This document shows positions 1-64,000 of a stretch of DNA of 64,000 nucleotides, piece by piece. The translations under genes and the position numbers were made by a program. Position 1 is the stretch's first letter. Each line of letters starts with the position of its first letter. The stretch is from an uncultured Kiritimatiellota bacterium (GTDB taxonomy: Bacteria; Verrucomicrobiota; Kiritimatiellia; RFP12; DVOR01): assembly GCA_944389565.1 (NCBI GenBank), contig CALXMV010000006.1:1-64000 (forward strand). The letters run 5' to 3'. Under the pieces are notes generated by a model that searched no databases, was not told where the DNA came from, and saw only the letters and a program-made list of their open reading frames with translations.

Positions 1-113
1 GCCAACTACCGTATAGCCATCCTCTTCCATTGCGGCGCGCTTCCACACCCGACCCACTAAAAACTCTGAAGAGCCGCCACACGAACGGCAAGGGTGCCTG
101 GGGTGGGGAAATA

Positions 114-122
114 TGATATAAT
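114..122 (+). promoter_or_regulatory. Extended -10 promoter of the HAD/radical SAM operon
   Basis: TGA followed by TATAAT (117-122). Only 7 nt separate the hexamer from the ATG at 130, so the expected transcription start falls on or beside the start codon (leaderless mRNA). No convincing -35 is visible. Bases 1-113 show no gene I can support. Confidence 0.7.
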
Positions 123-129
123 ACCGGTT

Positions 130-1776
130 ATGAGACCCGCAGTTCTTTTTGACATCGATGGTACCTTGCTGCACGCGAAGGGGTTGGGGCGGCCGGCCTT
201 CGCGGAGGCCTTCCGGGAGGCCTACGGCGTGGCGGCGGACGTGGAGCATGTCTCGTTCGTCGGCGCCACGGACACCGCCGTCATCCGCGCGCTCGCCAAG
301 GCCAACGGTGTCGCCTCGCCGCCCGACCGCGAGGAGCGCTTCTTCATCGAGCTGACCAAGCGGCTGGAGCCCAGGCTGGCGGCCGGGCCGTTGCACGTCT
401 ATCCGGGCGTCCGCGCGTTCCTGGAGGCGCTCCATGCGCAGGGCTATGTGCTGGGGGTGGTCACGGGCAACATCCGCCCCATCGCCTGGGCGAAGCTCAC
501 CCACGCGGGGCTGGCGGATCTCTTCGACTTCGGCGCGTACGCGAGCGACCACCATGACCGCGACGCGCTGGCGCGGTTGGCGTGCGAGCGCGCCCGCGCG
601 CTCGGCGCCGAGGCGAGGGCCTTGGTGGGCGACACCCCCAAGGACGTCCAGGCCGCGCACGCCGCGGGGCTCCCCTGCCTGGCGGTGACAACCGGCTGGG
701 TGGACGCCCCCACCCTGCAGGCCGCCGGGGCCGATGCCCTGACGCCGGGGTTTGCTGACCTGCCGGCCGCGTTGTCCGCCTTGGCGGGGCTGACGGGGAT
801 CCCGGTGCCCGGGCCGTTGCCCATCCGCGTCTTGGCCTGGGAGCTGACCCGCCGATGCCCGATGGCCTGCCGCCATTGCCGCGGGGCCGCCCGCGACGCC
901 ACCTACGCGGACGAACTCACCACCGACGAGTGCCTGAGGATGCTCGATCGCCTCGCCGCGGCTTGCCCGGAGCGCAAGCCCATGCTGATCCTGACCGGCG
1001 GCGAGCCGATGTTCCGCGACGACCTGGAGCAGATCGCCCGCCATGCCACCGCGCGAGGCTTCGCCTCGGTCCTGGCGCCGTGCGGGCGCTTCGCCGACGC
1101 CGAGCGACTGGGGGCGCTCAAGGCCGCGGGGATCCGCGCGCTCTCCATCAGCGTCGACGGGCCCGACGCGGCGACGCACGACGCGTTCCGCGGGGTGCCC
1201 GGGGCATTCGCGGTCGCGCTCGACGCCATGGCCGCCGCACGCGCGGTGGGGATGCCCTTCCAGGTCAATCACACCGTGACCCGCGCCGGAATCGGCAATC
1301 TCCGCGCCATGCGCGATTTCGCCCTGGCCCAAGGGGCCACGCGGCTGGACTGCTTCTTCCTGGTGCCGGTGGGGCGCGGCTCCGAAATCGCCGCGCAATG
1401 CCTGACCGACGCCGAGACCGAGCACGCGCTCGAAACGCTCCTGGATCTGGACGCCGAGGGTTCGCTCCCCATCCATGTCACCTGCGAGCCCCGCGTCCTG
1501 GCCGTGGCCGGCCGCCGCCCCGAGCCGCCCAAAAGCCGCCTCAACGGGTGCATGGCCGGCGCGGGATTCTGTTTCCTCTCCCACACCGGGCGCCTCCAGC
1601 CCTGCGGGTTCCACGAGGCCGACGGCGGCAACATCCGCGACTTCGGGCTCGACCTCGCCGCCGCCTACCGCGCCAGCCCGCTCTTCCGGAATCTCCGCGG
1701 CGGCCCACGATGCCTCGCGCGGGAGGTCTTCGCGCGGGAAACGATTTTCTCAGAAAACGAAAGGATGCAACCATGA
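130..1776 (+). CDS. HAD-family phosphatase fused to radical SAM (SPASM-like) enzyme
   Basis: One uninterrupted frame of 548 aa holds two enzymes. Residues 1 to ~225 are a HAD hydrolase of the phosphoglycolate-phosphatase type: DIDGTLL is the nucleophile motif, VTGN lies near residue 110, and GDTPKDVQAAHAAG is the acidic motif. Residues ~235-535 are a radical SAM enzyme: CPMACRHC (C243, C247, C250) should bind the 4Fe-4S cluster, followed by LTGGEPM. A SPASM-like tail has C474, C481 and C492 and resembles the AhbD/NirJ-like heme-pathway or peptide-maturase group, but the protein stops soon after one more Cys, so the usual last cysteine ligands are missing. The ATG at 130 is chosen because a -10 box ends 7 nt before it; an in-frame GTG at 94 lies upstream of that box. 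The stop overlaps the next gene by 4 bp (ATGA). Substrate unknown. Confidence 0.85.
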   Translation: MRPAVLFDIDGTLLHAKGLGRPAFAEAFREAYGVAADVEHVSFVGATDTAVIRALAKANGVASPPDREERFFIELTKRLEPRLAAGPLHVYPGVRAFLEALHAQGYVLGVVTGNIRPIAWAKLTHAGLADLFDFGAYASDHHDRDALARLACERARALGAEARALVGDTPKDVQAAHAAGLPCLAVTTGWVDAPTLQAAGADALTPGFADLPAALSALAGLTGIPVPGPLPIRVLAWELTRRCPMACRHCRGAARDATYADELTTDECLRMLDRLAAACPERKPMLILTGGEPMFRDDLEQIARHATARGFASVLAPCGRFADAERLGALKAAGIRALSISVDGPDAATHDAFRGVPGAFAVALDAMAAARAVGMPFQVNHTVTRAGIGNLRAMRDFALAQGATRLDCFFLVPVGRGSEIAAQCLTDAETEHALETLLDLDAEGSLPIHVTCEPRVLAVAGRRPEPPKSRLNGCMAGAGFCFLSHTGRLQPCGFHEADGGNIRDFGLDLAAAYRASPLFRNLRGGPRCLAREVFARETIFSENERMQP

Positions 1777-2570
1777 AAGTGTGTTTAATCGGCCCCTTGG
1801 TGGGCGACTTGTGTGGCGTGCCGTATGAGTTCAACCCGCAGCGCGACGCCTCACGCATCGACCTCAACCACCCCTATCGCTCGCTCTCGGACGATTCGGT
1901 GCTGACCCTCGCCGTGGCGAAGGCGATCCTGGAGCGCCGCCCTTACGGGGATGCCATCTTCGACCTGGCGCAACGCTATCCCCTCGCCGGCTTCGGGGGA
2001 ATGTTCAACCAACTCTGGGTGAAGCAGCGCAACCCGCGCCCGTACAACAGCTACGGGAACGGCGCGGCCATGCGCGTGGCGCCCGTGGGATGGGCCTTCA
2101 ACACGGTGGAAGACGTGCTGCGTGAGGCGGAGGCCTCCGCGGCCTGCTCGCACAACCACCCCAAAGGCATCGCCATCGCGCAGGCCACGGCCTTGGCCAT
2201 CTTCCTGGCGCGCAAGGGCCAGGACAAGGACGCGATCCGCGCGGCGCTGACGCAACGCTTCGGCTTCACGCTCGGGCGTTCGCTCCCGGAAATCCGCGAG
2301 CAGGCGGCGCTCGACGGCTTTGACGAGACGTGGAAATCCGTCCCGCTGGCCATCGACGTCTTCCTCGCCACCGACTCGTTCGAGGAGTGCCTGCTCCAAG
2401 CCATCGCGCTGGGGTGCGACGCGGACACCCAGGCCGACATCGCCTGTGCCATCGCCGAGGCCTATTACGGCGTGGACGACCGCTGGGTGACGATGCTCCG
2501 TCCCTTCCTGGACGACACGCAGGCGGACATCCTGCTCGCCTTCTGCGAGAAGTTCGGCGTCGAGGCGTGA
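1773..2570 (+). CDS. ADP-ribosylglycohydrolase (DraG/ARH) family protein
   Basis: The product is 265 aa, near the short end for the family. Family hallmarks are visible in order: GDLCGVPYE near the N-terminus, SDDSVLTLAVA (the place of the metal-binding TDDT motif), NGAAMRVAPVGW, SHNHPKG, and near the end CDADTQADIACAIAEAYYG, which matches the D-x-D-T metal-site region. The family removes ADP-ribose from proteins or small molecules using two Mg ions. It is translationally coupled to the HAD/radical SAM gene by an ATGA overlap. The coupling suggests a shared process, but the substrate cannot be read from sequence. Confidence 0.85.
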   Translation: MKVCLIGPLVGDLCGVPYEFNPQRDASRIDLNHPYRSLSDDSVLTLAVAKAILERRPYGDAIFDLAQRYPLAGFGGMFNQLWVKQRNPRPYNSYGNGAAMRVAPVGWAFNTVEDVLREAEASAACSHNHPKGIAIAQATALAIFLARKGQDKDAIRAALTQRFGFTLGRSLPEIREQAALDGFDETWKSVPLAIDVFLATDSFEECLLQAIALGCDADTQADIACAIAEAYYGVDDRWVTMLRPFLDDTQADILLAFCEKFGVEA

Positions 2571-2587
2571 CCCACACGGCCGAGCAT

Positions 2588-3913
2588 ATGCGGATGATGC
2601 GTGAGGCCCCCGTGCGGGGCCTCATTCTCCGTCTCGCCCTGCCGACCGTGGCAAGCATGCTCATCACCGCCTTCTACAACGTGGCCGACGCCTGGTTCGT
2701 GGGGCGGCTCGACACGCAGAGCGTGGCGGCCGTGGGCGTGGCCTTCCCCGCGATGGCCATCATCCAGGCCATGGGGTTCTTCTTCGGGCACGGCTCCGGC
2801 AACACCTTGGCGCGGATGCTTGGCGCGGGGGACCGCCACGGCGCGCGCCGCATGGCGGCCGTGGGCGTCGTCTGCTCCGCGCTCGCCGGGTGCGCCTTGG
2901 CCGCGATCGGCCTGGCGGCCCTGCGCCCCATGGCCTTGGCGATGGGCGCCACCCCCACCATCCTGCCCTACGCGGAGCCTTACCTGGCCGTGGTGCTCCT
3001 CGGGGCGCCCTTCATGTGCGCGGCGCTGACGCTGAACAACCAATTGCGCTTTCAGGGAAAGGCCGCGCTTGCGATGGTCGGCATCATCTCCGGCGCGGCG
3101 CTCAACTGCCTGCTCGACCCGCTCTTCATCTTCGTCTTCGGGTGGGGCGTCACCGGCGCGGCGGCCGCCACGGCCATCGGGCAGGCGGTCAGCCTGGCGT
3201 TGCTCTGGTGGCTCAATCGCCGCCACGGCGTGGTGCCCGTGCGCCTGCGTGCCTTCGCCCCGACGCGCGCGGCCTTGGGCGAGATCGTGCGTGGGGGATC
3301 GCCCTCGCTCTTCCGGCAGGGGCTCGGGTGCGTGGCCACGGCCGCGCTCAACCACGCCGCCGGCCCCTACGGCGACGCGGCCATCGCCGGCATGAGTATC
3401 GTCACGCGCCTGGCGCAATTCGTCGGTTCGGCGTTGATCGGCTTGGGGCAGGGGTTCCAGCCGGTCTGCGCCTTCGCCTATGGCGCGCGGCTATGGCGCA
3501 GGGTCTATGACGGATTTGTCTTCTTGGCAGGTCTGGGCGGCGGCTTCCTGGCCACCGTCGCGGTGGTTTGTTGGCTGTGGGCGCCGGAGGTCGTGGCGCT
3601 TTTCCAGACCGGCGACGCGGAGGTCGTGCGGATCGGCGCGAACGCCCTGCGCTGGCAGATGGCCACGCTCGTGCTCTCCGCCTGGATCGTCCCCTGCAAC
3701 ATGATGATGCAGGCCATCCGCAAGCCTATCCGCGCCTCCCTGCTCGCCGCCTCCCGCCAAGGGCTGTGTTTCCTCCCGTCCATCGCGCTCCTGCCGATGG
3801 CGTTCGGGCTTGCCGGCGTCGAGGCCGCGCAAGCCGTCGCCGACGTGCTCGCCGCGGCGTTGGCGGTCCCGCTCACCCTCCCCACCCTCCGCGCCCTTCG
3901 TCGGGCGCGCTGA
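2588..3913 (+). CDS. MATE family multidrug/Na+ efflux protein
   Basis: The 441-aa product is an integral membrane protein with about 12 hydrophobic helices and the two-fold MatE layout. The N-terminal signature is clear: LPTVASMLITAFYNVADAWFVGRL, here split only for reading, precedes VGVAFP. MATE proteins export cationic drugs or metabolites against Na+ or H+ gradients. ATG 2588 is used; an in-frame GTG at 2567 overlaps the previous stop (GTGA) and would add 7 residues and couple translation. Neither start has a strong Shine-Dalgarno sequence. Third gene of the operon; ends at a bidirectional terminator. The cargo may relate to the upstream radical SAM product, but this is speculation. Confidence 0.9.
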   Translation: MRMMREAPVRGLILRLALPTVASMLITAFYNVADAWFVGRLDTQSVAAVGVAFPAMAIIQAMGFFFGHGSGNTLARMLGAGDRHGARRMAAVGVVCSALAGCALAAIGLAALRPMALAMGATPTILPYAEPYLAVVLLGAPFMCAALTLNNQLRFQGKAALAMVGIISGAALNCLLDPLFIFVFGWGVTGAAAATAIGQAVSLALLWWLNRRHGVVPVRLRAFAPTRAALGEIVRGGSPSLFRQGLGCVATAALNHAAGPYGDAAIAGMSIVTRLAQFVGSALIGLGQGFQPVCAFAYGARLWRRVYDGFVFLAGLGGGFLATVAVVCWLWAPEVVALFQTGDAEVVRIGANALRWQMATLVLSAWIVPCNMMMQAIRKPIRASLLAASRQGLCFLPSIALLPMAFGLAGVEAAQAVADVLAAALAVPLTLPTLRALRRAR

Positions 3914-3921
3914 ACGAAACA

Positions 3922-3954
3922 AAAAAAGCCCCCGCGGTCGCGGGGGCTTTTGGA
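3922..3954. terminator. Bidirectional rho-independent terminator
   Basis: A GC-rich stem (CCCCCGCG / CGCGGGGG around GT) is flanked by an A-run on the left and a T-run on the right. It sits between the convergent MATE gene and ileS and can serve both. Confidence 0.85.
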
Positions 3955-3964
3955 GCGTATCGTC

Positions 3965-6900
3965 TCACTTGGCATCGATGAGCAGGCGGGTCTCATGCCC
4001 GTTGAGGTCAATCGGGTCACCCACGGGATCGCCGAGGATGAGCGCGTCTCCCTGGGTCTCCTCCAAGATGAAGTCCTGCCATTCGGTAAGCGCGGCCGCG
4101 AGCTCGTCGTCCGCGCCGACGATGATGTCGATGCGTTGCGTGACGTCGAGATCCGCCTCCTTGCGGAACGCCTGGACGCGGGAGACGAATTCGCGGACAA
4201 GCCCTTCGGCGATGAGCGCGGGGGAGAGATCCGTCTGAAGGGCGACGACGACGTTCTCCTCGGCGGCGACGACCAGCCCTTCGCGGGGCTGACGCCGGAT
4301 GACGACGTCCGCGGGGGCAAGAGTGGCCTTCTCGCCTTGGAGGTCGAAGGCGACGTCCTCGCCACGGGCGAGCGCGGCGGCATCGGCGGCCGGAAGCGCG
4401 GCGATGGCGGCGGCGACGGCCTTCATGCGGGCGCCGAAGCGGGGGCCCAGGCGCTTGAAGTCCGCCTTGAGCGAGAGCGTGGCGAGGTCGGTCTCGTCGG
4501 GGGTGATCACGAGTTGCTTGACGTTGAGCTCGTCCTGGACGAGGTCGGCATAGCCGGCGAGCGCGTCACGGACGGCCTTGTCAGCGGAGGCGACACGGAT
4601 GGCGGCAAGCGGCTGACGCACCTTGAGGTCCTCATCGGTGCGGAGCTGACGCCCCAGGCGGACAACGCGCTGGACGAGCGCCATGTCGGCCTCGAGCGCA
4701 TGGTCGCGGGCGGCGGCGTTGGCGACGGGGAAATCGCAGAGATGGACGGACTCCGGATCGCCGGCGCCCTTGAGGTTGCGGTAGATTTGCTCCGCGATGA
4801 AGGGGCAGAAAGGCGCGGCGACCTTGGAGAGCTGGACGAGGACGTAGCGGAGCGTGCGATAGGCGCGGCGCTTGTCGGCATCGTCCTCGCTTTTCCAGAA
4901 GCGACGGCGGGAGCGGCGGATATACCAGTTGGTGAGGTCGTCGACGAAGGCGACGAAGGGGCGGACGGCGCGCTGAAGGTCGTAGGCATCGAGCGCGGCG
5001 GTGACGTCCGCGACGAGCGTTTCCATGGAGGAGACGATCCAACGGTCGAGGACGTTCGGGGAGTCGGGGGTGGCGACGTCGGGCTCGTCAAACACGTCGG
5101 CGTTGGCATACGTGACAAAGAAGGCGTAGGCATTCCACCACGGGATCAGCAGGTCGCGAAGGATCTGGCGGACGCCGTTCTCGGAGAAGCGGAGGTTTTC
5201 CGCGCGGACGACGGGGGAATTGACGAGGTAGAGGCGGAGGGCGTCGGCGCCATAGGTATCGATGACGGTCTTGGGGTCGGGATAGTTTTTGAGGCGCTTG
5301 GACATCTTCTTGCCGTCCTCGGCAAGCACGAGGCCATTGACGATGACGTTGCGATACGGCGCCTTCCCGAAAAGGAGCGTGCCCAGGACAAGCAAGGTGT
5401 AGAACCAGCCGCGGGTCTGGTCGAGCCCCTCGGCGATGAAGTCCGCGGGGAAGAAATCGTCGAGCGGCCTGTCGGAGAAGGGGTAGTGCTGCTGGGCGTA
5501 AGGCATGGAGCCGGACTCGAACCAGCAGTCGAGCACCTCGGGCGTGCGCCGATAGGTCTTGCCGTCGCGCCGGATGAGGATCTTGTCGATGAAATGCTTG
5601 TGCAGGTCGGTGACCTTCTGGCCGGAGAGCGCCTCCAGCTCGGCCACGGAGCCGACGCAGATCATGTCGTTGGGGTCGGCCTCGTTGACCCAGACGGGGA
5701 GGCAGGAGCCCCAGAAACGGTTGCGGGAGATGTTCCAATCCTTCGCGTCGCGCAGCCAGTTCCCGAAGCGGTTGGAGCCCACGGCATCGGGCGTCCAATG
5801 GACGGTGGCGTTGTTGGCGACGAGCCGGTCGTGGAGATCCTCGACGCGGACATACCAGGCGTCGATGGCGCGGTAGATGAGCGGCGTGTCGGTGCGGTCG
5901 CAGAAGGGGTAGCTGTGGACGATCGTGGCCTGATGGACGAGCTTGCCGGCTTCCTTGAGCGCCTTGATGATTTCCTTGTCGCAATCCTTGCAGAAGCGTC
6001 CGCGCCAAGGCTCGGGGATCGGCGCGGTAAAGGCGCACGACTCGTCGAAGGGATCCTGCAAGGCGATGCCGGCGGCGGCGCACACGCGGAAGTCATCCTC
6101 GCCGTAAGCCGGGGAGTTGTGGACCAAGCCAGTACCGTCCTCGGTCGAGACGTAGGCGTCATTGAGCACCACGAAAGCGTTCGCGGCGTCCTTGTAGTAA
6201 GGGAAGATGGGCTCGTAGCGGATGCCTTTGAGGTCGGAGCCCTTAAAGCGCTCCACGATCTCGGGTGCCGATTTCCCGAAGACGGCTTTCAGGCGCGCCT
6301 CGGCAAGGATGTAGACATCGCCCTCCTCGTCGCGGGCGGCGACGTAGTCGATGTCCGGCCCGGCGCAGATGGCCATGTTGGTGAGGAGCGTCCAGGGCGT
6401 GGTCGTCCAGATCAGCAGGTAAGCCGGCGCGTCGCCCCAAGCGGCATGCGCCCCCTCGACGACGCGGCAACGCACCGTCACGGCGGGATCCTGGACATCC
6501 TTGTAGTTGCTGCCGGCCTCGAAGTTGGAAAGCGGCGTGGAAAGCTTCCAGGAATAGGGCATGATGCGGTGGCTCTTGTAGATCCGCCCCTGCTCCCAAA
6601 GTTGCTTGAAGGCCCACCACACGCTCTCCATGAAGGCCGGCTGCATCGTCTTGTAGTCGTTGTCGAAGTCGACCCAGCGCCCCATGCGCGTGACCGTCTC
6701 ACGCCATTGCGAGACGTAACGAAGCACCATCGAGCGGCACTGCTCGTTGAAGGCCTCGACCCCAAGGCGGCGGATCTCGTGCGCCCCGCTCACGCCCAGC
6801 GCATCCTGCGCAAGCGCCTCGATGGGCAACCCATGGCAATCCCAGCCGAACCGCCGCTCCACGTACTTCCCGCGCATGGTCTGGTAGCGCGGGATGATAT

Positions 6901-7096
6901 CCTTGATGGTGCCGGCGAGCAGATGGCCGTAATGCGGGAGCCCGGTGGCGAAGGGCGGGCCGTCGTAGAACCGGAAAACGGGGGCGCCGCGCCGACGCGC
7001 GAGACTCTTGGCGAACGTGTCCTCCGCCGCCCATTGGGCGAGCGTGGCTTCCTCATTCTTGGCGAAATCTGGGTGGTTTGAGACAGGGCGGAACAT
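3965..7096 (-). CDS. ileS: Isoleucyl-tRNA synthetase, type 2 (eukaryote-like)
   Basis: The 1043-aa class I synthetase has FYDGPPFATGLPHYGHL (the HIGH site as HYGH) near the N-terminus, WDCHGLPIE, the CP1 editing domain in the middle, and KMSKRLKNYPDP (KMSKS loop). The wording of these motifs and the C-terminal region without an obvious zinc finger match the eukaryote-like IleS2 class, whose members are known for low mupirocin sensitivity. It charges tRNA-Ile in the cytoplasm. GAAAGG lies 5-10 nt before ATG 7096. It is 36 bp downstream of the EIIA gene and may be co-transcribed with it. Confidence 0.97.
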   Translation of the reverse strand: MFRPVSNHPDFAKNEEATLAQWAAEDTFAKSLARRRGAPVFRFYDGPPFATGLPHYGHLLAGTIKDIIPRYQTMRGKYVERRFGWDCHGLPIEALAQDALGVSGAHEIRRLGVEAFNEQCRSMVLRYVSQWRETVTRMGRWVDFDNDYKTMQPAFMESVWWAFKQLWEQGRIYKSHRIMPYSWKLSTPLSNFEAGSNYKDVQDPAVTVRCRVVEGAHAAWGDAPAYLLIWTTTPWTLLTNMAICAGPDIDYVAARDEEGDVYILAEARLKAVFGKSAPEIVERFKGSDLKGIRYEPIFPYYKDAANAFVVLNDAYVSTEDGTGLVHNSPAYGEDDFRVCAAAGIALQDPFDESCAFTAPIPEPWRGRFCKDCDKEIIKALKEAGKLVHQATIVHSYPFCDRTDTPLIYRAIDAWYVRVEDLHDRLVANNATVHWTPDAVGSNRFGNWLRDAKDWNISRNRFWGSCLPVWVNEADPNDMICVGSVAELEALSGQKVTDLHKHFIDKILIRRDGKTYRRTPEVLDCWFESGSMPYAQQHYPFSDRPLDDFFPADFIAEGLDQTRGWFYTLLVLGTLLFGKAPYRNVIVNGLVLAEDGKKMSKRLKNYPDPKTVIDTYGADALRLYLVNSPVVRAENLRFSENGVRQILRDLLIPWWNAYAFFVTYANADVFDEPDVATPDSPNVLDRWIVSSMETLVADVTAALDAYDLQRAVRPFVAFVDDLTNWYIRRSRRRFWKSEDDADKRRAYRTLRYVLVQLSKVAAPFCPFIAEQIYRNLKGAGDPESVHLCDFPVANAAARDHALEADMALVQRVVRLGRQLRTDEDLKVRQPLAAIRVASADKAVRDALAGYADLVQDELNVKQLVITPDETDLATLSLKADFKRLGPRFGARMKAVAAAIAALPAADAAALARGEDVAFDLQGEKATLAPADVVIRRQPREGLVVAAEENVVVALQTDLSPALIAEGLVREFVSRVQAFRKEADLDVTQRIDIIVGADDELAAALTEWQDFILEETQGDALILGDPVGDPIDLNGHETRLLIDAK

Positions 7097-7132
7097 GGGT
7101 GCCTTTCGGGAGAGTGATGACTGCGACGCGCC

Positions 7133-7588
7133 TCAGCCGCGGAGCACGGCCAAGACCCCCGCGCGGTCCGTGGCGTCGACGATGGCCGTGCGCTTGTCGG
7201 CGTCCATCAGCGTCAGGCAAATGGAGCTGAGGAAGGCGGTGTACCCCGCGACCACGGAGGTCGGCACCAGCATGAGGATGACGATGCGCGTGGGTTGGTC
7301 GTCCGGCGCCTCGGCGGAGAAACCATCCTTGTGGACGCCGATGGCGCAGACCAGCTCGTCGACCACCCCGGTGCGCCCGTGCGGCAGGGCGATCTCGCCG
7401 GGCATGACGGTGGAGGCCGACATCTCGCGCCGCACGACCGCCTGCTTGGCCTCTTCGCGCTTGTCCGCCGGCAACGCGCCACCCTCCACCAAAGCATCGA
7501 TCAGCTCCGCGATGACGCCGAAGATGTCCTCGCTTTTGAGGGAATTGACGACCACCGCGCGGTCCAACATCGAATCGAAAGTGTCCAT
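7133..7588 (-). CDS. PTS EIIA domain protein, fructose/nitrogen type (PtsN-like)
   Basis: A 151-aa single-domain EIIA. The phospho-acceptor His lies in GEIALPHGRT, with the family's following region VPTS..AGYTAFLSSI. PtsN-like stand-alone EIIA proteins usually regulate potassium, nitrogen or stress responses rather than transport sugar; no EIIB, EIIC, EI or HPr gene is in the window. ATG 7588 is preferred over 7606 because AAAGGAACG lies about 10 nt before it and the upstream ATG would include the ribosome binding site. It starts 19 bp after the aminotransferase gene, so the two are probably co-transcribed. Confidence 0.88.
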   Translation of the reverse strand: MDTFDSMLDRAVVVNSLKSEDIFGVIAELIDALVEGGALPADKREEAKQAVVRREMSASTVMPGEIALPHGRTGVVDELVCAIGVHKDGFSAEAPDDQPTRIVILMLVPTSVVAGYTAFLSSICLTLMDADKRTAIVDATDRAGVLAVLRG

Positions 7589-7607
7589 GAGACGTTCCTT
7601 TGCCAAA

Positions 7608-8576
7608 TCACGAATAGCGGACGCGCAGTTGATCGTTATGGAGGATGTCCTCGGCCAGGAGCGCGTCCAACGTCCGACCGATGGGCCCGGGCCGACCGTC
7701 GGCGACGGGCCGCCCCTCCCACTCCACCGCGGACGCCACGTTCAGCGTGGTGCCCACAACAAGAATCTCACGGGCCTCGCCCAGTTCCGCCACGCGGATC
7801 GGGCGGAAGACGACCCCCCGCAAACGTCCCTCGGCGACCTCGCGCTGGGCCAGCTCCGCCACGCGTAGCATCGTGGTCCCGGCGAGCACGGCATCCAGCG
7901 GCGGGAACGCGAGCGTCCCGCCCTTGGAGACGATGCCGACGTTTTCGGTGGCGCTCTCGGTGATATGCCCGGAGGCATCCGCGCCGACCGTGAAGTCCAC
8001 GCCCCACGCCTCCGCCTCCATGCGCATGAGGACGTTCTGGATGTAATTGCAGGTCTTGGCCGTGGCGAAATCCGGGTGTTTCGGCGGCACGGCGCTCAGC
8101 CGGAGGCGCGCGCCCCGCGGGTGGGTCTCCATGAAAGGCCTCCCCGCGCCATAGACCAGCACGTAGAGCGCGGTCCCCACGCATTCGCCGGGGGAGACCC
8201 CCATCCCGCCGGGGCCGCGACTGAGCACCACGCGCACCGCGCACTCGGGCTGAGCCGCCTCCGCCAGCACCTCCAGCACCTTCGCGCGGAGCGCCTCCGG
8301 CCCGTGCCGGAAGGAGAGCCCCACCTGATACGCGCTGCGTTGGAGCCGCAGGAGGTGGGCATCCAGGTTGTAGACCGCGCCCCCCACGCACTTCATCGTC
8401 TCGAAGACCCCGTCGCCGCGATGCGTCAGATGATCGTCAAAGGGGATGACCATGAGCGCGGGGTCGCGGGTGCAGGCATCCCAGAGGCTGGAGTAAAAAA
8501 GATGGTAAGGCACACGCCCCGGGTGACGGGCCGTGCGCAACGTCTCGACGAATCTCTCGGGCTCTATCGCTTTCAC
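7608..8576 (-). CDS. Class IV PLP aminotransferase (BCAT / aminodeoxychorismate lyase family)
   Basis: About 322 aa of fold type IV PLP enzyme. HRGDGVFETMK is the substrate-side motif, the PLP lysine should be in ATAKTCNYIQNVLM, and ITESATENVGIV follows the family's phosphate-binding pattern. The family includes branched-chain aminotransferases, D-amino-acid transaminases and 4-amino-4-deoxychorismate lyase; the sequence alone does not let me choose. Start: a -10-like TGGTATGCT ends 9 nt before GTG 8576, whereas the longer ATG start (8597) lies upstream of that box. GTG 8576 is therefore proposed with moderate confidence; a start further inside is possible. Confidence 0.82.
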   Translation of the reverse strand: MKAIEPERFVETLRTARHPGRVPYHLFYSSLWDACTRDPALMVIPFDDHLTHRGDGVFETMKCVGGAVYNLDAHLLRLQRSAYQVGLSFRHGPEALRAKVLEVLAEAAQPECAVRVVLSRGPGGMGVSPGECVGTALYVLVYGAGRPFMETHPRGARLRLSAVPPKHPDFATAKTCNYIQNVLMRMEAEAWGVDFTVGADASGHITESATENVGIVSKGGTLAFPPLDAVLAGTTMLRVAELAQREVAEGRLRGVVFRPIRVAELGEAREILVVGTTLNVASAVEWEGRPVADGRPGPIGRTLDALLAEDILHNDQLRVRYS

Positions 8577-8585
8577 ACCGTTCTT

Positions 8586-8594
8586 AGCATACCA
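8586..8594 (-). promoter_or_regulatory. Extended -10 promoter of the aminotransferase gene
   Basis: TGG-TATGCT on the minus strand, ending 9 nt before GTG 8576. Same TGnTATnnT form as other promoters here; near-leaderless transcript predicted. Confidence 0.5.
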
Positions 8595-8624
8595 CATCCC
8601 ATGCCGCGCCGCACGGGTTATTTC

Positions 8625-11111
<2,487 letters not shown>

Positions 11112-11149
11112 TCAACCGGGCCCAAGGCCCCAAAACCTAAATCGCCTTT

Positions 11150-11158
11150 ATTATAGCA
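11150..11158 (-). promoter_or_regulatory. Extended -10 promoter of gyrB
   Basis: TGC-TATAAT on the minus strand, about 48 nt before the gyrB ATG. A perfect -10 hexamer with the TGn extension. Confidence 0.75.
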
Positions 11159-11207
11159 AAATCCCGCGGCCCATGCGAGCCACCCCCGCCGGCGGAAGGC
11201 GCGGGGT

Positions 11208-12809
11208 TTAAGGGGCCTTGGGCAGGAAGGGGCTCGGCAGGATGTGGGTGCGCTCGGCCTCGGCCCGCCAACGCGCCGCCATGCGGCGGGCCCGCTCGGG
11301 ATGGGCCTTGGCGAGATCGTGCAGCTCGTTGCGGTCGGCCGAGAGGTCATAGAGTTCCCAAGTGCCGCGCGGGCCTTTGGCGACGAGCTTCCAATCGCCC
11401 TCGACGAGCGCGCGGTTGCCCTCATGCTCGAAGAGAAGCGGGTGCCGGCGCGCGGGCAACGCGCCGCCAAGCAGCAAGGGCAGGAGGCTCACCCCCTCGG
11501 GCGGCTGACGGCCGGCACACGGAAGCGGGTGCCCGGTGAGGTCGGGAAGCGTGGCCATCAGATCGACGAGGTGGCAAGGCGCACGCACCCAGTCGGCGCG
11601 TGGCGCGATGGCGGCCGGCCAATGGAAAATCGCCGGGGTGGCGATGCCGCCTTCGTGCACCCAGTGCTTGTATTCGCGGAAAGGGGTGTTGGAGACGGCG
11701 GCCCACGCCTTGCCGTAACCGCAGCGCGTGGAAGGGCCGCCGTCGGGGATTGGGGGCGGCGGGTTGCGCGCCGTGTCCTCGGCGCAGGCCCCGTTGTCGG
11801 AGAGGAAGACGATGAGCGTCTCCTCCAACGCCGAGGCCTCGCGCAACGCACGGACGATCTTCCCGACGGCGGCGTCAAGCTCGGCCACCTGCGCGGCGTA
11901 AATCTCCATGCAGCGGGCCTCGAAAGGCTTGCGGCGCACCTTGGCCCAAGCGGCCGGGAGGGGCTGGGGCGGCGTCTCGGGGGCGATCAGGCCAAGGGCC
12001 TTCTGCTTGGCGAGGCGCGCGTCGCGGATGGCCTCATAGCCGCAATCGTATTTGCCCCGGAAGGGCGCAATCGCCTCCGGCGGTGCCTGAAGCGGCAGAT
12101 GCGGGGCGGTCGGCGCGAAGTAGAGGAAAAAGGGTTTCCCCGGGGCATGGGCGCGGATGCGCGCGACGGCCTCGTCGGCGCAGGCTCGGGTGAAATAATA
12201 GCCGGGGTCGGCCTCGCGCCCTCCGGGAATCGGCGCGTCGTCGCGGATGAGGCTCGCGGTGCGGTAGTAACTGTCGGCGCCCTGCAGTTTGCCGTAAAAA
12301 TGGTCGAAGCCGCGGCGGCACGGCCAGTTCGCGCCGTCAAAACCCTTTTCGGCGGGATCGACCCATCGCGTGACGTCCCATTTCCCGACGGCCCACGTGG
12401 CATAGCCCGCCTCGCGCAGGGCCTCCGCGAGCGTGAGCGTGTCCGCGCGCAGGTCGCCGGCATACCACCCGTTGATGAAATAACGCGCGCTCCAGCGGGC
12501 GTTGCTGGCCATGTGGCCGACGCCCGCCTGATGGGGCCAGAGCCCCGTGAGCAGGCTGGCCCGCGCCGGGCAGCAGCGCGCGGCGTTGCGGAAATGGCTG
12601 AAGCGCGCCCCGCCCGCGGCCAACGCGTCGAGATTCGGGGTCGGAATCTCGCTGCCGTAGCACCCGATGTCGGCGAACCCCAGATCGTCCGCGAGGATCA
12701 GGACGATATTGGGGCGGCGCGGGGACTGCCCGCCCCACGCGCGGGTCGCCCACGCCGCGCCGGCGGCCGCCAACGCCCCCAGGAACGCACGCCGTGACAC
12801 CCCGTTCAT
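11208..12809 (-). CDS. Tat-exported sulfatase (arylsulfatase family)
   Basis: 533 aa. The N-terminus VSRRAFLGALAAAGAAW is a twin-arginine signal. The alkaline-phosphatase-fold sulfatase domain starts with PNIVLILADDLGFADIGCYG (metal-binding DD), and CCPARASLLTG carries the C-x-P-x-R motif whose Cys becomes formylglycine. LSDNGA and HWVHEGG also fit the family. It should hydrolyse sulfate esters, probably of glycans, outside the cytoplasm. In anaerobes the Cys is matured by a radical SAM anSME; the radical SAM fusion at 130 is not obviously that enzyme. It overlaps xseB by 4 bp. Confidence 0.92.
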   Translation of the reverse strand: MNGVSRRAFLGALAAAGAAWATRAWGGQSPRRPNIVLILADDLGFADIGCYGSEIPTPNLDALAAGGARFSHFRNAARCCPARASLLTGLWPHQAGVGHMASNARWSARYFINGWYAGDLRADTLTLAEALREAGYATWAVGKWDVTRWVDPAEKGFDGANWPCRRGFDHFYGKLQGADSYYRTASLIRDDAPIPGGREADPGYYFTRACADEAVARIRAHAPGKPFFLYFAPTAPHLPLQAPPEAIAPFRGKYDCGYEAIRDARLAKQKALGLIAPETPPQPLPAAWAKVRRKPFEARCMEIYAAQVAELDAAVGKIVRALREASALEETLIVFLSDNGACAEDTARNPPPPIPDGGPSTRCGYGKAWAAVSNTPFREYKHWVHEGGIATPAIFHWPAAIAPRADWVRAPCHLVDLMATLPDLTGHPLPCAGRQPPEGVSLLPLLLGGALPARRHPLLFEHEGNRALVEGDWKLVAKGPRGTWELYDLSADRNELHDLAKAHPERARRMAARWRAEAERTHILPSPFLPKAP

Positions 12810-13051
12810 GCGAAGGGCTCACGCGTGATGGAGCCGTCGGCCTCTTGGGTCTTGATGATCTCGACGCGCCGTTGCACCTCGGAGAGCTTGGCGTTGCAGA
12901 AGGCCACCAATCGGCGCCCCTCCTCGAAGGCGGCGATCATGTCATCCAGCGGCATCTGCCCCTCCTCCATCGTGCGGACCAATTCGTCCAAACGCGCGGA
13001 GGCCTCCTCGAACGTCTTCGGGCCCTCGGGCGCCGTCTTCATCTCTGCCAT
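12806..13051 (-). CDS. xseB: Exodeoxyribonuclease VII small subunit
   Basis: An 81-aa helical protein with the family pattern FEEASARLDELVRTMEEGQ followed by MPLDDMIAAFEEGRRLVAFC. XseB binds the XseA large subunit in a nuclease that degrades single-stranded DNA; xseA is not in the window. GAGGAGG lies before ATG 13051. Placed between the TPR gene (13 bp) and the sulfatase (4-bp overlap), so all three form one operon, an odd mix of functions. Confidence 0.9.
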   Translation of the reverse strand: MAEMKTAPEGPKTFEEASARLDELVRTMEEGQMPLDDMIAAFEEGRRLVAFCNAKLSEVQRRVEIIKTQEADGSITREPFA

Positions 13052-13064
13052 GTGTCAAACCTCC

Positions 13065-15347
13065 TCATTCCGCCGCCTTGGCGGCCTCTGGGTAACGTTG
13101 CGCGAACTCATCCTGAAGGGACTTCGCCTCGGTGTCGCGCCCCTCCTCGCGCAACGCCGCGATGGCGGCGCGGAAAGCCGCCGGCACCAGGACCGGATCG
13201 TCAAAGAAAATGATGACCGAGAGATTGGCGCGGAGCGCCTCCTCCTTCGCGCCAAGCGTCGCGCACGCCTGCGCCAGGCCGGCATAGGCCCGTGCCGCGA
13301 TCGCCCGCCCCGCGTCCGTGTCGGGATCGGCACGCTCGGCGGCCAGGGCGAAGGCCTCGCGCGCCTTGGCGGCGTCGCCCGCGGCGGCGGCCAGGCGCCC
13401 CACGCCGGCGGCGGCCTCCGCGTCGGTCACGGCGGGGCCGAGCCTCAGCGCGGCCTCGTAGGCGGCGCGGGCGGTGACCGCCTGCCCCTGCCCCTCGGCG
13501 GCCTTTCCCAGCAACACCTGCCCCAACGCGCGATCGGCCGGGGCGGTCTCCTCGCGCATGGCCAGCGCCCGCGCGGCGGCCTCCGCCTCGCCCCACTCCC
13601 GACGCGCGAGGCGGAACTCCGCGAGCCAACGCAGATAGGCCGGCGCCAACGTCGCGGCGTCCTTCAGCGCCACCAACGGCTGAAGCGCGGCGGCGGCCTC
13701 GTCCCCACGCCCCAACGCATGCAGGCACTGCGCACGGCGCAGGGCGGCATCCACGCGGCGGGCATGGTCGAGCGTCTTCCCGGCAAGGGCACGGGCCAAG
13801 GCACGCTCCGCCGCCTGGAAGTCCTGGGCGTTGAAGAAGACGATGCCGCGCAGATAGGCCGCCTCGTCCGCCGCGGGACCGTCGGGGAAACGGGCCAGAT
13901 ACTCATCGAGCGCGGGCGCGGCGGTCGCGGCGTCGTTTTCCGCAAGGGCGTTCTGCGCCTTGAGCAGAAGCGCCCCACCGACGGCCTGGTCGTTGCCTGA
14001 GGCCAGCGCCAGCGCCAGCGCGCGGTCGGCGCGGTCGGGCTGCCTGGCCTGGGTGAAGGCATAGGCGGCGGCATAGGCGGCCAACCCGGCGGCCGCCGTC
14101 TTGGGCCACCGCTCCGCCGTGCGCAGCCACGTCTCGCCGCCGGCGTTCGGCGTGAGCGTGTTCTCCAGCCAACCGAGCCGATAGCCCGCGTCGGCGGCGC
14201 GGTCGGGCGCGGCGTTCTCCATCAGCCACGCGGCCGCGGCGCGGGCCTGCGCCAGATCCTTCGCCTGGGTGGCGGCGTCGAGCCGGAGTGGCTCCAGCTC
14301 GGCGCGCGCCTCGGCGGGAAGCGTCGCGGCGACGCGCCCCCACGCCTTCAGGAAGGCCGCGGGATCCCCCGCCCGCGACCGGATCGCCAACATCGCCCGC
14401 GCCGCCGTCGGCGCCTGCCCGGCCCCGGGGAACTCCGCGAGCACGCGTTCGTAGGCGGTCAGCGCACCGGCCTCATCGCCCAGTGCTTCGTTCACGGAGC
14501 CTTCGAAAAGCAGACGTTCCGGCGTCGGCGCGGGACGCGCCAGCTTGGCGGCCGCGAGCCACGCGCGCGCCTCCTCGGGCTTCTTGGCCTGAAGCGCGGC
14601 GTAGGCCGCCGGCAAAAGCGCCTCCTCCCGGCCAAGCGCCTTGGCGCCGGCGGTTTGCGCGAAAGCGGCCGCGGCGGCATAGTCCTTGGCCGCGTAGGCC
14701 ACGAGGAACGCGCACGCGGCCGTCTGCCCACGCGCTTCGGCATCCGCCCCCGGCGCGTCGAGCAGCCGCCGATAGGTGGCCAACGCCGAGGCCGTGTCGC
14801 CCAGGCGCGCGCTCACGGCGGCCGCCTGCATCTCCGCCAAACGCGCGTAAGCGCCGCCACGCTTGGCGAGAAGGGCATAGATCGAGGCGGCGTCCTTGTC
14901 GCGGCCAAGCCTCTCGTAGCAGAGGCCCAGATAATAGAGGGCCGCGTCACGCGTGGCCTCGCGCGACGCCCCGGCTTCCGTGGCTAGGCTCTCCAGGATG
15001 GTCCGTGCCTCATCCGGCCGATCGGCGTCGGTGGCCAACGAGACGGCCAGCCGGATCCGCGCCGCGGCCTGCCGTTCGCCCGACAGGCGACCCGCGAGGT
15101 CGCGGTAAATCGTCCTGGCCTCTTCACCGCGCCCAAGGGCCTCCCGACAGCCGGCCAAACCGAACCGCGCGTCGTCCGCCGTCGCCGGGTCGGTCGCGGC
15201 ATCGGCGAGGATCGCCTCGTATTCCTTCGCCGCCTGCTCGGTCAGCCCGCGCCGGGCGAGCCCGGCGGCCAAGGCCATCCGATCCCCCGCGCCATGGGCG
15301 AGGGCGGCCCCGACGCAAACGAACGCGACCAACAGAATCGTTCTCAT
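13065..15347 (-). CDS. Secreted/periplasmic tetratricopeptide-repeat protein
   Basis: 760 aa, extremely Ala-rich, made of TPR-like helix pairs along its whole length (for example YLGLCYERLGRDKDAASIYA, and LRRAQCLHALGRGDEAAAAL). It starts with a hydrophobic signal peptide, MRTILLVAFVCVGAALAHG. ATG 15347 is selected because the signal peptide begins there and a -10 box ends 6 nt upstream; the frame remains open upstream but lacks signal character. It is probably an exported scaffold or outer-membrane-complex partner (BamD/YbgF-like in layout), but no specific function can be assigned. Confidence 0.8.
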   Translation of the reverse strand: MRTILLVAFVCVGAALAHGAGDRMALAAGLARRGLTEQAAKEYEAILADAATDPATADDARFGLAGCREALGRGEEARTIYRDLAGRLSGERQAAARIRLAVSLATDADRPDEARTILESLATEAGASREATRDAALYYLGLCYERLGRDKDAASIYALLAKRGGAYARLAEMQAAAVSARLGDTASALATYRRLLDAPGADAEARGQTAACAFLVAYAAKDYAAAAAFAQTAGAKALGREEALLPAAYAALQAKKPEEARAWLAAAKLARPAPTPERLLFEGSVNEALGDEAGALTAYERVLAEFPGAGQAPTAARAMLAIRSRAGDPAAFLKAWGRVAATLPAEARAELEPLRLDAATQAKDLAQARAAAAWLMENAAPDRAADAGYRLGWLENTLTPNAGGETWLRTAERWPKTAAAGLAAYAAAYAFTQARQPDRADRALALALASGNDQAVGGALLLKAQNALAENDAATAAPALDEYLARFPDGPAADEAAYLRGIVFFNAQDFQAAERALARALAGKTLDHARRVDAALRRAQCLHALGRGDEAAAALQPLVALKDAATLAPAYLRWLAEFRLARREWGEAEAAARALAMREETAPADRALGQVLLGKAAEGQGQAVTARAAYEAALRLGPAVTDAEAAAGVGRLAAAAGDAAKAREAFALAAERADPDTDAGRAIAARAYAGLAQACATLGAKEEALRANLSVIIFFDDPVLVPAAFRAAIAALREEGRDTEAKSLQDEFAQRYPEAAKAAE

Positions 15348-15353
15348 GCCGTT

Positions 15354-15362
15354 AGTATAGCA
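15354..15362 (-). promoter_or_regulatory. Extended -10 promoter of the TPR-xseB-sulfatase operon
   Basis: TGC-TATACT on the minus strand with 6 nt (AACGGC) before ATG 15347. The same AACGGC spacer precedes hemB. Predicts a leaderless mRNA. Confidence 0.7.
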
Positions 15363-15455
15363 AAAGGCACGCCCTTCCGGGCGCCCCTTCCCGACTTTCG
15401 CCCACCCCGCAAAGCCTCCCACCCGCACGTTTCCCCTCACGCATGACGCCTCTTA

Positions 15456-15464
15456 TGCTATAAT
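15456..15464 (+). promoter_or_regulatory. Extended -10 promoter of the macrodomain gene
   Basis: TGC-TATAAT, about 40 nt before ATG 15505; this gene has a normal leader with a Shine-Dalgarno sequence. Confidence 0.7.
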
Positions 15465-15504
15465 GCGCCAGTTCCGGCGAGGGTCGCCGGCGAGGAGAGA
15501 GACG

Positions 15505-16521
15505 ATGCCTTTTCAGATTGTTCGCAACGACATCACCCGTATGCGGGTGGACGCGATCGTGAGTGCCGCGAATCGGCGGTTGGAGGGGGGCGGTGGCGTG
15601 GATGGCGCAATCCATCGCGCCGCGGGGCCGGCGTTGGCCGCGGAGTGCCAGGCGCTCGGCGGATGCGACCCCGGCGACGCGAAGGCCACGGGCGCGGGGA
15701 ATCTGCCGTGCCGGTTCGTGATCCACGCGGTGGGACCGGTTTGGAGGGGTGGCACGCAGGGGGAGCGGAAGGTCTTGGCCTCGGCCTATCGCCGGGCGCT
15801 GAAGGTGGCGCAGGAGAAGCAATGCAAGTCGGTGGCGTTCCCCTTGATCTCGGCGGGAAGCTATGGGTTCCCGCCGGAGGAGGCGCTGCGCGTGGCGACG
15901 CGGACGATCGTGGCTTTCGTCCGGACGCACGCGATGATGGTTTACCTGGTGATTTTCGACGACGAGGCCTTCCGCGCGGGGAGCGCATTGCCCTTGGGCG
16001 TCCTCTCGCTCATCGATGCGGCTTACGTGCGGGAGCACCCGGAGAGTCTGCGGCGGCGGAGCGAACGGCGGCTCGCGGCCTTGGCCGACCTCTTCCCCGG
16101 CCACCGAGACGTCGCGCCTTCCCCGCGACTCGCCCGCCCGCCCTTCCCGGAGTCCGTGGACGCGGCGGTGGGCGCGGCGGGGGAGGGGTTCTCGGAGACG
16201 CTGCTGCGGAAGATCCGCGAGCGCGGGCTCAAGGAATCGACCTGTTACCGCCGGGCGAACATCGATCGCCGCCTCTTCTCGAAGATTCGGAGCGACAAGC
16301 ACTATCGTCCGAGCAAGCAGACGGCGGTGGCCTTCGCGATGGCCCTGCGGATGCCGATGGATGAGCTGCGCGATTTCCTGCTGACGGCCGGCTTCGCGCT
16401 GAGCCATGCGCAGGCGTTCGACATCATCGTGGAATACTTCGTGCGGCAGGGCGAGTACGACGTCTTCCGCATCAACGAGGAACTCTTCCGCTTCGGTCAG
16501 CCACTCCTGGGCAGCGTCTGA
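15505..16521 (+). CDS. Macrodomain (ADP-ribose-binding) protein with C-terminal helical domain
   Basis: 338 aa. Residues 1 to ~175 are a macrodomain: DAIVSAANRRLEGGGGVDG is the ADP-ribose-binding loop, FVIHAVGPVW and FPLISAGSYGFP complete the pocket. Residues ~225-338 are a helical, HTH-like domain (LLRKIRERGLKESTCYRRAN, then LFSKIRSDKHYRPSK and ALSHAQAFDIIVEYF) that I recognise from similar macrodomain proteins in Firmicutes. Likely hydrolyses ADP-ribose esters or O-acetyl-ADP-ribose in the cytoplasm. GGAGAGAGACG precedes ATG 15505. Together with the DraG-like gene at 1773 it suggests active ADP-ribose turnover. Confidence 0.88.
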   Translation: MPFQIVRNDITRMRVDAIVSAANRRLEGGGGVDGAIHRAAGPALAAECQALGGCDPGDAKATGAGNLPCRFVIHAVGPVWRGGTQGERKVLASAYRRALKVAQEKQCKSVAFPLISAGSYGFPPEEALRVATRTIVAFVRTHAMMVYLVIFDDEAFRAGSALPLGVLSLIDAAYVREHPESLRRRSERRLAALADLFPGHRDVAPSPRLARPPFPESVDAAVGAAGEGFSETLLRKIRERGLKESTCYRRANIDRRLFSKIRSDKHYRPSKQTAVAFAMALRMPMDELRDFLLTAGFALSHAQAFDIIVEYFVRQGEYDVFRINEELFRFGQPLLGSV

Positions 16522-16536
16522 GCGAGCCCCGAAAAT

Positions 16537-16557
16537 GTCGCCCGGAGGGCGACCTTT
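16537..16557 (+). terminator. Possible terminator after the macrodomain gene
   Basis: GTCGCCC / GGGCGAC stem with a 3-nt loop and only a short T-run after it. Weak. Confidence 0.4.
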
Positions 16558-16613
16558 CGGCGCGCGGTTTGGCGTATCATGTAGGCGTTTTCTTTAACGA
16601 AAGGAGCGCAAGC

Positions 16614-17273
16614 ATGAACGCAAACCTCACCGAGATCGTCCTCATCCTGGATCGCAGCGGGTCCATGTCCGGCCTGGAGGCCGACATGGTCGGCGGCGTC
16701 AACGACCTGATCGCCAAGCAACGCGCGGAGCCGGGCGAGGCCATCCTCTCGACCGTCTTCTTCAACACCTCCAGCGTCGTCCTGCACAATCGCGCGGACC
16801 TGCGCCAGACCACCCCGCTCACCTTGGAGGACTACCGGGTCGACGGCGGCACCGCCCTGCTCGACGCGGTGGGCGACGCGATCCGCCACATCGGCCTCAA
16901 GCAAAAGCACACCCCGGAGGCCGAGCGCCCCGCGCGCACGCTCTTCGTCATCGCCACCGACGGCTACGAGAACGCCAGCCACCGGCACACCGCCGACAGC
17001 GTGCGGGCCGACATCGAGCGTCAGAAAACGAAATACGGCTGGGAGTTCATCTTCCTGGGAGCGAACATCGACGCCGTCCAGGTCGCGGACCGTTATGGCA
17101 TCGGCGCCGAACGCGCCGTCGATTTCCACGCCGACGCCTGCGGCGTCCGGCGGTCCTACGAAACCGTCGACCGCGCGCTCCACGAATTGCGCTCCTCCAA
17201 GCGCCAGATCGGCACCGCATGGCGCAAGGCGGCGGACGAGGATTTCCGCGGACGCACCGCCACGCGGCGGTGA
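16614..17273 (+). CDS. Von Willebrand factor A domain protein
   Basis: 219 aa, essentially one cytoplasmic VWA domain with no signal peptide. DRSGSMS is the MIDAS metal site, with GGTALLDAVGDAI and VIATDGYEN supplying the Thr and Asp ligands. Small stand-alone VWA proteins of this type are common next to stress or chaperone modules, but here it is flanked by the macrodomain gene and pheS. AAGGAGCG precedes ATG 16614; TATCAT at 16575 is the likely -10. Followed by a strong terminator, so it is probably monocistronic. Partner unknown. Confidence 0.85.
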   Translation: MNANLTEIVLILDRSGSMSGLEADMVGGVNDLIAKQRAEPGEAILSTVFFNTSSVVLHNRADLRQTTPLTLEDYRVDGGTALLDAVGDAIRHIGLKQKHTPEAERPARTLFVIATDGYENASHRHTADSVRADIERQKTKYGWEFIFLGANIDAVQVADRYGIGAERAVDFHADACGVRRSYETVDRALHELRSSKRQIGTAWRKAADEDFRGRTATRR

Positions 17274-17326
17274 CGGGGTGCGGGACCCGGGAACCAACCA
17301 CCCGGGGTGTGTCAAGACAAGGAGCC

Positions 17327-17365
17327 GGCGGGCTCCCGGCCGGAGGCGCCGGGAGCCCGCCTTTT
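17327..17365 (+). terminator. Rho-independent terminator
   Basis: A 14-bp perfect GC stem (17327-17340 with 17348-17361) around a 7-nt loop, followed by TTTT. Confidence 0.9.
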
Positions 17366-17426
17366 CATGCCGCGCGGCACCTCGCCCATGGGCGGCTGGC
17401 GGAGCGGGGACAAGGGCGGGCAAATA

Positions 17427-17435
17427 TGGTATACT
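17427..17435 (+). promoter_or_regulatory. Extended -10 promoter of pheS-mutY
   Basis: TGG-TATACT, about 29 nt before the pheS ATG. Confidence 0.7.
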
Positions 17436-17464
17436 GTGCGGCGATTCGTTTCGAGGATTTTGCC

Positions 17465-18481
17465 ATGACGCTTCAGGAATTGCAGGATGAACATGCCGCG
17501 TCGCTCGCGGCGTTGGACGCGGCGGGGGATTTGGCGGCGTTAGACGCGTTGCGCGTGAGGTATCTGGGGCGGAATGGCCGCATTCCGGCCTTGGTGAAGC
17601 AGATGAAGGAGGTCCCCGCGGGGGACCGCCCGGCCTTCGGCAAGGCGTTGGGCGCGTGGCGCGCGGCGTTCGAGGAGGCGTTGGCGGGACGGACGGCGGC
17701 CGCGCAGGCGGCGGCCGAACCGGTGGCGGCGTTCGACGTGACGCTGCCGGGGCGGTGGCGCGCCGAGGGGGTGATCCATCCGGTGAGCCGGGTGATGGAG
17801 GAGTGCGCGGAGATTTTCCACCGGCTCGGCTTCTCCGTGGCCGACGGCCCGGACATCGAGACGAAGTTCAACAACTTCACGGCGCTGAACACGGCCCCGC
17901 ACCATCCCTCGATGGACGCGAGCGACACCTTCTGGTTCGACCCGGAGACGCTCCTGCGCACGCAGACGAGCCCGGTGCAGATCCGCACGATGATGGCCAA
18001 CCCGCCGCCGGTGCGGATCGTCAACCCCGGGCGGTGCTACCGCCGCGACACGACGGACGCGACGCATTCGGCGAACTTCCATCAGATCGAGGGGCTTTAC
18101 GTGGACACGAAGCCCGTGTCGCTGGCCGATCTGAAGAGCACGTTGGCGTATTTCGCGCGGGAGATGATGGGGCCGGGGATCGGCGTGCGCTTCCGCCCGC
18201 ACTTCTTCCCCTTCACGGAGCCGAGCGTGGAGGTCGATTTCACGTGCCATGTCTGCAAGGGCAAGGGATGCCGCGTCTGCAAGAACTCGGGCTGGATCGA
18301 GATCGCCGGGGCGGGGATGGTCGACCCACGCGTCTATGAGCACGTGGGCTACGACCCCGACGCCGTCTACGGCTATGCCTTCGGCATGGGCGTCGAGCGC
18401 ATCGCCATGATCAAATACGGCATCCCCGACATCCGCTTCCTTTACGAAAACGACATCCGCTTCCTCTCCCAGATGCGTTGA
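17465..18481 (+). CDS. pheS: Phenylalanyl-tRNA synthetase alpha subunit
   Basis: 338-aa class II synthetase subunit, normal length. An N-terminal coiled-coil region (LRVRYLGRNGRIPAL) is followed by HPVSRVMEECAEIFHRLGF, then motif 2 (RCYRRDTTDATHSANFHQIE) and motif 3 (GYAFGMGVERIAMIKYGI). CHVCKGKGCRVC is a zinc-finger-like insert seen in many PheS proteins. It catalyses attachment of Phe to tRNA-Phe together with PheT; pheT is not adjacent, so the operon is split here. It is followed after 4 bp by mutY. Confidence 0.96.
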   Translation: MTLQELQDEHAASLAALDAAGDLAALDALRVRYLGRNGRIPALVKQMKEVPAGDRPAFGKALGAWRAAFEEALAGRTAAAQAAAEPVAAFDVTLPGRWRAEGVIHPVSRVMEECAEIFHRLGFSVADGPDIETKFNNFTALNTAPHHPSMDASDTFWFDPETLLRTQTSPVQIRTMMANPPPVRIVNPGRCYRRDTTDATHSANFHQIEGLYVDTKPVSLADLKSTLAYFAREMMGPGIGVRFRPHFFPFTEPSVEVDFTCHVCKGKGCRVCKNSGWIEIAGAGMVDPRVYEHVGYDPDAVYGYAFGMGVERIAMIKYGIPDIRFLYENDIRFLSQMR

Positions 18482-18485
18482 CGGG

Positions 18486-19487
18486 ATGGAGCCTTGGGTC
18501 GAGGCGCTTCTGGCCTGGTATCGCGCGCACCCGCGCCCGATGCCCTGGCGCGGCCATCCCGACCCGTACGCCGTCTGGGTCAGCGAAATCATGCTCCAGC
18601 AGACGCAGGTGGAGACGGTGCGCCCTTACTTCACCCGCTTCCTGGAGGCCTTCCCGAATATCGCCGCCTTGGCCGCCGCCGAGGATGGGCCGTTGCTCAA
18701 GGCCTGGGAGGGGCTGGGCTACTACACCCGCGCGCGCAATCTCCGCAAGGCCGCCCAACGCGTGATGGCCGAGCACGGCGGGACGCTCCCGCGGGAACCC
18801 GCCGCGCTCCGCGCCCTCCCGGGCATCGGCGACTACACGGCCGCGGCCATCGCCTCGCTCGCCTTCGGCGCGCCAACCCCCGTGGTGGATGGCAACGTGG
18901 CCCGCGTCTTCGCCCGGCGCAACCTCTTGGGGGATGACTTCCGGAAGCCCGCGCCGCGCCGCGCCCTCGCCGCCTGGCTCACCCCCCACATCGAGGCCTC
19001 CGGCGCCCCCGCCGACTTCAATCAGGCGATGATGGATCTCGGCGCGCGCGTCTGCACGCCCCGCACCCCCGCCTGCCTGGTCTGCCCCCTGCGCCCCCAA
19101 TGCCAGGCCCACGCGACCGGCCGCCAGGGCGACTTCCCCCACACGCCGCCGGCGCGTGCCCTGCCCGAGCGCCGCGCCACCGTGCTGCTCCTCCGCGACT
19201 GCCATGGGCGGCTCCTCCTCGCGCGCCATCCCGGAGAACGCCTCCTCGCCGGCCTCTGGGAACTGCCCACCCGCGAAAGCGTGCCCTTCCCGATCCCCCG
19301 CACACGCCTCGTCGGCACGCACCGGCAAACCTTCTCCCACTTCCGCCAGACCCTGACCGTCCGCCAGGCAACCCTGCCCCTCGACGGCGCGGCGGCCGCC
19401 CTGCCGCCCGACCTCGTCTGGTGCGACGACCCCGCCTCCCTGCCCTTGACGACCGCCACCCGCAAAATCCTCGCGGGTGACCTCTGA
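18486..19487 (+). CDS. mutY: A/G-specific adenine glycosylase
   Basis: 333 aa. MLQQTQVETVRPYF and the HhH-GPD segment LPGIGDYTAAAIASLAFG followed by VVDGNV identify the family, with the catalytic Asp in VDGNVARV. CTPRTPACLVCPLRPQC supplies the four 4Fe-4S cysteines. The C-terminal third (ERRATVLLLRDCHGRLLLAR onward) is the NUDIX-like domain that recognises 8-oxoguanine. It removes adenine mispaired with 8-oxoG. Starts 4 bp after pheS. Confidence 0.95.
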   Translation: MEPWVEALLAWYRAHPRPMPWRGHPDPYAVWVSEIMLQQTQVETVRPYFTRFLEAFPNIAALAAAEDGPLLKAWEGLGYYTRARNLRKAAQRVMAEHGGTLPREPAALRALPGIGDYTAAAIASLAFGAPTPVVDGNVARVFARRNLLGDDFRKPAPRRALAAWLTPHIEASGAPADFNQAMMDLGARVCTPRTPACLVCPLRPQCQAHATGRQGDFPHTPPARALPERRATVLLLRDCHGRLLLARHPGERLLAGLWELPTRESVPFPIPRTRLVGTHRQTFSHFRQTLTVRQATLPLDGAAAALPPDLVWCDDPASLPLTTATRKILAGDL

Positions 19488-19594
19488 CTGCAGTACGCAC
19501 CGCCGACCGAACGCCGCCAACCGCTTGCGTCGCGCGCGCGGACGGCGTACACTGAGAGATGGCAGGACACACACGCATCATAAGGAAACACACG

Positions 19595-20311
19595 ATGAAA
19601 AGTTGGCTTCTTTGCTTGACGGCCGGCGCCTTGGCGCTGGGACAGGTTTTCGGGCAGACCGGCGCGAACGCGGCCACGACGCCGCACGATCGCCTGGGCG
19701 AGGCGTGGTGGAAAGCCCGCCTGGAACAGAAAGAGGCGCAGGCCAGGACCCAACACGACACCGTCTTCATCGGCGACTCCATCACCCATAATTGGGACAA
19801 CGTGGCCCCCGACCTGCAAAAGCAATACTTCGGCGACGTGCTGAACCTCGGCTTCAGCGGCGACAAAACGCAGGAGGTGCTCTGGCGCATCGCCCGCATC
19901 GACTGGAAAACCGTCGCCCCCAAGCGCATCATGCTCATGATCGGCACCAACAACTCCGGCCACGGCGCGGGCGAAAGACCCGAGAACACCTTCGAGGGCA
20001 TCAAGGCGATCATTCGCGCCCTCCGCGCCGCCTGCCCCGACGCCACCATCACCCTGCTGAAGATCTTCCCGCGCGGCGCCGACGACCAAGACCCCCGCCG
20101 CAGACTCAACGACGCCATCAACGCCCGCCTCCCCGAACTGGCCGACGGCACGCACGTCCGCCTCCGCGACGTCTCCCCCTTCTACCTCCTCCCCGACGGC
20201 AAGACCCTGAACAAGGCCCTCCTCCCCGACCTCCTCCACCCCAACAAGGAAGGCCACCGCATCTGGGCCGCCGTCATCGCCCCCGAATTCATGGACCGAC
20301 TCGGAAAGTGA
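19595..20311 (+). CDS. Secreted SGNH/GDSL hydrolase (PAF-acetylhydrolase-like)
   Basis: 238 aa. The start MKSWLLCLTAGALALGQVFG is a signal peptide, and TAAGGAAACA precedes ATG 19595. SGNH blocks are visible: FIGDSITHNW (block I Ser), NLGFSGDKTQEVLWR (Gly), LMIGTNNSG (Asn), and DLLHPNKEGHRIW (Asp/His). These are extracellular esterases, often carbohydrate or lipid deacetylases. A TACACT at about 19548 may be its -10. The next genes are surface-polysaccharide ATP-grasp genes, so an O-deacetylase role is plausible but unproven. Confidence 0.88.
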   Translation: MKSWLLCLTAGALALGQVFGQTGANAATTPHDRLGEAWWKARLEQKEAQARTQHDTVFIGDSITHNWDNVAPDLQKQYFGDVLNLGFSGDKTQEVLWRIARIDWKTVAPKRIMLMIGTNNSGHGAGERPENTFEGIKAIIRALRAACPDATITLLKIFPRGADDQDPRRRLNDAINARLPELADGTHVRLRDVSPFYLLPDGKTLNKALLPDLLHPNKEGHRIWAAVIAPEFMDRLGK

Positions 20312-20330
20312 AAAACACGCAAAAATGATG

Positions 20331-20336
20331 TATACT
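20331..20336 (+). promoter_or_regulatory. -10 box of the ATP-grasp gene pair
   Basis: TATACT about 34 nt before the GTG at 20371; no clear -35. Confidence 0.45.
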
Positions 20337-20370
20337 ATGCACCATCTCTAATCACCACAAAGAAATCATC

Positions 20371-21467
20371 GTGAATCCAATCATCCGCACGTTGGGCAGT
20401 CCGTTCGCCGCGGCCTTCCGGACAATCCCCCGATTGATCCGCCAACCTTCGTTGTGGCCGGACCGCCCGCGCAAAAGTCTGCCCCATCGTTACCTTGAGA
20501 ACCTGTGGATTCGCTTGGTCGACCACGGGGTGTGTCTGGAGTACAACGCCTTTGGCCTTGACCTGAAAGGCAGTCCGCATTGGCGCACGTTCGTGACAAA
20601 CGCGTGGCGTGCCCACCACATGGCGCAGTGGCGGACGTGGAGCGGCATCGACTACACGGCGGTCTTGCAGGACAAGGCACTCTTCGCGGATTTTTTCGGC
20701 GGGCATGGCATACCGGTCGTCCCGAACGTGGCGCTTTATAATCCGCTATTGGGGGGGGGGCATACCCTGATACCCTAATCGAACGACTTGTTCGCCTCCC
20801 CGCTTTCGTCATGAAACCGGCCGACGGGATGTGCGGGGCCGGTGTGCGGAAAATCTCCGTGCGCGACGGTGCGTTCTGGGAGCATGGCAAACCCTTCGAT
20901 TTGTCGGCGTTCCTGAAGACCATCCGAACGCGGTGGGTTTTTCAGCCGATTGTCGTCAACCACCCCACCCTGCAGGCGCTGAACCCAAGCTCCCTGAACA
21001 CCATCCGCATGATGACCTGTTGGAACCGCCGCACCCATCAGGCGGAGCTCTGGGGGGACAGCGCACTCCGGATAGGGCGCAAAGGCGAGTTGGTGGACAA
21101 CCTGCACGCAGGGGGCATCGTCGTCGGCGTGAGCGCCTCCGGACGGCTCAAACCCGATGGCATCGCCTTCTGGGACAATTTCAGCGCCGCACGATATTCT
21201 CATCACCCTGACTCCGGCATCCGCTTTGGCGAGGTGGAGATCCCCTTCTACAAAGAGGCGACCGAAGTCGTCTTGGCGGCGCAACGCCTCCTCCCGGAAA
21301 TCCCCTCCATCGGGTGGGACGTCGTCATCACGGAGACAGGCCCCATCCTTTTGGAGGGCAACCATGACTGGGACACGAGCCTCCAGCAAATCGCCAACCG
21401 CCAAGGCATGATGGCGCGCTATCACGAAATCTACGACCCGCTCGTCACGCCAAATGCCACGATGTGA
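20371..21467 (+). CDS. Sugar-transfer-associated ATP-grasp protein, copy 1, frame broken at G10 tract (phase-OFF)
   Basis: The N-terminal part (20371-20778, 135 aa, GTG start) and the C-terminal part (frame of 20811-21467) are two halves of one ATP-grasp protein, shifted at a run of ten G (20751-20760). With 11 or 8 G the frame is open for 365 or 364 aa, reading PLLGGG then AYPDTLIERLVRLPAF then MKPADGMCGAG. ATPgrasp_ST family signs: MKPADGMCGAGVRKI (nucleotide-binding), NTIRMMTCWNRR, DNLHAGGIVVGV, and GWDVVITETGPILLEGN (metal-binding). The family sits in exopolysaccharide clusters and probably forms an amide or similar link on glycan precursors. ATG 20811 could restart the C-terminal half but lacks a good ribosome binding site. 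Phase variation is inference; an assembly error in the homopolymer is the alternative. Confidence 0.8.
20751..20760 (+). repeat. G10 homopolymer inside ATP-grasp copy 1
   Basis: Ten consecutive G within TTG-GGG-GGG-GGG codons. The downstream frame is restored if the run is 8 or 11. Candidate slipped-strand mispairing site. Confidence 0.8.
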
Positions 21468-21492
21468 CAATGTTTTGGGAAAGACACATCGC

Positions 21493-22568
21493 ATGAAATC
21501 GCTCATCCGTTTCTTTGGGAGCCCACTCGCCGCGATTTTCCGCAGCGTCCCCCAACTGATCGCGCAACCCTCTTTGTGGCCGGACCGCCCGCGCAAACCC
21601 TGGTTGCGACGTTATCTCGAGAACCTCCGTATCCGCTTCGCCGACCACGGGATTTGCCAAGAATACAACGCCTTCGGCCTGGATCTGAAAGAAAGCCCGC
21701 CTTGGCAAGACTTTGTCACGAATATGTGGCGCGAGCATCACATCCACTCGCCGGCATTGCGCAAGTGGAATGGCATCGACTACACGGCGCTTCTGGACGA
21801 CAAAGCGCTCTTCGCGCTCTTTTTCTCCGCGCAGGGGATCCCCGTCGTCCCGGTCGTGGCGACCTACGATCCGCTACTAGGGGGGGGGTAACCTTAAGCC
21901 AATCCCTGCTCCGCCTTCCGGCTTTCTTCATGAAACCTGCCGGCGGCATATGCGGGCAAGGCGGGCGCAAAATCGCCGTGCGCGACGGCACGCTCCAGGA
22001 GCATGGCAAACCGTTTGATCTGGCGGCCTTCCTGCGCGACGCCAAAGAGAGATGGGTCTTCCAGCACGTCATCGTCAACCATCCGGACCTGACGGCGCTG
22101 AACCCCGACACCTTGAACACCGTCCGCATGATGACGTGCTGGAACCGCCGTACCCGCCAAGCGGAGCTCTGGGGCGACAGCGCGCTCCGGGTGGGGCGCA
22201 AGGGCGAGGCGGTCGACAATTTCCACGCTGGCGGGATCGCGATCGGCATAGATGCCTCCGGTCGTCTGAAACGTGAGGGGATTTCCTTCCGTGCGAATCT
22301 CTGCCAGGCGCTTTACACCCGCCATCCGGACAGCGGCCTTGTCTTCGAGGGGCGGCAGATCCCCTTCTACCATGAGGCCGTCGAGATGGTTCTGTCCGCG
22401 CAACGCGCTCTTCCGCAAATCCTCTCCGTCGGATGGGATGTCGCGATCACGCCGAACGGCCCCGTCCTCATGGAGGGCAATTACGACTGGGATGTCTGCC
22501 TGCCGGAGATCGTCAACCACACGCCGATGATGGCGCGTTGCCGGGAGATTTACGAGGGGTTGCTGTGA
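21493..22568 (+). CDS. Sugar-transfer-associated ATP-grasp protein, copy 2, frame broken at G9 tract (phase-OFF)
   Basis: A tandem paralogue of the preceding gene, clearly similar over the full length (PSLWPDRPRK, YNAFGLDLK, NTVRMMTCWNRR, VDNFHAGGIAIGI, GWDVAITPNGPVLMEGN). It starts at ATG 21493 after GGGAAAGACA. The frame stops at 21891 (132 aa) right after a run of nine G; the rest continues one frame over to 22568. With 10 or 7 G the frame is open (358 aa for ten), reading PLLGGG then VTLSQSLLRLPAFF then MKPAGGICGQG. The break is at exactly the same codon position as in copy 1. It is 25 bp downstream of copy 1 and followed by a strong terminator, so the pair forms one transcript. Confidence 0.8.
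21880..21888 (+). repeat. G9 homopolymer inside ATP-grasp copy 2
   Basis: Nine consecutive G after CTA; a TAA follows immediately in the upstream frame. Ten or seven G would open the gene. Confidence 0.8.
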
Positions 22569-22589
22569 GTCGTCCCCAAGGACGGGAAA

Positions 22590-22626
22590 CGGGCGCCGCG
22601 CGGAAGCGCGGCGCCCGTTTTTTTTG
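22590..22626. terminator. Strong terminator between ATP-grasp pair and glyQS
   Basis: 13-bp perfect stem (22590-22602 with 22607-22619), GGAA loop, then seven T; A-run on the other side, so it may also serve the convergent glyQS. Confidence 0.92.
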
Positions 22627-22637
22627 CCGTGCCACGG

Positions 22638-24404
22638 TCAGGCGTCGAGGGCGGCGTCGACCTTGGCGATGAGATCGTCCACGGAGATGCGCTCCTGGGC
22701 CATCGTGTCGCGGTCGCGGAGGGTGACGGTGCCGTCTTTCTCCAGGGTGTCGAAGTCGACGGTGACGCAGAAGGGGGTGCCGATCTCGTCTTGGCGGCGG
22801 TAGCGGCGGCCGATGGCGCCGGTCTCGTCCCAGAAGCAGTTCCAGTGTTTCTGGAGGCGCTTGTAGATGGCGCGGGCGAGGTCGCGGAGCTCGGGGCGGT
22901 TTTTGACGAGGGGGAAGACGGCGACCTTGACGGGGGCGATGGCGGGGGCGAGGTGGAGGACGGTGCGGGAGTCGGCCTTGCCTTTTTCGTCGACGAGGGT
23001 TTGTTCCTCGTAGGCGTGGCAGAGCATGGCGAGGGCCATGCGGTCGACGCCGGCGGAGGGTTCGATGACGTGCGGGATGTATTTGCCCTCGAAGAGGCGG
23101 TCGAGGAAGGCGTTGGCGGCCTCGGGGGTTTTGCCGCGGGATTGCCATTCGGCGACGACCTTGGCGCGGAAGGCCTCCTTCTCGGCGTCGGAGAGTTTTT
23201 TGGCGGCGAGCTTGAGGGGTTCGTCGAAGACCTCCATGCTTTTGCCGGAGTGCGCCTGATGGCGGGAGAGGTCGAAGTCGGAACGGGCGGCGATGCCTTC
23301 GAGCTCCTGGGTGCCGAAGGGGAAGCGGTACTCGATGTCGACACAGGCGCGGGCGTAGTGGGCGAGTTCGTCGGGCTTCTGCCAGTATTCGACGAAGGAG
23401 TCCTGGGGGAGGCCGTTGGCGACGAGCCATTGCTTGCGCTGCTCGACCCAGTATTTGTGCCAGCAGGCCCAGCCCCAGTCGGGGCGCGGCTCGGAGAGGT
23501 CGGTCTCGGGGGTGAGGGGGGCGACGTGGCCACAGAGGAGTTCGACGGCCTCGTCGGGCTTGATGAAAAACTCAAGCTCCATCTGCTCGAATTCGCGGCT
23601 GCGGAAGATGTAGTTGCGGGGGGTGACCTCGTTGCGGAAGGACTTCCCGATCTGGCCGATGCCGAAGGGGGGTGCCTGGCGGCTGGAGACCATGACGTTG
23701 GGGAAGTCGGCGAAGATGGCCTGGGCCGTCTCGGGGCGGAGGTAGGCGACGTTCGAGGGGTCGTCGATGGGGCCGACGACGGTCTTGAACATGAGGTTGA
23801 AGGGGCGAGGCTCGGTCATCACGCCGCCGCAGTTCGGGCAGGGGAGGATCTCGCCCTCGGCGTCGGGGGGGGTGGCGAGGAGGGTGAAGAGGGCACGCAC
23901 GTCGGCGAGGCCCTTCAGGCGCTCGAAGATCGCCTCCAGGCACTCGGGGTGCTGGACGGCGTAAAGGCCGGGGGCGATGGCCTTGCCCTTGCCTTTGCAC
24001 CAGGTGGCGACCTTGCCGGCGTCGCCGGCGAGCGGCGCGAGGGCGGCTCGGATGGGCGATTCGTCGAAGGCCTCCCATACCTGGTCGGAACGCATGAGTT
24101 TGCGGCACGTGCCTTTGCACATGCTCATCGGGTCGGAGAAGGTCTCCAAGTGGCCGGAGGCCTTCCAGATGGCGGGGTGGAGGATGATCGAGGCGTCCAG
24201 CCCCTCGACGTCCTCACGATCACGCACCATGAACCGCCACCAGCGCTCCTTGATGTTGCGCTTCAGCTCGCAGCCCAGCGGGCCGTAGTCCCAGAAGCCG
24301 GCGAACCCGCCGTAGACCTCGGAACTCTGGAAGATGAACCCTCGCCGCTTGCACAGCGACACCAACGCATCCAACGGGCTTTTCGGCGCTTCTTGTTTGT
24401 CCAT
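22638..24404 (-). CDS. glyQS: Glycyl-tRNA synthetase (homodimeric class II type)
   Basis: 588 aa. GFIFQSSEVYGGFAGFWDYG at the N-terminus followed by PLGCELKRNIKERWW is diagnostic of the alpha2 glycyl-tRNA synthetase. CPNCGGVMTEPRPFNLMF, RPETAQAIF (motif 2 area), FRNEVTPRN and EPSAGVDRM (motif 3) are visible, followed by the anticodon-binding domain. ATG 24404 is chosen because GAGAGGAAAC precedes it and it opens with conserved sequence; the frame is open further upstream but crosses the promoter. Divergent from the resB-like gene. Confidence 0.96.
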   Translation of the reverse strand: MDKQEAPKSPLDALVSLCKRRGFIFQSSEVYGGFAGFWDYGPLGCELKRNIKERWWRFMVRDREDVEGLDASIILHPAIWKASGHLETFSDPMSMCKGTCRKLMRSDQVWEAFDESPIRAALAPLAGDAGKVATWCKGKGKAIAPGLYAVQHPECLEAIFERLKGLADVRALFTLLATPPDAEGEILPCPNCGGVMTEPRPFNLMFKTVVGPIDDPSNVAYLRPETAQAIFADFPNVMVSSRQAPPFGIGQIGKSFRNEVTPRNYIFRSREFEQMELEFFIKPDEAVELLCGHVAPLTPETDLSEPRPDWGWACWHKYWVEQRKQWLVANGLPQDSFVEYWQKPDELAHYARACVDIEYRFPFGTQELEGIAARSDFDLSRHQAHSGKSMEVFDEPLKLAAKKLSDAEKEAFRAKVVAEWQSRGKTPEAANAFLDRLFEGKYIPHVIEPSAGVDRMALAMLCHAYEEQTLVDEKGKADSRTVLHLAPAIAPVKVAVFPLVKNRPELRDLARAIYKRLQKHWNCFWDETGAIGRRYRRQDEIGTPFCVTVDFDTLEKDGTVTLRDRDTMAQERISVDDLIAKVDAALDA

Positions 24405-24431
24405 GACGACGTTTCCTCTCGGTTTCCGCGC

Positions 24432-24440
24432 ATTATAGCA
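24432..24440 (-). promoter_or_regulatory. Extended -10 promoter of glyQS
   Basis: TGC-TATAAT on the minus strand, 27 nt before ATG 24404. Confidence 0.75.
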
Positions 24441-24461
24441 TATTTGGCCGTGCGACCTTTG

Positions 24462-24470
24462 TGTTATAAT
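24462..24470 (+). promoter_or_regulatory. Extended -10 promoter of the resB-like gene
   Basis: TGT-TATAAT ending 7 nt before ATG 24478, so the transcript should be leaderless. It is back-to-back with the glyQS promoter, with -10 boxes about 28 bp apart. Confidence 0.7.
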
Positions 24471-24477
24471 GGCGGGC

Positions 24478-25122
24478 ATGACGAAAAACGGTTTCGGACG
24501 GTGCGTGGCGGCGGCGTTGTCGCTCCTGGCGGTGGGGATGGCGGCCTTGGCCTTCCCGCGCGCGCAGGAGGCCGCGCTCGGGACGTGGTGGCTCTACGCG
24601 ACGGCATGGGCGCTTCTGGCGGCGTGCGGCGCGGCGTGCGTGGCGGCGCTGTGCCGGCGGCGGTGGGTGAGCGCGGCCTTCCATGCGGGCGCGGCGGCGG
24701 TGGTCGTGGGCGCGGGGCTGACCGCCGGCCAGGCGAGGAACTGGGAGATCGGGCTGGTGGATTCGCCCATCGCCCCGCCGGAGTACAAGACGTGGCGCAC
24801 GGAGGGCAAGCCCGACGGCGACCCCGTGGAGCTGGTCTCCTTCGCCATCGACACCTACGGCAACGGGATGCCGCGGCAGTTCCGCACGCGCCTGCGTTTC
24901 CCCGAGGGCGTGCGCGAAGTGTCGGTGAACGCCCCGCTACGGCGCAAGGGGCTCACCTATTATCAGATGTCCTACGGCCGGGCCTGGGACCCTTATGGCC
25001 GGCAGGTGTGGCAGACCTTCCTGCGGGTGCGCAAGGATCCGGGCGCGCCGGTGACCTTCGCGGGTTACGGCCTGCTCGCCGCGGCGGCCCTGGCGATGGC
25101 GGTGCGGGAGGCGCGGCGATGA
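24478..25122 (+). CDS. Short ResB-like cytochrome c biogenesis protein
   Basis: 214 aa. There are two N-terminal hydrophobic helices, then a hydrophilic, probably extracytoplasmic region (FAIDTYGNGMPRQFRTRLRF, APLRRKGLTYYQMSYG), then a conserved-looking RVRKDPGAPVTFAGYGLLAA leading into a final helix. This matches the C-terminal part of ResB (Ccs1), which works with CcsA in system II heme attachment; a full ResB is roughly twice as long. ATG 24478 is used because the -10 box ends 7 nt before it; an in-frame ATG at 24469 overlaps the box. ATGA overlap with ccsA. Confidence 0.75.
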   Translation: MTKNGFGRCVAAALSLLAVGMAALAFPRAQEAALGTWWLYATAWALLAACGAACVAALCRRRWVSAAFHAGAAAVVVGAGLTAGQARNWEIGLVDSPIAPPEYKTWRTEGKPDGDPVELVSFAIDTYGNGMPRQFRTRLRFPEGVREVSVNAPLRRKGLTYYQMSYGRAWDPYGRQVWQTFLRVRKDPGAPVTFAGYGLLAAAALAMAVREARR

Positions 25123-25847
25123 CGGTCAAGACGGACTTCCTGGGATTCCTCCTCATGGCGCAGGTGGCGCTGGCGGCGCTCGGCGCGCTCCTGCCGAGGC
25201 GGTGGGGGCGGTGGCTTTGGCTGGCCGTGCTGCCCCTGGGCGCGGCGGCGATCGCGACGCGCTGGGTGGCGGTGGGGCACCCGCCCATGCGCAACCTCTT
25301 CGAGGCGTTCCTGTGGCTGCCGCCCATCCTGGCCGCCGCCACGGCGCTGACGCGGTGGCGCGAGGGCGTGGACGGCACGCGGCTCGACGCCGCGCTCGGC
25401 TTCGTGGTCGCCTTCCCGCTGGCGTTCGTCTTCTCGGCGGAGGAGGGCTTTTTGCCGCCCGCCCTGCAGAGCCCGCTCTTCGTGCCGCACGTGTTGGGCT
25501 ACATGATCGCCTACGCGCTCATGGCGCGCGCCTTCGCGCTGGAGGTGGCGGGGCACGCCGTCGCCGCGCGGCGCAACGTGGCGGCCGGCTTCTTCCTCGT
25601 CACGCTGGCGCTCGCCCTCGGCTCGGTCTGGGGCAACGAGGCCTGGGGTGCCTACTGGCAGTGGGACCCGAAGGAGCAGTGGTCGCTCGCCACCTGGCTG
25701 CTCTACGCCGCGTTCTTCCATGTGCGCGACAGCCGCCCGTGGCGCCTCGCCTTCCTGGGCGCGGGGCTGGCGGCGATCGTCCTCACCGTCACGTGGATCA
25801 ATCTCTCCAAACTTTTCCCTGGGCTGCACAGCTATGCCGGGCTCTGA
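25119..25847 (+). CDS. ccsA: CcsA/ResC-type cytochrome c assembly protein
   Basis: 242 aa, with about seven or eight hydrophobic helices. The signature WGAYWQWDPKEQWSLATWLL is the tryptophan-rich heme-handling motif of CcsA/CcmC proteins, with candidate His ligands in VGHPPMRNLFE, FVPHVLGYM and PGLHSYAGL. It forms the heme delivery and ligation complex with ResB in the cytoplasmic membrane. Translationally coupled to the resB-like gene by a 4-bp overlap. No c-type cytochrome is encoded in the window. Confidence 0.88.
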   Translation: MTVKTDFLGFLLMAQVALAALGALLPRRWGRWLWLAVLPLGAAAIATRWVAVGHPPMRNLFEAFLWLPPILAAATALTRWREGVDGTRLDAALGFVVAFPLAFVFSAEEGFLPPALQSPLFVPHVLGYMIAYALMARAFALEVAGHAVAARRNVAAGFFLVTLALALGSVWGNEAWGAYWQWDPKEQWSLATWLLYAAFFHVRDSRPWRLAFLGAGLAAIVLTVTWINLSKLFPGLHSYAGL

Positions 25848-26610
25848 GACGCACCCGTTGGTCGCGGCGTTGGACGACGCCATCTCGGCGCTGACCGCCC
25901 TGCGCGAGAGCGGCACCAAGACCCTGCCGGTCGAGCCCGACACCTGGCGCGCCTTCGCCGCGCCGACGCCGGCCCAGGCCCTGCCGCGCGTGCCCGAACC
26001 GACCCGCGCCGCGCGCGGCGGGGGCGACACCCCGGAGGCCCGCGCGGCGGCGATGGAGGCCCTGTGCGAGACCTTCGCCGCCTGCCAAGGCTGCCCCTAC
26101 GCCGCCGAGGGGCGCGCCCGCGGCGAGGGCCCCGCCTACAACCCCGACGTCGCGGTGGTCAACGGCGCGCTCCTGGAGGGCGACGACCCCGTGGCGCTGG
26201 GCTCGCGCCTGGAGGGCGAGGCCGGGGCGCTCTTCGACCGGATGTTCGCGGCGATCGGGCTGGCCCGCCCCGCGCTTTACCTCACGCCGGCGCTCAAATG
26301 CCCCGTCCGCGGCCGCCCGGGCAACGCGGCGATCCGCGTCTGCGCCAATCTGCTACGGCGTGAGCTGGCGTTGGTCAATCCCAGGGCGATCGTCCTGCTG
26401 GGGCCCGTGGCGGCCAGGGCCGTGCACCCCACCGGCGTGGCCGCCACGGGCAAGGTGGGCCAATGGAGCCTGCTCGGCGCCATCCCCACCATCACGCTCC
26501 ACCACCCGATGCGCCTGCTGCTCGCCGGCGAGGCGCTCTCCACCCCGCTCAAACGCGAGAACTGGGCCGCCCTGCAGGCCCTGCGCGACCGCCTCCGCCA
26601 ACACCCCTGA
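25834..26610 (+). CDS. Uracil-DNA glycosylase family 4-like protein with altered motif A
   Basis: 258 aa. After ~85 variable residues, CQGCPYA, LYLTPALKCPVRGRPGN and RVCANLLRRELALVNP give four cysteines in the spacing of the 4Fe-4S family 4 UDGs. LLGPVAARAVHP and LHHPMRLLLAGEALSTPLKR fit the C-terminal HP motif, where Ser/Met varies. The usual motif A (GEAPG) is replaced by NGALLEGDD, so activity on uracil is uncertain. Starts 14 bp inside ccsA, so it is in the same operon. Could be a DNA repair enzyme of changed specificity, or inactive. Confidence 0.75.
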   Translation: MPGSETHPLVAALDDAISALTALRESGTKTLPVEPDTWRAFAAPTPAQALPRVPEPTRAARGGGDTPEARAAAMEALCETFAACQGCPYAAEGRARGEGPAYNPDVAVVNGALLEGDDPVALGSRLEGEAGALFDRMFAAIGLARPALYLTPALKCPVRGRPGNAAIRVCANLLRRELALVNPRAIVLLGPVAARAVHPTGVAATGKVGQWSLLGAIPTITLHHPMRLLLAGEALSTPLKRENWAALQALRDRLRQHP

Positions 26611-26616
26611 TCCGCC

Positions 26617-27918
26617 ATGTCCACCCTCGTCATCCGCGGCGGCAAGCCGCTCTCCGGCGAACACGTCGTGCCGGGGAACAAGAACGCCGCCCTCCCCATG
26701 CTCGCCGCGGCCCTTCTGGCCGACGGCCCCGTGACCCTCCGCAACCTCCCGGACATCCTGGACGTCCGCGTCATGGCCGAGGGGCTGCGCACGCTCGGCG
26801 CGACGGTCACGGGCGACCTTGCCGCGACCCACGCGCTCACCATCGACCCGCGCGGCCTGAAGGCCGACCCGGTCCTCCCGGCGGAGATTTGCACGCGCAT
26901 CCGCACCTCGTTCCTCTTCGTCGCGCCGCTCCTGGCGCGGCGGGGGCGCATCCGCCTGCGGGGCGCGCCGGGCGGCGACAGCATCGGGCGCCGCCGGCTG
27001 GACACGCACGTCAACGGCCTCACCGCCCTCGGCGCGAGAATCACCCTGCGCAAGGGCGGCTCGGCCACCGCCACCGCGCCCGACGGCCTGCGCGGCGCGG
27101 ACTTCATGCTCGACGAGGCCTCCGTGATGGCCACCGAGAACCTCGTGATGGCCGCCGCCGCCGCGCGGGGCGAGACCGTGCTCTACAACACCGCCTGCGA
27201 GCCGCACGTCCAGGACCTCTGCCGGATGCTCGTGGCGATGGGCGCGGAGATTGCCGGCATCGGCACCAACCGGCTCGTCATCCGGGGCGGGCGCCCCCTG
27301 CGCGGCGGGGACTTCCGCGTGGGCGGCGACGCGATCGAGGCCGCCAGCTACGTCGTCGCGGCGGCCGTCACGGGCGGGGCCCTCACCCTGCGCGGCATCG
27401 CCCCCGGCGACATGGCCGTCCTCGCGCCCGCCTTCCGCAAGTTCGGCGTGCGCTGGGCCGTCGAGGGCGACACCCTCCGCCTCCCCGCCCGCCAACGCCT
27501 CCGCACCGCCTACGACCTCGGCGCCGCCATCCCCAAGATCGAGGACGGCCCCTGGCCCATGCTCCCCTCCGACCTCCTCAGCGTCCTCATCGTGCTCGCC
27601 ACCCAGACGCGCGGCACCGAGCTCTTTTTCGAGAAGATGTTCGAGAGCCGCCTCTACTTCGTCGACCACCTCATCGGCATGGGGGCCAAAATCGTCCAGT
27701 GCGACCCTCACCGCGCCGTCGTCACCGGCCCCACCACGCTCCAGGGCGGCACCGTCTCCAGCCCCGACATCCGCGCCGGCATGGCCCTCATCGTCGCCGC
27801 CCTCTGCGCCCGCGGCGAGACGCGCATCCACAACGCCGAATCCATCGACCGCGGCTACGAGGCCATCGACGCGAACCTTCGCGCCCTCGGCGCCGACATC
27901 CGCCGCCTCACCCCCTGA
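26617..27918 (+). CDS. murA: UDP-GlcNAc 1-carboxyvinyltransferase (Asp-type MurA)
   Basis: 433 aa EPSP-synthase-fold enzyme, normal length. GNKNAALPMLAAALL at the N-terminus holds the Lys/Asn catalytic pair. The loop that normally carries the reactive Cys (GGCxIG) reads APGGDSIGRRRLD, with Asp at residue 121. It adds enolpyruvate to UDP-GlcNAc, the first step in peptidoglycan synthesis. Cys-to-Asp MurA is known to be fosfomycin-insensitive (for example in mycobacteria and chlamydiae). Follows the UDG-like gene by 6 bp. Confidence 0.94.
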   Translation: MSTLVIRGGKPLSGEHVVPGNKNAALPMLAAALLADGPVTLRNLPDILDVRVMAEGLRTLGATVTGDLAATHALTIDPRGLKADPVLPAEICTRIRTSFLFVAPLLARRGRIRLRGAPGGDSIGRRRLDTHVNGLTALGARITLRKGGSATATAPDGLRGADFMLDEASVMATENLVMAAAAARGETVLYNTACEPHVQDLCRMLVAMGAEIAGIGTNRLVIRGGRPLRGGDFRVGGDAIEAASYVVAAAVTGGALTLRGIAPGDMAVLAPAFRKFGVRWAVEGDTLRLPARQRLRTAYDLGAAIPKIEDGPWPMLPSDLLSVLIVLATQTRGTELFFEKMFESRLYFVDHLIGMGAKIVQCDPHRAVVTGPTTLQGGTVSSPDIRAGMALIVAALCARGETRIHNAESIDRGYEAIDANLRALGADIRRLTP

Positions 27919-27945
27919 CCCCGCGCCTCCCCACCCCGCCCCGAA

Positions 27946-28020
27946 ACCCTTAAGGGTTCGGGGCGAAACCTCCTAGGGTCTGGCCCCAAACCCTAAGGGG
28001 GCGGGGGCGGAAGCCGGGAG
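27946..28020. repeat. Short palindromic GGGTC/CCCTAAGGG-type intergenic repeats
   Basis: Between murA and pflB, CGAAACCCTTAAGGGTTCGG and related pieces (CCTAGGGTCTGG, AAACCCTAAGGGG, AAGCCGGGAGGGTC) alternate. The same words occur as a cleaner tandem repeat at 51107-51185, so this looks like a dispersed intergenic repeat family. The rest of the 350-bp gap holds an inverted repeat and the pflB promoter. Confidence 0.6.
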
Positions 28021-28081
28021 GGTCCGGGCGGCGCCCCGGGGGGCAACCGCTTGTGGCATGGGTGCGTCGCGCCGTGCTCAC

Positions 28082-28129
28082 GCACAAGATATGGCACCAA
28101 CGGAAAACGCGATGCGGAAAATCTTGTGC
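28082..28129. promoter_or_regulatory. Inverted repeat upstream of the pflB promoter
   Basis: GCACAAGAT (28082-28090) and ATCTTGTGC (28121-28129) are perfect 9-bp inverted copies, 30 bp apart, ending about 30 bp before the -35 box. They may be two half-sites for a regulator or a loose hairpin. Confidence 0.4.
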
Positions 28130-28158
28130 CCGATCACGGAGAAAAACGGCCTTTGTGC

Positions 28159-28188
28159 TTGACAGGCGGAAATTGGATTTGATACAGT
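28159..28188 (+). promoter_or_regulatory. pflB promoter with consensus -35
   Basis: TTGACA at 28159-28164 and a GATACAGT zone at 28181-28188 (16-18 bp spacing). Unlike most promoters here it has a perfect -35 and a weak -10, which suits strong but regulated expression. Leader about 75 nt. Confidence 0.65.
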
Positions 28189-28267
28189 TTACGCCGTTTT
28201 CTCGGCCGCATCAGTGCGATTTCGCGACGGCCGGGGCGTTCGAGCCAAAAACAAAAGGAGAACGGCC

Positions 28268-30508
28268 ATGTTGCAGTATCCTGAGTTCAAGTCCGGCAAA
28301 TGGCAGGACACCATCGACGTCCGGGATTTCATCCAGACGAACTACACCCCCTACGAGGGCGACGCCTCGTTCCTGACCGGCCCCACCGCGCGCACCCGGA
28401 AGGTCAACGCCGCGTACGAGCGCCTGCACAAGGAGGAGTTCGACAAAGGCGGCGTGCTCGACGTGGACGTGGAGAACGCCTCCAGCCTCCTCAACCACGC
28501 CCCCGGCTACCTCGACAAGGAGAACGAGCTGATCGTCGGCCTGCAGACCGACGCGCCGCTCAAGCGCTCCGTCAACCCCTTCGGCGGGATGCGCATGGCC
28601 GTCCAGGCCGCCGAGGCCTACGGCTACCACCTCAGCGACAGGCTAAAGACCCAGTTCACCTACCGCACCACGCACAACGACGGCGTCTTCCGCGCCTACA
28701 CCAAGGACATGCGCGCCCTCCGCTCCGCCCACGTCCTCACCGGCCTGCCCGACGCCTACGGCCGCGGCCGCATCATCGGCGACTACCGCCGCGTGGCCCT
28801 CTACGGCGTGGATCGTCTCATCGAGGAGAAGCAGAAGGATCTCGACGCCATCGGCACCGCCCCCGACGCGGTGATGGACGACGAGACCATCCGCCTGCGC
28901 GAGGACGTCTGGCGCCAGATCGACTACCTCGGCCGCCTGAAGCAGATGGCCGCGATGTACGGCCACGACATCTCCAAGCCCGCCCAGAGCGCCCGCGAGG
29001 CCGTCCAGGCCACCTATTTCGGCTACCTGGCCGCCATCAAGGAGCAGAACGGCGCGGCCATGAGCCTGGGCCGCACCGCCACCTTCCTGGACATCTACAT
29101 CGAGCGCGACCTGAAGGCCGGCGTCCTCACCGAGGAGGCCGCCCAGGAGCTGATCGACGATTACGTCCTCCACCTGCGCATGAACCGCCAGCTCCGCACC
29201 CCGGAGTACAACGAGCTCTTCGCCGGCGACCCCACCTGGACCACCGAGTCCCTCGGCGGCATGGGCCTCGACGGCCGCACGCTCGTCACCAAGACCTCCT
29301 TCCGCGTGCTCCACACGCTGGAAAACCTCGGCCCCGCCCCCGAGCCCAACATGACCGTCCTCTGGGCCCAGAAGCTCCCGCAGGGGTGGAAGGACTACTG
29401 CGCGCACGTCTCCATCGTCACCGACTCCGTGCAGTACGAGAACGACGACCTCATGCGCGAGCGCTTCGGCGACGACTACGCCATCGCCTGCTGCGTCTCG
29501 GCCATGACCATCGGCAAGGACATGCAGTTCTTCGGCGCACGCGCCAACCTCCCCAAGGCCCTCCTCATGGCCATCAACGCCGGCCGCGAGGAGATCAAGG
29601 GCAAGCGCCTCACCGACGTCGTCCCCGACCTGCCCCCCGAAGGGCCCCTCGTCTACGACGACGTCATGGCCCGCTACAAAAAGGTCCTCGCCTGGCTCGC
29701 GCACCAGTACGTGAACACCATGAACGTGATTCACTACATGCACGACAAGTACGCCTACGAGAAGATCCAGATGGCCCTGCACGACACCCACCTGGCCCAC
29801 CGCTGGATGGCCTTCGGCGCCGCCGGGCTCTCCGTCGCCGCGGACGCCCTCTCCGCCATCAGGTATGCCAAGGTCACCCCCGTGCGCGACGAGACCGGCC
29901 TCACCACCGACTTCGTCATCGAGGGCGACTTCCCCAAGTTCGGCAACGACGACGACCGCGTCGACGCCATCGCCAAGGAGCTCGCCGAGTTCTTCTACGC
30001 CGAGCTCCGCAAGACCCCCTGCTACCGCGGCGCCGAGCACACCCTCTCCCTCCTCACCATCACCTCCAACGTCATGTACGGCAAAAACACCGGCGCGACG
30101 CCCGACGGCCGCAAGGCCGGCGAGCCCTTCGCCCCCGGCGCCAACCCCATGCACGGCCGCGACGCCTCCGGCGCCACCTTCTCCCTCAACTCCGTCGCCA
30201 AGCTCGACTACGACGCCTGCCGCGACGGCATCTCCAACACCTTCACCATCAACCCCACCGCCCTCGGCAAGGACGAGCCCGAGCGCGTCCACAAGCTCAC
30301 CCGCCTCATGGACGGCTATTTCGTGCAGGGCGCCCACCACCTCAACGTCAACGTCTTCAACACCGACCTCCTGCGCGACGCCCAGGCACACCCCGACAAA
30401 TACCCCAACCTCACCATCCGCGTCTCCGGCTACGCCGTCCGCTTCGTCACCCTCTCCAAGAAGCACCAGGACGAGGTCATCGCCCGCACCTGCCACAGCT
30501 GCCTGTGA
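28268..30508 (+). CDS. pflB: Formate C-acetyltransferase (pyruvate formate-lyase)
   Basis: 746 aa, typical PFL length. The active-site pair is in AIACCVSAM, followed by [14 protein letters not shown]. The glycyl-radical loop near the C-terminus is [20 protein letters not shown]. The enzyme splits pyruvate plus CoA into acetyl-CoA and formate in anaerobic fermentation. AAAAGGAGAAC precedes ATG 28268. The activating radical SAM enzyme (pflA) is not adjacent and not elsewhere in the window in recognisable form. Own promoter and terminator: monocistronic. Confidence 0.97.
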
Positions 30509-30528
30509 CGGCCCCGCGCGGCGACGGA

Positions 30529-30557
30529 CGCCCCCGGCCCCCGCCGGGGGCGTTTTT
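30529..30557 (+). terminator. pflB terminator
   Basis: CGCCCCCGGC / GCCGGGGGCG stem with CCCC loop, followed by TTTTT. Confidence 0.9.
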
Positions 30558-30571
30558 CGTGGCCGCCGGGC

Positions 30572-30600
30572 TTGCCTTTGGGGCGGGGTTGTGGTATGCT
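30572..30600 (+). promoter_or_regulatory. Promoter of the purA-uppS-kinase-sigma operon
   Basis: TTGCCT (30572-30577), 17-bp spacer ending in TGG, TATGCT (30595-30600). Leader about 40 nt to ATG 30647. Confidence 0.6.
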
Positions 30601-30646
30601 TCACCCACGTCTGCGCCCGTTGGCGCGTAACACTGAGGACTCACTT

Positions 30647-31924
30647 ATGCCGAACACCGTTTTGATTGGGTCGCAATGGGGCGACGAGGGCAAGGGCAAG
30701 ATCATCGACGTGCTGACCGCGCAGGCCGACGTGATCGTGCGTTACCAAGGCGGCTCGAACGCCGGGCACACGGTCATCGCCGAGGGCGAGAAGCGCGTCC
30801 TGCGCCTGGTGCCCTCGGGGATCCTGCACGAGGGCAAGGTCTGCGTGATCGGCAACGGCGTGGTGATGAACCCGCTCGACCTCATCGAGGAGATCGAGAT
30901 GCTGCGCAAGACGGGCATCGAATGCCGCGGCCGCCTCTTCATCTCCACCCGCGCCCACATGGTGATGCTCTACCACCGCGCGCTCGACCGCGCCGACGAG
31001 GCCGCCCGCCCCGAAGGCAAGAAGATCGGCACCACCGGCCGCGGCATCGGCCCGGCCTACGCCGCCAAGGTCTCGCGCTCCGGCCTGCGCTGCGGCGACA
31101 TGCTCACCCCCGCCTTCCCCGACCTCGTGCGCGAGCAGGTGGCCGAGACGAACCGCAAGCTGGCCGCCCTCGGCGCCGACCCGCTCGACGCCGAGGCCAT
31201 GGCCCGGACCTACATCGAGGCTGCCGAACGCCTGCGCCCCTACATCGTCGACACCATCCCGCTCATCCACGCGGCCGACCGCGCCGGCAAATCCATCCTC
31301 CTCGAAGGCGCCCAAGGCACGATGCTCGACATCGACTTCGGCACCTACCCCTTCGTCACCTCCTCGAACCCCACCTCCGGCGGCGCGTGCGTCGGCTCCG
31401 GCCTCAGCCCCCGGCGCATCGACCGCGTGGTCGGCGTGATCAAGGCCTACACCACCCGCGTGGGCGAAGGGCCCTTCCCCACCGAGGACTTCGGCGACAT
31501 CGGCAAGACCCTCGCCGAGCGCGGGCATGAGTTCGGCGCCGTGACGGGGCGCCCCCGCCGCTGCGGCTGGTTCGACGCCGTCGTCGCCCGCTACGCGCAG
31601 ATGGTCAACGGCGTCGACCTCTGGGCCCTCACGAAGCTCGACGTCATGGACACCCTGCCCGAGATCAAAATCTGCGTGGCCTACGAGCTGGACGGCCGCC
31701 GCATCGAGGACATGCCCGCCTCCGCGGACGAGCTCGCCCGCTGCAAGCCCATCTACGAGACCATGCCCGGCTGGCTGGAGGAGACCTCCCACATCACCGA
31801 CATGGCCCAGCTCCCCCCCAAGGCCAAGGCCTACGTCGAGCGCCTCGTCGCGCTCTCCGGCGGCGCGCTCGGCATCCTCTCCATCGGCCCCGCGCGCGAA
31901 TCCACCCTCCGCGTGGGCCTCTGA
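30647..31924 (+). CDS. purA: Adenylosuccinate synthetase
   Basis: 425 aa, normal length. GSQWGDEGKGKIIDVL is the N-terminal GTP/IMP signature; GSNAGHTV, TTGRGIGPAYAAKVSR and GAQGTMLDIDFGTYPFVTSS follow, then TTRVGEGPFPTE. It joins IMP and aspartate at the cost of GTP in AMP synthesis. ATG 30647 opens directly on the conserved N-terminus; GAGGA lies before it. Its stop shares one base with the uppS start (TGATG). Confidence 0.97.
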   Translation: MPNTVLIGSQWGDEGKGKIIDVLTAQADVIVRYQGGSNAGHTVIAEGEKRVLRLVPSGILHEGKVCVIGNGVVMNPLDLIEEIEMLRKTGIECRGRLFISTRAHMVMLYHRALDRADEAARPEGKKIGTTGRGIGPAYAAKVSRSGLRCGDMLTPAFPDLVREQVAETNRKLAALGADPLDAEAMARTYIEAAERLRPYIVDTIPLIHAADRAGKSILLEGAQGTMLDIDFGTYPFVTSSNPTSGGACVGSGLSPRRIDRVVGVIKAYTTRVGEGPFPTEDFGDIGKTLAERGHEFGAVTGRPRRCGWFDAVVARYAQMVNGVDLWALTKLDVMDTLPEIKICVAYELDGRRIEDMPASADELARCKPIYETMPGWLEETSHITDMAQLPPKAKAYVERLVALSGGALGILSIGPARESTLRVGL

Positions 31925-32636
31925 TGATCCGCCACCTGGCCATCATCATGGACGGCAACGGCCGCTGGGCGAAAGCCCGCGGCCTGCCGCGCTCCGAGGG
32001 GCACCGCGCCGGCGGCGAGACCGTCCGGCGCGTCCTTGGCTATTGCCGCGACGCGGGCATCGACTACCTCACGCTCTACGCCTTCTCCGTGGAGAACTGG
32101 AAGCGCCCCCGCGAGGAGGTCGAGGCGCTGATGCACCTGCTCGTGGCCTACCTCGCCGGCGAGGAGCCCATGCTCCACGAGCACCGCGTGCGCCTGCGGA
32201 TCATGGGCCGCCGGGAAGACCTCCCGCCCGCCGTGCGCGAGGCGCTCGGGCGCGTCGAGGCCTCCACCGCCCATCACACGCGCCAGCTCATCCTCTGCCT
32301 CAGCTACGGCGGCCGCACCGAGATCGCCCACGCCGCCCGCGAGATCGCCCGCCTCGCCGCGAAAGGCGAGATCGACCCCGAGCGCGTCGACGAGGCGACC
32401 GTCGCCCGGCACCTCTACCTGCCCGACGTGCCCGACCCCGACCTCATCGTCCGCACCAGCGGCGAGCTCCGCCTCAGCAACTTCCTCCTCTGGCAGGCCA
32501 GCTACGCCGAGCTTTACGTCACCCCCACCCTGTGGCCCGACTTCGCCGAGGCGGACTTCCGCGCGGCGCTCGACGCCTTCGCCCGCCGCGACCGCCGCTA
32601 CGGGGGCGTCGGCGACGCGCCCCGGGAGCGTGACGC

Positions 32637-32640
<4 letters not shown>
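31924..32640 (+). CDS. uppS: Undecaprenyl diphosphate synthase
   Basis: 238 aa cis-prenyltransferase. [20 protein letters not shown] is the first conserved region, then [22 protein letters not shown] and, near the end, [20 protein letters not shown]. It makes the C55 lipid carrier for peptidoglycan and surface glycans. One base overlaps the purA stop and the gene overlaps the kinase gene by 4 bp. Confidence 0.95.
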
Positions 32641-34829
<2,189 letters not shown>

Positions 34830-34832
34830 GCC

Positions 34833-35444
34833 ATGCAACCGCCCATCACCCCCAAAAGCCTCCTCCGCAAACTCGCCGACCCCGACGCGCCAAACGGCGA
34901 ATGGGCCCGTTTCCTTGACCTTTACGCCCCCATCGTCCGCGCCTGGCTCAGCTACCACCGCCTCCCGGACGACGAGCTCGACGACGCCGCGCAGGAGGTC
35001 TACATCCGCCTCGTCCGCCACCTCCCCGCCTCCCCCTACGACGCCTCCCGCGCCCACTTCCGCACCTACCTCGGCCGCGTGGTGCGCTCCGTCGCCATCG
35101 ACCGCCTGCGCCGGCTCCGCGCCGAACGCGAACGCCGCCCCCTCGTCCCCCTTCCCCCCGATTACGCCGACACGATCCCCGACCCCGACACCTCCATCGA
35201 GATCGACATCCGCCTCCGCAGCAGGCTCCTCATCGCCGCCAACCAGGCCGCCATCGACCAACTCCGCCGCGACACCTCCCTCACCCCCACCCAACGCGCC
35301 ATCCTCGAGGCCTGCATCATCGGCGACGAGACCCCCACCCAGGCCGCCAGACGCCTCGGCATCCCCCCGAACACCGCCGTCCAGACCGTCAACCGCCTCA
35401 AGGCGCGGCTCCTCGACTACGCCCGCGCCCTCATCGATTTCTGA
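34833..35444 (+). CDS. ECF-like sigma-70 family RNA polymerase sigma factor
   Basis: 203 aa. Region 2 is visible as DELDDAAQEVYIRLVRHL and FRTYLGRVVRSVAIDRLRR (the -10 recognition helix); region 4 is LTPTQRAILEACIIGDETPT followed by QAARRLGIPPNTAVQTVNRLK, a helix-turn-helix for the -35. No anti-sigma factor gene follows. The kinase 3 bp upstream is the likely regulator. Last gene of the purA operon, convergent with the acetyltransferase at 35455. Confidence 0.87.
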   Translation: MQPPITPKSLLRKLADPDAPNGEWARFLDLYAPIVRAWLSYHRLPDDELDDAAQEVYIRLVRHLPASPYDASRAHFRTYLGRVVRSVAIDRLRRLRAERERRPLVPLPPDYADTIPDPDTSIEIDIRLRSRLLIAANQAAIDQLRRDTSLTPTQRAILEACIIGDETPTQAARRLGIPPNTAVQTVNRLKARLLDYARALIDF

Positions 35445-35454
35445 CCGCGCCCCC

Positions 35455-36012
35455 TCACCCCTCCTCCAACGACCGCGTGGCGATGGGGCGCGCGGGATTC
35501 CCCGCCGCCACGGCCCACGGCGGGATGTCACGCGGCGCGACGGCCGCCGCCGCCAACACCGCCCCCTCCCCCACCGTAACGCCCGGCAGGACGACCGCCC
35601 GCGCGCACACCCACGCCTGGGGCCCGATGACGATCGGCGCGGTGACCAACTCCATGATCGGGCTGGCGATGTCATGCGAGGCCGTGCAGAGAAACGCATC
35701 CTGCGAGACGACCGCCTGCGCGCCGATCACGACCTCGGCGGCGTTGTAGCAATCGACACGCTCGGAAAGGCAGCTGTGCGCCCCCATCGTCAGCCGCCAC
35801 GGCTGCCACACCCGGCATGAGGGCAAGACGTTCGCCCCCGGCTCCAGACGCGCCCCGAAACAGCGCAGCAGAAACGCCCGCCATGGCCGGAAAAACGCCC
35901 CGCGCGGAGTCGGCCGGAAAAACAGCGCCCACACCACCATCCACAACGCCCGTGCCATCTTGCTCCGGCGCGAATGACGGTTGCGGTAATCCTGAAGATG
36001 CAAGTGCGGCAT
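35455..36012 (-). CDS. WcaF-like hexapeptide-repeat acetyltransferase (leftward arm of the switch)
   Basis: 185 aa. The N-terminal region ARALWMVVWALFFRPTPRG precedes LLRCFGARLEPG, typical of colanic-acid WcaF-type acetyltransferases, and is followed by left-handed beta-helix hexapeptides (VVIGAQAVVSQDAF, GVTVGEGAVLAAAAV) and the terminal AAGNPARPI. It probably O-acetylates a surface glycan. Its ATG and ribosome binding site (AGGGACG) are inside the left inverted-repeat arm. In the orientation shown, the only good -10 box between the divergent genes points at this gene, so it is predicted ON here. Confidence 0.86.
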   Translation of the reverse strand: MPHLHLQDYRNRHSRRSKMARALWMVVWALFFRPTPRGAFFRPWRAFLLRCFGARLEPGANVLPSCRVWQPWRLTMGAHSCLSERVDCYNAAEVVIGAQAVVSQDAFLCTASHDIASPIMELVTAPIVIGPQAWVCARAVVLPGVTVGEGAVLAAAAVAPRDIPPWAVAAGNPARPIATRSLEEG

Positions 36013-36024
36013 TTAAACGTCCCT
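36009..36024. repeat. Left inverted-repeat arm of the invertible promoter
   Basis: GCATTTAAACGTCCCT, 16 bp, perfect inverse of 36092-36107. On the minus strand it supplies AGGGACG plus ATG for the acetyltransferase at 36012. Confidence 0.85.
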
Positions 36025-36091
36025 TTTATTTGCGCAGGTCAAACAACGCCATAAAGTATAGCAAATCCGTCCCCGCGGGTGCGGCGTTCTG
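36025..36091. other. Candidate 67-bp invertible promoter segment
   Basis: The segment between two perfect 16-bp inverted repeats holds one clear promoter, with its -10 box almost exactly at the dyad centre (36058). Inversion would move that box by about one base and reverse its direction, keeping a leader of about 36 nt to either gene. An invertase of the Mpi type is encoded at 39027-39653. Confidence 0.75.
36055..36063 (-). promoter_or_regulatory. Extended -10 promoter inside the invertible segment
   Basis: TGC-TATACT on the minus strand, directed to the gene at 36012. The plus strand offers only weak TAAAGT-like boxes, so the rightward operon is predicted OFF in this orientation. Confidence 0.7.
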
Positions 36092-36107
36092 AGGGACGTT
36101 TAAATGC
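36092..36107. repeat. Right inverted-repeat arm of the invertible promoter
   Basis: AGGGACGTTTAAATGC, inverse of 36009-36024. It carries the ribosome binding site and the ATG (36104) of the pyruvyltransferase gene. Confidence 0.85.
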
Positions 36108-37267
36108 ACCGTTCGGTTGGGATTGTGACGATATTCGACTGCGACAATTACGGCGCGGAGTTGCAGGCGTACGCCCTGCCAATGGCGTTGGCGGCGCGGG
36201 GGTGGGACGCGCGGCTAATCGATTACCCGTTCTACAAAAGCCCGCGTTTCCGGAGGACGCCCCTCGCCGCGCCGGCGGTGCCCCTGGCCCCGATCAACCG
36301 CCTGAAGGAATGCGTCGCCGCGGCGCGGACGACGGTGGCGCGCCGTCTCGCGGGAGACGCGGCACGGCGGCGGAGGGCGGCCTTCGAGGCCTTCCGCGGG
36401 AAAATCCCGCGCACCCGCCTCTACGCGACCTTCGACGATCTGCTCCGCGACCCGCCGCCCTTCGAGGTCTACCTCACCGGCAGCGACCAGGTGTGGAACC
36501 CACGCATGGGTGCGACCCTGCGCCCCTACTTCCTGGACTTCCTGCCCGAGGAGGCGCGGCGCGTGGCCTACGCGGCGAGCTTCGGGGTCCCCGCCCTTTC
36601 CCCACCCGTCGCCGCGCAGTACGCGCGGTGGCTGGCACGCTACGAGGCGGTGGGATGCCGCGAGCCGGAGGGCGTGGCGCTGACGCGCCGGCTGGCGCCG
36701 GGGCTCCCGGCCGAGCACGTGTTGGACCCGACGTTGCTCCTGGACGCCGATGCGTGGCGCGCGGCGGCGATCCCCCCGGACGCCCCGGCCGATTACCTGC
36801 TCGTCTACGAACTCATCCCCGCGCCGGGCTTGTGGGCCTTGGCCCGCCGTTGGACGGCGGCCTTGGGCGGCATCGCCATCCGCTGCGTGCGCGGCGCGGC
36901 GTGGGGGCGGGCCCCGCGTGGCGCGGCGGACGAGGCGACGGCCGGCCCGGCGGGGTTCGTCGGTCTCTTCGCGAACGCCCGCGCCGTGCTCACCACCTCC
37001 TTCCATGGCACCGTCTTCGCGACGCTCTTCCGCAAACCGTTCTACTCCGTCATCCCCGCGCGAATGGCCAACGCGGGGCGCCAGCGCGGCCTTCTGGAGA
37101 CCCTCGACCTGGCCGACCGTCTGATCCCGGAGGCCATGCTCGCCGACCTGCGACCCGATGCCGGGATCGACTGGGACCCCGCCGGGCGGCGGCTCGGGCA
37201 GGCCCGCGCCCGCTCGCTGGACTTCTTGGACAAAGCCCTGAAAGGAGCGTTCCGCCATGCCCCTTGA
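36104..37267 (+). CDS. Polysaccharide pyruvyl transferase family protein (rightward arm of the switch)
   Basis: 387 aa. The start VGIVTIFDCDNYGAELQAYA is the typical N-terminus of the family (cf. CsaB, WcaK), with YLTGSDQVWNP, VAYAASFGV, GLFANARAVLTTSFHGTVFA and TLFRKPFY further on. These enzymes attach ketal pyruvate to glycan residues, adding negative charge. Its ATG lies in the right repeat arm. It overlaps the FrhB-like gene by 11 bp, starting a three-gene operon. Confidence 0.9.
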   Translation: MHRSVGIVTIFDCDNYGAELQAYALPMALAARGWDARLIDYPFYKSPRFRRTPLAAPAVPLAPINRLKECVAAARTTVARRLAGDAARRRRAAFEAFRGKIPRTRLYATFDDLLRDPPPFEVYLTGSDQVWNPRMGATLRPYFLDFLPEEARRVAYAASFGVPALSPPVAAQYARWLARYEAVGCREPEGVALTRRLAPGLPAEHVLDPTLLLDADAWRAAAIPPDAPADYLLVYELIPAPGLWALARRWTAALGGIAIRCVRGAAWGRAPRGAADEATAGPAGFVGLFANARAVLTTSFHGTVFATLFRKPFYSVIPARMANAGRQRGLLETLDLADRLIPEAMLADLRPDAGIDWDPAGRRLGQARARSLDFLDKALKGAFRHAP

Positions 37268-38432
37268 ACGTTGCACGGAAACGACCTGCTTCGGGTGCGG
37301 GGCGTGCGCGGCGGTCTGCCCTAGGGACGCCATCGCCATGACGCCCGGGGAGGGCGGCTTCCCCTACCCGCGGGTGGACGCGGCCCAATGCGTGCGTTGC
37401 GGTCTCTGCGACCGCGTCTGCCCCATCGGAGCCACGGAGCCGCTCCTGCGCGCGCCGCGCCAGGCCTTCGCCGCCTGGGCGCGGGATGCCGGCGCACGGG
37501 CGGCCAGCACGAGCGGCGGCGCCTTCACGGCCTGCGCCAAGGCCACGCTCGCGGCGGGCGGCGCGGTCTGCGGGGCGGAGCTCCGCCTCGCCGAGCGACG
37601 CGTCCGCCACGCGGTGATCGCGGAGCCCGCCGACCTGCCGCGCATCCGCAAGACCAAATACGTCCAAAGCGAGACCGTGCCCGCCCTGCGCGAGGCCATG
37701 CGCCTTTTGGGGGCGGGTCGCACGGTGCTCTTCGCAGGCACGCCCTGCCAAGTGGCCGGCTGGCGCCGGCTCACGGCGCGCTTCGGCGAACGCGCCCTCG
37801 CGTGCGACCTCGTCTGCGGCGGCGTGCCCTCGCCCGCGCTCTTCGCCCGTTACCTCGCCGAGGAGGAACGCCGCGCCGGCGCCCCCCTCGCCGACTACGA
37901 CTTCCGTGACAAACGCGACGGCTGGAACCTCCCATGCGTGCGCCTGACCTTCGCGAATGGGAGCGAGACGCGCCGTCCGCTGCGCCTGGACGCCTTTTAC
38001 GCCACCTTCGCGGCGAAACTGTCCTGCCGGCTTTCCTGCGCCACATGCCCTTTCGCGCGATGCGAGCGCGTGGGCGATCTCACGTTCGCGGACTGTTGGC
38101 ACGTGGCGCGCTTCAGGGCGGATTACGATGACGGGCGCGGCACGTCGCTTGTCCTGGCGAACAGCGAGGCCGGCGAACGTCTGCTCGGCGATGCCACGGT
38201 GCTTTGGCGCGGTCCGTACGACGTGGCCCACGCCATCGCCTCGAACGAGCCCTTGCGGAAACCGTTGGGTGCCTCGCCGGGACGGGCGGATTTCCTTTCC
38301 GCCGCCTTGGCCGATGGCGCCTCGCCGAGGCGTCTCACGTGGCGGACGCTTGGGGTGCGTTGGCTCGTCCGCGCCTGGCTCACGCGCAAAGCGAAGCGCG
38401 CCATCCGTTTTCTCCGAAGGGGACACGCATGA
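37257..38432 (+). CDS. FrhB-like iron-sulfur/flavin protein (coenzyme F420 hydrogenase beta-subunit family)
   Basis: 391 aa. The N-terminus has two 4Fe-4S ferredoxin motifs: CFGCGACAAVCPRDA and CVRCGLCDRVCP. The FrhB N and C domains follow (STSGGAFTACAKATLA, KYVQSETVPALREAM, LFAGTPCQVAGW, LVCGGVPSP, YDFRDKRDGW). A CATCPFARCERVGDLTFADC stretch near residue 260 adds cysteines. In polysaccharide clusters this family regularly accompanies pyruvyl transferases, where it may act as a redox enzyme on sugars; F420 use is not implied. ATGA overlap with the next gene. Confidence 0.88.
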   Translation: MPLERCTETTCFGCGACAAVCPRDAIAMTPGEGGFPYPRVDAAQCVRCGLCDRVCPIGATEPLLRAPRQAFAAWARDAGARAASTSGGAFTACAKATLAAGGAVCGAELRLAERRVRHAVIAEPADLPRIRKTKYVQSETVPALREAMRLLGAGRTVLFAGTPCQVAGWRRLTARFGERALACDLVCGGVPSPALFARYLAEEERRAGAPLADYDFRDKRDGWNLPCVRLTFANGSETRRPLRLDAFYATFAAKLSCRLSCATCPFARCERVGDLTFADCWHVARFRADYDDGRGTSLVLANSEAGERLLGDATVLWRGPYDVAHAIASNEPLRKPLGASPGRADFLSAALADGASPRRLTWRTLGVRWLVRAWLTRKAKRAIRFLRRGHA

Positions 38433-38992
38433 ACACCGCATGGCGCAAGGCATACGTCGATCGGATCCCGCTGCGCAACCGGGTGGGGCGTCTGGCATGG
38501 GGGGTGGCGTGGGCGTTGCTCTTCCGGCCCTTCGCGGGGCGGCCGTTCCGGTATTGGCGCATCTTCGTGCTGCGCTGCTTCGGGGCGAAGATCGGGCGGC
38601 GGTGCAGTGTCTACGCGAGCGTGCGGGTGTGGGCGCCCTGGAACCTGACGTTGGGCGACTACGTGGCGGTCGGGCCGGGGGCGGAGCTCTACGCGGTGGA
38701 TCGCATCACGGTGGGGGCGATGGCGACGATCTCTCAGCGGGCCTTTGTCTGCACGGCCTCGCACGACGTGACGCGCTTGCTCAGGCCGCTCACGCACCGG
38801 CCGATCGTCATCGGGGACGCCGCCTGGGTGGCGGCGGAGGCCTTCGTGGGGATGGGGGTGACGATCGGTGAGGGCGCCGTCGTCGGGGCCCGGGCCGTGG
38901 TCACCAAGGACGTCGCCCCCTGGACGATCGTGGGGGGCAACCCGGCGCGCTTCCTGAAGCGACGGGTCCTGCGCGACGCCCCGTCCCCTTGA
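38429..38992 (+). CDS. WcaF-like hexapeptide-repeat acetyltransferase (rightward operon)
   Basis: 187 aa. It is a clear paralogue of the leftward gene at 35455: RLAWGVAWALLFRPFAGRPF, VLRCFGAKIG, CTASHDV, VTIGEGAVVGARAVV, VGGNPARFL. It ends the rightward operon and is coupled to the FrhB-like gene by 4 bp. So each orientation of the switch would express one WcaF-like acetyltransferase, and the rightward one also brings pyruvylation. Confidence 0.86.
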   Translation: MNTAWRKAYVDRIPLRNRVGRLAWGVAWALLFRPFAGRPFRYWRIFVLRCFGAKIGRRCSVYASVRVWAPWNLTLGDYVAVGPGAELYAVDRITVGAMATISQRAFVCTASHDVTRLLRPLTHRPIVIGDAAWVAAEAFVGMGVTIGEGAVVGARAVVTKDVAPWTIVGGNPARFLKRRVLRDAPSP

Positions 38993-39026
38993 CCCCGGCA
39001 CGGGTCGGCGAGGGGGAGCCATGCCC

Positions 39027-39653
39027 TCACGCTTCGCTTGGGCGGCGTGGGAGCGGATAGGGATAGCGTTCGCGGAGGAACTTGGCGAGGGTGTTGCGAT
39101 CGACGCGGAGGCGCTTGGCGATGCGCCGGCGCGAGAGCCCCCGATGGAAAAGCGTGCGGATGCGTTCCTCCTGGCCGGAGAGTTTGACGGTCGTGTTGCG
39201 GCGTCCTTTGGGGCGGCCCAGGGTGGCGCCCTCGGCGCGCCTGCGGGCGAGGGCCTCTTTGGTGCGTTGGGCGATGAGGTTGCGCTCGATCTCGGCGGAG
39301 AGGCCGAAGGCGAAGGCGAGGACCTTGCTGGAGATGTCGTCGCCGAGGCGGTAGTTGTCCTTGATGGTCCAGACGCGGACGTTCTTCTTCATGCAGAGGT
39401 TGAGAACCTCGAGGATCATGAAGAGGGATCGGCCGAGGCGCGAGAGCTCGGCGCAGACCAGGAGGTCGCCGGGGCGGAGGTCGGCGAGGAGGGTGCCGAG
39501 TTTGCGTTTGGCGGGGTCCTTGGTGCCGGAGACGGTCTCCTCGACCCACCCGTCGACCTTCAGGTTCTCGCGTTCGGCGAAGGCGAGAATCTCGAAGCGT
39601 TGGTTCTCGACGGTCTGCTTGTCGGTGGAGACGCGGATGTAGCCATAGGTCAT
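39027..39653 (-). CDS. Serine DNA invertase of the Mpi/Hin type
   Basis: 208 aa. The N-terminal resolvase domain has YGYIRVSTDKQTVENQRFEI with the nucleophile Ser9, ELSRLGRS (catalytic Arg), and a central helix (LSAEIERNLIAQRTKEAL). After GRPKGRRN the C-terminal helix-turn-helix is SRRRIAKRLRVDRNTLAKFL. The opening words are very close to what I recall of the Bacteroides master invertase Mpi. ATG 39653 follows GAAAGG. It lies 3 kb from the 16-bp inverted repeat and is the best candidate to flip it. Convergent with the acetyltransferase (34 bp). Confidence 0.93.
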   Translation of the reverse strand: MTYGYIRVSTDKQTVENQRFEILAFAERENLKVDGWVEETVSGTKDPAKRKLGTLLADLRPGDLLVCAELSRLGRSLFMILEVLNLCMKKNVRVWTIKDNYRLGDDISSKVLAFAFGLSAEIERNLIAQRTKEALARRRAEGATLGRPKGRRNTTVKLSGQEERIRTLFHRGLSRRRIAKRLRVDRNTLAKFLRERYPYPLPRRPSEA

Positions 39654-39729
39654 ACGATCATGCCTTTCTTCAGGGGAGGTTGGGGAAAGGAAACATATCC
39701 GCGGCGGTTTGTCATCGGGGGGGCGGGTT

Positions 39730-39738
39730 TGGTAAAAT
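39730..39738 (+). promoter_or_regulatory. Extended -10 promoter upstream of the large unknown gene
   Basis: TGG-TAAAAT, about 66 nt before ATG 39805. A run of seven G (39717-39723) lies in the spacer where a -35 to -10 distance would be set. Confidence 0.5.
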
Positions 39739-39804
39739 GGATGATATGCGGCGCGGGTAGTGTTTGGCCGGCGTGGAAAAATGAGCAGGAAAGGCAGGTA
39801 CGTG

Positions 39805-41823
39805 ATGGGGATGAGTCTCGAGCAACGGCTGAGATGCGTGGGGTTGGACGAGGCGGCGCGCTCCGAGGAGATGCTGGAGCGGCTGATCAGGCAGGTGCTG
39901 GAATGCGGGTACACGTTGGAGGCGTATCGCGGGGCGTACGTGAATGGCGACGTGGGGCCGGTGCAGCTGATCGTCCGGACACGGGAGGAGGAGGGGAAGG
40001 TGAACGTCTTCGGGCTGGACGTCCATCTGCCGGGGAACGCGATGTGGGATCTGCGCGTGCGGATGCGGGGGACCACGAAGGAGCCTTTGGCGTATCCGTG
40101 CCTGGCGCGGAGCGCCTCGGGCGGGGAGGGCGACGTGGAGATGCTGTTGCTGAACGCGGATGTCCTGCCGGATCTGGACGTAGGGCGGCGCTTCCGTGCG
40201 CAGGTGGTCGCCATGGCGCGGCATGTGGCCTATTTCCCGGACGGCGCGGCGTATGAGGCGCATTTCGGCAAGCGGGCCATCCCCGAGGGGAAGATCCGCC
40301 CGGTGGGGCGGCGCGAGCGGCGGGTCGAGGCGGACGCCATCTACGAGCGGCGTTCCGGGTACTCGGCGGTGCGCGGGCGCGTGACGGCGTTGCATACCTT
40401 CGAGTGGCACGAGGAGGACGGCGCCAGCACCCGCATCCATCGGGCGACCGTGGAGACGGATTTCGGCCCGCTGGAGATCGTCCACCCCGAACGTTACGTG
40501 CCCGAGGCGCAACGCGGGGAGATCCGCGTGGGGGCGACGGTCTCGTGCATCTGCGCGATCTCGGGCGACGTGGCCATCGACGCCTACGACTTCGGCGCGG
40601 TGCGCGACGCGGAGCACGGCCTGCGGGCTTTGGCCGACGCGCTCTGCGCGTGCGACGAGCGAAAGGCCCGGCGGCTCCTCGCGCCGGACGCCGAGTATGT
40701 CTCGGACTGGAACGAGAAGACCTTCCATGGGGTCGGGGAGATCCTCGCGCACATCCGCCAGGTGGCCCAAATCGGGCGTTACCATTACGAGGCCGTCCCC
40801 GCGACGGTGACGGCCCTGCGGGGGGAGGGGCGACCGCCGCATGGCGTCGGGAGCCGCTGTATGCGGCTTCACGCGCGGGAGGACGGGACGGCGCTGGGAC
40901 TGCTTTTCGCAGAGTTCGACGAGGCGGGCGCCGTCACGCGCTTCGAGGTCACTTACGACGACCGTTATCTGGTGACCGACGACCCGGAGGACGGGCTCCC
41001 CGCGCTCTTCGGCTTCAGTGCGCCGACGCGGCGGGGGGAGACGGCGGAGGTGCTGCGCGCGTTCGAGGAGAGCGCGTACGCGGCTCTGCGCGAACGTCTC
41101 GCCCGGCTGCGGGAGGCGTTGCCCGCGGGCGTCGATTTCGAGTTCCTCAAGACGGGGCCCGCCGAGCAGGGGGACTTCGCGCACTGCGTCTTCCGCGTCG
41201 GGGCGCGCCGTTGCGCCGTCATCTTCGAGGGGTGGGACGAGGAGGGGCGCCATTGCCATGTCCAGGGATTGTGGCGCACGGGGTTCGCCGAGCAATGCGA
41301 GCGGCTCGCCATGCTCCCGTGCGTCTTCCCGATGCGCGGCCGCCGCGAAAAGGCTGGTGCGCCCCTGGAGATCCGCCCGGCGGGGCCCAAACCCTTCGGC
41401 CTGCTGACCCCCGACCAACGGCCGCTGACCCTCAAGAGACTCCTGGCCGAGACGCCCGGCGACATCCCGCTCACGGACTGGGAGCGCGCGGCCCTCGCCA
41501 TCCGCCACGCGCGGGACTTCCTCGCCCGGACGCAGGGACGGAGGGTCCTCCGCGCCACCGCCATGCCCGGCATCGCGCCGAATCTCTGGTTCCGCGACGC
41601 CTCCGGCGAGATCTGCTGGGTGCGCGTGGTCTTCGCCGAGGACGACGCCGCCGCGGACTGGCACGCCTATCCCCGCCCCGAGCGCCGCGACCCGCGCCTG
41701 CTCGCCCATGACGGCTACTTCCTGCCCATCCGCCCCGAAAACCCCGGCCCCTACCTGCGCGGACGCGATGACGCGCCCGCCATCCGCCCTCCCGCCCTCC
41801 AGCGGGTCTACGTCCATCCCTGA
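39805..41823 (+). CDS. Large soluble protein of unknown function
   Basis: 672 aa, not recognised as a whole. No signal peptide or membrane helix is evident. Residues ~1-130 (LEQRLRCVGLDEAARSEEML onward) look alpha/beta; residues ~180-250 have a strand-rich stretch (RGRVTALHTFEW, GATVSCICAISG); residues ~260-370 resemble an NTF2/SnoaL-type cone (LADALCACDERKARRLLAPD, FHGVGEILAHI). The C-terminal ~270 residues contain another similar-looking unit ending near YVHP. ATG 39805 is preceded by GGAAAGGCAGG; ATGs at 39760, 39781 and 39811 are alternatives. It diverges from the invertase gene and precedes hemB. Confidence 0.65.
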   Translation: MGMSLEQRLRCVGLDEAARSEEMLERLIRQVLECGYTLEAYRGAYVNGDVGPVQLIVRTREEEGKVNVFGLDVHLPGNAMWDLRVRMRGTTKEPLAYPCLARSASGGEGDVEMLLLNADVLPDLDVGRRFRAQVVAMARHVAYFPDGAAYEAHFGKRAIPEGKIRPVGRRERRVEADAIYERRSGYSAVRGRVTALHTFEWHEEDGASTRIHRATVETDFGPLEIVHPERYVPEAQRGEIRVGATVSCICAISGDVAIDAYDFGAVRDAEHGLRALADALCACDERKARRLLAPDAEYVSDWNEKTFHGVGEILAHIRQVAQIGRYHYEAVPATVTALRGEGRPPHGVGSRCMRLHAREDGTALGLLFAEFDEAGAVTRFEVTYDDRYLVTDDPEDGLPALFGFSAPTRRGETAEVLRAFEESAYAALRERLARLREALPAGVDFEFLKTGPAEQGDFAHCVFRVGARRCAVIFEGWDEEGRHCHVQGLWRTGFAEQCERLAMLPCVFPMRGRREKAGAPLEIRPAGPKPFGLLTPDQRPLTLKRLLAETPGDIPLTDWERAALAIRHARDFLARTQGRRVLRATAMPGIAPNLWFRDASGEICWVRVVFAEDDAAADWHAYPRPERRDPRLLAHDGYFLPIRPENPGPYLRGRDDAPAIRPPALQRVYVHP

Positions 41824-41833
41824 TGATCCCACG

Positions 41834-41842
41834 TGCTATAAT
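41834..41842 (+). promoter_or_regulatory. Extended -10 promoter of hemB
   Basis: TGC-TATAAT with a 6-nt spacer (AACGGC) before ATG 41849. Predicts a leaderless mRNA. Confidence 0.75.
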
Positions 41843-41848
41843 AACGGC

Positions 41849-42853
41849 ATGAATGCGTATCCTGATTTGCGGTTGAGGCGGGTGCGGCGGACGCCGGGCA
41901 TCCGCGCGATGTTCGATTTGGAGGTTCCCGGGCCGGCGAAGTGGTGCTGGCCTACCTTCCTGGTGCCGGGGAGCGGCGTCAGGCGCGAGATCCCCTCGAT
42001 GCCGGGGCAGTTCCAATGGTCCGCGGACCGGATCTGCGAGGCGGTGGAGCCAGTGGTGCGCCAAGGCGTGGGCTCGGTGCTCCTCTTCGGGCAGAGCGAC
42101 CTGCCGAAGGACAATGGCGGCTCGGCGGCGTGGGACGACCGCGCCCCCGTGCAGCAGGCCATCCGCTCCCTGAAACGCGCCTTCCCGGGCCTCACCGTGC
42201 TGACGGACGTCTGCCTGTGCGCCTACACGAGCCACGGCCATTGCGCGCCCTTGCGCCCGGACGGCTCGCCGGACAACGACGCGGCGTGCGCGTGCCTGGC
42301 CAAGGTGGCGCTGTCGCACGCGGCGGCAGGCGCGGACGGCGTGGCGCCCTCGGCGATGATGGACGGGCAGATCGCGGCCATCCGCGCCGCCCTCCGCGAG
42401 GAGGGGTTCGAGGAGACGCTCCTGATGGCCTACTCCACGAAGTTCTGCTCGGCGTGCTACGGCCCCTTCCGCGACGCGGAGGGGAGCGCCCCGCGCCCCG
42501 TGCCGGGGATGCCCGCCGACCGCAAGGGCTACCAGGCCTCCTTCGCCAACCCGCGCAACGCGCTCCTGGAATCGGCGCTCGACGAGCAGGAGGGCGCCGA
42601 CCTGCTGATGGTCAAGCCCGCGCTCTTCTACACCGACATGATCGCCGCGGTGAAGGCCCGCACGCTCCTGCCCGTGGCCGCCTACAACGTCAGCGGCGAG
42701 TATTCCATGCTCATCGCCACCGCCCGCGCCGGCTGGGGCGACCTCGGCGACCTCGTGCGCGAGGGGACGCTCGCGCTGACGCGCGCGGGCGCCGACCTCA
42801 TCATCTCCTATTGGGCCTCGCGCTACGAGGAGTTCTTCGGCAAACGCGCGTGA
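41849..42853 (+). CDS. hemB: Delta-aminolevulinic acid dehydratase (porphobilinogen synthase)
   Basis: 334 aa. DVCLCAYTSHGHCAP has the three zinc-binding cysteines of the Zn-dependent class. The Schiff-base lysines are in AYSTKFCSACYGPFRDA and LLMVKPALFYTDM. It condenses two 5-aminolevulinate molecules in tetrapyrrole synthesis. The ATG at 41849 opens 6 nt after a perfect extended -10 box. No other heme gene is adjacent, but heme need is consistent with the ccsA pair at 24.5-25.8 kb. The xer gene starts 10 bp later. Confidence 0.96.
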   Translation: MNAYPDLRLRRVRRTPGIRAMFDLEVPGPAKWCWPTFLVPGSGVRREIPSMPGQFQWSADRICEAVEPVVRQGVGSVLLFGQSDLPKDNGGSAAWDDRAPVQQAIRSLKRAFPGLTVLTDVCLCAYTSHGHCAPLRPDGSPDNDAACACLAKVALSHAAAGADGVAPSAMMDGQIAAIRAALREEGFEETLLMAYSTKFCSACYGPFRDAEGSAPRPVPGMPADRKGYQASFANPRNALLESALDEQEGADLLMVKPALFYTDMIAAVKARTLLPVAAYNVSGEYSMLIATARAGWGDLGDLVREGTLALTRAGADLIISYWASRYEEFFGKRA

Positions 42854-42863
42854 GGCGGACGCG

Positions 42864-43811
42864 ATGCCCCTGCGGCAGGCCATCGAGGACTTCCTGGACG
42901 CGGCGACCTACGCGCGCGGCCTCGCGCCGCTGACGCGCACGGCCTATGCCAACGACCTGGCGGCGCTGCTCGCCTTCGCCCAACGCCGCGGCATCGCCGA
43001 TTGGGCGCGGGTCACGGCCGACGACCTGGCGGCGCACCTCACGGAGCTGCGCGAGCGGCGCGGCTACGCCGACGCGACCCTCGCCCGCCACGCCGCCGCC
43101 ATCCGCTCCTTCTTCGCCTGGCTGCTCGACGACCGGCGCATCCCCGCCTCGCCCCTGGACGCCCTGCCGCCGGCCAAACGCCCAGCAACCCTCCCGCGTG
43201 CCCTCCCGGAGGCGCCGCTGAACGCCCTCATCGAGGCCGTGGACGGCGACGCGCCGCTCGACCTGCGCGACCGCGCGGCGCTGGAATTGCTCTATGGGTG
43301 CGGGCTCCGCTGCTCGGAGCTGATGGGGCTCAACCTGCACGACATCGATTTCGAGGCGCACACCGTGCGCGTGCGCGGCAAGGGGCGGAAAGAGCGGGTG
43401 GTGCCCTTCGGCCCGCCGGCGGAACGCGCCCTGCGGCGTTACCTCGCCTGGCGGGCGGAGTGGATCCGCGCCTACCGGATGGGCGCCTTGGCGGCGGATC
43501 TCGCCGAGCCCAAGGCCCCGCTTCTGCTCACCCCCACGGGGCGACGCCTCCGGCACGCCCACGTGGCGGGCCTGGTGCACGCGCGGATCCATGCCTTCCT
43601 GCCCGAGGGGAGCACGGCAACGCCCCACACGCTCCGCCATGCCTTCGCCACGCACCTGCTCGACCACGGGGCGCCGCTGATGGACATCCGCGACCTGCTA
43701 GGACACGCCTCGGTGACCACCACGCAAATCTACACGCACGTCTCACGGGCGGGGATACGGGCGGCCTTCGACCGTTGCTTCCCGCGCTCCGGGGCGAAGG
43801 GGAAGGCGTGA
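42864..43811 (+). CDS. XerC/XerD-like tyrosine recombinase
   Basis: 315 aa. Residues 1 to ~95 form the SAM-like core-binding domain (LTRTAYANDLAALLAFAQRR). The catalytic domain has Arg in LYGCGLRCSELMGL, Lys in VRGKGRKERVVP, H-x-x-R in TPHTLRHAFATHLL, then LLGHASVTTTQIYTHV with the final His and nucleophile Tyr. Most likely a housekeeping chromosome-dimer resolution enzyme, but a role as a second invertase cannot be excluded. Ten bp after hemB. Confidence 0.92.
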   Translation: MPLRQAIEDFLDAATYARGLAPLTRTAYANDLAALLAFAQRRGIADWARVTADDLAAHLTELRERRGYADATLARHAAAIRSFFAWLLDDRRIPASPLDALPPAKRPATLPRALPEAPLNALIEAVDGDAPLDLRDRAALELLYGCGLRCSELMGLNLHDIDFEAHTVRVRGKGRKERVVPFGPPAERALRRYLAWRAEWIRAYRMGALAADLAEPKAPLLLTPTGRRLRHAHVAGLVHARIHAFLPEGSTATPHTLRHAFATHLLDHGAPLMDIRDLLGHASVTTTQIYTHVSRAGIRAAFDRCFPRSGAKGKA

Positions 43812-43818
43812 GCGCCGG

Positions 43819-44838
43819 TCAGTCCTCGACGGTAAAGGCGTCTTCGTCGATTTTGGCGAGGGCGGGGGGCAGGTCGGGACGGCGGAGCGCGGCGCACTGA
43901 TAGAACGCCAGGCGGCCGATGTGCCGGAGGGTCAAGGGGAGGCGCACCGTCTCCAACGCGGCGCATTCGCGGAAGGCGGCCGTGCCGATCCGCCAGACGC
44001 CCTCGGGGAGGGTCACCTCCCGCAACGCCGCGCACCCCACGAAAGCGCAATCGGGGATCTCGGCCAAGCCCTCGGGGAGGGTCAGGTCGGCCAACGCCTC
44101 GCACCCCCCAAAAGCCGAGTCGCCCAACCGCCAAACCTCGGCGGGCAGACGCACGGCACGGAGCGCCACGCAATCCTCGAAGGCGGCCTCCCCGATGACA
44201 CGCAAAGAGTCGGGCAGGGAGACCTCGCACAGGGCGGAACACCCCGAGAAGGCCTTCACCCCGATGGCGCGTACCCCTTGCGGGAGGTCGATGCGCCGCA
44301 GGGCGACGCATCCGGCGAAACACCCATCGTGAATCTCCGTGAGCCCTGGCGGCAACACCACCCCATCCAAACGTTCGCACCCCGCGAAGGTGTTCGTGCC
44401 CAAAAGGCAAAGCCCTGCGGGGAGGCGCACGGCGCGAAGGCTCACGCACCCACCAAAACACCCTGTCCCCAGGACGTCGGGACGTACGCCCCCAACCGAA
44501 ACCAGGCTCTCCGGCAGGACGATCTCCCGAAGGACCGTGCAGTCCTCGAAGACACTGTTGCCGATCGCCCGCACGCCCTCGGGCACGACGACACGTTCGA
44601 GGCGGTCGCACCCGGAGAAGGCGTTGTCGTCGATACGGGTCACGGGGAGGCCGGCGATGCGCGCGGGGATGATGAGCTCGCCGGCGATGTCCTTGGGGAT
44701 GGCCGTGCCCTCCCAGATGTGCTCGCTGGTGATGGCCACGGTGTCGCCCCCGGGCGACTCCTGGAGCAGGTGGCACCATGGGATGCCGGTGGCCGGATCG
44801 CGCCAGACGCGCACGCACTGTTGCCTGTAAACGCTCAT
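43819..44838 (-). CDS. BspA-type leucine-rich repeat protein (LRR_5), shorter
   Basis: 339 aa. After a head VWRDPATGIPWCHLLQESPG come about ten repeats of the ~23-residue BspA type (IGVKAFSGCSALCEVSLPDS, IGEAAFEDCVALRAVRLPAE, ...). Repeats carry the AFxxCxxLxxVxLPxxLxxIG pattern. No signal peptide or anchor is visible, unusual for this class, which is mostly surface-exposed. Its ATG overlaps the stop of the upstream LRR gene (ATGA). Third gene after the GH2 enzyme. Confidence 0.87.
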   Translation of the reverse strand: MSVYRQQCVRVWRDPATGIPWCHLLQESPGGDTVAITSEHIWEGTAIPKDIAGELIIPARIAGLPVTRIDDNAFSGCDRLERVVVPEGVRAIGNSVFEDCTVLREIVLPESLVSVGGVRPDVLGTGCFGGCVSLRAVRLPAGLCLLGTNTFAGCERLDGVVLPPGLTEIHDGCFAGCVALRRIDLPQGVRAIGVKAFSGCSALCEVSLPDSLRVIGEAAFEDCVALRAVRLPAEVWRLGDSAFGGCEALADLTLPEGLAEIPDCAFVGCAALREVTLPEGVWRIGTAAFRECAALETVRLPLTLRHIGRLAFYQCAALRRPDLPPALAKIDEDAFTVED

Positions 44839-46424
44839 GCCGATGGCTCCCCGATCGTGACCCACACCGAGGCGGAGGCCTCGGCAGACTCGGCGAACAA
44901 CGCCGCGGGAAGCGTCCCGGCCGCCGGGCAATCCTCCTCGAAGGCTCCGGCCCAAACGCGCACGCCGGGCGGGAGGGTCGCATCCCCCAGCGCCTTGCAG
45001 TCGGCGAAGGCATCGCGCCTGACACGCCGCAGCGACCGTGGCAAGACGACCCGCCGCAAGGCCTCGCACCGTTCGAAAGCATAGGGGCCGATCTGCGTGA
45101 CCCCCTCCGGGAGGACGACCTCCTCCAAGCGGAAGCAGTCTTGGAAGGCCCCGCGCAGGATGCCCCGCAACGGATGGCCGTCGAAACGCGCCGGAACCTC
45201 CAACCGTCCCGTGCGCGTCGGGTCGTCGATCGCGGGGAGGACGGCCCATTCTTCCACGAACCCGCCGGCACGAAGCGGCCGCCAGCCGAGCCAGGCCGTG
45301 CCGTCGCCGCCGAGCGTGTACCGCCACGAAATGCCCGTGGCGGGGTCGCGCCACGTCCGCGCGCCCCGCGGGAGGGTCTTCATGAGCGGCGTCGCCTGAA
45401 AGGCCATATGCCCGGCCACGCACCCGGGCGGCAGGTCGAGCGACCCCAACGACGCACACCCCATGAAGGCATAATCGCCCACACGGCGCAGGGCCGCCGG
45501 AAGGGCGACGCGCCGGAGGGAGAGGCAATCGTTGAAGGCGCCATCGCCGATTTCCTCCAAGGTCGCGGGAAGCGCCACCTCCTCCAAGGCACGGCAGTCG
45601 TTGAAAATCCCCGCCGGAAGACGCTTCGCCCCCTCCGCGACGACGGCACGGCGCAACGCCAGGCACTCCCGAAAGAGGCATCGGCAGTCACTCTCCGCGA
45701 CAGCCGCCGGAACGCGCACCTCGGTCAGCGCCGCGCATTCCCAAAACGCGTCGTCGCCCACCCGCCACAATCGCTCGGGCAGGCGGATGGCACGGAGCGA
45801 GACACAGCCCATAAAGGCCGACTCGCCCAGAATCTCCAACGTATCGGGCAGGGAGACCCGTTCCAGCGCGACGCACCGCTCAAAGGCCTGCTCCTCGATA
45901 CGCCGCACGCCGTGCGGGATCTCCACGGCGCGGAGCGCCGCGCAGCCCTGGAAGGCGAGGCGCTCGATCGCGTCGAGGCCGGCGGGAAGGCGGAGGGCCG
46001 ACAGCTTGGCGCAATCGGCGAAGCACCATTCGCCGATGCACCGCACGCCGTCGGGGATGGCGATCGCCTCTAAGGCCTTGCAGTCGTGGAACGCCCAGTC
46101 CTGGAGCACCTCAAGCGTCGCGGGCAAGGAGACCGCGCACAGTGCGGAACACCCCGAGAAGGCCCCCCACCCGATTGCCCGCACGCCCTCGGGCACGGCG
46201 ACGCGCACCAGCGTGACACAATCGAGAAAGGCGCCTTTGGCGATGACCGTCACGGGGTGGCCGGCGACGCGCGCGGGAATCGCCACGTGCCCGGGCGCGG
46301 GGTCGGGGAAGACTGCGCCGTGGATCGCGACGCCGACGCCCCCATCCGGGGTCTGGTCGCGGTAGCGCCACACGATGCCGGTGGCGGGGTCGCGCCATGT
46401 CTCGATTCCAGGTTGCGATTCCAT
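44835..46424 (-). CDS. BspA-type leucine-rich repeat protein, two-module
   Basis: 529 aa. The head TWRDPATGIVWRYRDQTPDG is followed by about twelve LRR_5 repeats; near residue 355 a second head, TWRDPATGISWRYTLGGDG, starts a shorter module with about four repeats. So the protein looks like two heads-plus-repeats units joined, the same unit as in the next gene. No signal peptide. It starts 16 bp after the GH2 gene, so it is very likely co-transcribed with it. Function unknown; the class often mediates adhesion. Confidence 0.87.
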   Translation of the reverse strand: MESQPGIETWRDPATGIVWRYRDQTPDGGVGVAIHGAVFPDPAPGHVAIPARVAGHPVTVIAKGAFLDCVTLVRVAVPEGVRAIGWGAFSGCSALCAVSLPATLEVLQDWAFHDCKALEAIAIPDGVRCIGEWCFADCAKLSALRLPAGLDAIERLAFQGCAALRAVEIPHGVRRIEEQAFERCVALERVSLPDTLEILGESAFMGCVSLRAIRLPERLWRVGDDAFWECAALTEVRVPAAVAESDCRCLFRECLALRRAVVAEGAKRLPAGIFNDCRALEEVALPATLEEIGDGAFNDCLSLRRVALPAALRRVGDYAFMGCASLGSLDLPPGCVAGHMAFQATPLMKTLPRGARTWRDPATGISWRYTLGGDGTAWLGWRPLRAGGFVEEWAVLPAIDDPTRTGRLEVPARFDGHPLRGILRGAFQDCFRLEEVVLPEGVTQIGPYAFERCEALRRVVLPRSLRRVRRDAFADCKALGDATLPPGVRVWAGAFEEDCPAAGTLPAALFAESAEASASVWVTIGEPSA

Positions 46425-46440
46425 GCTTTGCTGTTTTTGG

Positions 46441-49400
46441 TCAGCGGACTTTGAGGGTGAGCTCGCTGAGGGTGGCCCAGATGTGCCCCTTGATGGCGGG
46501 GGCGAGGGCGGTGAGGCGGAGGTAACGGGCCTTGACGGGCGACTTGCAGTCGATGTCGCGCCACGTGCGGTTGCGGGCGTTCCAACCGGTGTCGCCGTCG
46601 AAGACGGTGGTCCAGGTCTTGTTGTCGGCGCTGAGCTCGATCTTGCACTTGCCGATGAGGCCGTTGAGCTCATCGGTGCGCGGGAGCATCCGCACGCCGA
46701 GAATCTCCTGCTCCTCGCCGAGGTCGAGGGTGAAGCCATGGGGGTAGTCGGGGTGGACGTTGCGCCAGTCGGTGTGCCAGTAGGTCTTGGGGTTGCCGTC
46801 GAAGATGTTGGCGACGTTGCCCTCGCCGGGCTCCTCGGAGGAGACGGCGAGGACCTTCCAGGCGGCACGGACGACCTCCTTGGTGAAGGTGCGCGCGAGC
46901 ACGGGGGTGGGCAGGCGGTCGTCGTCGGGGAGGACACGGACCTTGACGGTGCCGCTGTCGAGGCGGAAGGGTTTGTCGTAGGGCTTGTAGGCGCCGTCGT
47001 CAATGGCGACCTCGACCTTGGCGCCGGGGCGCTCGGGGGTGACGGTCACGAGGTTCTTGCCGTCGCGCGTGATGAGGGCGAGGCCGGCGGTGGAGCGGAA
47101 GGGCGAGGGCTTGAAGGGCTTGGAGCCGAAGCGCATGGCGAAGCCGAAGAGGAAGGGTTTGTTGTAGACCAGGTGCTCGGGCCAGGGGCGCGGGCCGCAG
47201 GAGCCGTTGCCGAGGCCGGTCTGGGCGTAGTCCAGGTGCACCCACGTCTTGTCAGGTTCGGGCAGGAGCGAGGGGAGCGTGGCCTTGAAGAGGGTGCGCG
47301 CGTCCCACTGGTTCACGGAGAAGTTGAAGGTCTTGCCCCAGACGGGCGGGAAGAAGCAGACGGAGTCCTCGCCGTCCTCCAGGAAGAGCCAGCGGGCCTC
47401 CTGGCGGTTGCCGTACTCCTGCGTCTCGGGATAGGGCATGAAGAAGTCGGCGACCTTGGCGGAGAAGCGGCCGCGCCAGGTGTGGGACTTGCGGTCGACG
47501 TAGTTCTCGAAGGGGCCGTAGGCGTCGTAATGCACGGTGTCGAGGCCCTTGTTGAGCGCCAGCTCGAAGCCCAGGCGCGGGATGATCTCCTCGGGCGACT
47601 GCGGGTAGAAGGCGCCCTCGCAGGTGACGGTGTTCATCAGCACCGTCCACACGAGCGTGTAGCGGTAGGGCACGTTGCCGCCCTGCGTCTCCATCTCGGA
47701 GACGATCTGGATGGCCTCCTGCTCGCCGTCGATCTTGCGCCACTCCATCGAGAGGCAGCGGTTGCCCTGGTCCATGAGCGAGCGCCAGGTGGCGGAGTCC
47801 TTGATGTAGCGGTCGTTGTTGATACGCGCGCGGTACATCGTGAAGCGCGGCGGCTCGGCGAGGAGCTCCTTGCCGTTGTAGCGCACCTGGGCCAGGACGC
47901 CGTCGCGGAAGGTGAGCGCCGTGCCGGAGACGCCGACGCCGGTGACCTGGAGCGCGCCGTCGGGCGTCTGCGCCACGTTCATCCTGAGCGCGGGGAGCTT
48001 CCCGGCCTTGGGGTGTTTGCGGTGCGCCTCGGCCGAGGGCACGGCGAACCAGGCCACGCAGTCGGTGACGATGGCCTTGGGGTCGGTCCCCTCGGCGGGG
48101 GCGACGAAGACGGGGAAGTCCTCGCCGGGGCGCGTGGCCACGACGAGCGGGATCTCCGCGGAGGCGCCGGGCCTGAGGTCGGGGATCTGCGCGAGGGGCT
48201 TGCCCTGGGCGTTGAAGAGGACGTAGCCGGAGGCCGTCTTGTGGAAGAACTTGCTGGTCACGGTGAGGACGTTCTTGGCGGCGTCCCACGCGAAGCCGAA
48301 GGGCTGCTGGGCGTGCTTGATGGCCCAGAACTGGCCCTTGGGCTTGTGCTCGGCGGTGATGACGCCGTTGTCGCAGAAGTCGCCGAAATTCGGCTTGTCG
48401 CCGAAGAGGCCGCCGAAGGCCAGGGACTTGCCGGTGAAGGGCTCCAGGCGGAACTTCCCGGTCTTCTCGTCCTTCGTGGCGCGGAGCCCTTGGTCGATGA
48501 AGTCCCACACGAAGCCGCCGATCATGCGCGGATACTGCTCGTAGATCTTGATGTACTCATCGAACATCCCGCACGCGTTGCCCATCGAGTGGGCGTATTC
48601 CACGTGGACGTACGGGCGATGGGTGTTGCGCTGGGCCAGCGCGCGGAGCTGGTCATGCGGGCGGTACATGGAGGAATCCATGTCGTTGTGCGGCGAGTTG
48701 TGGGGGAAGTCGCAATAATGCACCAGGCGGCTCGGGTCGTTGCGCTTGAGCCAATCGCCCTGGTCGGCCAGGTTCTTGCCGGGGCCGGTCTCGTTCCCGA
48801 GCGACCACATGATGATGGAGGCGTGGTTCTTGTCGCGCTGGAACATGTTCTGCACGCGGAAGGCGTAGGCCGCGTGCCACGACGGTTTGTCGTTGAGACA
48901 CCACCGCGTGCCGCGGATCTGATGGGCCTCGATGTTCGCCTCGTCCATCACGTAGATGCCCAGCCGGTCGCAGATCTCGTACCACCGCGGGTCGTTGGGG
49001 TAATGCGCCGTGCGCACCGCGTTGAAGTTGCCCTTCTTGAGCCACAGCGCGTCGGCCTCCATCTTCTCCTGCGTCATGTAACGGCCGCGGTCGGGATCCA
49101 TCTCGTGGCGGTTCACGCCCCACAGCTTGGTGGAGACGCCATTGACGAGCAGCTCGCCCTGCTTGCCCACCTCGATCCGGCGGAAGCCGACCTTGAGGGC
49201 GCGCGCGTCGCCGTTGGGCAGCGCCACCGCCACGTCGTAGAGGTTGGGCGTCTCGGCCGTCCAGCGCAGCACCTCGGGCACCGTGCCCGCCGGCAACTCC
49301 AGGCGCGCCTCCTGTCCCGGCGCCAAGGCCGGCACCTGAAGCGTCGCGTCGTAGACCTTGCCGATCTTCACCGAGACGGTCGTCGCGGCGGCGGGCTCGG

Positions 49401-50175
49401 CCCCCACGTTGCGCACCCACACGTCGCCGGCCACCGTGCCGGTCACGTAATCGTCGGCCAGGCCCGGGCGCACCCACACGTCGCGGATCTGCACGGCCGG
49501 CGTCGAGAAGAGCCGCACGTCGCGGAAGATGCCCGCCAGGCGCCAGAAATCCTGATCCTCCAGATACGAGCCGTCGGACCAACGGTAGACCTCCACCGAG
49601 ATCGTGTTCTCCCCCGGCCGGAGCGCCGCCGTGATGTCGTACTCGCCCGCCGTGAAGGAATCCTCGCCGTAGCCGACGTACGTGTCGTTCACCCACACGT
49701 AATAGGCCGACTCCACCCCGTCGAAGCGCACGTACACCTTCCCCTTGTCGAACCCCTCGGGCAACGTGAAGGTCCGCTTGTAACTCCCCACCGACGGCCG
49801 CTCCGTGAACGACGTCCAATCCCGCGGCGGCTCCGACGTCACCCGCGGCGGGTCGATCCGGAAGGGATAGATCTCGTTCGAGTAGACCGGCGTGCCGTAA
49901 CCCGCCATCTGCCAGCTCAGCGGCACGTCGATCGTCGCCCACCCCGACACGTCAAACGACGACTTCCAGAAATCCTTCGGCCGCTCCGCCGGCTTGTTCG
50001 CGAAATGGAAGCGCCACTTCCCGTTCAGCGACAACACGCTCCCCTCCGCCGTCGGCAGCAACGCCGCCCGCGCCGGCTCCCGGTTCACCTGGAAGACCGT
50101 CTCGTCCTCCCACTCCGGCGCCGCGACCGCCAAGCCCGCCATCAACACGGGCACCATGCACGTCTGCCATCTCAT
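46441..50175 (-). CDS. GH2 beta-galactosidase with C-terminal F5/8-type C (discoidin-like) domain
   Basis: 1244 aa. A signal peptide (MRWQTCMVPVLMAGLAVAA) precedes the GH2 sugar-binding domain (LNGKWRFHFANKP, DVPLSWQMAGYGTPVYSN), the Ig-like domain and the TIM barrel: MWSLGNETGPG holds the acid/base Glu and YVHVEYAHSMGN the nucleophile Glu. The small-chain beta-gal domain follows (LGFELALNKGLDTVHYDAYG). The last ~150 residues (ANIFDGNPKTYWHTDWRN, KCKIELSADNKTW) form a carbohydrate-binding discoidin-like domain. It is exported and probably attacks beta-galactosides in host or plant glycans. GGAAGGAGT precedes ATG 50175. Confidence 0.95.
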   Translation of the reverse strand: MRWQTCMVPVLMAGLAVAAPEWEDETVFQVNREPARAALLPTAEGSVLSLNGKWRFHFANKPAERPKDFWKSSFDVSGWATIDVPLSWQMAGYGTPVYSNEIYPFRIDPPRVTSEPPRDWTSFTERPSVGSYKRTFTLPEGFDKGKVYVRFDGVESAYYVWVNDTYVGYGEDSFTAGEYDITAALRPGENTISVEVYRWSDGSYLEDQDFWRLAGIFRDVRLFSTPAVQIRDVWVRPGLADDYVTGTVAGDVWVRNVGAEPAAATTVSVKIGKVYDATLQVPALAPGQEARLELPAGTVPEVLRWTAETPNLYDVAVALPNGDARALKVGFRRIEVGKQGELLVNGVSTKLWGVNRHEMDPDRGRYMTQEKMEADALWLKKGNFNAVRTAHYPNDPRWYEICDRLGIYVMDEANIEAHQIRGTRWCLNDKPSWHAAYAFRVQNMFQRDKNHASIIMWSLGNETGPGKNLADQGDWLKRNDPSRLVHYCDFPHNSPHNDMDSSMYRPHDQLRALAQRNTHRPYVHVEYAHSMGNACGMFDEYIKIYEQYPRMIGGFVWDFIDQGLRATKDEKTGKFRLEPFTGKSLAFGGLFGDKPNFGDFCDNGVITAEHKPKGQFWAIKHAQQPFGFAWDAAKNVLTVTSKFFHKTASGYVLFNAQGKPLAQIPDLRPGASAEIPLVVATRPGEDFPVFVAPAEGTDPKAIVTDCVAWFAVPSAEAHRKHPKAGKLPALRMNVAQTPDGALQVTGVGVSGTALTFRDGVLAQVRYNGKELLAEPPRFTMYRARINNDRYIKDSATWRSLMDQGNRCLSMEWRKIDGEQEAIQIVSEMETQGGNVPYRYTLVWTVLMNTVTCEGAFYPQSPEEIIPRLGFELALNKGLDTVHYDAYGPFENYVDRKSHTWRGRFSAKVADFFMPYPETQEYGNRQEARWLFLEDGEDSVCFFPPVWGKTFNFSVNQWDARTLFKATLPSLLPEPDKTWVHLDYAQTGLGNGSCGPRPWPEHLVYNKPFLFGFAMRFGSKPFKPSPFRSTAGLALITRDGKNLVTVTPERPGAKVEVAIDDGAYKPYDKPFRLDSGTVKVRVLPDDDRLPTPVLARTFTKEVVRAAWKVLAVSSEEPGEGNVANIFDGNPKTYWHTDWRNVHPDYPHGFTLDLGEEQEILGVRMLPRTDELNGLIGKCKIELSADNKTWTTVFDGDTGWNARNRTWRDIDCKSPVKARYLRLTALAPAIKGHIWATLSELTLKVR

Positions 50176-50318
50176 GAGCGCATACTCCTTCCGTTCTAAT
50201 TAGACTGTCACCACTCTACCACATCCACTCCCTCCCCCGCAACCTCCCCCTACCCCGACCGCATACGCCCGAACGCACCCCCTCCCGCCCGGGAAAACAC
50301 CCCATCCGCAAATAAGGC

Positions 50319-50347
50319 TTGCCCCCCCCCCTGTATTTTGATATTTT
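50319..50347 (+). promoter_or_regulatory. PEP-CTERM gene promoter with C10 tract in the spacer
   Basis: TTGCCC (50319-50324), 17-bp spacer, TATTTT (50342-50347). A run of ten C (50322-50331) spans the end of the -35 and most of the spacer, so a length change would alter promoter geometry. The other ~120 bp up to the GH2 start show no gene. Confidence 0.5.
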
Positions 50348-50397
50348 ACGTGACATCCCTTGGGAAGTCCCTCGGGCAAAACGATAGGAGCAAACGC

Positions 50398-51033
50398 ATG
50401 ACCAAACCCCTGCTTTCCCTCGCCGCCGCCCTCCTCGCGGGCCTCGCCGGCGCCGTCACCGTCGACTGGACGCCCGCCTCCGGCGCGCAAACCAACCTCC
50501 TCGGTGGTTTCGACCCCGACGTCACCATCACCCTCTCCGTCACCTACACCATCACCGAATCCCCCAACACAACCGGGCCGAACGGCAACCTCTTCGCCAT
50601 CTCCTGGGGCGCGGGGAACCCGGCCGATGCCACAGCGGACTCGTTGATCGTCCGCAACATCACTGCGCACGACGGCCCCAACGCCGTAATCAACGCCACC
50701 TCAAGCCGCGGCTCCGAGCCTGATGCCTATTATCGCAACGTTATCGCGGGTGCCTTCGACACGACGAACGGCGGCCAGCACACCCTCACCTTCACGCTCG
50801 ACCTCGGGGACTCCCCCGCGATTTCCGTGACGTTGGACGGTGGCGACGCCCAGACCCTGACCCTGCCCAACAACTCCCTTGACCCCGAGTCCCTCAAACT
50901 CTGGACCTACAATCAGTCCTGGGGCTCGGTCAGCTCTGTCTCCGTGGACTACTGGGCGGTGCCGGAGCCGACGGCCCTGGCCCTGCTGGCCCTCGGCGTC
51001 GCCGGCCTGGCCCTCCGCCGCAAGACCGCCTGA
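50398..51033 (+). CDS. PEP-CTERM sorting-domain protein
   Basis: 211 aa. A signal peptide (MTKPLLSLAAALLAGLAGA) is followed by a Thr/Asn/Ser-rich, strand-rich exported domain (TITLSVTYTITESPNTTGP and HTLTFTLDLGD). The C-terminus VPEPTALALLALGVAGLALR plus a short basic tail is a classical PEP-CTERM signal, processed by exosortase in bacteria that make exopolysaccharide. Exosortase is not in the window. GATAGGAG precedes ATG 50398. Likely a surface or matrix protein of unknown role; homology of the main domain is not recognised. Confidence 0.88.
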   Translation: MTKPLLSLAAALLAGLAGAVTVDWTPASGAQTNLLGGFDPDVTITLSVTYTITESPNTTGPNGNLFAISWGAGNPADATADSLIVRNITAHDGPNAVINATSSRGSEPDAYYRNVIAGAFDTTNGGQHTLTFTLDLGDSPAISVTLDGGDAQTLTLPNNSLDPESLKLWTYNQSWGSVSSVSVDYWAVPEPTALALLALGVAGLALRRKTA

Positions 51034-51062
51034 CCCCCCGCCCCCAAAACCTTGCCAAACGA

Positions 51063-51090
51063 GCCGCGCGGATCCCCGCGCGGCCTTTTT
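51063..51090 (+). terminator. PEP-CTERM gene terminator
   Basis: GCCGCGCGG / CCGCGCGGC stem, ATCC loop, then C and five T. Confidence 0.9.
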
Positions 51091-51106
51091 CATCCCCAAA
51101 ATCCCC

Positions 51107-51185
51107 AAACCCTAAAGGGTCCGACCCGAAAGTCGGGAGGGTTTGACCCGAAACCCTAAAGGGTCTGACCCGAAAGTCGGGAGGG
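51107..51185. repeat. Tandem 44-bp intergenic repeat
   Basis: Two copies starting at 51107 and 51151 share AAACCCTAAAGGGTC, one variable base, then GACCCGAAAGTCGGGAGGG. The inner words are palindromic and recur in degenerate form at 27946-28020. From 51186 to 51335 I see no gene, only small hairpins (for example GCGCGCC/GGCGCGT near 51320) that may end the antitoxin transcript. Confidence 0.75.
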
Positions 51186-51335
51186 GGAACCGCCGATTGC
51201 GCGGATTGAGGCGGATTAGGGGCGGGCTACCGCCCGCAGAACTGCCAGGGGATTGGAAACACGTAGACGCGGCCTTGCCCGTCGCCCCAGAGGGGCGTAC
51301 CAATCAGCCAATCAGCGACGCGCCGAAGGCGCGCC

Positions 51336-51650
51336 TCACAGCTGGCGGAGCGTCAGCTCGACGGTCTTGCCGCAGGCGGCGAGGTAGCGGAAGAGGTTGA
51401 CCACCGTGACGCGCCCGCGGAGCATCCGCGAGACGTTGGACTGCGCCACGCCCATGCGCTCGGCCACCTGCGCCTGCGTGAGCCCCGCCTCCTCGCGCGC
51501 CTTGGCCATCGCCGCGGCCACGGCGTTCTCGGCGGCCACCTCGGCGCGTGCCTGCTCGCGATAGGGGCTCGCCTCGAAGCGGGCGAACAGCGCCTGCGCG
51601 CGCGCCTCGCCCTCTTTGCTCAGCTCCTCATAGCTCTTTTTTGCCTTCAT
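51336..51650 (-). CDS. XRE-type antitoxin (HigA-like)
   Basis: 104 aa. After a helical N-terminal region (YEELSKEGEARAQALFARFE) comes a helix-turn-helix of the Cro/CI type: AREEAGLTQAQVAERMGVAQ then SNVSRMLRG. It likely binds the promoter of the pair and neutralises the toxin encoded just upstream; ATG 51650 overlaps the toxin stop (ATGA). Confidence 0.85.
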   Translation of the reverse strand: MKAKKSYEELSKEGEARAQALFARFEASPYREQARAEVAAENAVAAAMAKAREEAGLTQAQVAERMGVAQSNVSRMLRGRVTVVNLFRYLAACGKTVELTLRQL

Positions 51651-51967
51651 AATCCCAGCTCCTTCCTGATCTTGAGCGCCTTGCGGATCTCCGCCGGCGG
51701 CGTCTTCTGCGTCTTCTTCACAAACCCGGAGAGCAACCACACGTCGTCGCCCTTGGCGTAAGCGTAAAAGACGCGGATCTGCTCGCCGTCCTTCACACGG
51801 ATCTCGAAGAGGTTCTCCCGCCCCTCCACCTTCTCGGCGTAGGGCGCGTAGAGGAAACCTTGATTCTGGAGGAGTTCCACGCTCGCCATCACCTTACCGA
51901 AGGCGCTGGGGCGCAACTCGTCCACGAATGCCTGCGCCTGGGCAGAAAAGAGAATCCGTTTCTTCAT
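51647..51967 (-). CDS. RelE/HigB-family toxin (Gp49-like)
   Basis: 106 aa. FSAQAQAFVDEL, NQGFLYAPYAEKVEGRENLF, EIRVKDGEQIRVFYAYAKGD and LLSGFVKKTQKTPPAEIRKA follow the phage-derived Gp49/HigB family, ribosome-dependent mRNA endonucleases. Toxin-first gene order is typical of higBA. ATG 51967 lies 7 nt after a TATATT box, so the mRNA should be leaderless; the frame upstream is open but lies across the promoter. Confidence 0.87.
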   Translation of the reverse strand: MKKRILFSAQAQAFVDELRPSAFGKVMASVELLQNQGFLYAPYAEKVEGRENLFEIRVKDGEQIRVFYAYAKGDDVWLLSGFVKKTQKTPPAEIRKALKIRKELGL

Positions 51968-51974
51968 GGCACGA

Positions 51975-52003
51975 AATATACCAAAAAGCGCATAATCGCG
52001 CAA
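51975..52003 (-). promoter_or_regulatory. Promoter of the toxin-antitoxin pair
   Basis: On the minus strand: TTGCGC (52003-51998), 17-bp spacer ending in TGG, TATATT (51980-51975), 7 nt, ATG. The antitoxin probably represses here. Confidence 0.65.
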
Positions 52004-52090
52004 CCCTTGGATCCGCGTCCGGCTTCCCGCGTCGGCGAGGGGTGATGGGCGAGGACGGGCGGTTTTTCCCTTCCATGCGGGGCGGGCTTG

Positions 52091-52099
52091 TGCTATCAT
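52091..52099 (+). promoter_or_regulatory. Extended -10 promoter before the structured leader
   Basis: TGC-TATCAT; predicted start near 52106. Confidence 0.6.
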
Positions 52100-52105
52100 G
52101 GGGAC

Positions 52106-52231
52106 ACTTCGCGGGGGAGCCGCGAACAAACTTGCGCTTTGCGCAAACAATGTTGCCTTTGTCGAATCTGCGAAACTTCAACTGCCGGCAACGTGTTTGG
52201 CGGGGCGCGCCGTTTTGGCGCGCCTTCTTTT
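52106..52231 (+). ncRNA. Candidate small RNA or attenuator leader
   Basis: Downstream of a promoter come four stems in ~125 nt: TTCGCGG/CCGCGAA (52108-52126), TTGCGC/GCGCAA (52132-52146), GTTGCC/GGCAAC (52152-52192) and a terminator, GGCGCGCC-GTTTT-GGCGCGCC followed by TTCTTTT (52204-52231). No coding frame fits. Either a free small RNA of about 125 nt or a leader that ends early and controls the acyltransferase 65 nt further on. No match to a riboswitch class I know. Confidence 0.5.
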
Positions 52232-52295
52232 CACGTATCGGCAGTGGGCTTTCGCAGAGCCTGACAAGGGTACGCGGAGGAAGGTGCGCCTTATC

Positions 52296-53375
52296 ATGCA
52301 AACGACCGTCAGCCCTGCGACCAGCGGGAAATTGGCCAACCTTGGGTTTCTGTGCGCGTGTCTTGTGGTGACCATCCATGTGCCGCGCCTGGCGTCGGCC
52401 GAGGGGGTGGCGGCGTGGTGCCATGCGTTGCTCCCGAACGGGCTGGCGCGAGTGGGGGTGCCGTTTTTCTTCGTCGCGGCGGGATTCTTCCTCGCCGGGC
52501 ACGTGGGGGAGCGGGGGTGGTGGGCACGGGAGGTCGGGAAACGGGTGCGCTCGCTGCTGGTCCCCTATCTGATCTGGCCGGCGGCCTTCCTTGTGCTGTC
52601 GTTCGCGATCACGCTCGCGGCGAATGCCGTGGCCGGGGCGGCGTGGTCGCGGGGTTTCCCGCAGAGCGTGTCGGCGTGGTGCGTCAGGCTGGGGTGGTCG
52701 CTCACCGAGGGGCCGAGCCTCTACACCTTCTGGTTCGTGCGCACGCTGATGCTGTTCGTCCTGGCCTCGCCGCTTTTGGCCTGGCCGATCCGTCTGGGGC
52801 GTCGGTGGGGTGGGCTGTGGGTGCTCGCGTGGTGGCTGGTGTATGGGCTGAGCCACCCGTGGCCGGCCGAGGGCCCGCTGGAGGGCGGCGGGGTATGGCC
52901 GATGGCCTTCCCGCTTTCGCGGGAGGGGCTCGCCTATTTCACCCTGGGGCTCTGGCTCCGCCGTTTCCCGATCCGGCTCCGTCTGCCGCGGGGCGTGGCC
53001 TGGGGGCTCCTCGGCGGCGCGATGGGGCTCTTCGCGCTGACGCATTGGGCCATGCTGCGGGAATGCGCGTGGTATGCCTATCCGCGCTGGATGGGACTCC
53101 CGCTCGCATTGGCCGCGCTGTGGCGGCTCATCCCCGCGACGCCGTGGCCGCGGGAGCTGACGAGCCTCGCGTTCCCGCTGTATGTGACGCACCCGTTCAT
53201 CGCCCATCCGCTCGTGACGCTGACCTGGTGCTTCCCGTGGGCCGTCTGGCTCGGCACGACGACGCTCGGGCTCGCCGTCGGCATCGCCGTCACGCTCGCC
53301 TCAAGCCTCGCGCTGACGGCTTGGGCGCGGAGACGTTTCCCGCGGCTTGCGGCGGTCGTCTTCGGGGGCCGGTGA
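52296..53375 (+). CDS. Acyltransferase-3 family membrane protein
   Basis: 359 aa with about ten hydrophobic helices. The N-terminal CLVVTIHVPR carries the family His, and VPFFFVAAGFFLAG and FWFVRTLMLF followed by LASPLL are typical of OafA/WecH-type O-acyltransferases; the final third has YVTHPFI. It probably acetylates a surface glycan in the cytoplasmic membrane. ATG 52296 is preceded by GGAGGAAGG; the frame is open further upstream but that part covers the structured leader. Confidence 0.85.
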   Translation: MQTTVSPATSGKLANLGFLCACLVVTIHVPRLASAEGVAAWCHALLPNGLARVGVPFFFVAAGFFLAGHVGERGWWAREVGKRVRSLLVPYLIWPAAFLVLSFAITLAANAVAGAAWSRGFPQSVSAWCVRLGWSLTEGPSLYTFWFVRTLMLFVLASPLLAWPIRLGRRWGGLWVLAWWLVYGLSHPWPAEGPLEGGGVWPMAFPLSREGLAYFTLGLWLRRFPIRLRLPRGVAWGLLGGAMGLFALTHWAMLRECAWYAYPRWMGLPLALAALWRLIPATPWPRELTSLAFPLYVTHPFIAHPLVTLTWCFPWAVWLGTTTLGLAVGIAVTLASSLALTAWARRRFPRLAAVVFGGR

Positions 53376-53383
53376 GGGGCGGG

Positions 53384-54082
53384 TCACTCCTTGGGCAAGC
53401 GGAGCTTGGGGTGGCGGATGTGCCAGCGTTGGCGGGCAGGGATGGCGTGGGCCTCGGGCAGGCGGAACTTGAAGCGCATGGCGATGAGGCGGATGAGGAG
53501 CGTGGCCGCGGAGACGGCCAGGAAGCGCCCGAAGTAATCGACGCCGGGGGCCCAGCGGGCCAGGAAGACGAAGAGGAAGCCGCCGATGAGCGCGGCGGTG
53601 GCGTAGAAGTCGCTCCGCAGGACGGCCGGGATGCGCATGGCCAGGACGTCGCGGATGACGCCGCCGCCGACGGCCGTCATCACGCCGCAGAGCACCACGG
53701 CCACCCATTCGCACCCGTAGAGGAAGGCCTTCTCGCAGCCGATGGCCGTGAAGACGCCCAGGCCAAGGGCGTCGAGCACGGGGATGACGTTCCACCGGTC
53801 GCCGAGGCGGGGGGCGACGTAGAAGGAGATGGCGCCGACGGCCGCGCAGATGATCAGGTAGCGGCCGTCCTGGAAGGCGGCGACGGGCGTCGCCCCGATG
53901 AGGGCGTCGCGCGTGATGCCGCCGCCCACGCCCACCGCGCACGCCAGCACCACCACCCCCAGGAAGTCCAGCCGGCTCCGCCACCCGCGCAACGCGCCCG
54001 TCACGGCGAAAACCGCCGTGCCGAACAGGTCGAGCGCCAGGATGATGCCGTCGCGGTGGACGTCGAGAAAGCCGAGCTCCAT
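53384..54082 (-). CDS. TRIC-like cation channel family membrane protein (UPF0126/YicG-like)
   Basis: 232 aa with seven hydrophobic helices in two similar halves, each with the family's glycine-rich turn: GVGGGITRDALIG and AVGGGVIRDVLAM. DLFGTAVFAVTGALRG is the conserved start. Bacterial members form trimeric K+-permeable or similar channels, or transport small amino acids; the exact substrate is unsettled. GGAGGCACCC precedes ATG 54082. Convergent with the acyltransferase (8 bp). Confidence 0.87.
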   Translation of the reverse strand: MELGFLDVHRDGIILALDLFGTAVFAVTGALRGWRSRLDFLGVVVLACAVGVGGGITRDALIGATPVAAFQDGRYLIICAAVGAISFYVAPRLGDRWNVIPVLDALGLGVFTAIGCEKAFLYGCEWVAVVLCGVMTAVGGGVIRDVLAMRIPAVLRSDFYATAALIGGFLFVFLARWAPGVDYFGRFLAVSAATLLIRLIAMRFKFRLPEAHAIPARQRWHIRHPKLRLPKE

Positions 54083-54121
54083 GGGTGCCTCCGAGGGGGA
54101 CGCTTGCGAAACGATGGGGTT

Positions 54122-54130
54122 ATTGTAGCA
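54122..54130 (-). promoter_or_regulatory. Extended -10 promoter of the TRIC-like gene
   Basis: TGC-TACAAT on the minus strand, about 40 nt before ATG 54082. Confidence 0.65.
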
Positions 54131-54137
54131 CTTTTGC

Positions 54138-54166
54138 TTGACGAACGGGGGGCGGTGTGGTATCCT
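54138..54166 (+). promoter_or_regulatory. rpmE promoter
   Basis: TTGACG (54138-54143), 17-bp spacer ending in TGG, TATCCT (54161-54166). One of few promoters here with a good -35. Confidence 0.75.
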
Positions 54167-54204
54167 TCTGCAACTTTTTTCGACTTGAAAGGCTTGGACG
54201 AACC

Positions 54205-54408
54205 ATGAAGAAAGACATCCATCCGAAGTACGAGGACGCGACGATCACGTGCGCGTGCGGCAACGTCATCCACACCCGCTCCACGGTCAAGGCGATGACC
54301 TGCAACGTCTGCTCGGCGTGCCACCCCTATTACACGGGCAAGAAGACCGTGATGGACACCGAAGGCCGCATCGACAAGTTCATGCAGCGCTACGGCAAGA
54401 AGCACTGA
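54205..54408 (+). CDS. rpmE: 50S ribosomal protein L31 (zinc-binding type)
   Basis: 67 aa. KKDIHPKY at the start, then [25 protein letters not shown] and RYGKK. The cysteine pairs mark the C+ (zinc) form of L31. GAAAGG precedes ATG 54205. It is followed by prfA after 72 bp, the usual L31-RF1 order in many bacteria. Confidence 0.95.
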
Positions 54409-54480
54409 GGGACCGCCCGCATCACGCGTCGAAACCGGCCAGGCGCCACGCGCCCGCCGGTTTCCGCGTCTTAGGCGCCG

Positions 54481-55563
54481 ATGACGCTCCCCAGCCGCGA
54501 AACCCTTGACGAGGCGCTCGCCGCGTTGCCCCAGGCCGAGGCGGCGCTGGCCGACCCGGCGCTCGCCGCCGACCCGCAACGCCGCCGCGAGGCGCTCCGC
54601 CGCCACACGCGTCTCTCGCGCATGGCCGCGGCCATCCGTGCGCTCCGGGCGCTGGAGGCGGAGGCCGAGGCGGCGCGCGCCCTGCTGGGCGACCCGGAGA
54701 TGGGCGCCCTGGCGCAGGAGGAGGTGGCGCGGCTGGAGGCCGCCCGCCCCGCCGCGGAGGAGCGGCTCCTGCGCGCCTTCCTGCCCGAGGACCCGCTGGA
54801 CGAGCGCGACGCGATGGTCGAGATCCGCGCCGGGGCGGGCGGGGAGGAGGCGGCGCTTTTCGCGGGGGATCTCTTCCGGATGTACGCGCGCTGGTGCGAG
54901 GCGCACGGTTACGCCATGGGCGTGGTCGACGCGTCGCCCTCGGAGCTGGGCGGGTACAAGGAGGTGGTCTTCTCCGTGGGGCGCGGGCCGCGGCCCTACG
55001 GGCGTCTGCGCTTCGAGAGCGGCGGGCACCGCGTCCAGCGGATCCCCGTCACCGAGGCGCAGGGGCGCATCCACACCTCCGCCGCCACGGTGGTGGTGTT
55101 GCCGGCGGCCGACGCCGAGGACGACCTGCCCCTGCCGGAGAGCGACCTGCGCGTGGACATCTTCTGCGCGGGGGGGCATGGCGGCCAGGGCGTGAACACC
55201 ACCTATTCCGCCGTGCGGGTCACCCACCTGCCCACGGGGCTCGTGGCGCAGTGCCAGGACGAGCGCAGCCAGCACCGCAACAAGGAGAAGGCCCTGGCCG
55301 TGCTCAGGGCGCGCATCCTCGACGCCCGCCGCCGCGAGGCCGAGGCCGCCGCCGGCGCCACGCGCCTCTCCCTGCGCGGCAGCGGCGACCGTTCCCAGCG
55401 GATCCGCACGTACAACTTCCCGCAAAACCGCCTCACCGACCACCGCATCGGCCTCACGCTCCACAGCCTCGACCGCGTGATGGAGGGCGAGCTCGACCCC
55501 GTGCTCGACCGCCTGGAGGCGGCGGATCTGGCGGAGCGCCTCGGCGCCGCGATCGGAGACTGA
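54481..55563 (+). CDS. prfA: Peptide chain release factor 1
   Basis: 360 aa, normal RF1 length. EIRAGAGGEEAALFAGDLF opens the core domain. The codon-reading PxT motif is RIPVTEAQGRIHTSAA. The GGQ motif is AGGHGGQGVNTTYSAVR; the residue after GGQ is Gly where His is usual, and TYSA replaces TDSA. CQDERSQHRNKEKAL follows. RF1 releases proteins at UAA/UAG. The start at 54481 has no strong Shine-Dalgarno sequence. A prmC/hemK methylase, often next, is absent; the TerB/J-domain gene follows after 1 bp. Confidence 0.95.
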   Translation: MTLPSRETLDEALAALPQAEAALADPALAADPQRRREALRRHTRLSRMAAAIRALRALEAEAEAARALLGDPEMGALAQEEVARLEAARPAAEERLLRAFLPEDPLDERDAMVEIRAGAGGEEAALFAGDLFRMYARWCEAHGYAMGVVDASPSELGGYKEVVFSVGRGPRPYGRLRFESGGHRVQRIPVTEAQGRIHTSAATVVVLPAADAEDDLPLPESDLRVDIFCAGGHGGQGVNTTYSAVRVTHLPTGLVAQCQDERSQHRNKEKALAVLRARILDARRREAEAAAGATRLSLRGSGDRSQRIRTYNFPQNRLTDHRIGLTLHSLDRVMEGELDPVLDRLEAADLAERLGAAIGD

Positions 55564-55564
55564 C

Positions 55565-56368
55565 ATGGGTTGCATCGGCAGCGTCCTCCAATTCATCTTC
55601 CTGCTCTGGGTCATCGAGCTCGCCTGGCGGTATCTCGTCCGCCCGCTCTTCGGGCAAGGAGGCGGGGGCGGCAACGCGTCCGGGGGGGCCTCGCCGGGGG
55701 GCGACGCGACGCGGCGCCGTTTCCTCGCCCTGCTCATGCCCCTGCTCGCCAAGATCGCCAAGGCCGACGGCCGCGTCAGCGAGCGCGAGATCTCCGGCGT
55801 GGAGAGCATCTTCCGCGAGCTCGGCCTCTCCCCCGAGGAGCGCCGCTACGCCGCGGAGGTCTTCTCGCGGAGCAAAGACAACCTGGAGGATTTCGACGCG
55901 GACGCGCAGACCTTCGCGCGGACGTACGGGAACTTCGAGCTGCGCGTCGTCACCTTCCAATACATGGTGCGCGTGGCCTGCGCCGACGGGTCGCTCTCGG
56001 CGCGTGAGCGGGAGATGCTCACGCGCGCCGTGCTGCACTTCCGCATCCCCGCCAGCCTCGCCCGGCAGATCGTCGAGGCCATCGCGGGGGGCGGCTCCTT
56101 CCGCCGTTCCGCCTGGGAGGGCGGCGGCGCGGGAGGCCGGCGGACGCCCCCGCCCCAGCCCGACGCCCCCTCGCGCGAGGAGGATCTCGCCCTCCTCGGG
56201 CTCGCGCCCGGCGCCTCGGACAACGACATCCGCAAGGCCTACCGCCGGAAGGCGAAGGAGCTCCACCCCGACCGCCTCCAGGCGCAGGGGCTCCCCGAGG
56301 CCATGCTCCGCCAGGCCTCCGAGCGCATGGCCGCCATCAACGCCGCCTACGCCCGGCTCATCAGGTGA
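55565..56368 (+). CDS. DjlA-like protein: membrane anchor, TerB domain, J domain
   Basis: 267 aa. An N-terminal helix (SVLQFIFLLWVIELAWRYLV) probably anchors it, then a Gly-rich linker, a TerB-like helical domain (LLAKIAKADGRVSEREISGV, VACADGSLSAREREM) at ~50-170, a Pro/Gly linker, and a C-terminal J domain with the HPD motif in RRKAKELHPDRLQ. This is the DjlA layout: a membrane co-chaperone recruiting DnaK. One base after the prfA stop. Confidence 0.87.
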   Translation: MGCIGSVLQFIFLLWVIELAWRYLVRPLFGQGGGGGNASGGASPGGDATRRRFLALLMPLLAKIAKADGRVSEREISGVESIFRELGLSPEERRYAAEVFSRSKDNLEDFDADAQTFARTYGNFELRVVTFQYMVRVACADGSLSAREREMLTRAVLHFRIPASLARQIVEAIAGGGSFRRSAWEGGGAGGRRTPPPQPDAPSREEDLALLGLAPGASDNDIRKAYRRKAKELHPDRLQAQGLPEAMLRQASERMAAINAAYARLIR

Positions 56369-56404
56369 GCCTGCGTACAGCCGTACGCAACGGCCCGCGC
56401 GGGG

Positions 56405-56434
56405 TTGCGCGTGGGGGGCGTTTCGCGCTATACT
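56405..56434 (+). promoter_or_regulatory. Promoter of the TRAP-kduDI operon
   Basis: TTGCGC (56405-56410), 18-bp spacer, TATACT (56429-56434); here the -10 lacks the TG extension. Leader about 30 nt. Confidence 0.55.
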
Positions 56435-56467
56435 GAAATCTCAACCTTCGGAAAGGGAGATTCGCGC

Positions 56468-57493
56468 ATGGGCAAACGAACTTCTTGGATCGTCTTCGGC
56501 GTGCTGGCGGCGCTGGTCGTCGCCTGCGGGGCCGCGGCATGGGCGTTGGACGACGGCGGGACGCCGGGGCTCCGCACGGTCAACGGCGTGCGCGTGCTGA
56601 AGCTGGCGCACGGCCTCGAGGACACCCATCCCGTGAACAAGGCGCTGCTCTTCATGGACAGGCGGATGCAGGCGCTCTCGGGCGGGAAGCTGCGGATGGA
56701 TCTCTACCCGAACGCCGTGATGGGCGGCGAGATCGAGACGCTGGAGCAGGTGCAGGCCGGGCAGCTGGCGATGACGAAGGTCTCGACCGCCGCGCTGGAG
56801 GAGCACTTCCCCGAGGCGCGCGTCTTCGGCATCCCCTACCTCTTCCGCGACGAGGCGCATTTCTGGAAGGTGCTGAACGGCCCCATCGGCAAGGAGATCC
56901 TGGAGAAGGGCCGCCCCAAGGGCTTCTTCGGCCTCTGCTACTTCGACGCGGGCGCGCGCAGTTTCTACGCCACGCGCAAGCAGGTCAGGTCCGTGGCCGA
57001 CGTGGACGGCCTGAAGGTGCGCGTGATGAGCAGCCGCACGGCGCTGGACATGATCGAGGCGATGAAGGGAAGCCCCTGCCCGACCGTCTGGGGCGAACTC
57101 TACACCGCGCTCCAGCAGGGCACGGTGGACGCCGCGGAGAACAACCCGCCCTCCTTCGTCACCAGCCGCCATTACGAGGTGGCGCCCTTCTTCGCGCTGA
57201 CGGAGCACCAGCGCCTGCCCGACGTGCTCGTCTTCTCCACCAAGGGCTGGGAGCTGCTCTCCGAGCAGGAGCGCGCCTGGGTGCGCCAGGCGGCCGCGGA
57301 GGCGCAGGCCGAGGAGCGCCGCCTCTGGGCGGAGGACCAGGCCAAGGCGATGGTCTTCCTGCGCGAGAAGGGCGTGGAGATCCTTGAGGCCCCCGACCGC
57401 GAGAGTTTCCGCAAGGCGTGCGCGGGCGTGATCGACCTGCCGCAATACGCGAACATCAAGGCGTTGTACGATGCGATCCAGGAGGTGAAGTGA
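56468..57493 (+). CDS. dctP: TRAP transporter substrate-binding protein (DctP family)
   Basis: 341 aa. The N-terminal helix IVFGVLAALVVACGAAAWAL is a signal or lipoprotein-like export sequence. VLKLAHGLEDTHPVNKALLF, LRMDLYPNAVMGGEIETLEQ, then VDGLKVRVM and GTVDAAENNPPSF are DctP-type motifs; the Arg in KVRVM usually binds the substrate carboxylate. Its neighbours KduD and KduI suggest a uronate or unsaturated uronide as ligand. GGAAAGGGAG precedes ATG 56468; ends 1 bp into dctQ. Confidence 0.93.
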   Translation: MGKRTSWIVFGVLAALVVACGAAAWALDDGGTPGLRTVNGVRVLKLAHGLEDTHPVNKALLFMDRRMQALSGGKLRMDLYPNAVMGGEIETLEQVQAGQLAMTKVSTAALEEHFPEARVFGIPYLFRDEAHFWKVLNGPIGKEILEKGRPKGFFGLCYFDAGARSFYATRKQVRSVADVDGLKVRVMSSRTALDMIEAMKGSPCPTVWGELYTALQQGTVDAAENNPPSFVTSRHYEVAPFFALTEHQRLPDVLVFSTKGWELLSEQERAWVRQAAAEAQAEERRLWAEDQAKAMVFLREKGVEILEAPDRESFRKACAGVIDLPQYANIKALYDAIQEVK

Positions 57494-58008
57494 TGCGACT
57501 GGCGAGTCTGGCGCGCCACGGGAGCGTGGCGCTGTTGCGATGGGTGGTCATCGCGTTGGTGGCGCTGATGACGGTGGACGTGCTGTGGGGCGTCTTCACG
57601 CGGTTCGTCCTGGGCAGTCAGGCACCGTACACCGACGAGGCCGCGCGCTTCCTGCTGGTGTGGACGTCGTTCCTCGGCGGGGCGCTGGCCTTCGAGGCCA
57701 AGGCGCACCTGGGCGTCGACTTCCTGGTCGCCAAGTTCACCCCCGAGTCGCGCAAGGCGGGGGCGATCTTCGTGCAGATCCTCGTCCTGCTCTTCGCGGG
57801 GCTCGTCCTGGTGGGCGGCGGGTGGCGCATGGCGATGGCCCAGATGGGCAACAGCCTGGCCACGATGCCGTGGCTCCCGCGCGGCGTGCAGTACCTCTCC
57901 GTGCCCATCGGCGGCGCGTTCGTCGTGCTCTTCACGCTCGAGGCGATCGTCGACATCATCCGCACCCCGGCCGCCAAACTCGGCGCCATGACCCAATCGG
58001 AGGGCTAA
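57493..58008 (+). CDS. dctQ: TRAP transporter small membrane subunit (DctQ)
   Basis: 171 aa with four hydrophobic helices. Family signs are APYTDEAARFLLVWTSFLGG and KAHLGVDF. It bridges DctP and DctM in a Na+-driven secondary transporter. One-base overlap with dctP (TGATG). Confidence 0.92.
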   Translation: MRLASLARHGSVALLRWVVIALVALMTVDVLWGVFTRFVLGSQAPYTDEAARFLLVWTSFLGGALAFEAKAHLGVDFLVAKFTPESRKAGAIFVQILVLLFAGLVLVGGGWRMAMAQMGNSLATMPWLPRGVQYLSVPIGGAFVVLFTLEAIVDIIRTPAAKLGAMTQSEG

Positions 58009-58012
58009 GCGC

Positions 58013-59485
58013 ATGGATCCCGTCATCCCCATCCTCGTCGTCTCCTTCTTCGCCCTGCTGCTGCTCAACACGCCGGTGTGCGTCTCGATCGCGCTGGCGA
58101 GCTTCGCGGCGATCCTCTCGATGAGCGGCGACGCGCCGCTGATGGTCGCCCAGCGCATGGCCAACGGCACCGACAGCTTCCCGCTCCTGGCCATCCCCTT
58201 CTTCGTCTTCGCCGGCTACCTCATGGGGCGCGGCGGCCTGGCGCGGCGGCTCATCGACTTCGCCCAGCACTACATGGGGCGCCTGCCCGGCGGCCTGGCC
58301 TACGCGAACACCCTCACGTGCATGCTCTTCGGCTCCATCTCCGGCTCGGCGGCCGCCGCCGTCTCCTCCATCGGCGGCTTCATGATCCCCGAGATGAACA
58401 AGAAGGGCTACGACCGTGACTTCAACGTGGCGCTGACGGCGACGGCCGCGACCACCGGCCTGCTCATCCCGCCCTCCAACTGCATGATCGTCTACTCCGT
58501 GGCCGCGGGGTCGGTCTCCATCGCCGCCATGTTCCTGGCGGGCATCCTGCCGGGCATCCTGGTGGGCGTCTGCATCATGGTGGCCGCGGGCATCGTCTCC
58601 TGGAAGAACGGGTACGGGCGCGATGCCGCGCCGGCCCTCGCGCCCCTGACGGGGCGGGTGAGGGGCACGCTCTGGGCGCTCCGCGCGCTGTGCCTGATCG
58701 CCTTCGTGGGTGGCTGGGCGCTGAAGGGGTTCGTCTTCGGCCTGCAGGTGGGCGTGGCCGCGCTGGTGCTCACCAAGGCGTTGGCGCTCATCGTGGGCTG
58801 GTGCCGCGAGGGCGAGCGGCAGGTGTGGTGGGGCGCGCTCCCCAGCCTACTCCTCATCGTGATCATCCTGGGCGGCATCCTCGAGGGCGTCTTCACGGCC
58901 ACCGAGGCCTCCGCCGTGGCCGTGGCCTATGCCTTCGTGCTGACGGTCTTCTGCTACCGCGAGATCCCCCTCCGCGACCTGCCGGATCTCTGCCTGCAGA
59001 CGGGCGTCACCACCGCCGTGGTCATGCTCCTGGTGGGCTCCTCCAGCGCCATGAGCTGGATCCTGACGATGGCCAACATCCCCGCCACCGTCTCCGGCTT
59101 CCTCACGAGCCTCGACGTCGGCCCCGTGGGCATCCTGCTCATCATCAACCTGCTCCTGCTCGTGGTCGGCTTCTTCATGGACATGACCCCCGCCATCCTG
59201 ATCTTCACGCCCATCCTGCTGCCCGTGGTCATCGACCCGGCGGTCGTCGGCATCACGCCCCTGCACTTCGGCATCATCATGATCGCCAACCTCTGCATCG
59301 GCCTCTGCACCCCGCCCGTGGGCACCTGCCTCTTCATCGGCTGCGGCGTGGGCAAGACGACCATCGCCCGGGTGACCGTCAAGGCCATCCCCTTCTTCAT
59401 CGCCATGTTCGTCGCCCTCATGGTCATCACCTACTGGGCGCCGCTCTCCGAGTGGATCCCCCGCGCCTGCGGCCTCATCGACTGA
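58013..59485 (+). CDS. dctM: TRAP transporter large permease (DctM)
   Basis: 490 aa, a little longer than the usual ~430, with 12 or more hydrophobic helices. LLLNTPVCVSIALAS, PFFVFAGYLMGRGGLA, GSISGSAAAAVSSIG, and IPPSNCMIVYSVAAGSVSIA are DctM family stretches, as is LCTPPVGTCLF near the end. The extra length is a hydrophilic/helix insert near residues 195-270. GGAGGG lies before ATG 58013. Confidence 0.93.
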   Translation: MDPVIPILVVSFFALLLLNTPVCVSIALASFAAILSMSGDAPLMVAQRMANGTDSFPLLAIPFFVFAGYLMGRGGLARRLIDFAQHYMGRLPGGLAYANTLTCMLFGSISGSAAAAVSSIGGFMIPEMNKKGYDRDFNVALTATAATTGLLIPPSNCMIVYSVAAGSVSIAAMFLAGILPGILVGVCIMVAAGIVSWKNGYGRDAAPALAPLTGRVRGTLWALRALCLIAFVGGWALKGFVFGLQVGVAALVLTKALALIVGWCREGERQVWWGALPSLLLIVIILGGILEGVFTATEASAVAVAYAFVLTVFCYREIPLRDLPDLCLQTGVTTAVVMLLVGSSSAMSWILTMANIPATVSGFLTSLDVGPVGILLIINLLLLVVGFFMDMTPAILIFTPILLPVVIDPAVVGITPLHFGIIMIANLCIGLCTPPVGTCLFIGCGVGKTTIARVTVKAIPFFIAMFVALMVITYWAPLSEWIPRACGLID

Positions 59486-59512
59486 TCTCTCCCCAAACAA
59501 GGACCTCCCGCC

Positions 59513-60277
59513 ATGATTTTGGACACCTTCAAGCTCGACGGCAAAGTCGCCGTCGTCACCGGCGCGGGCCGCGGCATCGGCCAGGCCTACGCCCTCGCCC
59601 TCGCCGAGGCCGGCGCCGCCGTCGCCACCGTCGACGTCACCCCCGCCGAGGCGACCGTCGCGCGAATCCAGGCCCTCGGCCGCAACGCCAAGGCCTATGC
59701 CGTCGACCTCTCCGGCGCCGAGACCGCCGCCCAGCCCCTCATCGACCGGATCCTCGCCAACTTCGGCCGCATCGACATCCTCGTCAACAACGCCGGCATC
59801 ATCCGCCGCCACCCCTTCACCGACCACTCCGCGAAGGACTGGGGCGACGTCCTGGCCGTCAACCTCTCCGCGCCCTTCTTCCTCTCCCAGGCCGCGGCCA
59901 AAGCCATGATCGCCCAAGGGCAGGGCGGCAAGATCATCAACATCGCCTCCATGCTCAGCTTCCAGGGCGGCATCCTCATCCCCGGCTACGCCGCCTCCAA
60001 GGGCGGCATCAAGAGCCTCACCATGCTCATGGCCAACGAGCTCGCCCCCCACGGCATCCAGGTCAACGCCATCGCCCCCGGCTACATCGCCACCGACAAC
60101 ACCGCCCCCATCCGCGCCGACCCCGCCCGCAACCAGGCCATCCTCGACCGCATCCCCGCCGGCCGCTGGGGCACACCCGACGACCTCAAGGGCATCTGCG
60201 TCTTCCTCGCCTCCCCCGCCTCCGATTACATGACCGGCGCCACCGTCAACGTCGATGGCGGCTGGCTCTCCCGCTAA
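59513..60277 (+). CDS. kduD: 2-deoxy-D-gluconate 3-dehydrogenase / DKI reductase (SDR, KduD)
   Basis: 254-aa classical short-chain dehydrogenase: TGAGRGIGQAYA (NAD-binding), NNAGI, and YAASKGG with Tyr/Lys. The KduD flavour is clear from VTGAGRGIG after FKLDGK, IIRRHPFTDHS, FQGGILIPGYAASKGG, and the end MTGATVNVDGGWL. It reduces 2,5-diketo-3-deoxygluconate to KDG in hexuronate breakdown. Encoded next to kduI, which makes its substrate. Confidence 0.93.
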   Translation: MILDTFKLDGKVAVVTGAGRGIGQAYALALAEAGAAVATVDVTPAEATVARIQALGRNAKAYAVDLSGAETAAQPLIDRILANFGRIDILVNNAGIIRRHPFTDHSAKDWGDVLAVNLSAPFFLSQAAAKAMIAQGQGGKIINIASMLSFQGGILIPGYAASKGGIKSLTMLMANELAPHGIQVNAIAPGYIATDNTAPIRADPARNQAILDRIPAGRWGTPDDLKGICVFLASPASDYMTGATVNVDGGWLSR

Positions 60278-60294
60278 CGGAAAGGACTCCCCCC

Positions 60295-61125
60295 ATGCGC
60301 ACCATCGAGGCGCCCGACCGCGCCAGCTACAAACGCATGACCACCGACGAGCTCCGCCAAGGCTTCGTCCTCGGCGACCTCTTCGTTCCCGGCCAGGCCA
60401 ATCTCGCCTACACCAACGTCGACCGCGCCGTCGTCGCCGGCATCGTCCCCACCACCTCCCCGCTCGCCCTCGAAGGCGGCCGCGAGATGGCCTGCGAGCA
60501 CTTCCACGACCGCCGCGAGAGCGGCGTCCTCAACCTCGGCGCCCCCGGCACGATCGTCGTCGACGGCACGGCCTACCCCATGAAGAACCGCGAATGCCTC
60601 TACATCGGCCGCGGCGCCAAGACCGTCACCTTCGCCAGCGACGACCCCGCCGCGCCCGCCTGCTTCTACCTCGTCTCCTACCCCGCCCACACCGCCTACC
60701 CCACCACCCACGCCACCATCGAGCAGGCCAACACCATCCGCCTCGGCTCCCTCGCCGAGAGCAACAGCCGCACCCTCCGCCAATACATCCGCCCCGGCTT
60801 CATCAAAAGCTGCCAGCTCGTCATGGGCTTCACCCAGCTCGACGAAGGGTCCGTCTGGAACACCTTCCCACCCCACACCCACGACCGCCGCACCGAGGTC
60901 TACTGCTACTTCGACCTCCCCCCCAACGGCCTCGTCATGCATTTCCTCGGCGAACCCACCGCCACGCGCCACGTCGTCCTCCGCGAGAAGCAGGTCGTCC
61001 TCTCCCCGCCCTGGTCAGTCCACTGCGCCGCCGGCACCGCCGCCTACACCTTCGTCTGGGCCATGGGCGGCGAGAACCAGGACTTCGACGACATGGACGC
61101 CTGCGCCATCGGCGACTTCCGCTGA
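60295..61125 (+). CDS. kduI: 5-dehydro-4-deoxy-D-glucuronate isomerase
   Basis: 276 aa, normal length. Bicupin with the zinc site in PPHTHDRRTEVYCYFD. Other family stretches are MTTDELRQGF, NLGAPGTIVVDG, GFTQLDEGSVWNTFP and WAMGGENQDFDDMD. It isomerises the 4-deoxy-5-keto-uronate released from pectin, alginate-like or glycosaminoglycan fragments. GGAAAGGA precedes ATG 60295. Last gene of the operon; about 120 bp to the tRNA promoter hold only a weak CCCCC/GGGGG hairpin near 61172. Confidence 0.96.
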   Translation: MRTIEAPDRASYKRMTTDELRQGFVLGDLFVPGQANLAYTNVDRAVVAGIVPTTSPLALEGGREMACEHFHDRRESGVLNLGAPGTIVVDGTAYPMKNRECLYIGRGAKTVTFASDDPAAPACFYLVSYPAHTAYPTTHATIEQANTIRLGSLAESNSRTLRQYIRPGFIKSCQLVMGFTQLDEGSVWNTFPPHTHDRRTEVYCYFDLPPNGLVMHFLGEPTATRHVVLREKQVVLSPPWSVHCAAGTAAYTFVWAMGGENQDFDDMDACAIGDFR

Positions 61126-61243
61126 CATCCCTCCCTCCCACCCTCCCCAACCCCCCGAGGGGCGCACCCGCCCCCTCAGGGGGGATTCTGTTCGCGGACA
61201 CACGGCGCCCCCTGAAGACACCTCGGCGCGAAGCCGCGGGATT

Positions 61244-61252
61244 TGGTATACT
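61244..61252 (+). promoter_or_regulatory. Extended -10 promoter of tRNA-Leu
   Basis: TGG-TATACT, 14 nt before the mature tRNA 5' end. Confidence 0.7.
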
Positions 61253-61266
61253 GGAAAGAAAAACAC

Positions 61267-61351
61267 GGGCTCGTGGTGGAATCGGCAGACACGCAGGATT
61301 TAGGTTCCTGTGCCCAACAGCGTGAGGGTTCGACCCCCTCCGAGCCCACCA
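61267..61351 (+). tRNA. tRNA-Leu (anticodon UAG)
   Basis: Acceptor GGGCTCG (61267-61273) pairs with CGAGCCC (61341-61347). The anticodon arm is CAGGA-TTTAGGT-TCCTG with anticodon TAG; a long variable arm marks class II; the T-arm is GAGGG-TTCGACC-CCCTC. Discriminator A and an encoded CCA end at 61351. 85 nt, reading CUA/CUN leucine codons. Confidence 0.95.
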
Positions 61352-61364
61352 TCCGACAAGCGGC

Positions 61365-62177
61365 TCACACGTCGAACGAGCCGGAGCGGAAGCCGGCGAG
61401 GTCAAGCGTGACGTGCCGATACCCCAATGGCCGCAACCCCGCGATGAGCGTCTCCCGGCAGGCCAACAGCCGCGGGAAGGCCGCCGGCGGAATCTCGACA
61501 CGCGCCACGTCGCCATGGTCGCGCAGACGCATCCCCTGGATTTCGGGGAGCAACCCACGCAGAAGCGCCTCGGCGCGCGCCACGCGGTCAAGCGCCGCGG
61601 GCGTGAGCGCCGTGCCGTAGGAGAAACGCGTGGCCAGGCAGGGCGCGGGCGGCGCGAGCAGGTTCATCGGCACGCCAAGCGCCGCGGCGAGGGCGCGGCA
61701 ATCGGCCTTGGCGAGGCCGCATTCGGCGAGCGGGGAGCGCACGCCCGCCTCGGCGCGCGCCGCGAGCCCGGGCCGATGGCGCGTGAGATCCTCGGCGTTC
61801 GTGCCGTCGAGAAGCGCCGCGGCGGGCGCGGCGGCGCGGAGCGCACGGAAAAGGGCGCGTTTGCAGGCGAGGCAACGCCCCGGCGCGTTGGCGGCGACCT
61901 CCGGGAGGCCGAGCGGCGCGAAGGGCACCGCCCGCCACGGCACGCCGAGCGCGGCGGCCAAACGCCCGGCGGCGGCGACCTCGGCACGGGTCTGGAGCGG
62001 CGAGTCGGCGGTGAGCGCCACCAAGGGGAAACCGCCCTCCGACCGGCGCAGGTGCGCGAGCGCGGCCAGCAGGGCGGCGCTGTCCGACCCGCCGGAGAAA
62101 GCGACGGCGACGCCTCCCCCCGCGCGGAGAGGGCGCAGGGCGACGAGAAGCGTTTCGGGAGGCGCGTCCCTCATCAT
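61365..62177 (-). CDS. larE: Sacrificial sulfur transferase LarE (nickel-pincer cofactor synthesis)
   Basis: 270 aa. The PP-loop FSGGSDSAALLAAL binds ATP near the N-terminus. CLACKRALF and GTNAEDLTRHRPG follow, and PCLATRFSYGTALT carries a Cys in the place of the sacrificial Cys of Lactobacillus LarE. It adds sulfur to the activated pyridine dicarboxylate. ATG 62177 overlaps the larC stop; ATG 62174 is an equal alternative. The frame is open upstream inside larC, but residues there are out of register with the family. Confidence 0.9.
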   Translation of the reverse strand: MMRDAPPETLLVALRPLRAGGGVAVAFSGGSDSAALLAALAHLRRSEGGFPLVALTADSPLQTRAEVAAAGRLAAALGVPWRAVPFAPLGLPEVAANAPGRCLACKRALFRALRAAAPAAALLDGTNAEDLTRHRPGLAARAEAGVRSPLAECGLAKADCRALAAALGVPMNLLAPPAPCLATRFSYGTALTPAALDRVARAEALLRGLLPEIQGMRLRDHGDVARVEIPPAAFPRLLACRETLIAGLRPLGYRHVTLDLAGFRSGSFDV

Positions 62178-63382
62178 GCCCGGGCCAGACGTTCGGCGGC
62201 GGCGAGCGCGGCGGCGTGGACCTCCTGGAAGGGAAGCCCCGAGGCGGCGGCGGCGCGGCGTACCGATTCGTATTCCGGATAGACGCGGACAAGCCCCTCG
62301 AAGGCGCACCGCTTGGCGGCCACCGGGCCGATGGGGGCGGGCAGGTCGAGCGTCACGGGTTCACGCGCCATGACCGTGCGCTCGACGGGATAGACGCGCA
62401 CGCCGATGGTGGTCGTCTCGCGAAAGAGGGCGCGAGTGAGCGCGGGGACGAGCGGCTCGTCGACCAGAACCTTGAGGATGGAGGCGGGGCGCCCCTTCTT
62501 CATGAGGCAGGGGACGCAACAGACGTCGCGCGCGCCGAGGGCGAGGAGGGCCTCCGTGGCGGCGGCGAGCGCCTCGCCCGTGCAATCGTCGAGATTGGCC
62601 TCGATGACGCGGATGCGCGCGGGGTCCGGCGCGGCGCGGACGATCATCGCGCGGAGGGCGTTCGGGACGCCGAAGTCGCGTTTGCCGAGGCCGACGCCCA
62701 CGCGCGTCACGGTGAAGGGGGCGGGCAGGTCGGCGCGGGTGCGGAGCGCGGCGGCCAGGGCGATGCCGGTCGGGGTGACGCGCTCGCCGCGCACGGGGGT
62801 GAGTTCCAGCGGGATGGCGTGCGCCTGGGCGACGTTCAGCGTGGCGGGCACGGGCACGGGCAGCTCGCCGTGGGCGCACGTCACGGTCCCCATGCCCTCG
62901 CACAGGCGGGTGACGGCGCACCCATCCAGCCCCAGGTCGTCGAAGAGGACGGCCGCGCCCACGATGTCGGCGACGGAGTCAAGCGCGCCGACCTCATGGA
63001 AATGCACCTCCGCGAGGGGGCACCCGTGCGCCTTGGCCTCGGCCTCGGCGACAATCCGGAAGGCCTTGGCGGCGATCGCGCGGGCGGCGACGCTCATCGG
63101 CAGGCGCGCCAACAGCGCCTCGACGTCCGCCAAGTGGCGGTGCGCATGGTGGTGATGGCCCTCGCCGTGCCGATGGGCGTCGTGGGGCAGGCGCACGTCG
63201 AAGTCCACGCCGGCCAGGCCGTGCGAGGCGGAGCGGGTGATGGTGTAGGTGAGGCCCTCCGCGGCGAGCGGGGCGAGGGCGGCGTCCAGTTTGGCGCGGT
63301 CGGCGCCGAGGTCGAGCAGCGCGGCCACGATCATGTCGCCGCTGATACCGCACCCGCCGTCGAGATAGAGCAGGTCAGCCAT
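62174..63382 (-). CDS. larC: Nickel insertion protein LarC (pyridinium bisthiocarboxylate mononucleotide nickel chelatase)
   Basis: 402 aa in one frame. YLDGGCGISGDMIVAALLDL is the conserved start; HRHGEGHHHHAHRH is a His-rich linker likely to bind nickel; VHFHEVGALDSVADIVGAAV and EANLDDCTGEALAAA are family motifs. It uses CTP to insert nickel into the cofactor. In L. plantarum the protein needs a ribosomal frameshift; here no shift is needed. Overlaps larB by 8 bp and larE by 4 bp. Confidence 0.95.
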   Translation of the reverse strand: MADLLYLDGGCGISGDMIVAALLDLGADRAKLDAALAPLAAEGLTYTITRSASHGLAGVDFDVRLPHDAHRHGEGHHHHAHRHLADVEALLARLPMSVAARAIAAKAFRIVAEAEAKAHGCPLAEVHFHEVGALDSVADIVGAAVLFDDLGLDGCAVTRLCEGMGTVTCAHGELPVPVPATLNVAQAHAIPLELTPVRGERVTPTGIALAAALRTRADLPAPFTVTRVGVGLGKRDFGVPNALRAMIVRAAPDPARIRVIEANLDDCTGEALAAATEALLALGARDVCCVPCLMKKGRPASILKVLVDEPLVPALTRALFRETTTIGVRVYPVERTVMAREPVTLDLPAPIGPVAAKRCAFEGLVRVYPEYESVRRAAAASGLPFQEVHAAALAAAERLARA

Positions 63383-64000
63383 TTCGTGAGGCCTTTCGTT
63401 GGGAGACGCGAAGGATGCGGCAGGCCATGACGGCCGCCCCGAAACCGTTGTCGATGTTCACGACGGCCAGACCCTCGGCGCAGGCGTTCAGCATGGAGAG
63501 GAGCGGCGCCAGCCCGGCGAAGGCCGCGCCGTAACCGACGGACGTGGGCACGGCGACGACCGGCGCCGCGACGAGCCCGGCGACGACGCTCCCGAGCGCG
63601 CCCTCCATCCCCGCCACCACAATCACCACGTCCGCCGCGCGGACCTCGTCGAGCCGGGAGAGCAGGCGATGCAGCCCCGCCACCCCCACGTCATAGCAAC
63701 GCGCGACCTCCGCGCCGAAGAAAGCGGCCGTCCGCGCGGCCTCCTCGGCCACCGGCACATCCGCCGTGCCGCCGGTGAGCACGGCCACCCGACCGCCGAG
63801 CGGCTCGGCCGGCGCCCCGAACGCGAGGGTGCGGGAGGTGGCATCGTAGACGGCGGGGAGGCCGGCCTCGGCGACGGCCGCGGCCTGCTCCGGCGAACAA
63901 CGCGTGCCGAGCACGCGTTGCCCCGATTCCCGGAAGGCCCGCAGGATCTCGATCAGCTGGGGCGCGGTCTTGCCGGGGCAGAAGACAGTCTCCCCCAGGC
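63375..64000 (-). CDS. larB: Pyridinium-3,5-biscarboxylic acid mononucleotide synthase LarB, 5' end outside window
   Basis: About 208 residues of the C-terminal part are present; the frame stays open to the window edge. GETVFCPGKTAPQ, AVLTGGTADVPVAEEAARTA, RCYDVGVAGLHRLL, VVAGMEGALGSVVAGLVAAP and VPTSVGYG followed by FAGLAPLLSMLNAC are LarB/AIR-carboxylase-fold signatures. LarB carboxylates and hydrolyses nicotinic acid adenine dinucleotide as the first step of nickel-pincer nucleotide synthesis. The lactate racemase gene larA is not in the window and may lie beyond the edge. Confidence 0.94.
   Translation of the reverse strand, partial: LGETVFCPGKTAPQLIEILRAFRESGQRVLGTRCSPEQAAAVAEAGLPAVYDATSRTLAFGAPAEPLGGRVAVLTGGTADVPVAEEAARTAAFFGAEVARCYDVGVAGLHRLLSRLDEVRAADVVIVVAGMEGALGSVVAGLVAAPVVAVPTSVGYGAAFAGLAPLLSMLNACAEGLAVVNIDNGFGAAVMACRILRVSQRKASRNG

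Follow-up and report, generated by a model that had tools for sequence, protein, structure and literature searches.

Aligned poly-G tracts in two adjacent ATP-grasp paralogues of an uncultured Kiritimatiellota bacterium suggest phase variation by replication slippage

The paralogue pair and its G tracts

The stretch of DNA analysed here (the window, 64,000 nucleotides) lies on contig C6 of a 2.26 Mb draft genome in 72 contigs (G000) from an uncultured Kiritimatiellota bacterium. Its forward strand carries two adjacent paralogues of the ATPgrasp_ST family (PF14397) that are each broken at a G run as assembled. Gene A (20371..21467) starts from GTG at 20371, and gene B (21493..22568) starts 25 nt past the stop of A from ATG at 21493, i.e., 39 nt later than in the mechanical list of open reading frames. 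The tract of A is a G10 (20751..20760) whose first G completes a TTG leucine codon as its third base, and that of B is a G9 (21880..21888) at the aligned codons, where the preceding leucine codon is CTA. Both putative slippage sites therefore amount to nine Gs after Pro-Leu-Leu, so that the two genes share a register and lack one base for the open frame. In this assembled state, A meets a TAA stop at 20776..20778, 5 codons past the run, and B meets one directly after the tract at 21889..21891 (0 codons). The third register ends after 3 codons in A and 43 in B, so that the three registers of each tract yield one full and two short products. The initial annotation had placed both runs after the same PLL codons and stated that one more G or two fewer would restore a full protein. 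Coordinates and register proved correct on checking, and the open-frame products are indeed 364 or 365 aa for A (at G8 or G11) and 357 or 358 aa for B (at G7 or G10).

The read-through products of A and B share 66% identity, and they are the only two members of the genome above the curated cut-off for ATPgrasp_ST (31.4 bits; scores of 150.7 and 143 bits). Since these matches fall on the pieces downstream of the run (E=6.4e-44 for A, 1.4e-41 for B) and no Pfam family was matched by either upstream piece, truncation would strip the catalytic domain. No homologue of either protein was found in the PDB by sequence. The run itself sits in a loop of variable length, in which the paralogues differ by three residues right after the tract and two homologues from a relative (G034) differ again; an extra glycine should be tolerated at this place. 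An internal start at a methionine shared by both genes, (F/V)MKPA, was considered and set aside because no ribosome-binding site is visible upstream of it.

The pair stands alone between genes for a GDSL hydrolase and glycyl-tRNA synthetase (glyS), with MutY as a further neighbour, outside any glycan cluster. Homologues in other genomes have a different setting: those of G034 and G111 sit in polysaccharide loci with GT2, Wzy_C and epimerase genes, that of G006 lies beside PGA_cap and hexapeptide transferase genes, and that of G007 beside GT1 and GT8 genes. The role in surface-glycan assembly that the initial annotation had proposed is accordingly favoured by the family and by these polysaccharide loci of four relatives, whereas the location of A and B among GDSL hydrolase, MutY and GlyRS genes lends it no support. 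To judge by family rather than position, a surface-glycan role is likely.

No close counterpart of A or B was found among 16 other genomes of the genus, and the tract can therefore not be traced through orthologues. The glyS locus of 14 relatives contained no homologue of A, B or the GDSL hydrolase within 1.5 kb on either side, and two patterns taken from the flanks of the pair had no matches in viral contigs. Close homologues in named genomes were limited to RUG14492 and RUG10619, two rumen metagenome-assembled genomes (MAGs) of the same order, both without G tracts. Neither the ATPgrasp_ST gene of G007 nor the homologues outside the genus carry such a tract. The ATPgrasp_ST gene of G006, which lies next to capsule genes (L014 1748-1756; G006:C13, about 5701), has a G9 that is in frame and lies at another place than the tracts of A and B; from this different position, ATPgrasp_ST genes seem to have acquired a run more than once within the genus.

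Constraint on both halves and scarcity of long runs

Two adjacent genes that are both out of frame as assembled could simply be decaying pseudogenes in which the G run was an early lesion. Their absence from the rest of the genus (16 genomes) would agree with such a fate, as would their GC3 of 0.75-0.78 compared to 0.87-0.91 in the neighbouring genes; by the same two features, A and B may be recent arrivals. If the downstream half of a gene has gone untranslated since early on, its dN is expected to approach dS and further lesions to accumulate. We found neither in A and B. Upstream of the run, 125 codons give a dS of 1.0 and a dN of 0.244 between the paralogues (dN/dS about 0.24), and the 225 codons downstream give a dS of 0.95 and a dN of 0.256 (dN/dS about 0.27) without any other stop or frameshift. 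Residues conserved with distant homologues have been retained as well, and the two genes are hit at the identical codon site. A and B are therefore not decayed, and purifying selection has acted equally on both halves of both genes, which leaves the pseudogene explanation with very little probability.

The runs also have to be seen against a genome that avoids them in genes. In 333 kb of predicted genes (from a gene model for a 500 kb training set, built from a few known genes of the window), G/C runs of at least nine were seen twice compared to 14.2 expected from synonymous shuffling, an about sevenfold deficit, and runs of eight once compared to 29.9 expected. In line with this avoidance, Gly-Gly-Gly occurs 84 times in predicted genes and is encoded as GGG GGG GGG only once. 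Despite this, both paralogues hold the run at aligned codons across a dS of about 1. Throughout the genome, genic and intergenic DNA taken together, there are 54 runs of at least nine (length nine in 27 cases and ten in 20, dropping sharply to 3, 2, 1 and 1 beyond that) and about 46 of exactly eight, the latter number being derived from 195 eight-mer matches. Poly-G/C tracts of Campylobacter have a comparable length distribution with 53% at length 9 and 26% at length 10 (PMC6321876).

Runs elsewhere in the genome and genus

Type IIG restriction-modification enzymes, type III mod methylases and proteins with signal peptides are classic classes of phase-variable genes. Further out-of-frame coding runs of this genome fall into a type IIG gene, a type III mod gene and genes for exported proteins with signal peptides, and the shift required to open the frame is +1 in some of them and -1 in others. 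Eight other genes, including panC and an rluA-like gene (names assigned from sequence motifs), contain runs of 9-12 that are in frame; this split of runs by gene class was made post hoc and on small numbers.

In each of three species of the genus, the type IIG gene breaks at a homopolymer in the same place, which is a G9 in G000 (L055, C23, about 14014), a G10 in G005 (L156, C4) and a C10 in G007 (L157, C70). All three genes (63% identity for the orthologues in G005 and G007) are out of frame with registers that are not all alike. Differences in tract length became directly visible at the type III mod/res region, where G000 (L085/L198, C25, about 26787-27319) and G005 (L199, C3, about 248084) are 98.2% identical over 2149 bp. 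Three of the four gap bases in this alignment fall at two G runs and the remaining one at the margin of the alignment. The tract inside mod is a G10 in G000 and a G8 in G005, that between mod and res is a G10 and a G7, respectively, and neither mod allele is in frame. A coding poly-G tract is thus polymorphic in length in near-identical DNA at mod, between species rather than within one population.

The reading frames of L048, L054 and L049 break at a G9 or G10 run, which in L048 and L054 directly follows the predicted signal peptide, so that slippage would turn the mature protein on or off. Another locus, L028 (G000:C3:62286-62296), has an apparently in-frame G10 in a gene resembling one downstream of the ATPgrasp_ST and GT8 genes of G007, and possibly represents another switch in its on state. 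At L026 (G000:C1, about 48316), two closely similar family 2 glycosyltransferase genes lie next to each other, the first of which carries a G9 in its C-terminal tail.

These other runs bear on two alternatives that would leave the DNA of A and B invariant. The first is a sequencing or assembly error, i.e., the true runs would have one in-frame length and both genes would be expressed constitutively. Homopolymers are error-prone, the draft is fragmented into 72 contigs, and the runs of A and B deviate in the same direction; yet the eight genes with in-frame runs of 9-12 come from the same assembly and argue against a general homopolymer error. The out-of-frame runs moreover cluster in phase-variable classes and need changes both ways, and a slippage-prone tract would remain even if the lengths were wrong. 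We consider such an error hardly probable.

The second alternative, programmed -1 ribosomal frameshifting or transcriptional slippage, would yield the full protein from unchanged DNA. It would fit the identical shift needed by A and B and the slippery form G_GGG_GGG that is present within G runs. On the other side, the RNA just downstream is not more structured than shuffled sequences (z -0.56 and -0.97), and the DNA tract itself differs in length between the mod alleles. The opposite shift would be needed at other out-of-frame runs of the genome, which argues against one programmed frameshift for all of them. We regard this explanation as very improbable, too.

Most intergenic runs fall between hexamers resembling -35 and -10 elements, typically in the arrangement TTGACnnnn-G9/10-TGGTATnnT. 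The pattern TTGACN{2,6}G7N{0,6}TGGTATNNT matched 14 times in the genome itself compared to 0 matches for a reversed-pattern control. Several other genomes of the genus had 1-4 matches each, and the remaining members of the order yielded few (162 genomes scanned; controls all 0). With a stricter scan, we found 19 promoter-like sites in the genome with spacings of mostly 16-17, and 13 of these 19 lie upstream of a PEP-CTERM gene. For the 31 PEP-CTERM genes together, 0.19 runs are expected within 250 bp upstream. The proteins encoded downstream of these sites combine a signal peptide with a C-terminal VPEPTALALLALGxAGLALRRR, and all three that were tested passed the cut-off of TIGR02595. The window contains one such promoter-like site on its forward strand (50319..50347), composed of TTGCCC, a spacer of 17 into which the C10 at 50322-50331 extends, and TATTTT, and followed on the same strand by a gene for a PEP-CTERM exported protein (50398..51033; TIGR02595 22.1 bits, cut-off 16). 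Runs in the spacers of promoter-like sites are also present at L030, L032, L040, L043, L045, L047, L085, L086, L089, L095 and L100. Among them, L030 (G000:C5:11071-11102) has the longest run, a G14 within a putative TTGACA/TATCTT promoter that would give a 20-base spacer and possibly corresponds to an off state. As judged from sequence, the about 20 putative promoter sites probably form a genome-wide set of phase-variable promoters whose abundance is specific to the genus.

Proposed switching and comparison with known systems

Taken together, A and B very probably form a pair of contingency genes with translational phase variation by replication slippage, an explanation that is better supported than assembly error, decay or programmed frameshifting, each of them less likely. 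The initial annotation had likewise judged a maintained slippage site likelier than two decayed genes or two errors, and this judgement has gained ground from the selection on both halves, the many putative switches in the genome and genus and the G10 and G8 alleles of mod. The polymerase would slip on the G9 or G10 during replication and lengthen or shorten the run, each time by at least one base. Every third length would then encode the complete ATP-grasp ligase (about 360 aa), and the other two registers would give a truncated protein without the ATP-grasp domain. Because each gene has its own run, A and B could switch independently, and the two separate runs could yield four expression states; that A and B are out of frame by the same amount agrees with independent switching without proving it. 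The products may modify a surface polysaccharide, possibly by ligating an amino acid or a similar group to a sugar. We infer that the runs of A and B themselves vary in the population. The comparison covered one genome per species, and a metagenome assembly, being a consensus, may mask a mixture of lengths.

On a broader scale, we think it probable, though with less confidence than for the pair itself, that this genus with relatives among rumen MAGs runs a genome-wide poly-G/C phasome. It would comprise about 20 spacer-length promoter switches at PEP-CTERM genes, each for a different, exosortase-sorted surface protein, together with switches inside coding regions that act on exported proteins, on the ATP-grasp pair and on methyltransferases of types IIG and III. 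If true, this would generate a combinatorial repertoire at the surface and in the epigenome. Poly-G phase variation is mostly known from host-adapted pathogens with small and often AT-rich genomes, and here it would operate in uncultured bacteria of high GC content that have relatives among rumen MAGs. Genes such as A and B would be labelled as pseudogenes by automatic annotation, and the predicted switching can be checked directly in existing metagenome reads without culture.

In a library of open-access papers, we found no work linking phase variation with Kiritimatiellae and no report of paired ATP-grasp enzymes or PEP-CTERM promoters as targets of poly-G switching. Nor did we find a description there of poly-G promoter spacers combined with PEP-CTERM genes or of as many such promoters. 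The mechanism as such is already known from Neisseria, Campylobacter and Bifidobacterium; what appears to be new is the pair of genes affected, the lineage in which they occur and the extent of the putative promoter switching at PEP-CTERM genes.

The closest parallel for the coding runs is the poly-G/C phasome of Campylobacter with its frame-breaking intragenic poly-G tracts of 9-10 and the same length peak, which targets glycan-modifying enzymes and type IIG restriction-modification enzymes much like the targets proposed here (PMC6321876). Unlike in Campylobacter, the lineage is high-GC and uncultured, the target is ATPgrasp_ST and many runs lie in promoters, whereas 82% of the tracts in the C. 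jejuni/C. coli set are within open reading frames (PMC6321876). Intragenic G-tract slippage is also shared with the pili of Bifidobacterium breve, a gut commensal in which the annotated tract length differs from the main length in the population (PMC9187656). There, however, the targets are sortase-dependent pili and slippage was measured (PMC9187656), and here they are ATP-grasp enzymes and slippage is predicted from sequence.

For the promoter runs, each element of the proposed switch has a precedent. A homopolymer between the -35 and -10 elements whose length sets their spacing is known from porA and fetA of Neisseria (PMC5320596), and a gonococcal strain has three transcriptionally phase-variable genes compared to the about 20 promoter-like sites, mostly before PEP-CTERM genes, that we recognize by sequence (PMC5320596). 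Switchable expression of PEP-CTERM surface proteins is in turn known from Akkermansia, in which invertons adjoin PEP-CTERM genes and switch by DNA inversion instead of poly-G promoter spacing (PMC11892184). The promoters described here would be the slippage counterpart of these Akkermansia PEP-CTERM invertons.
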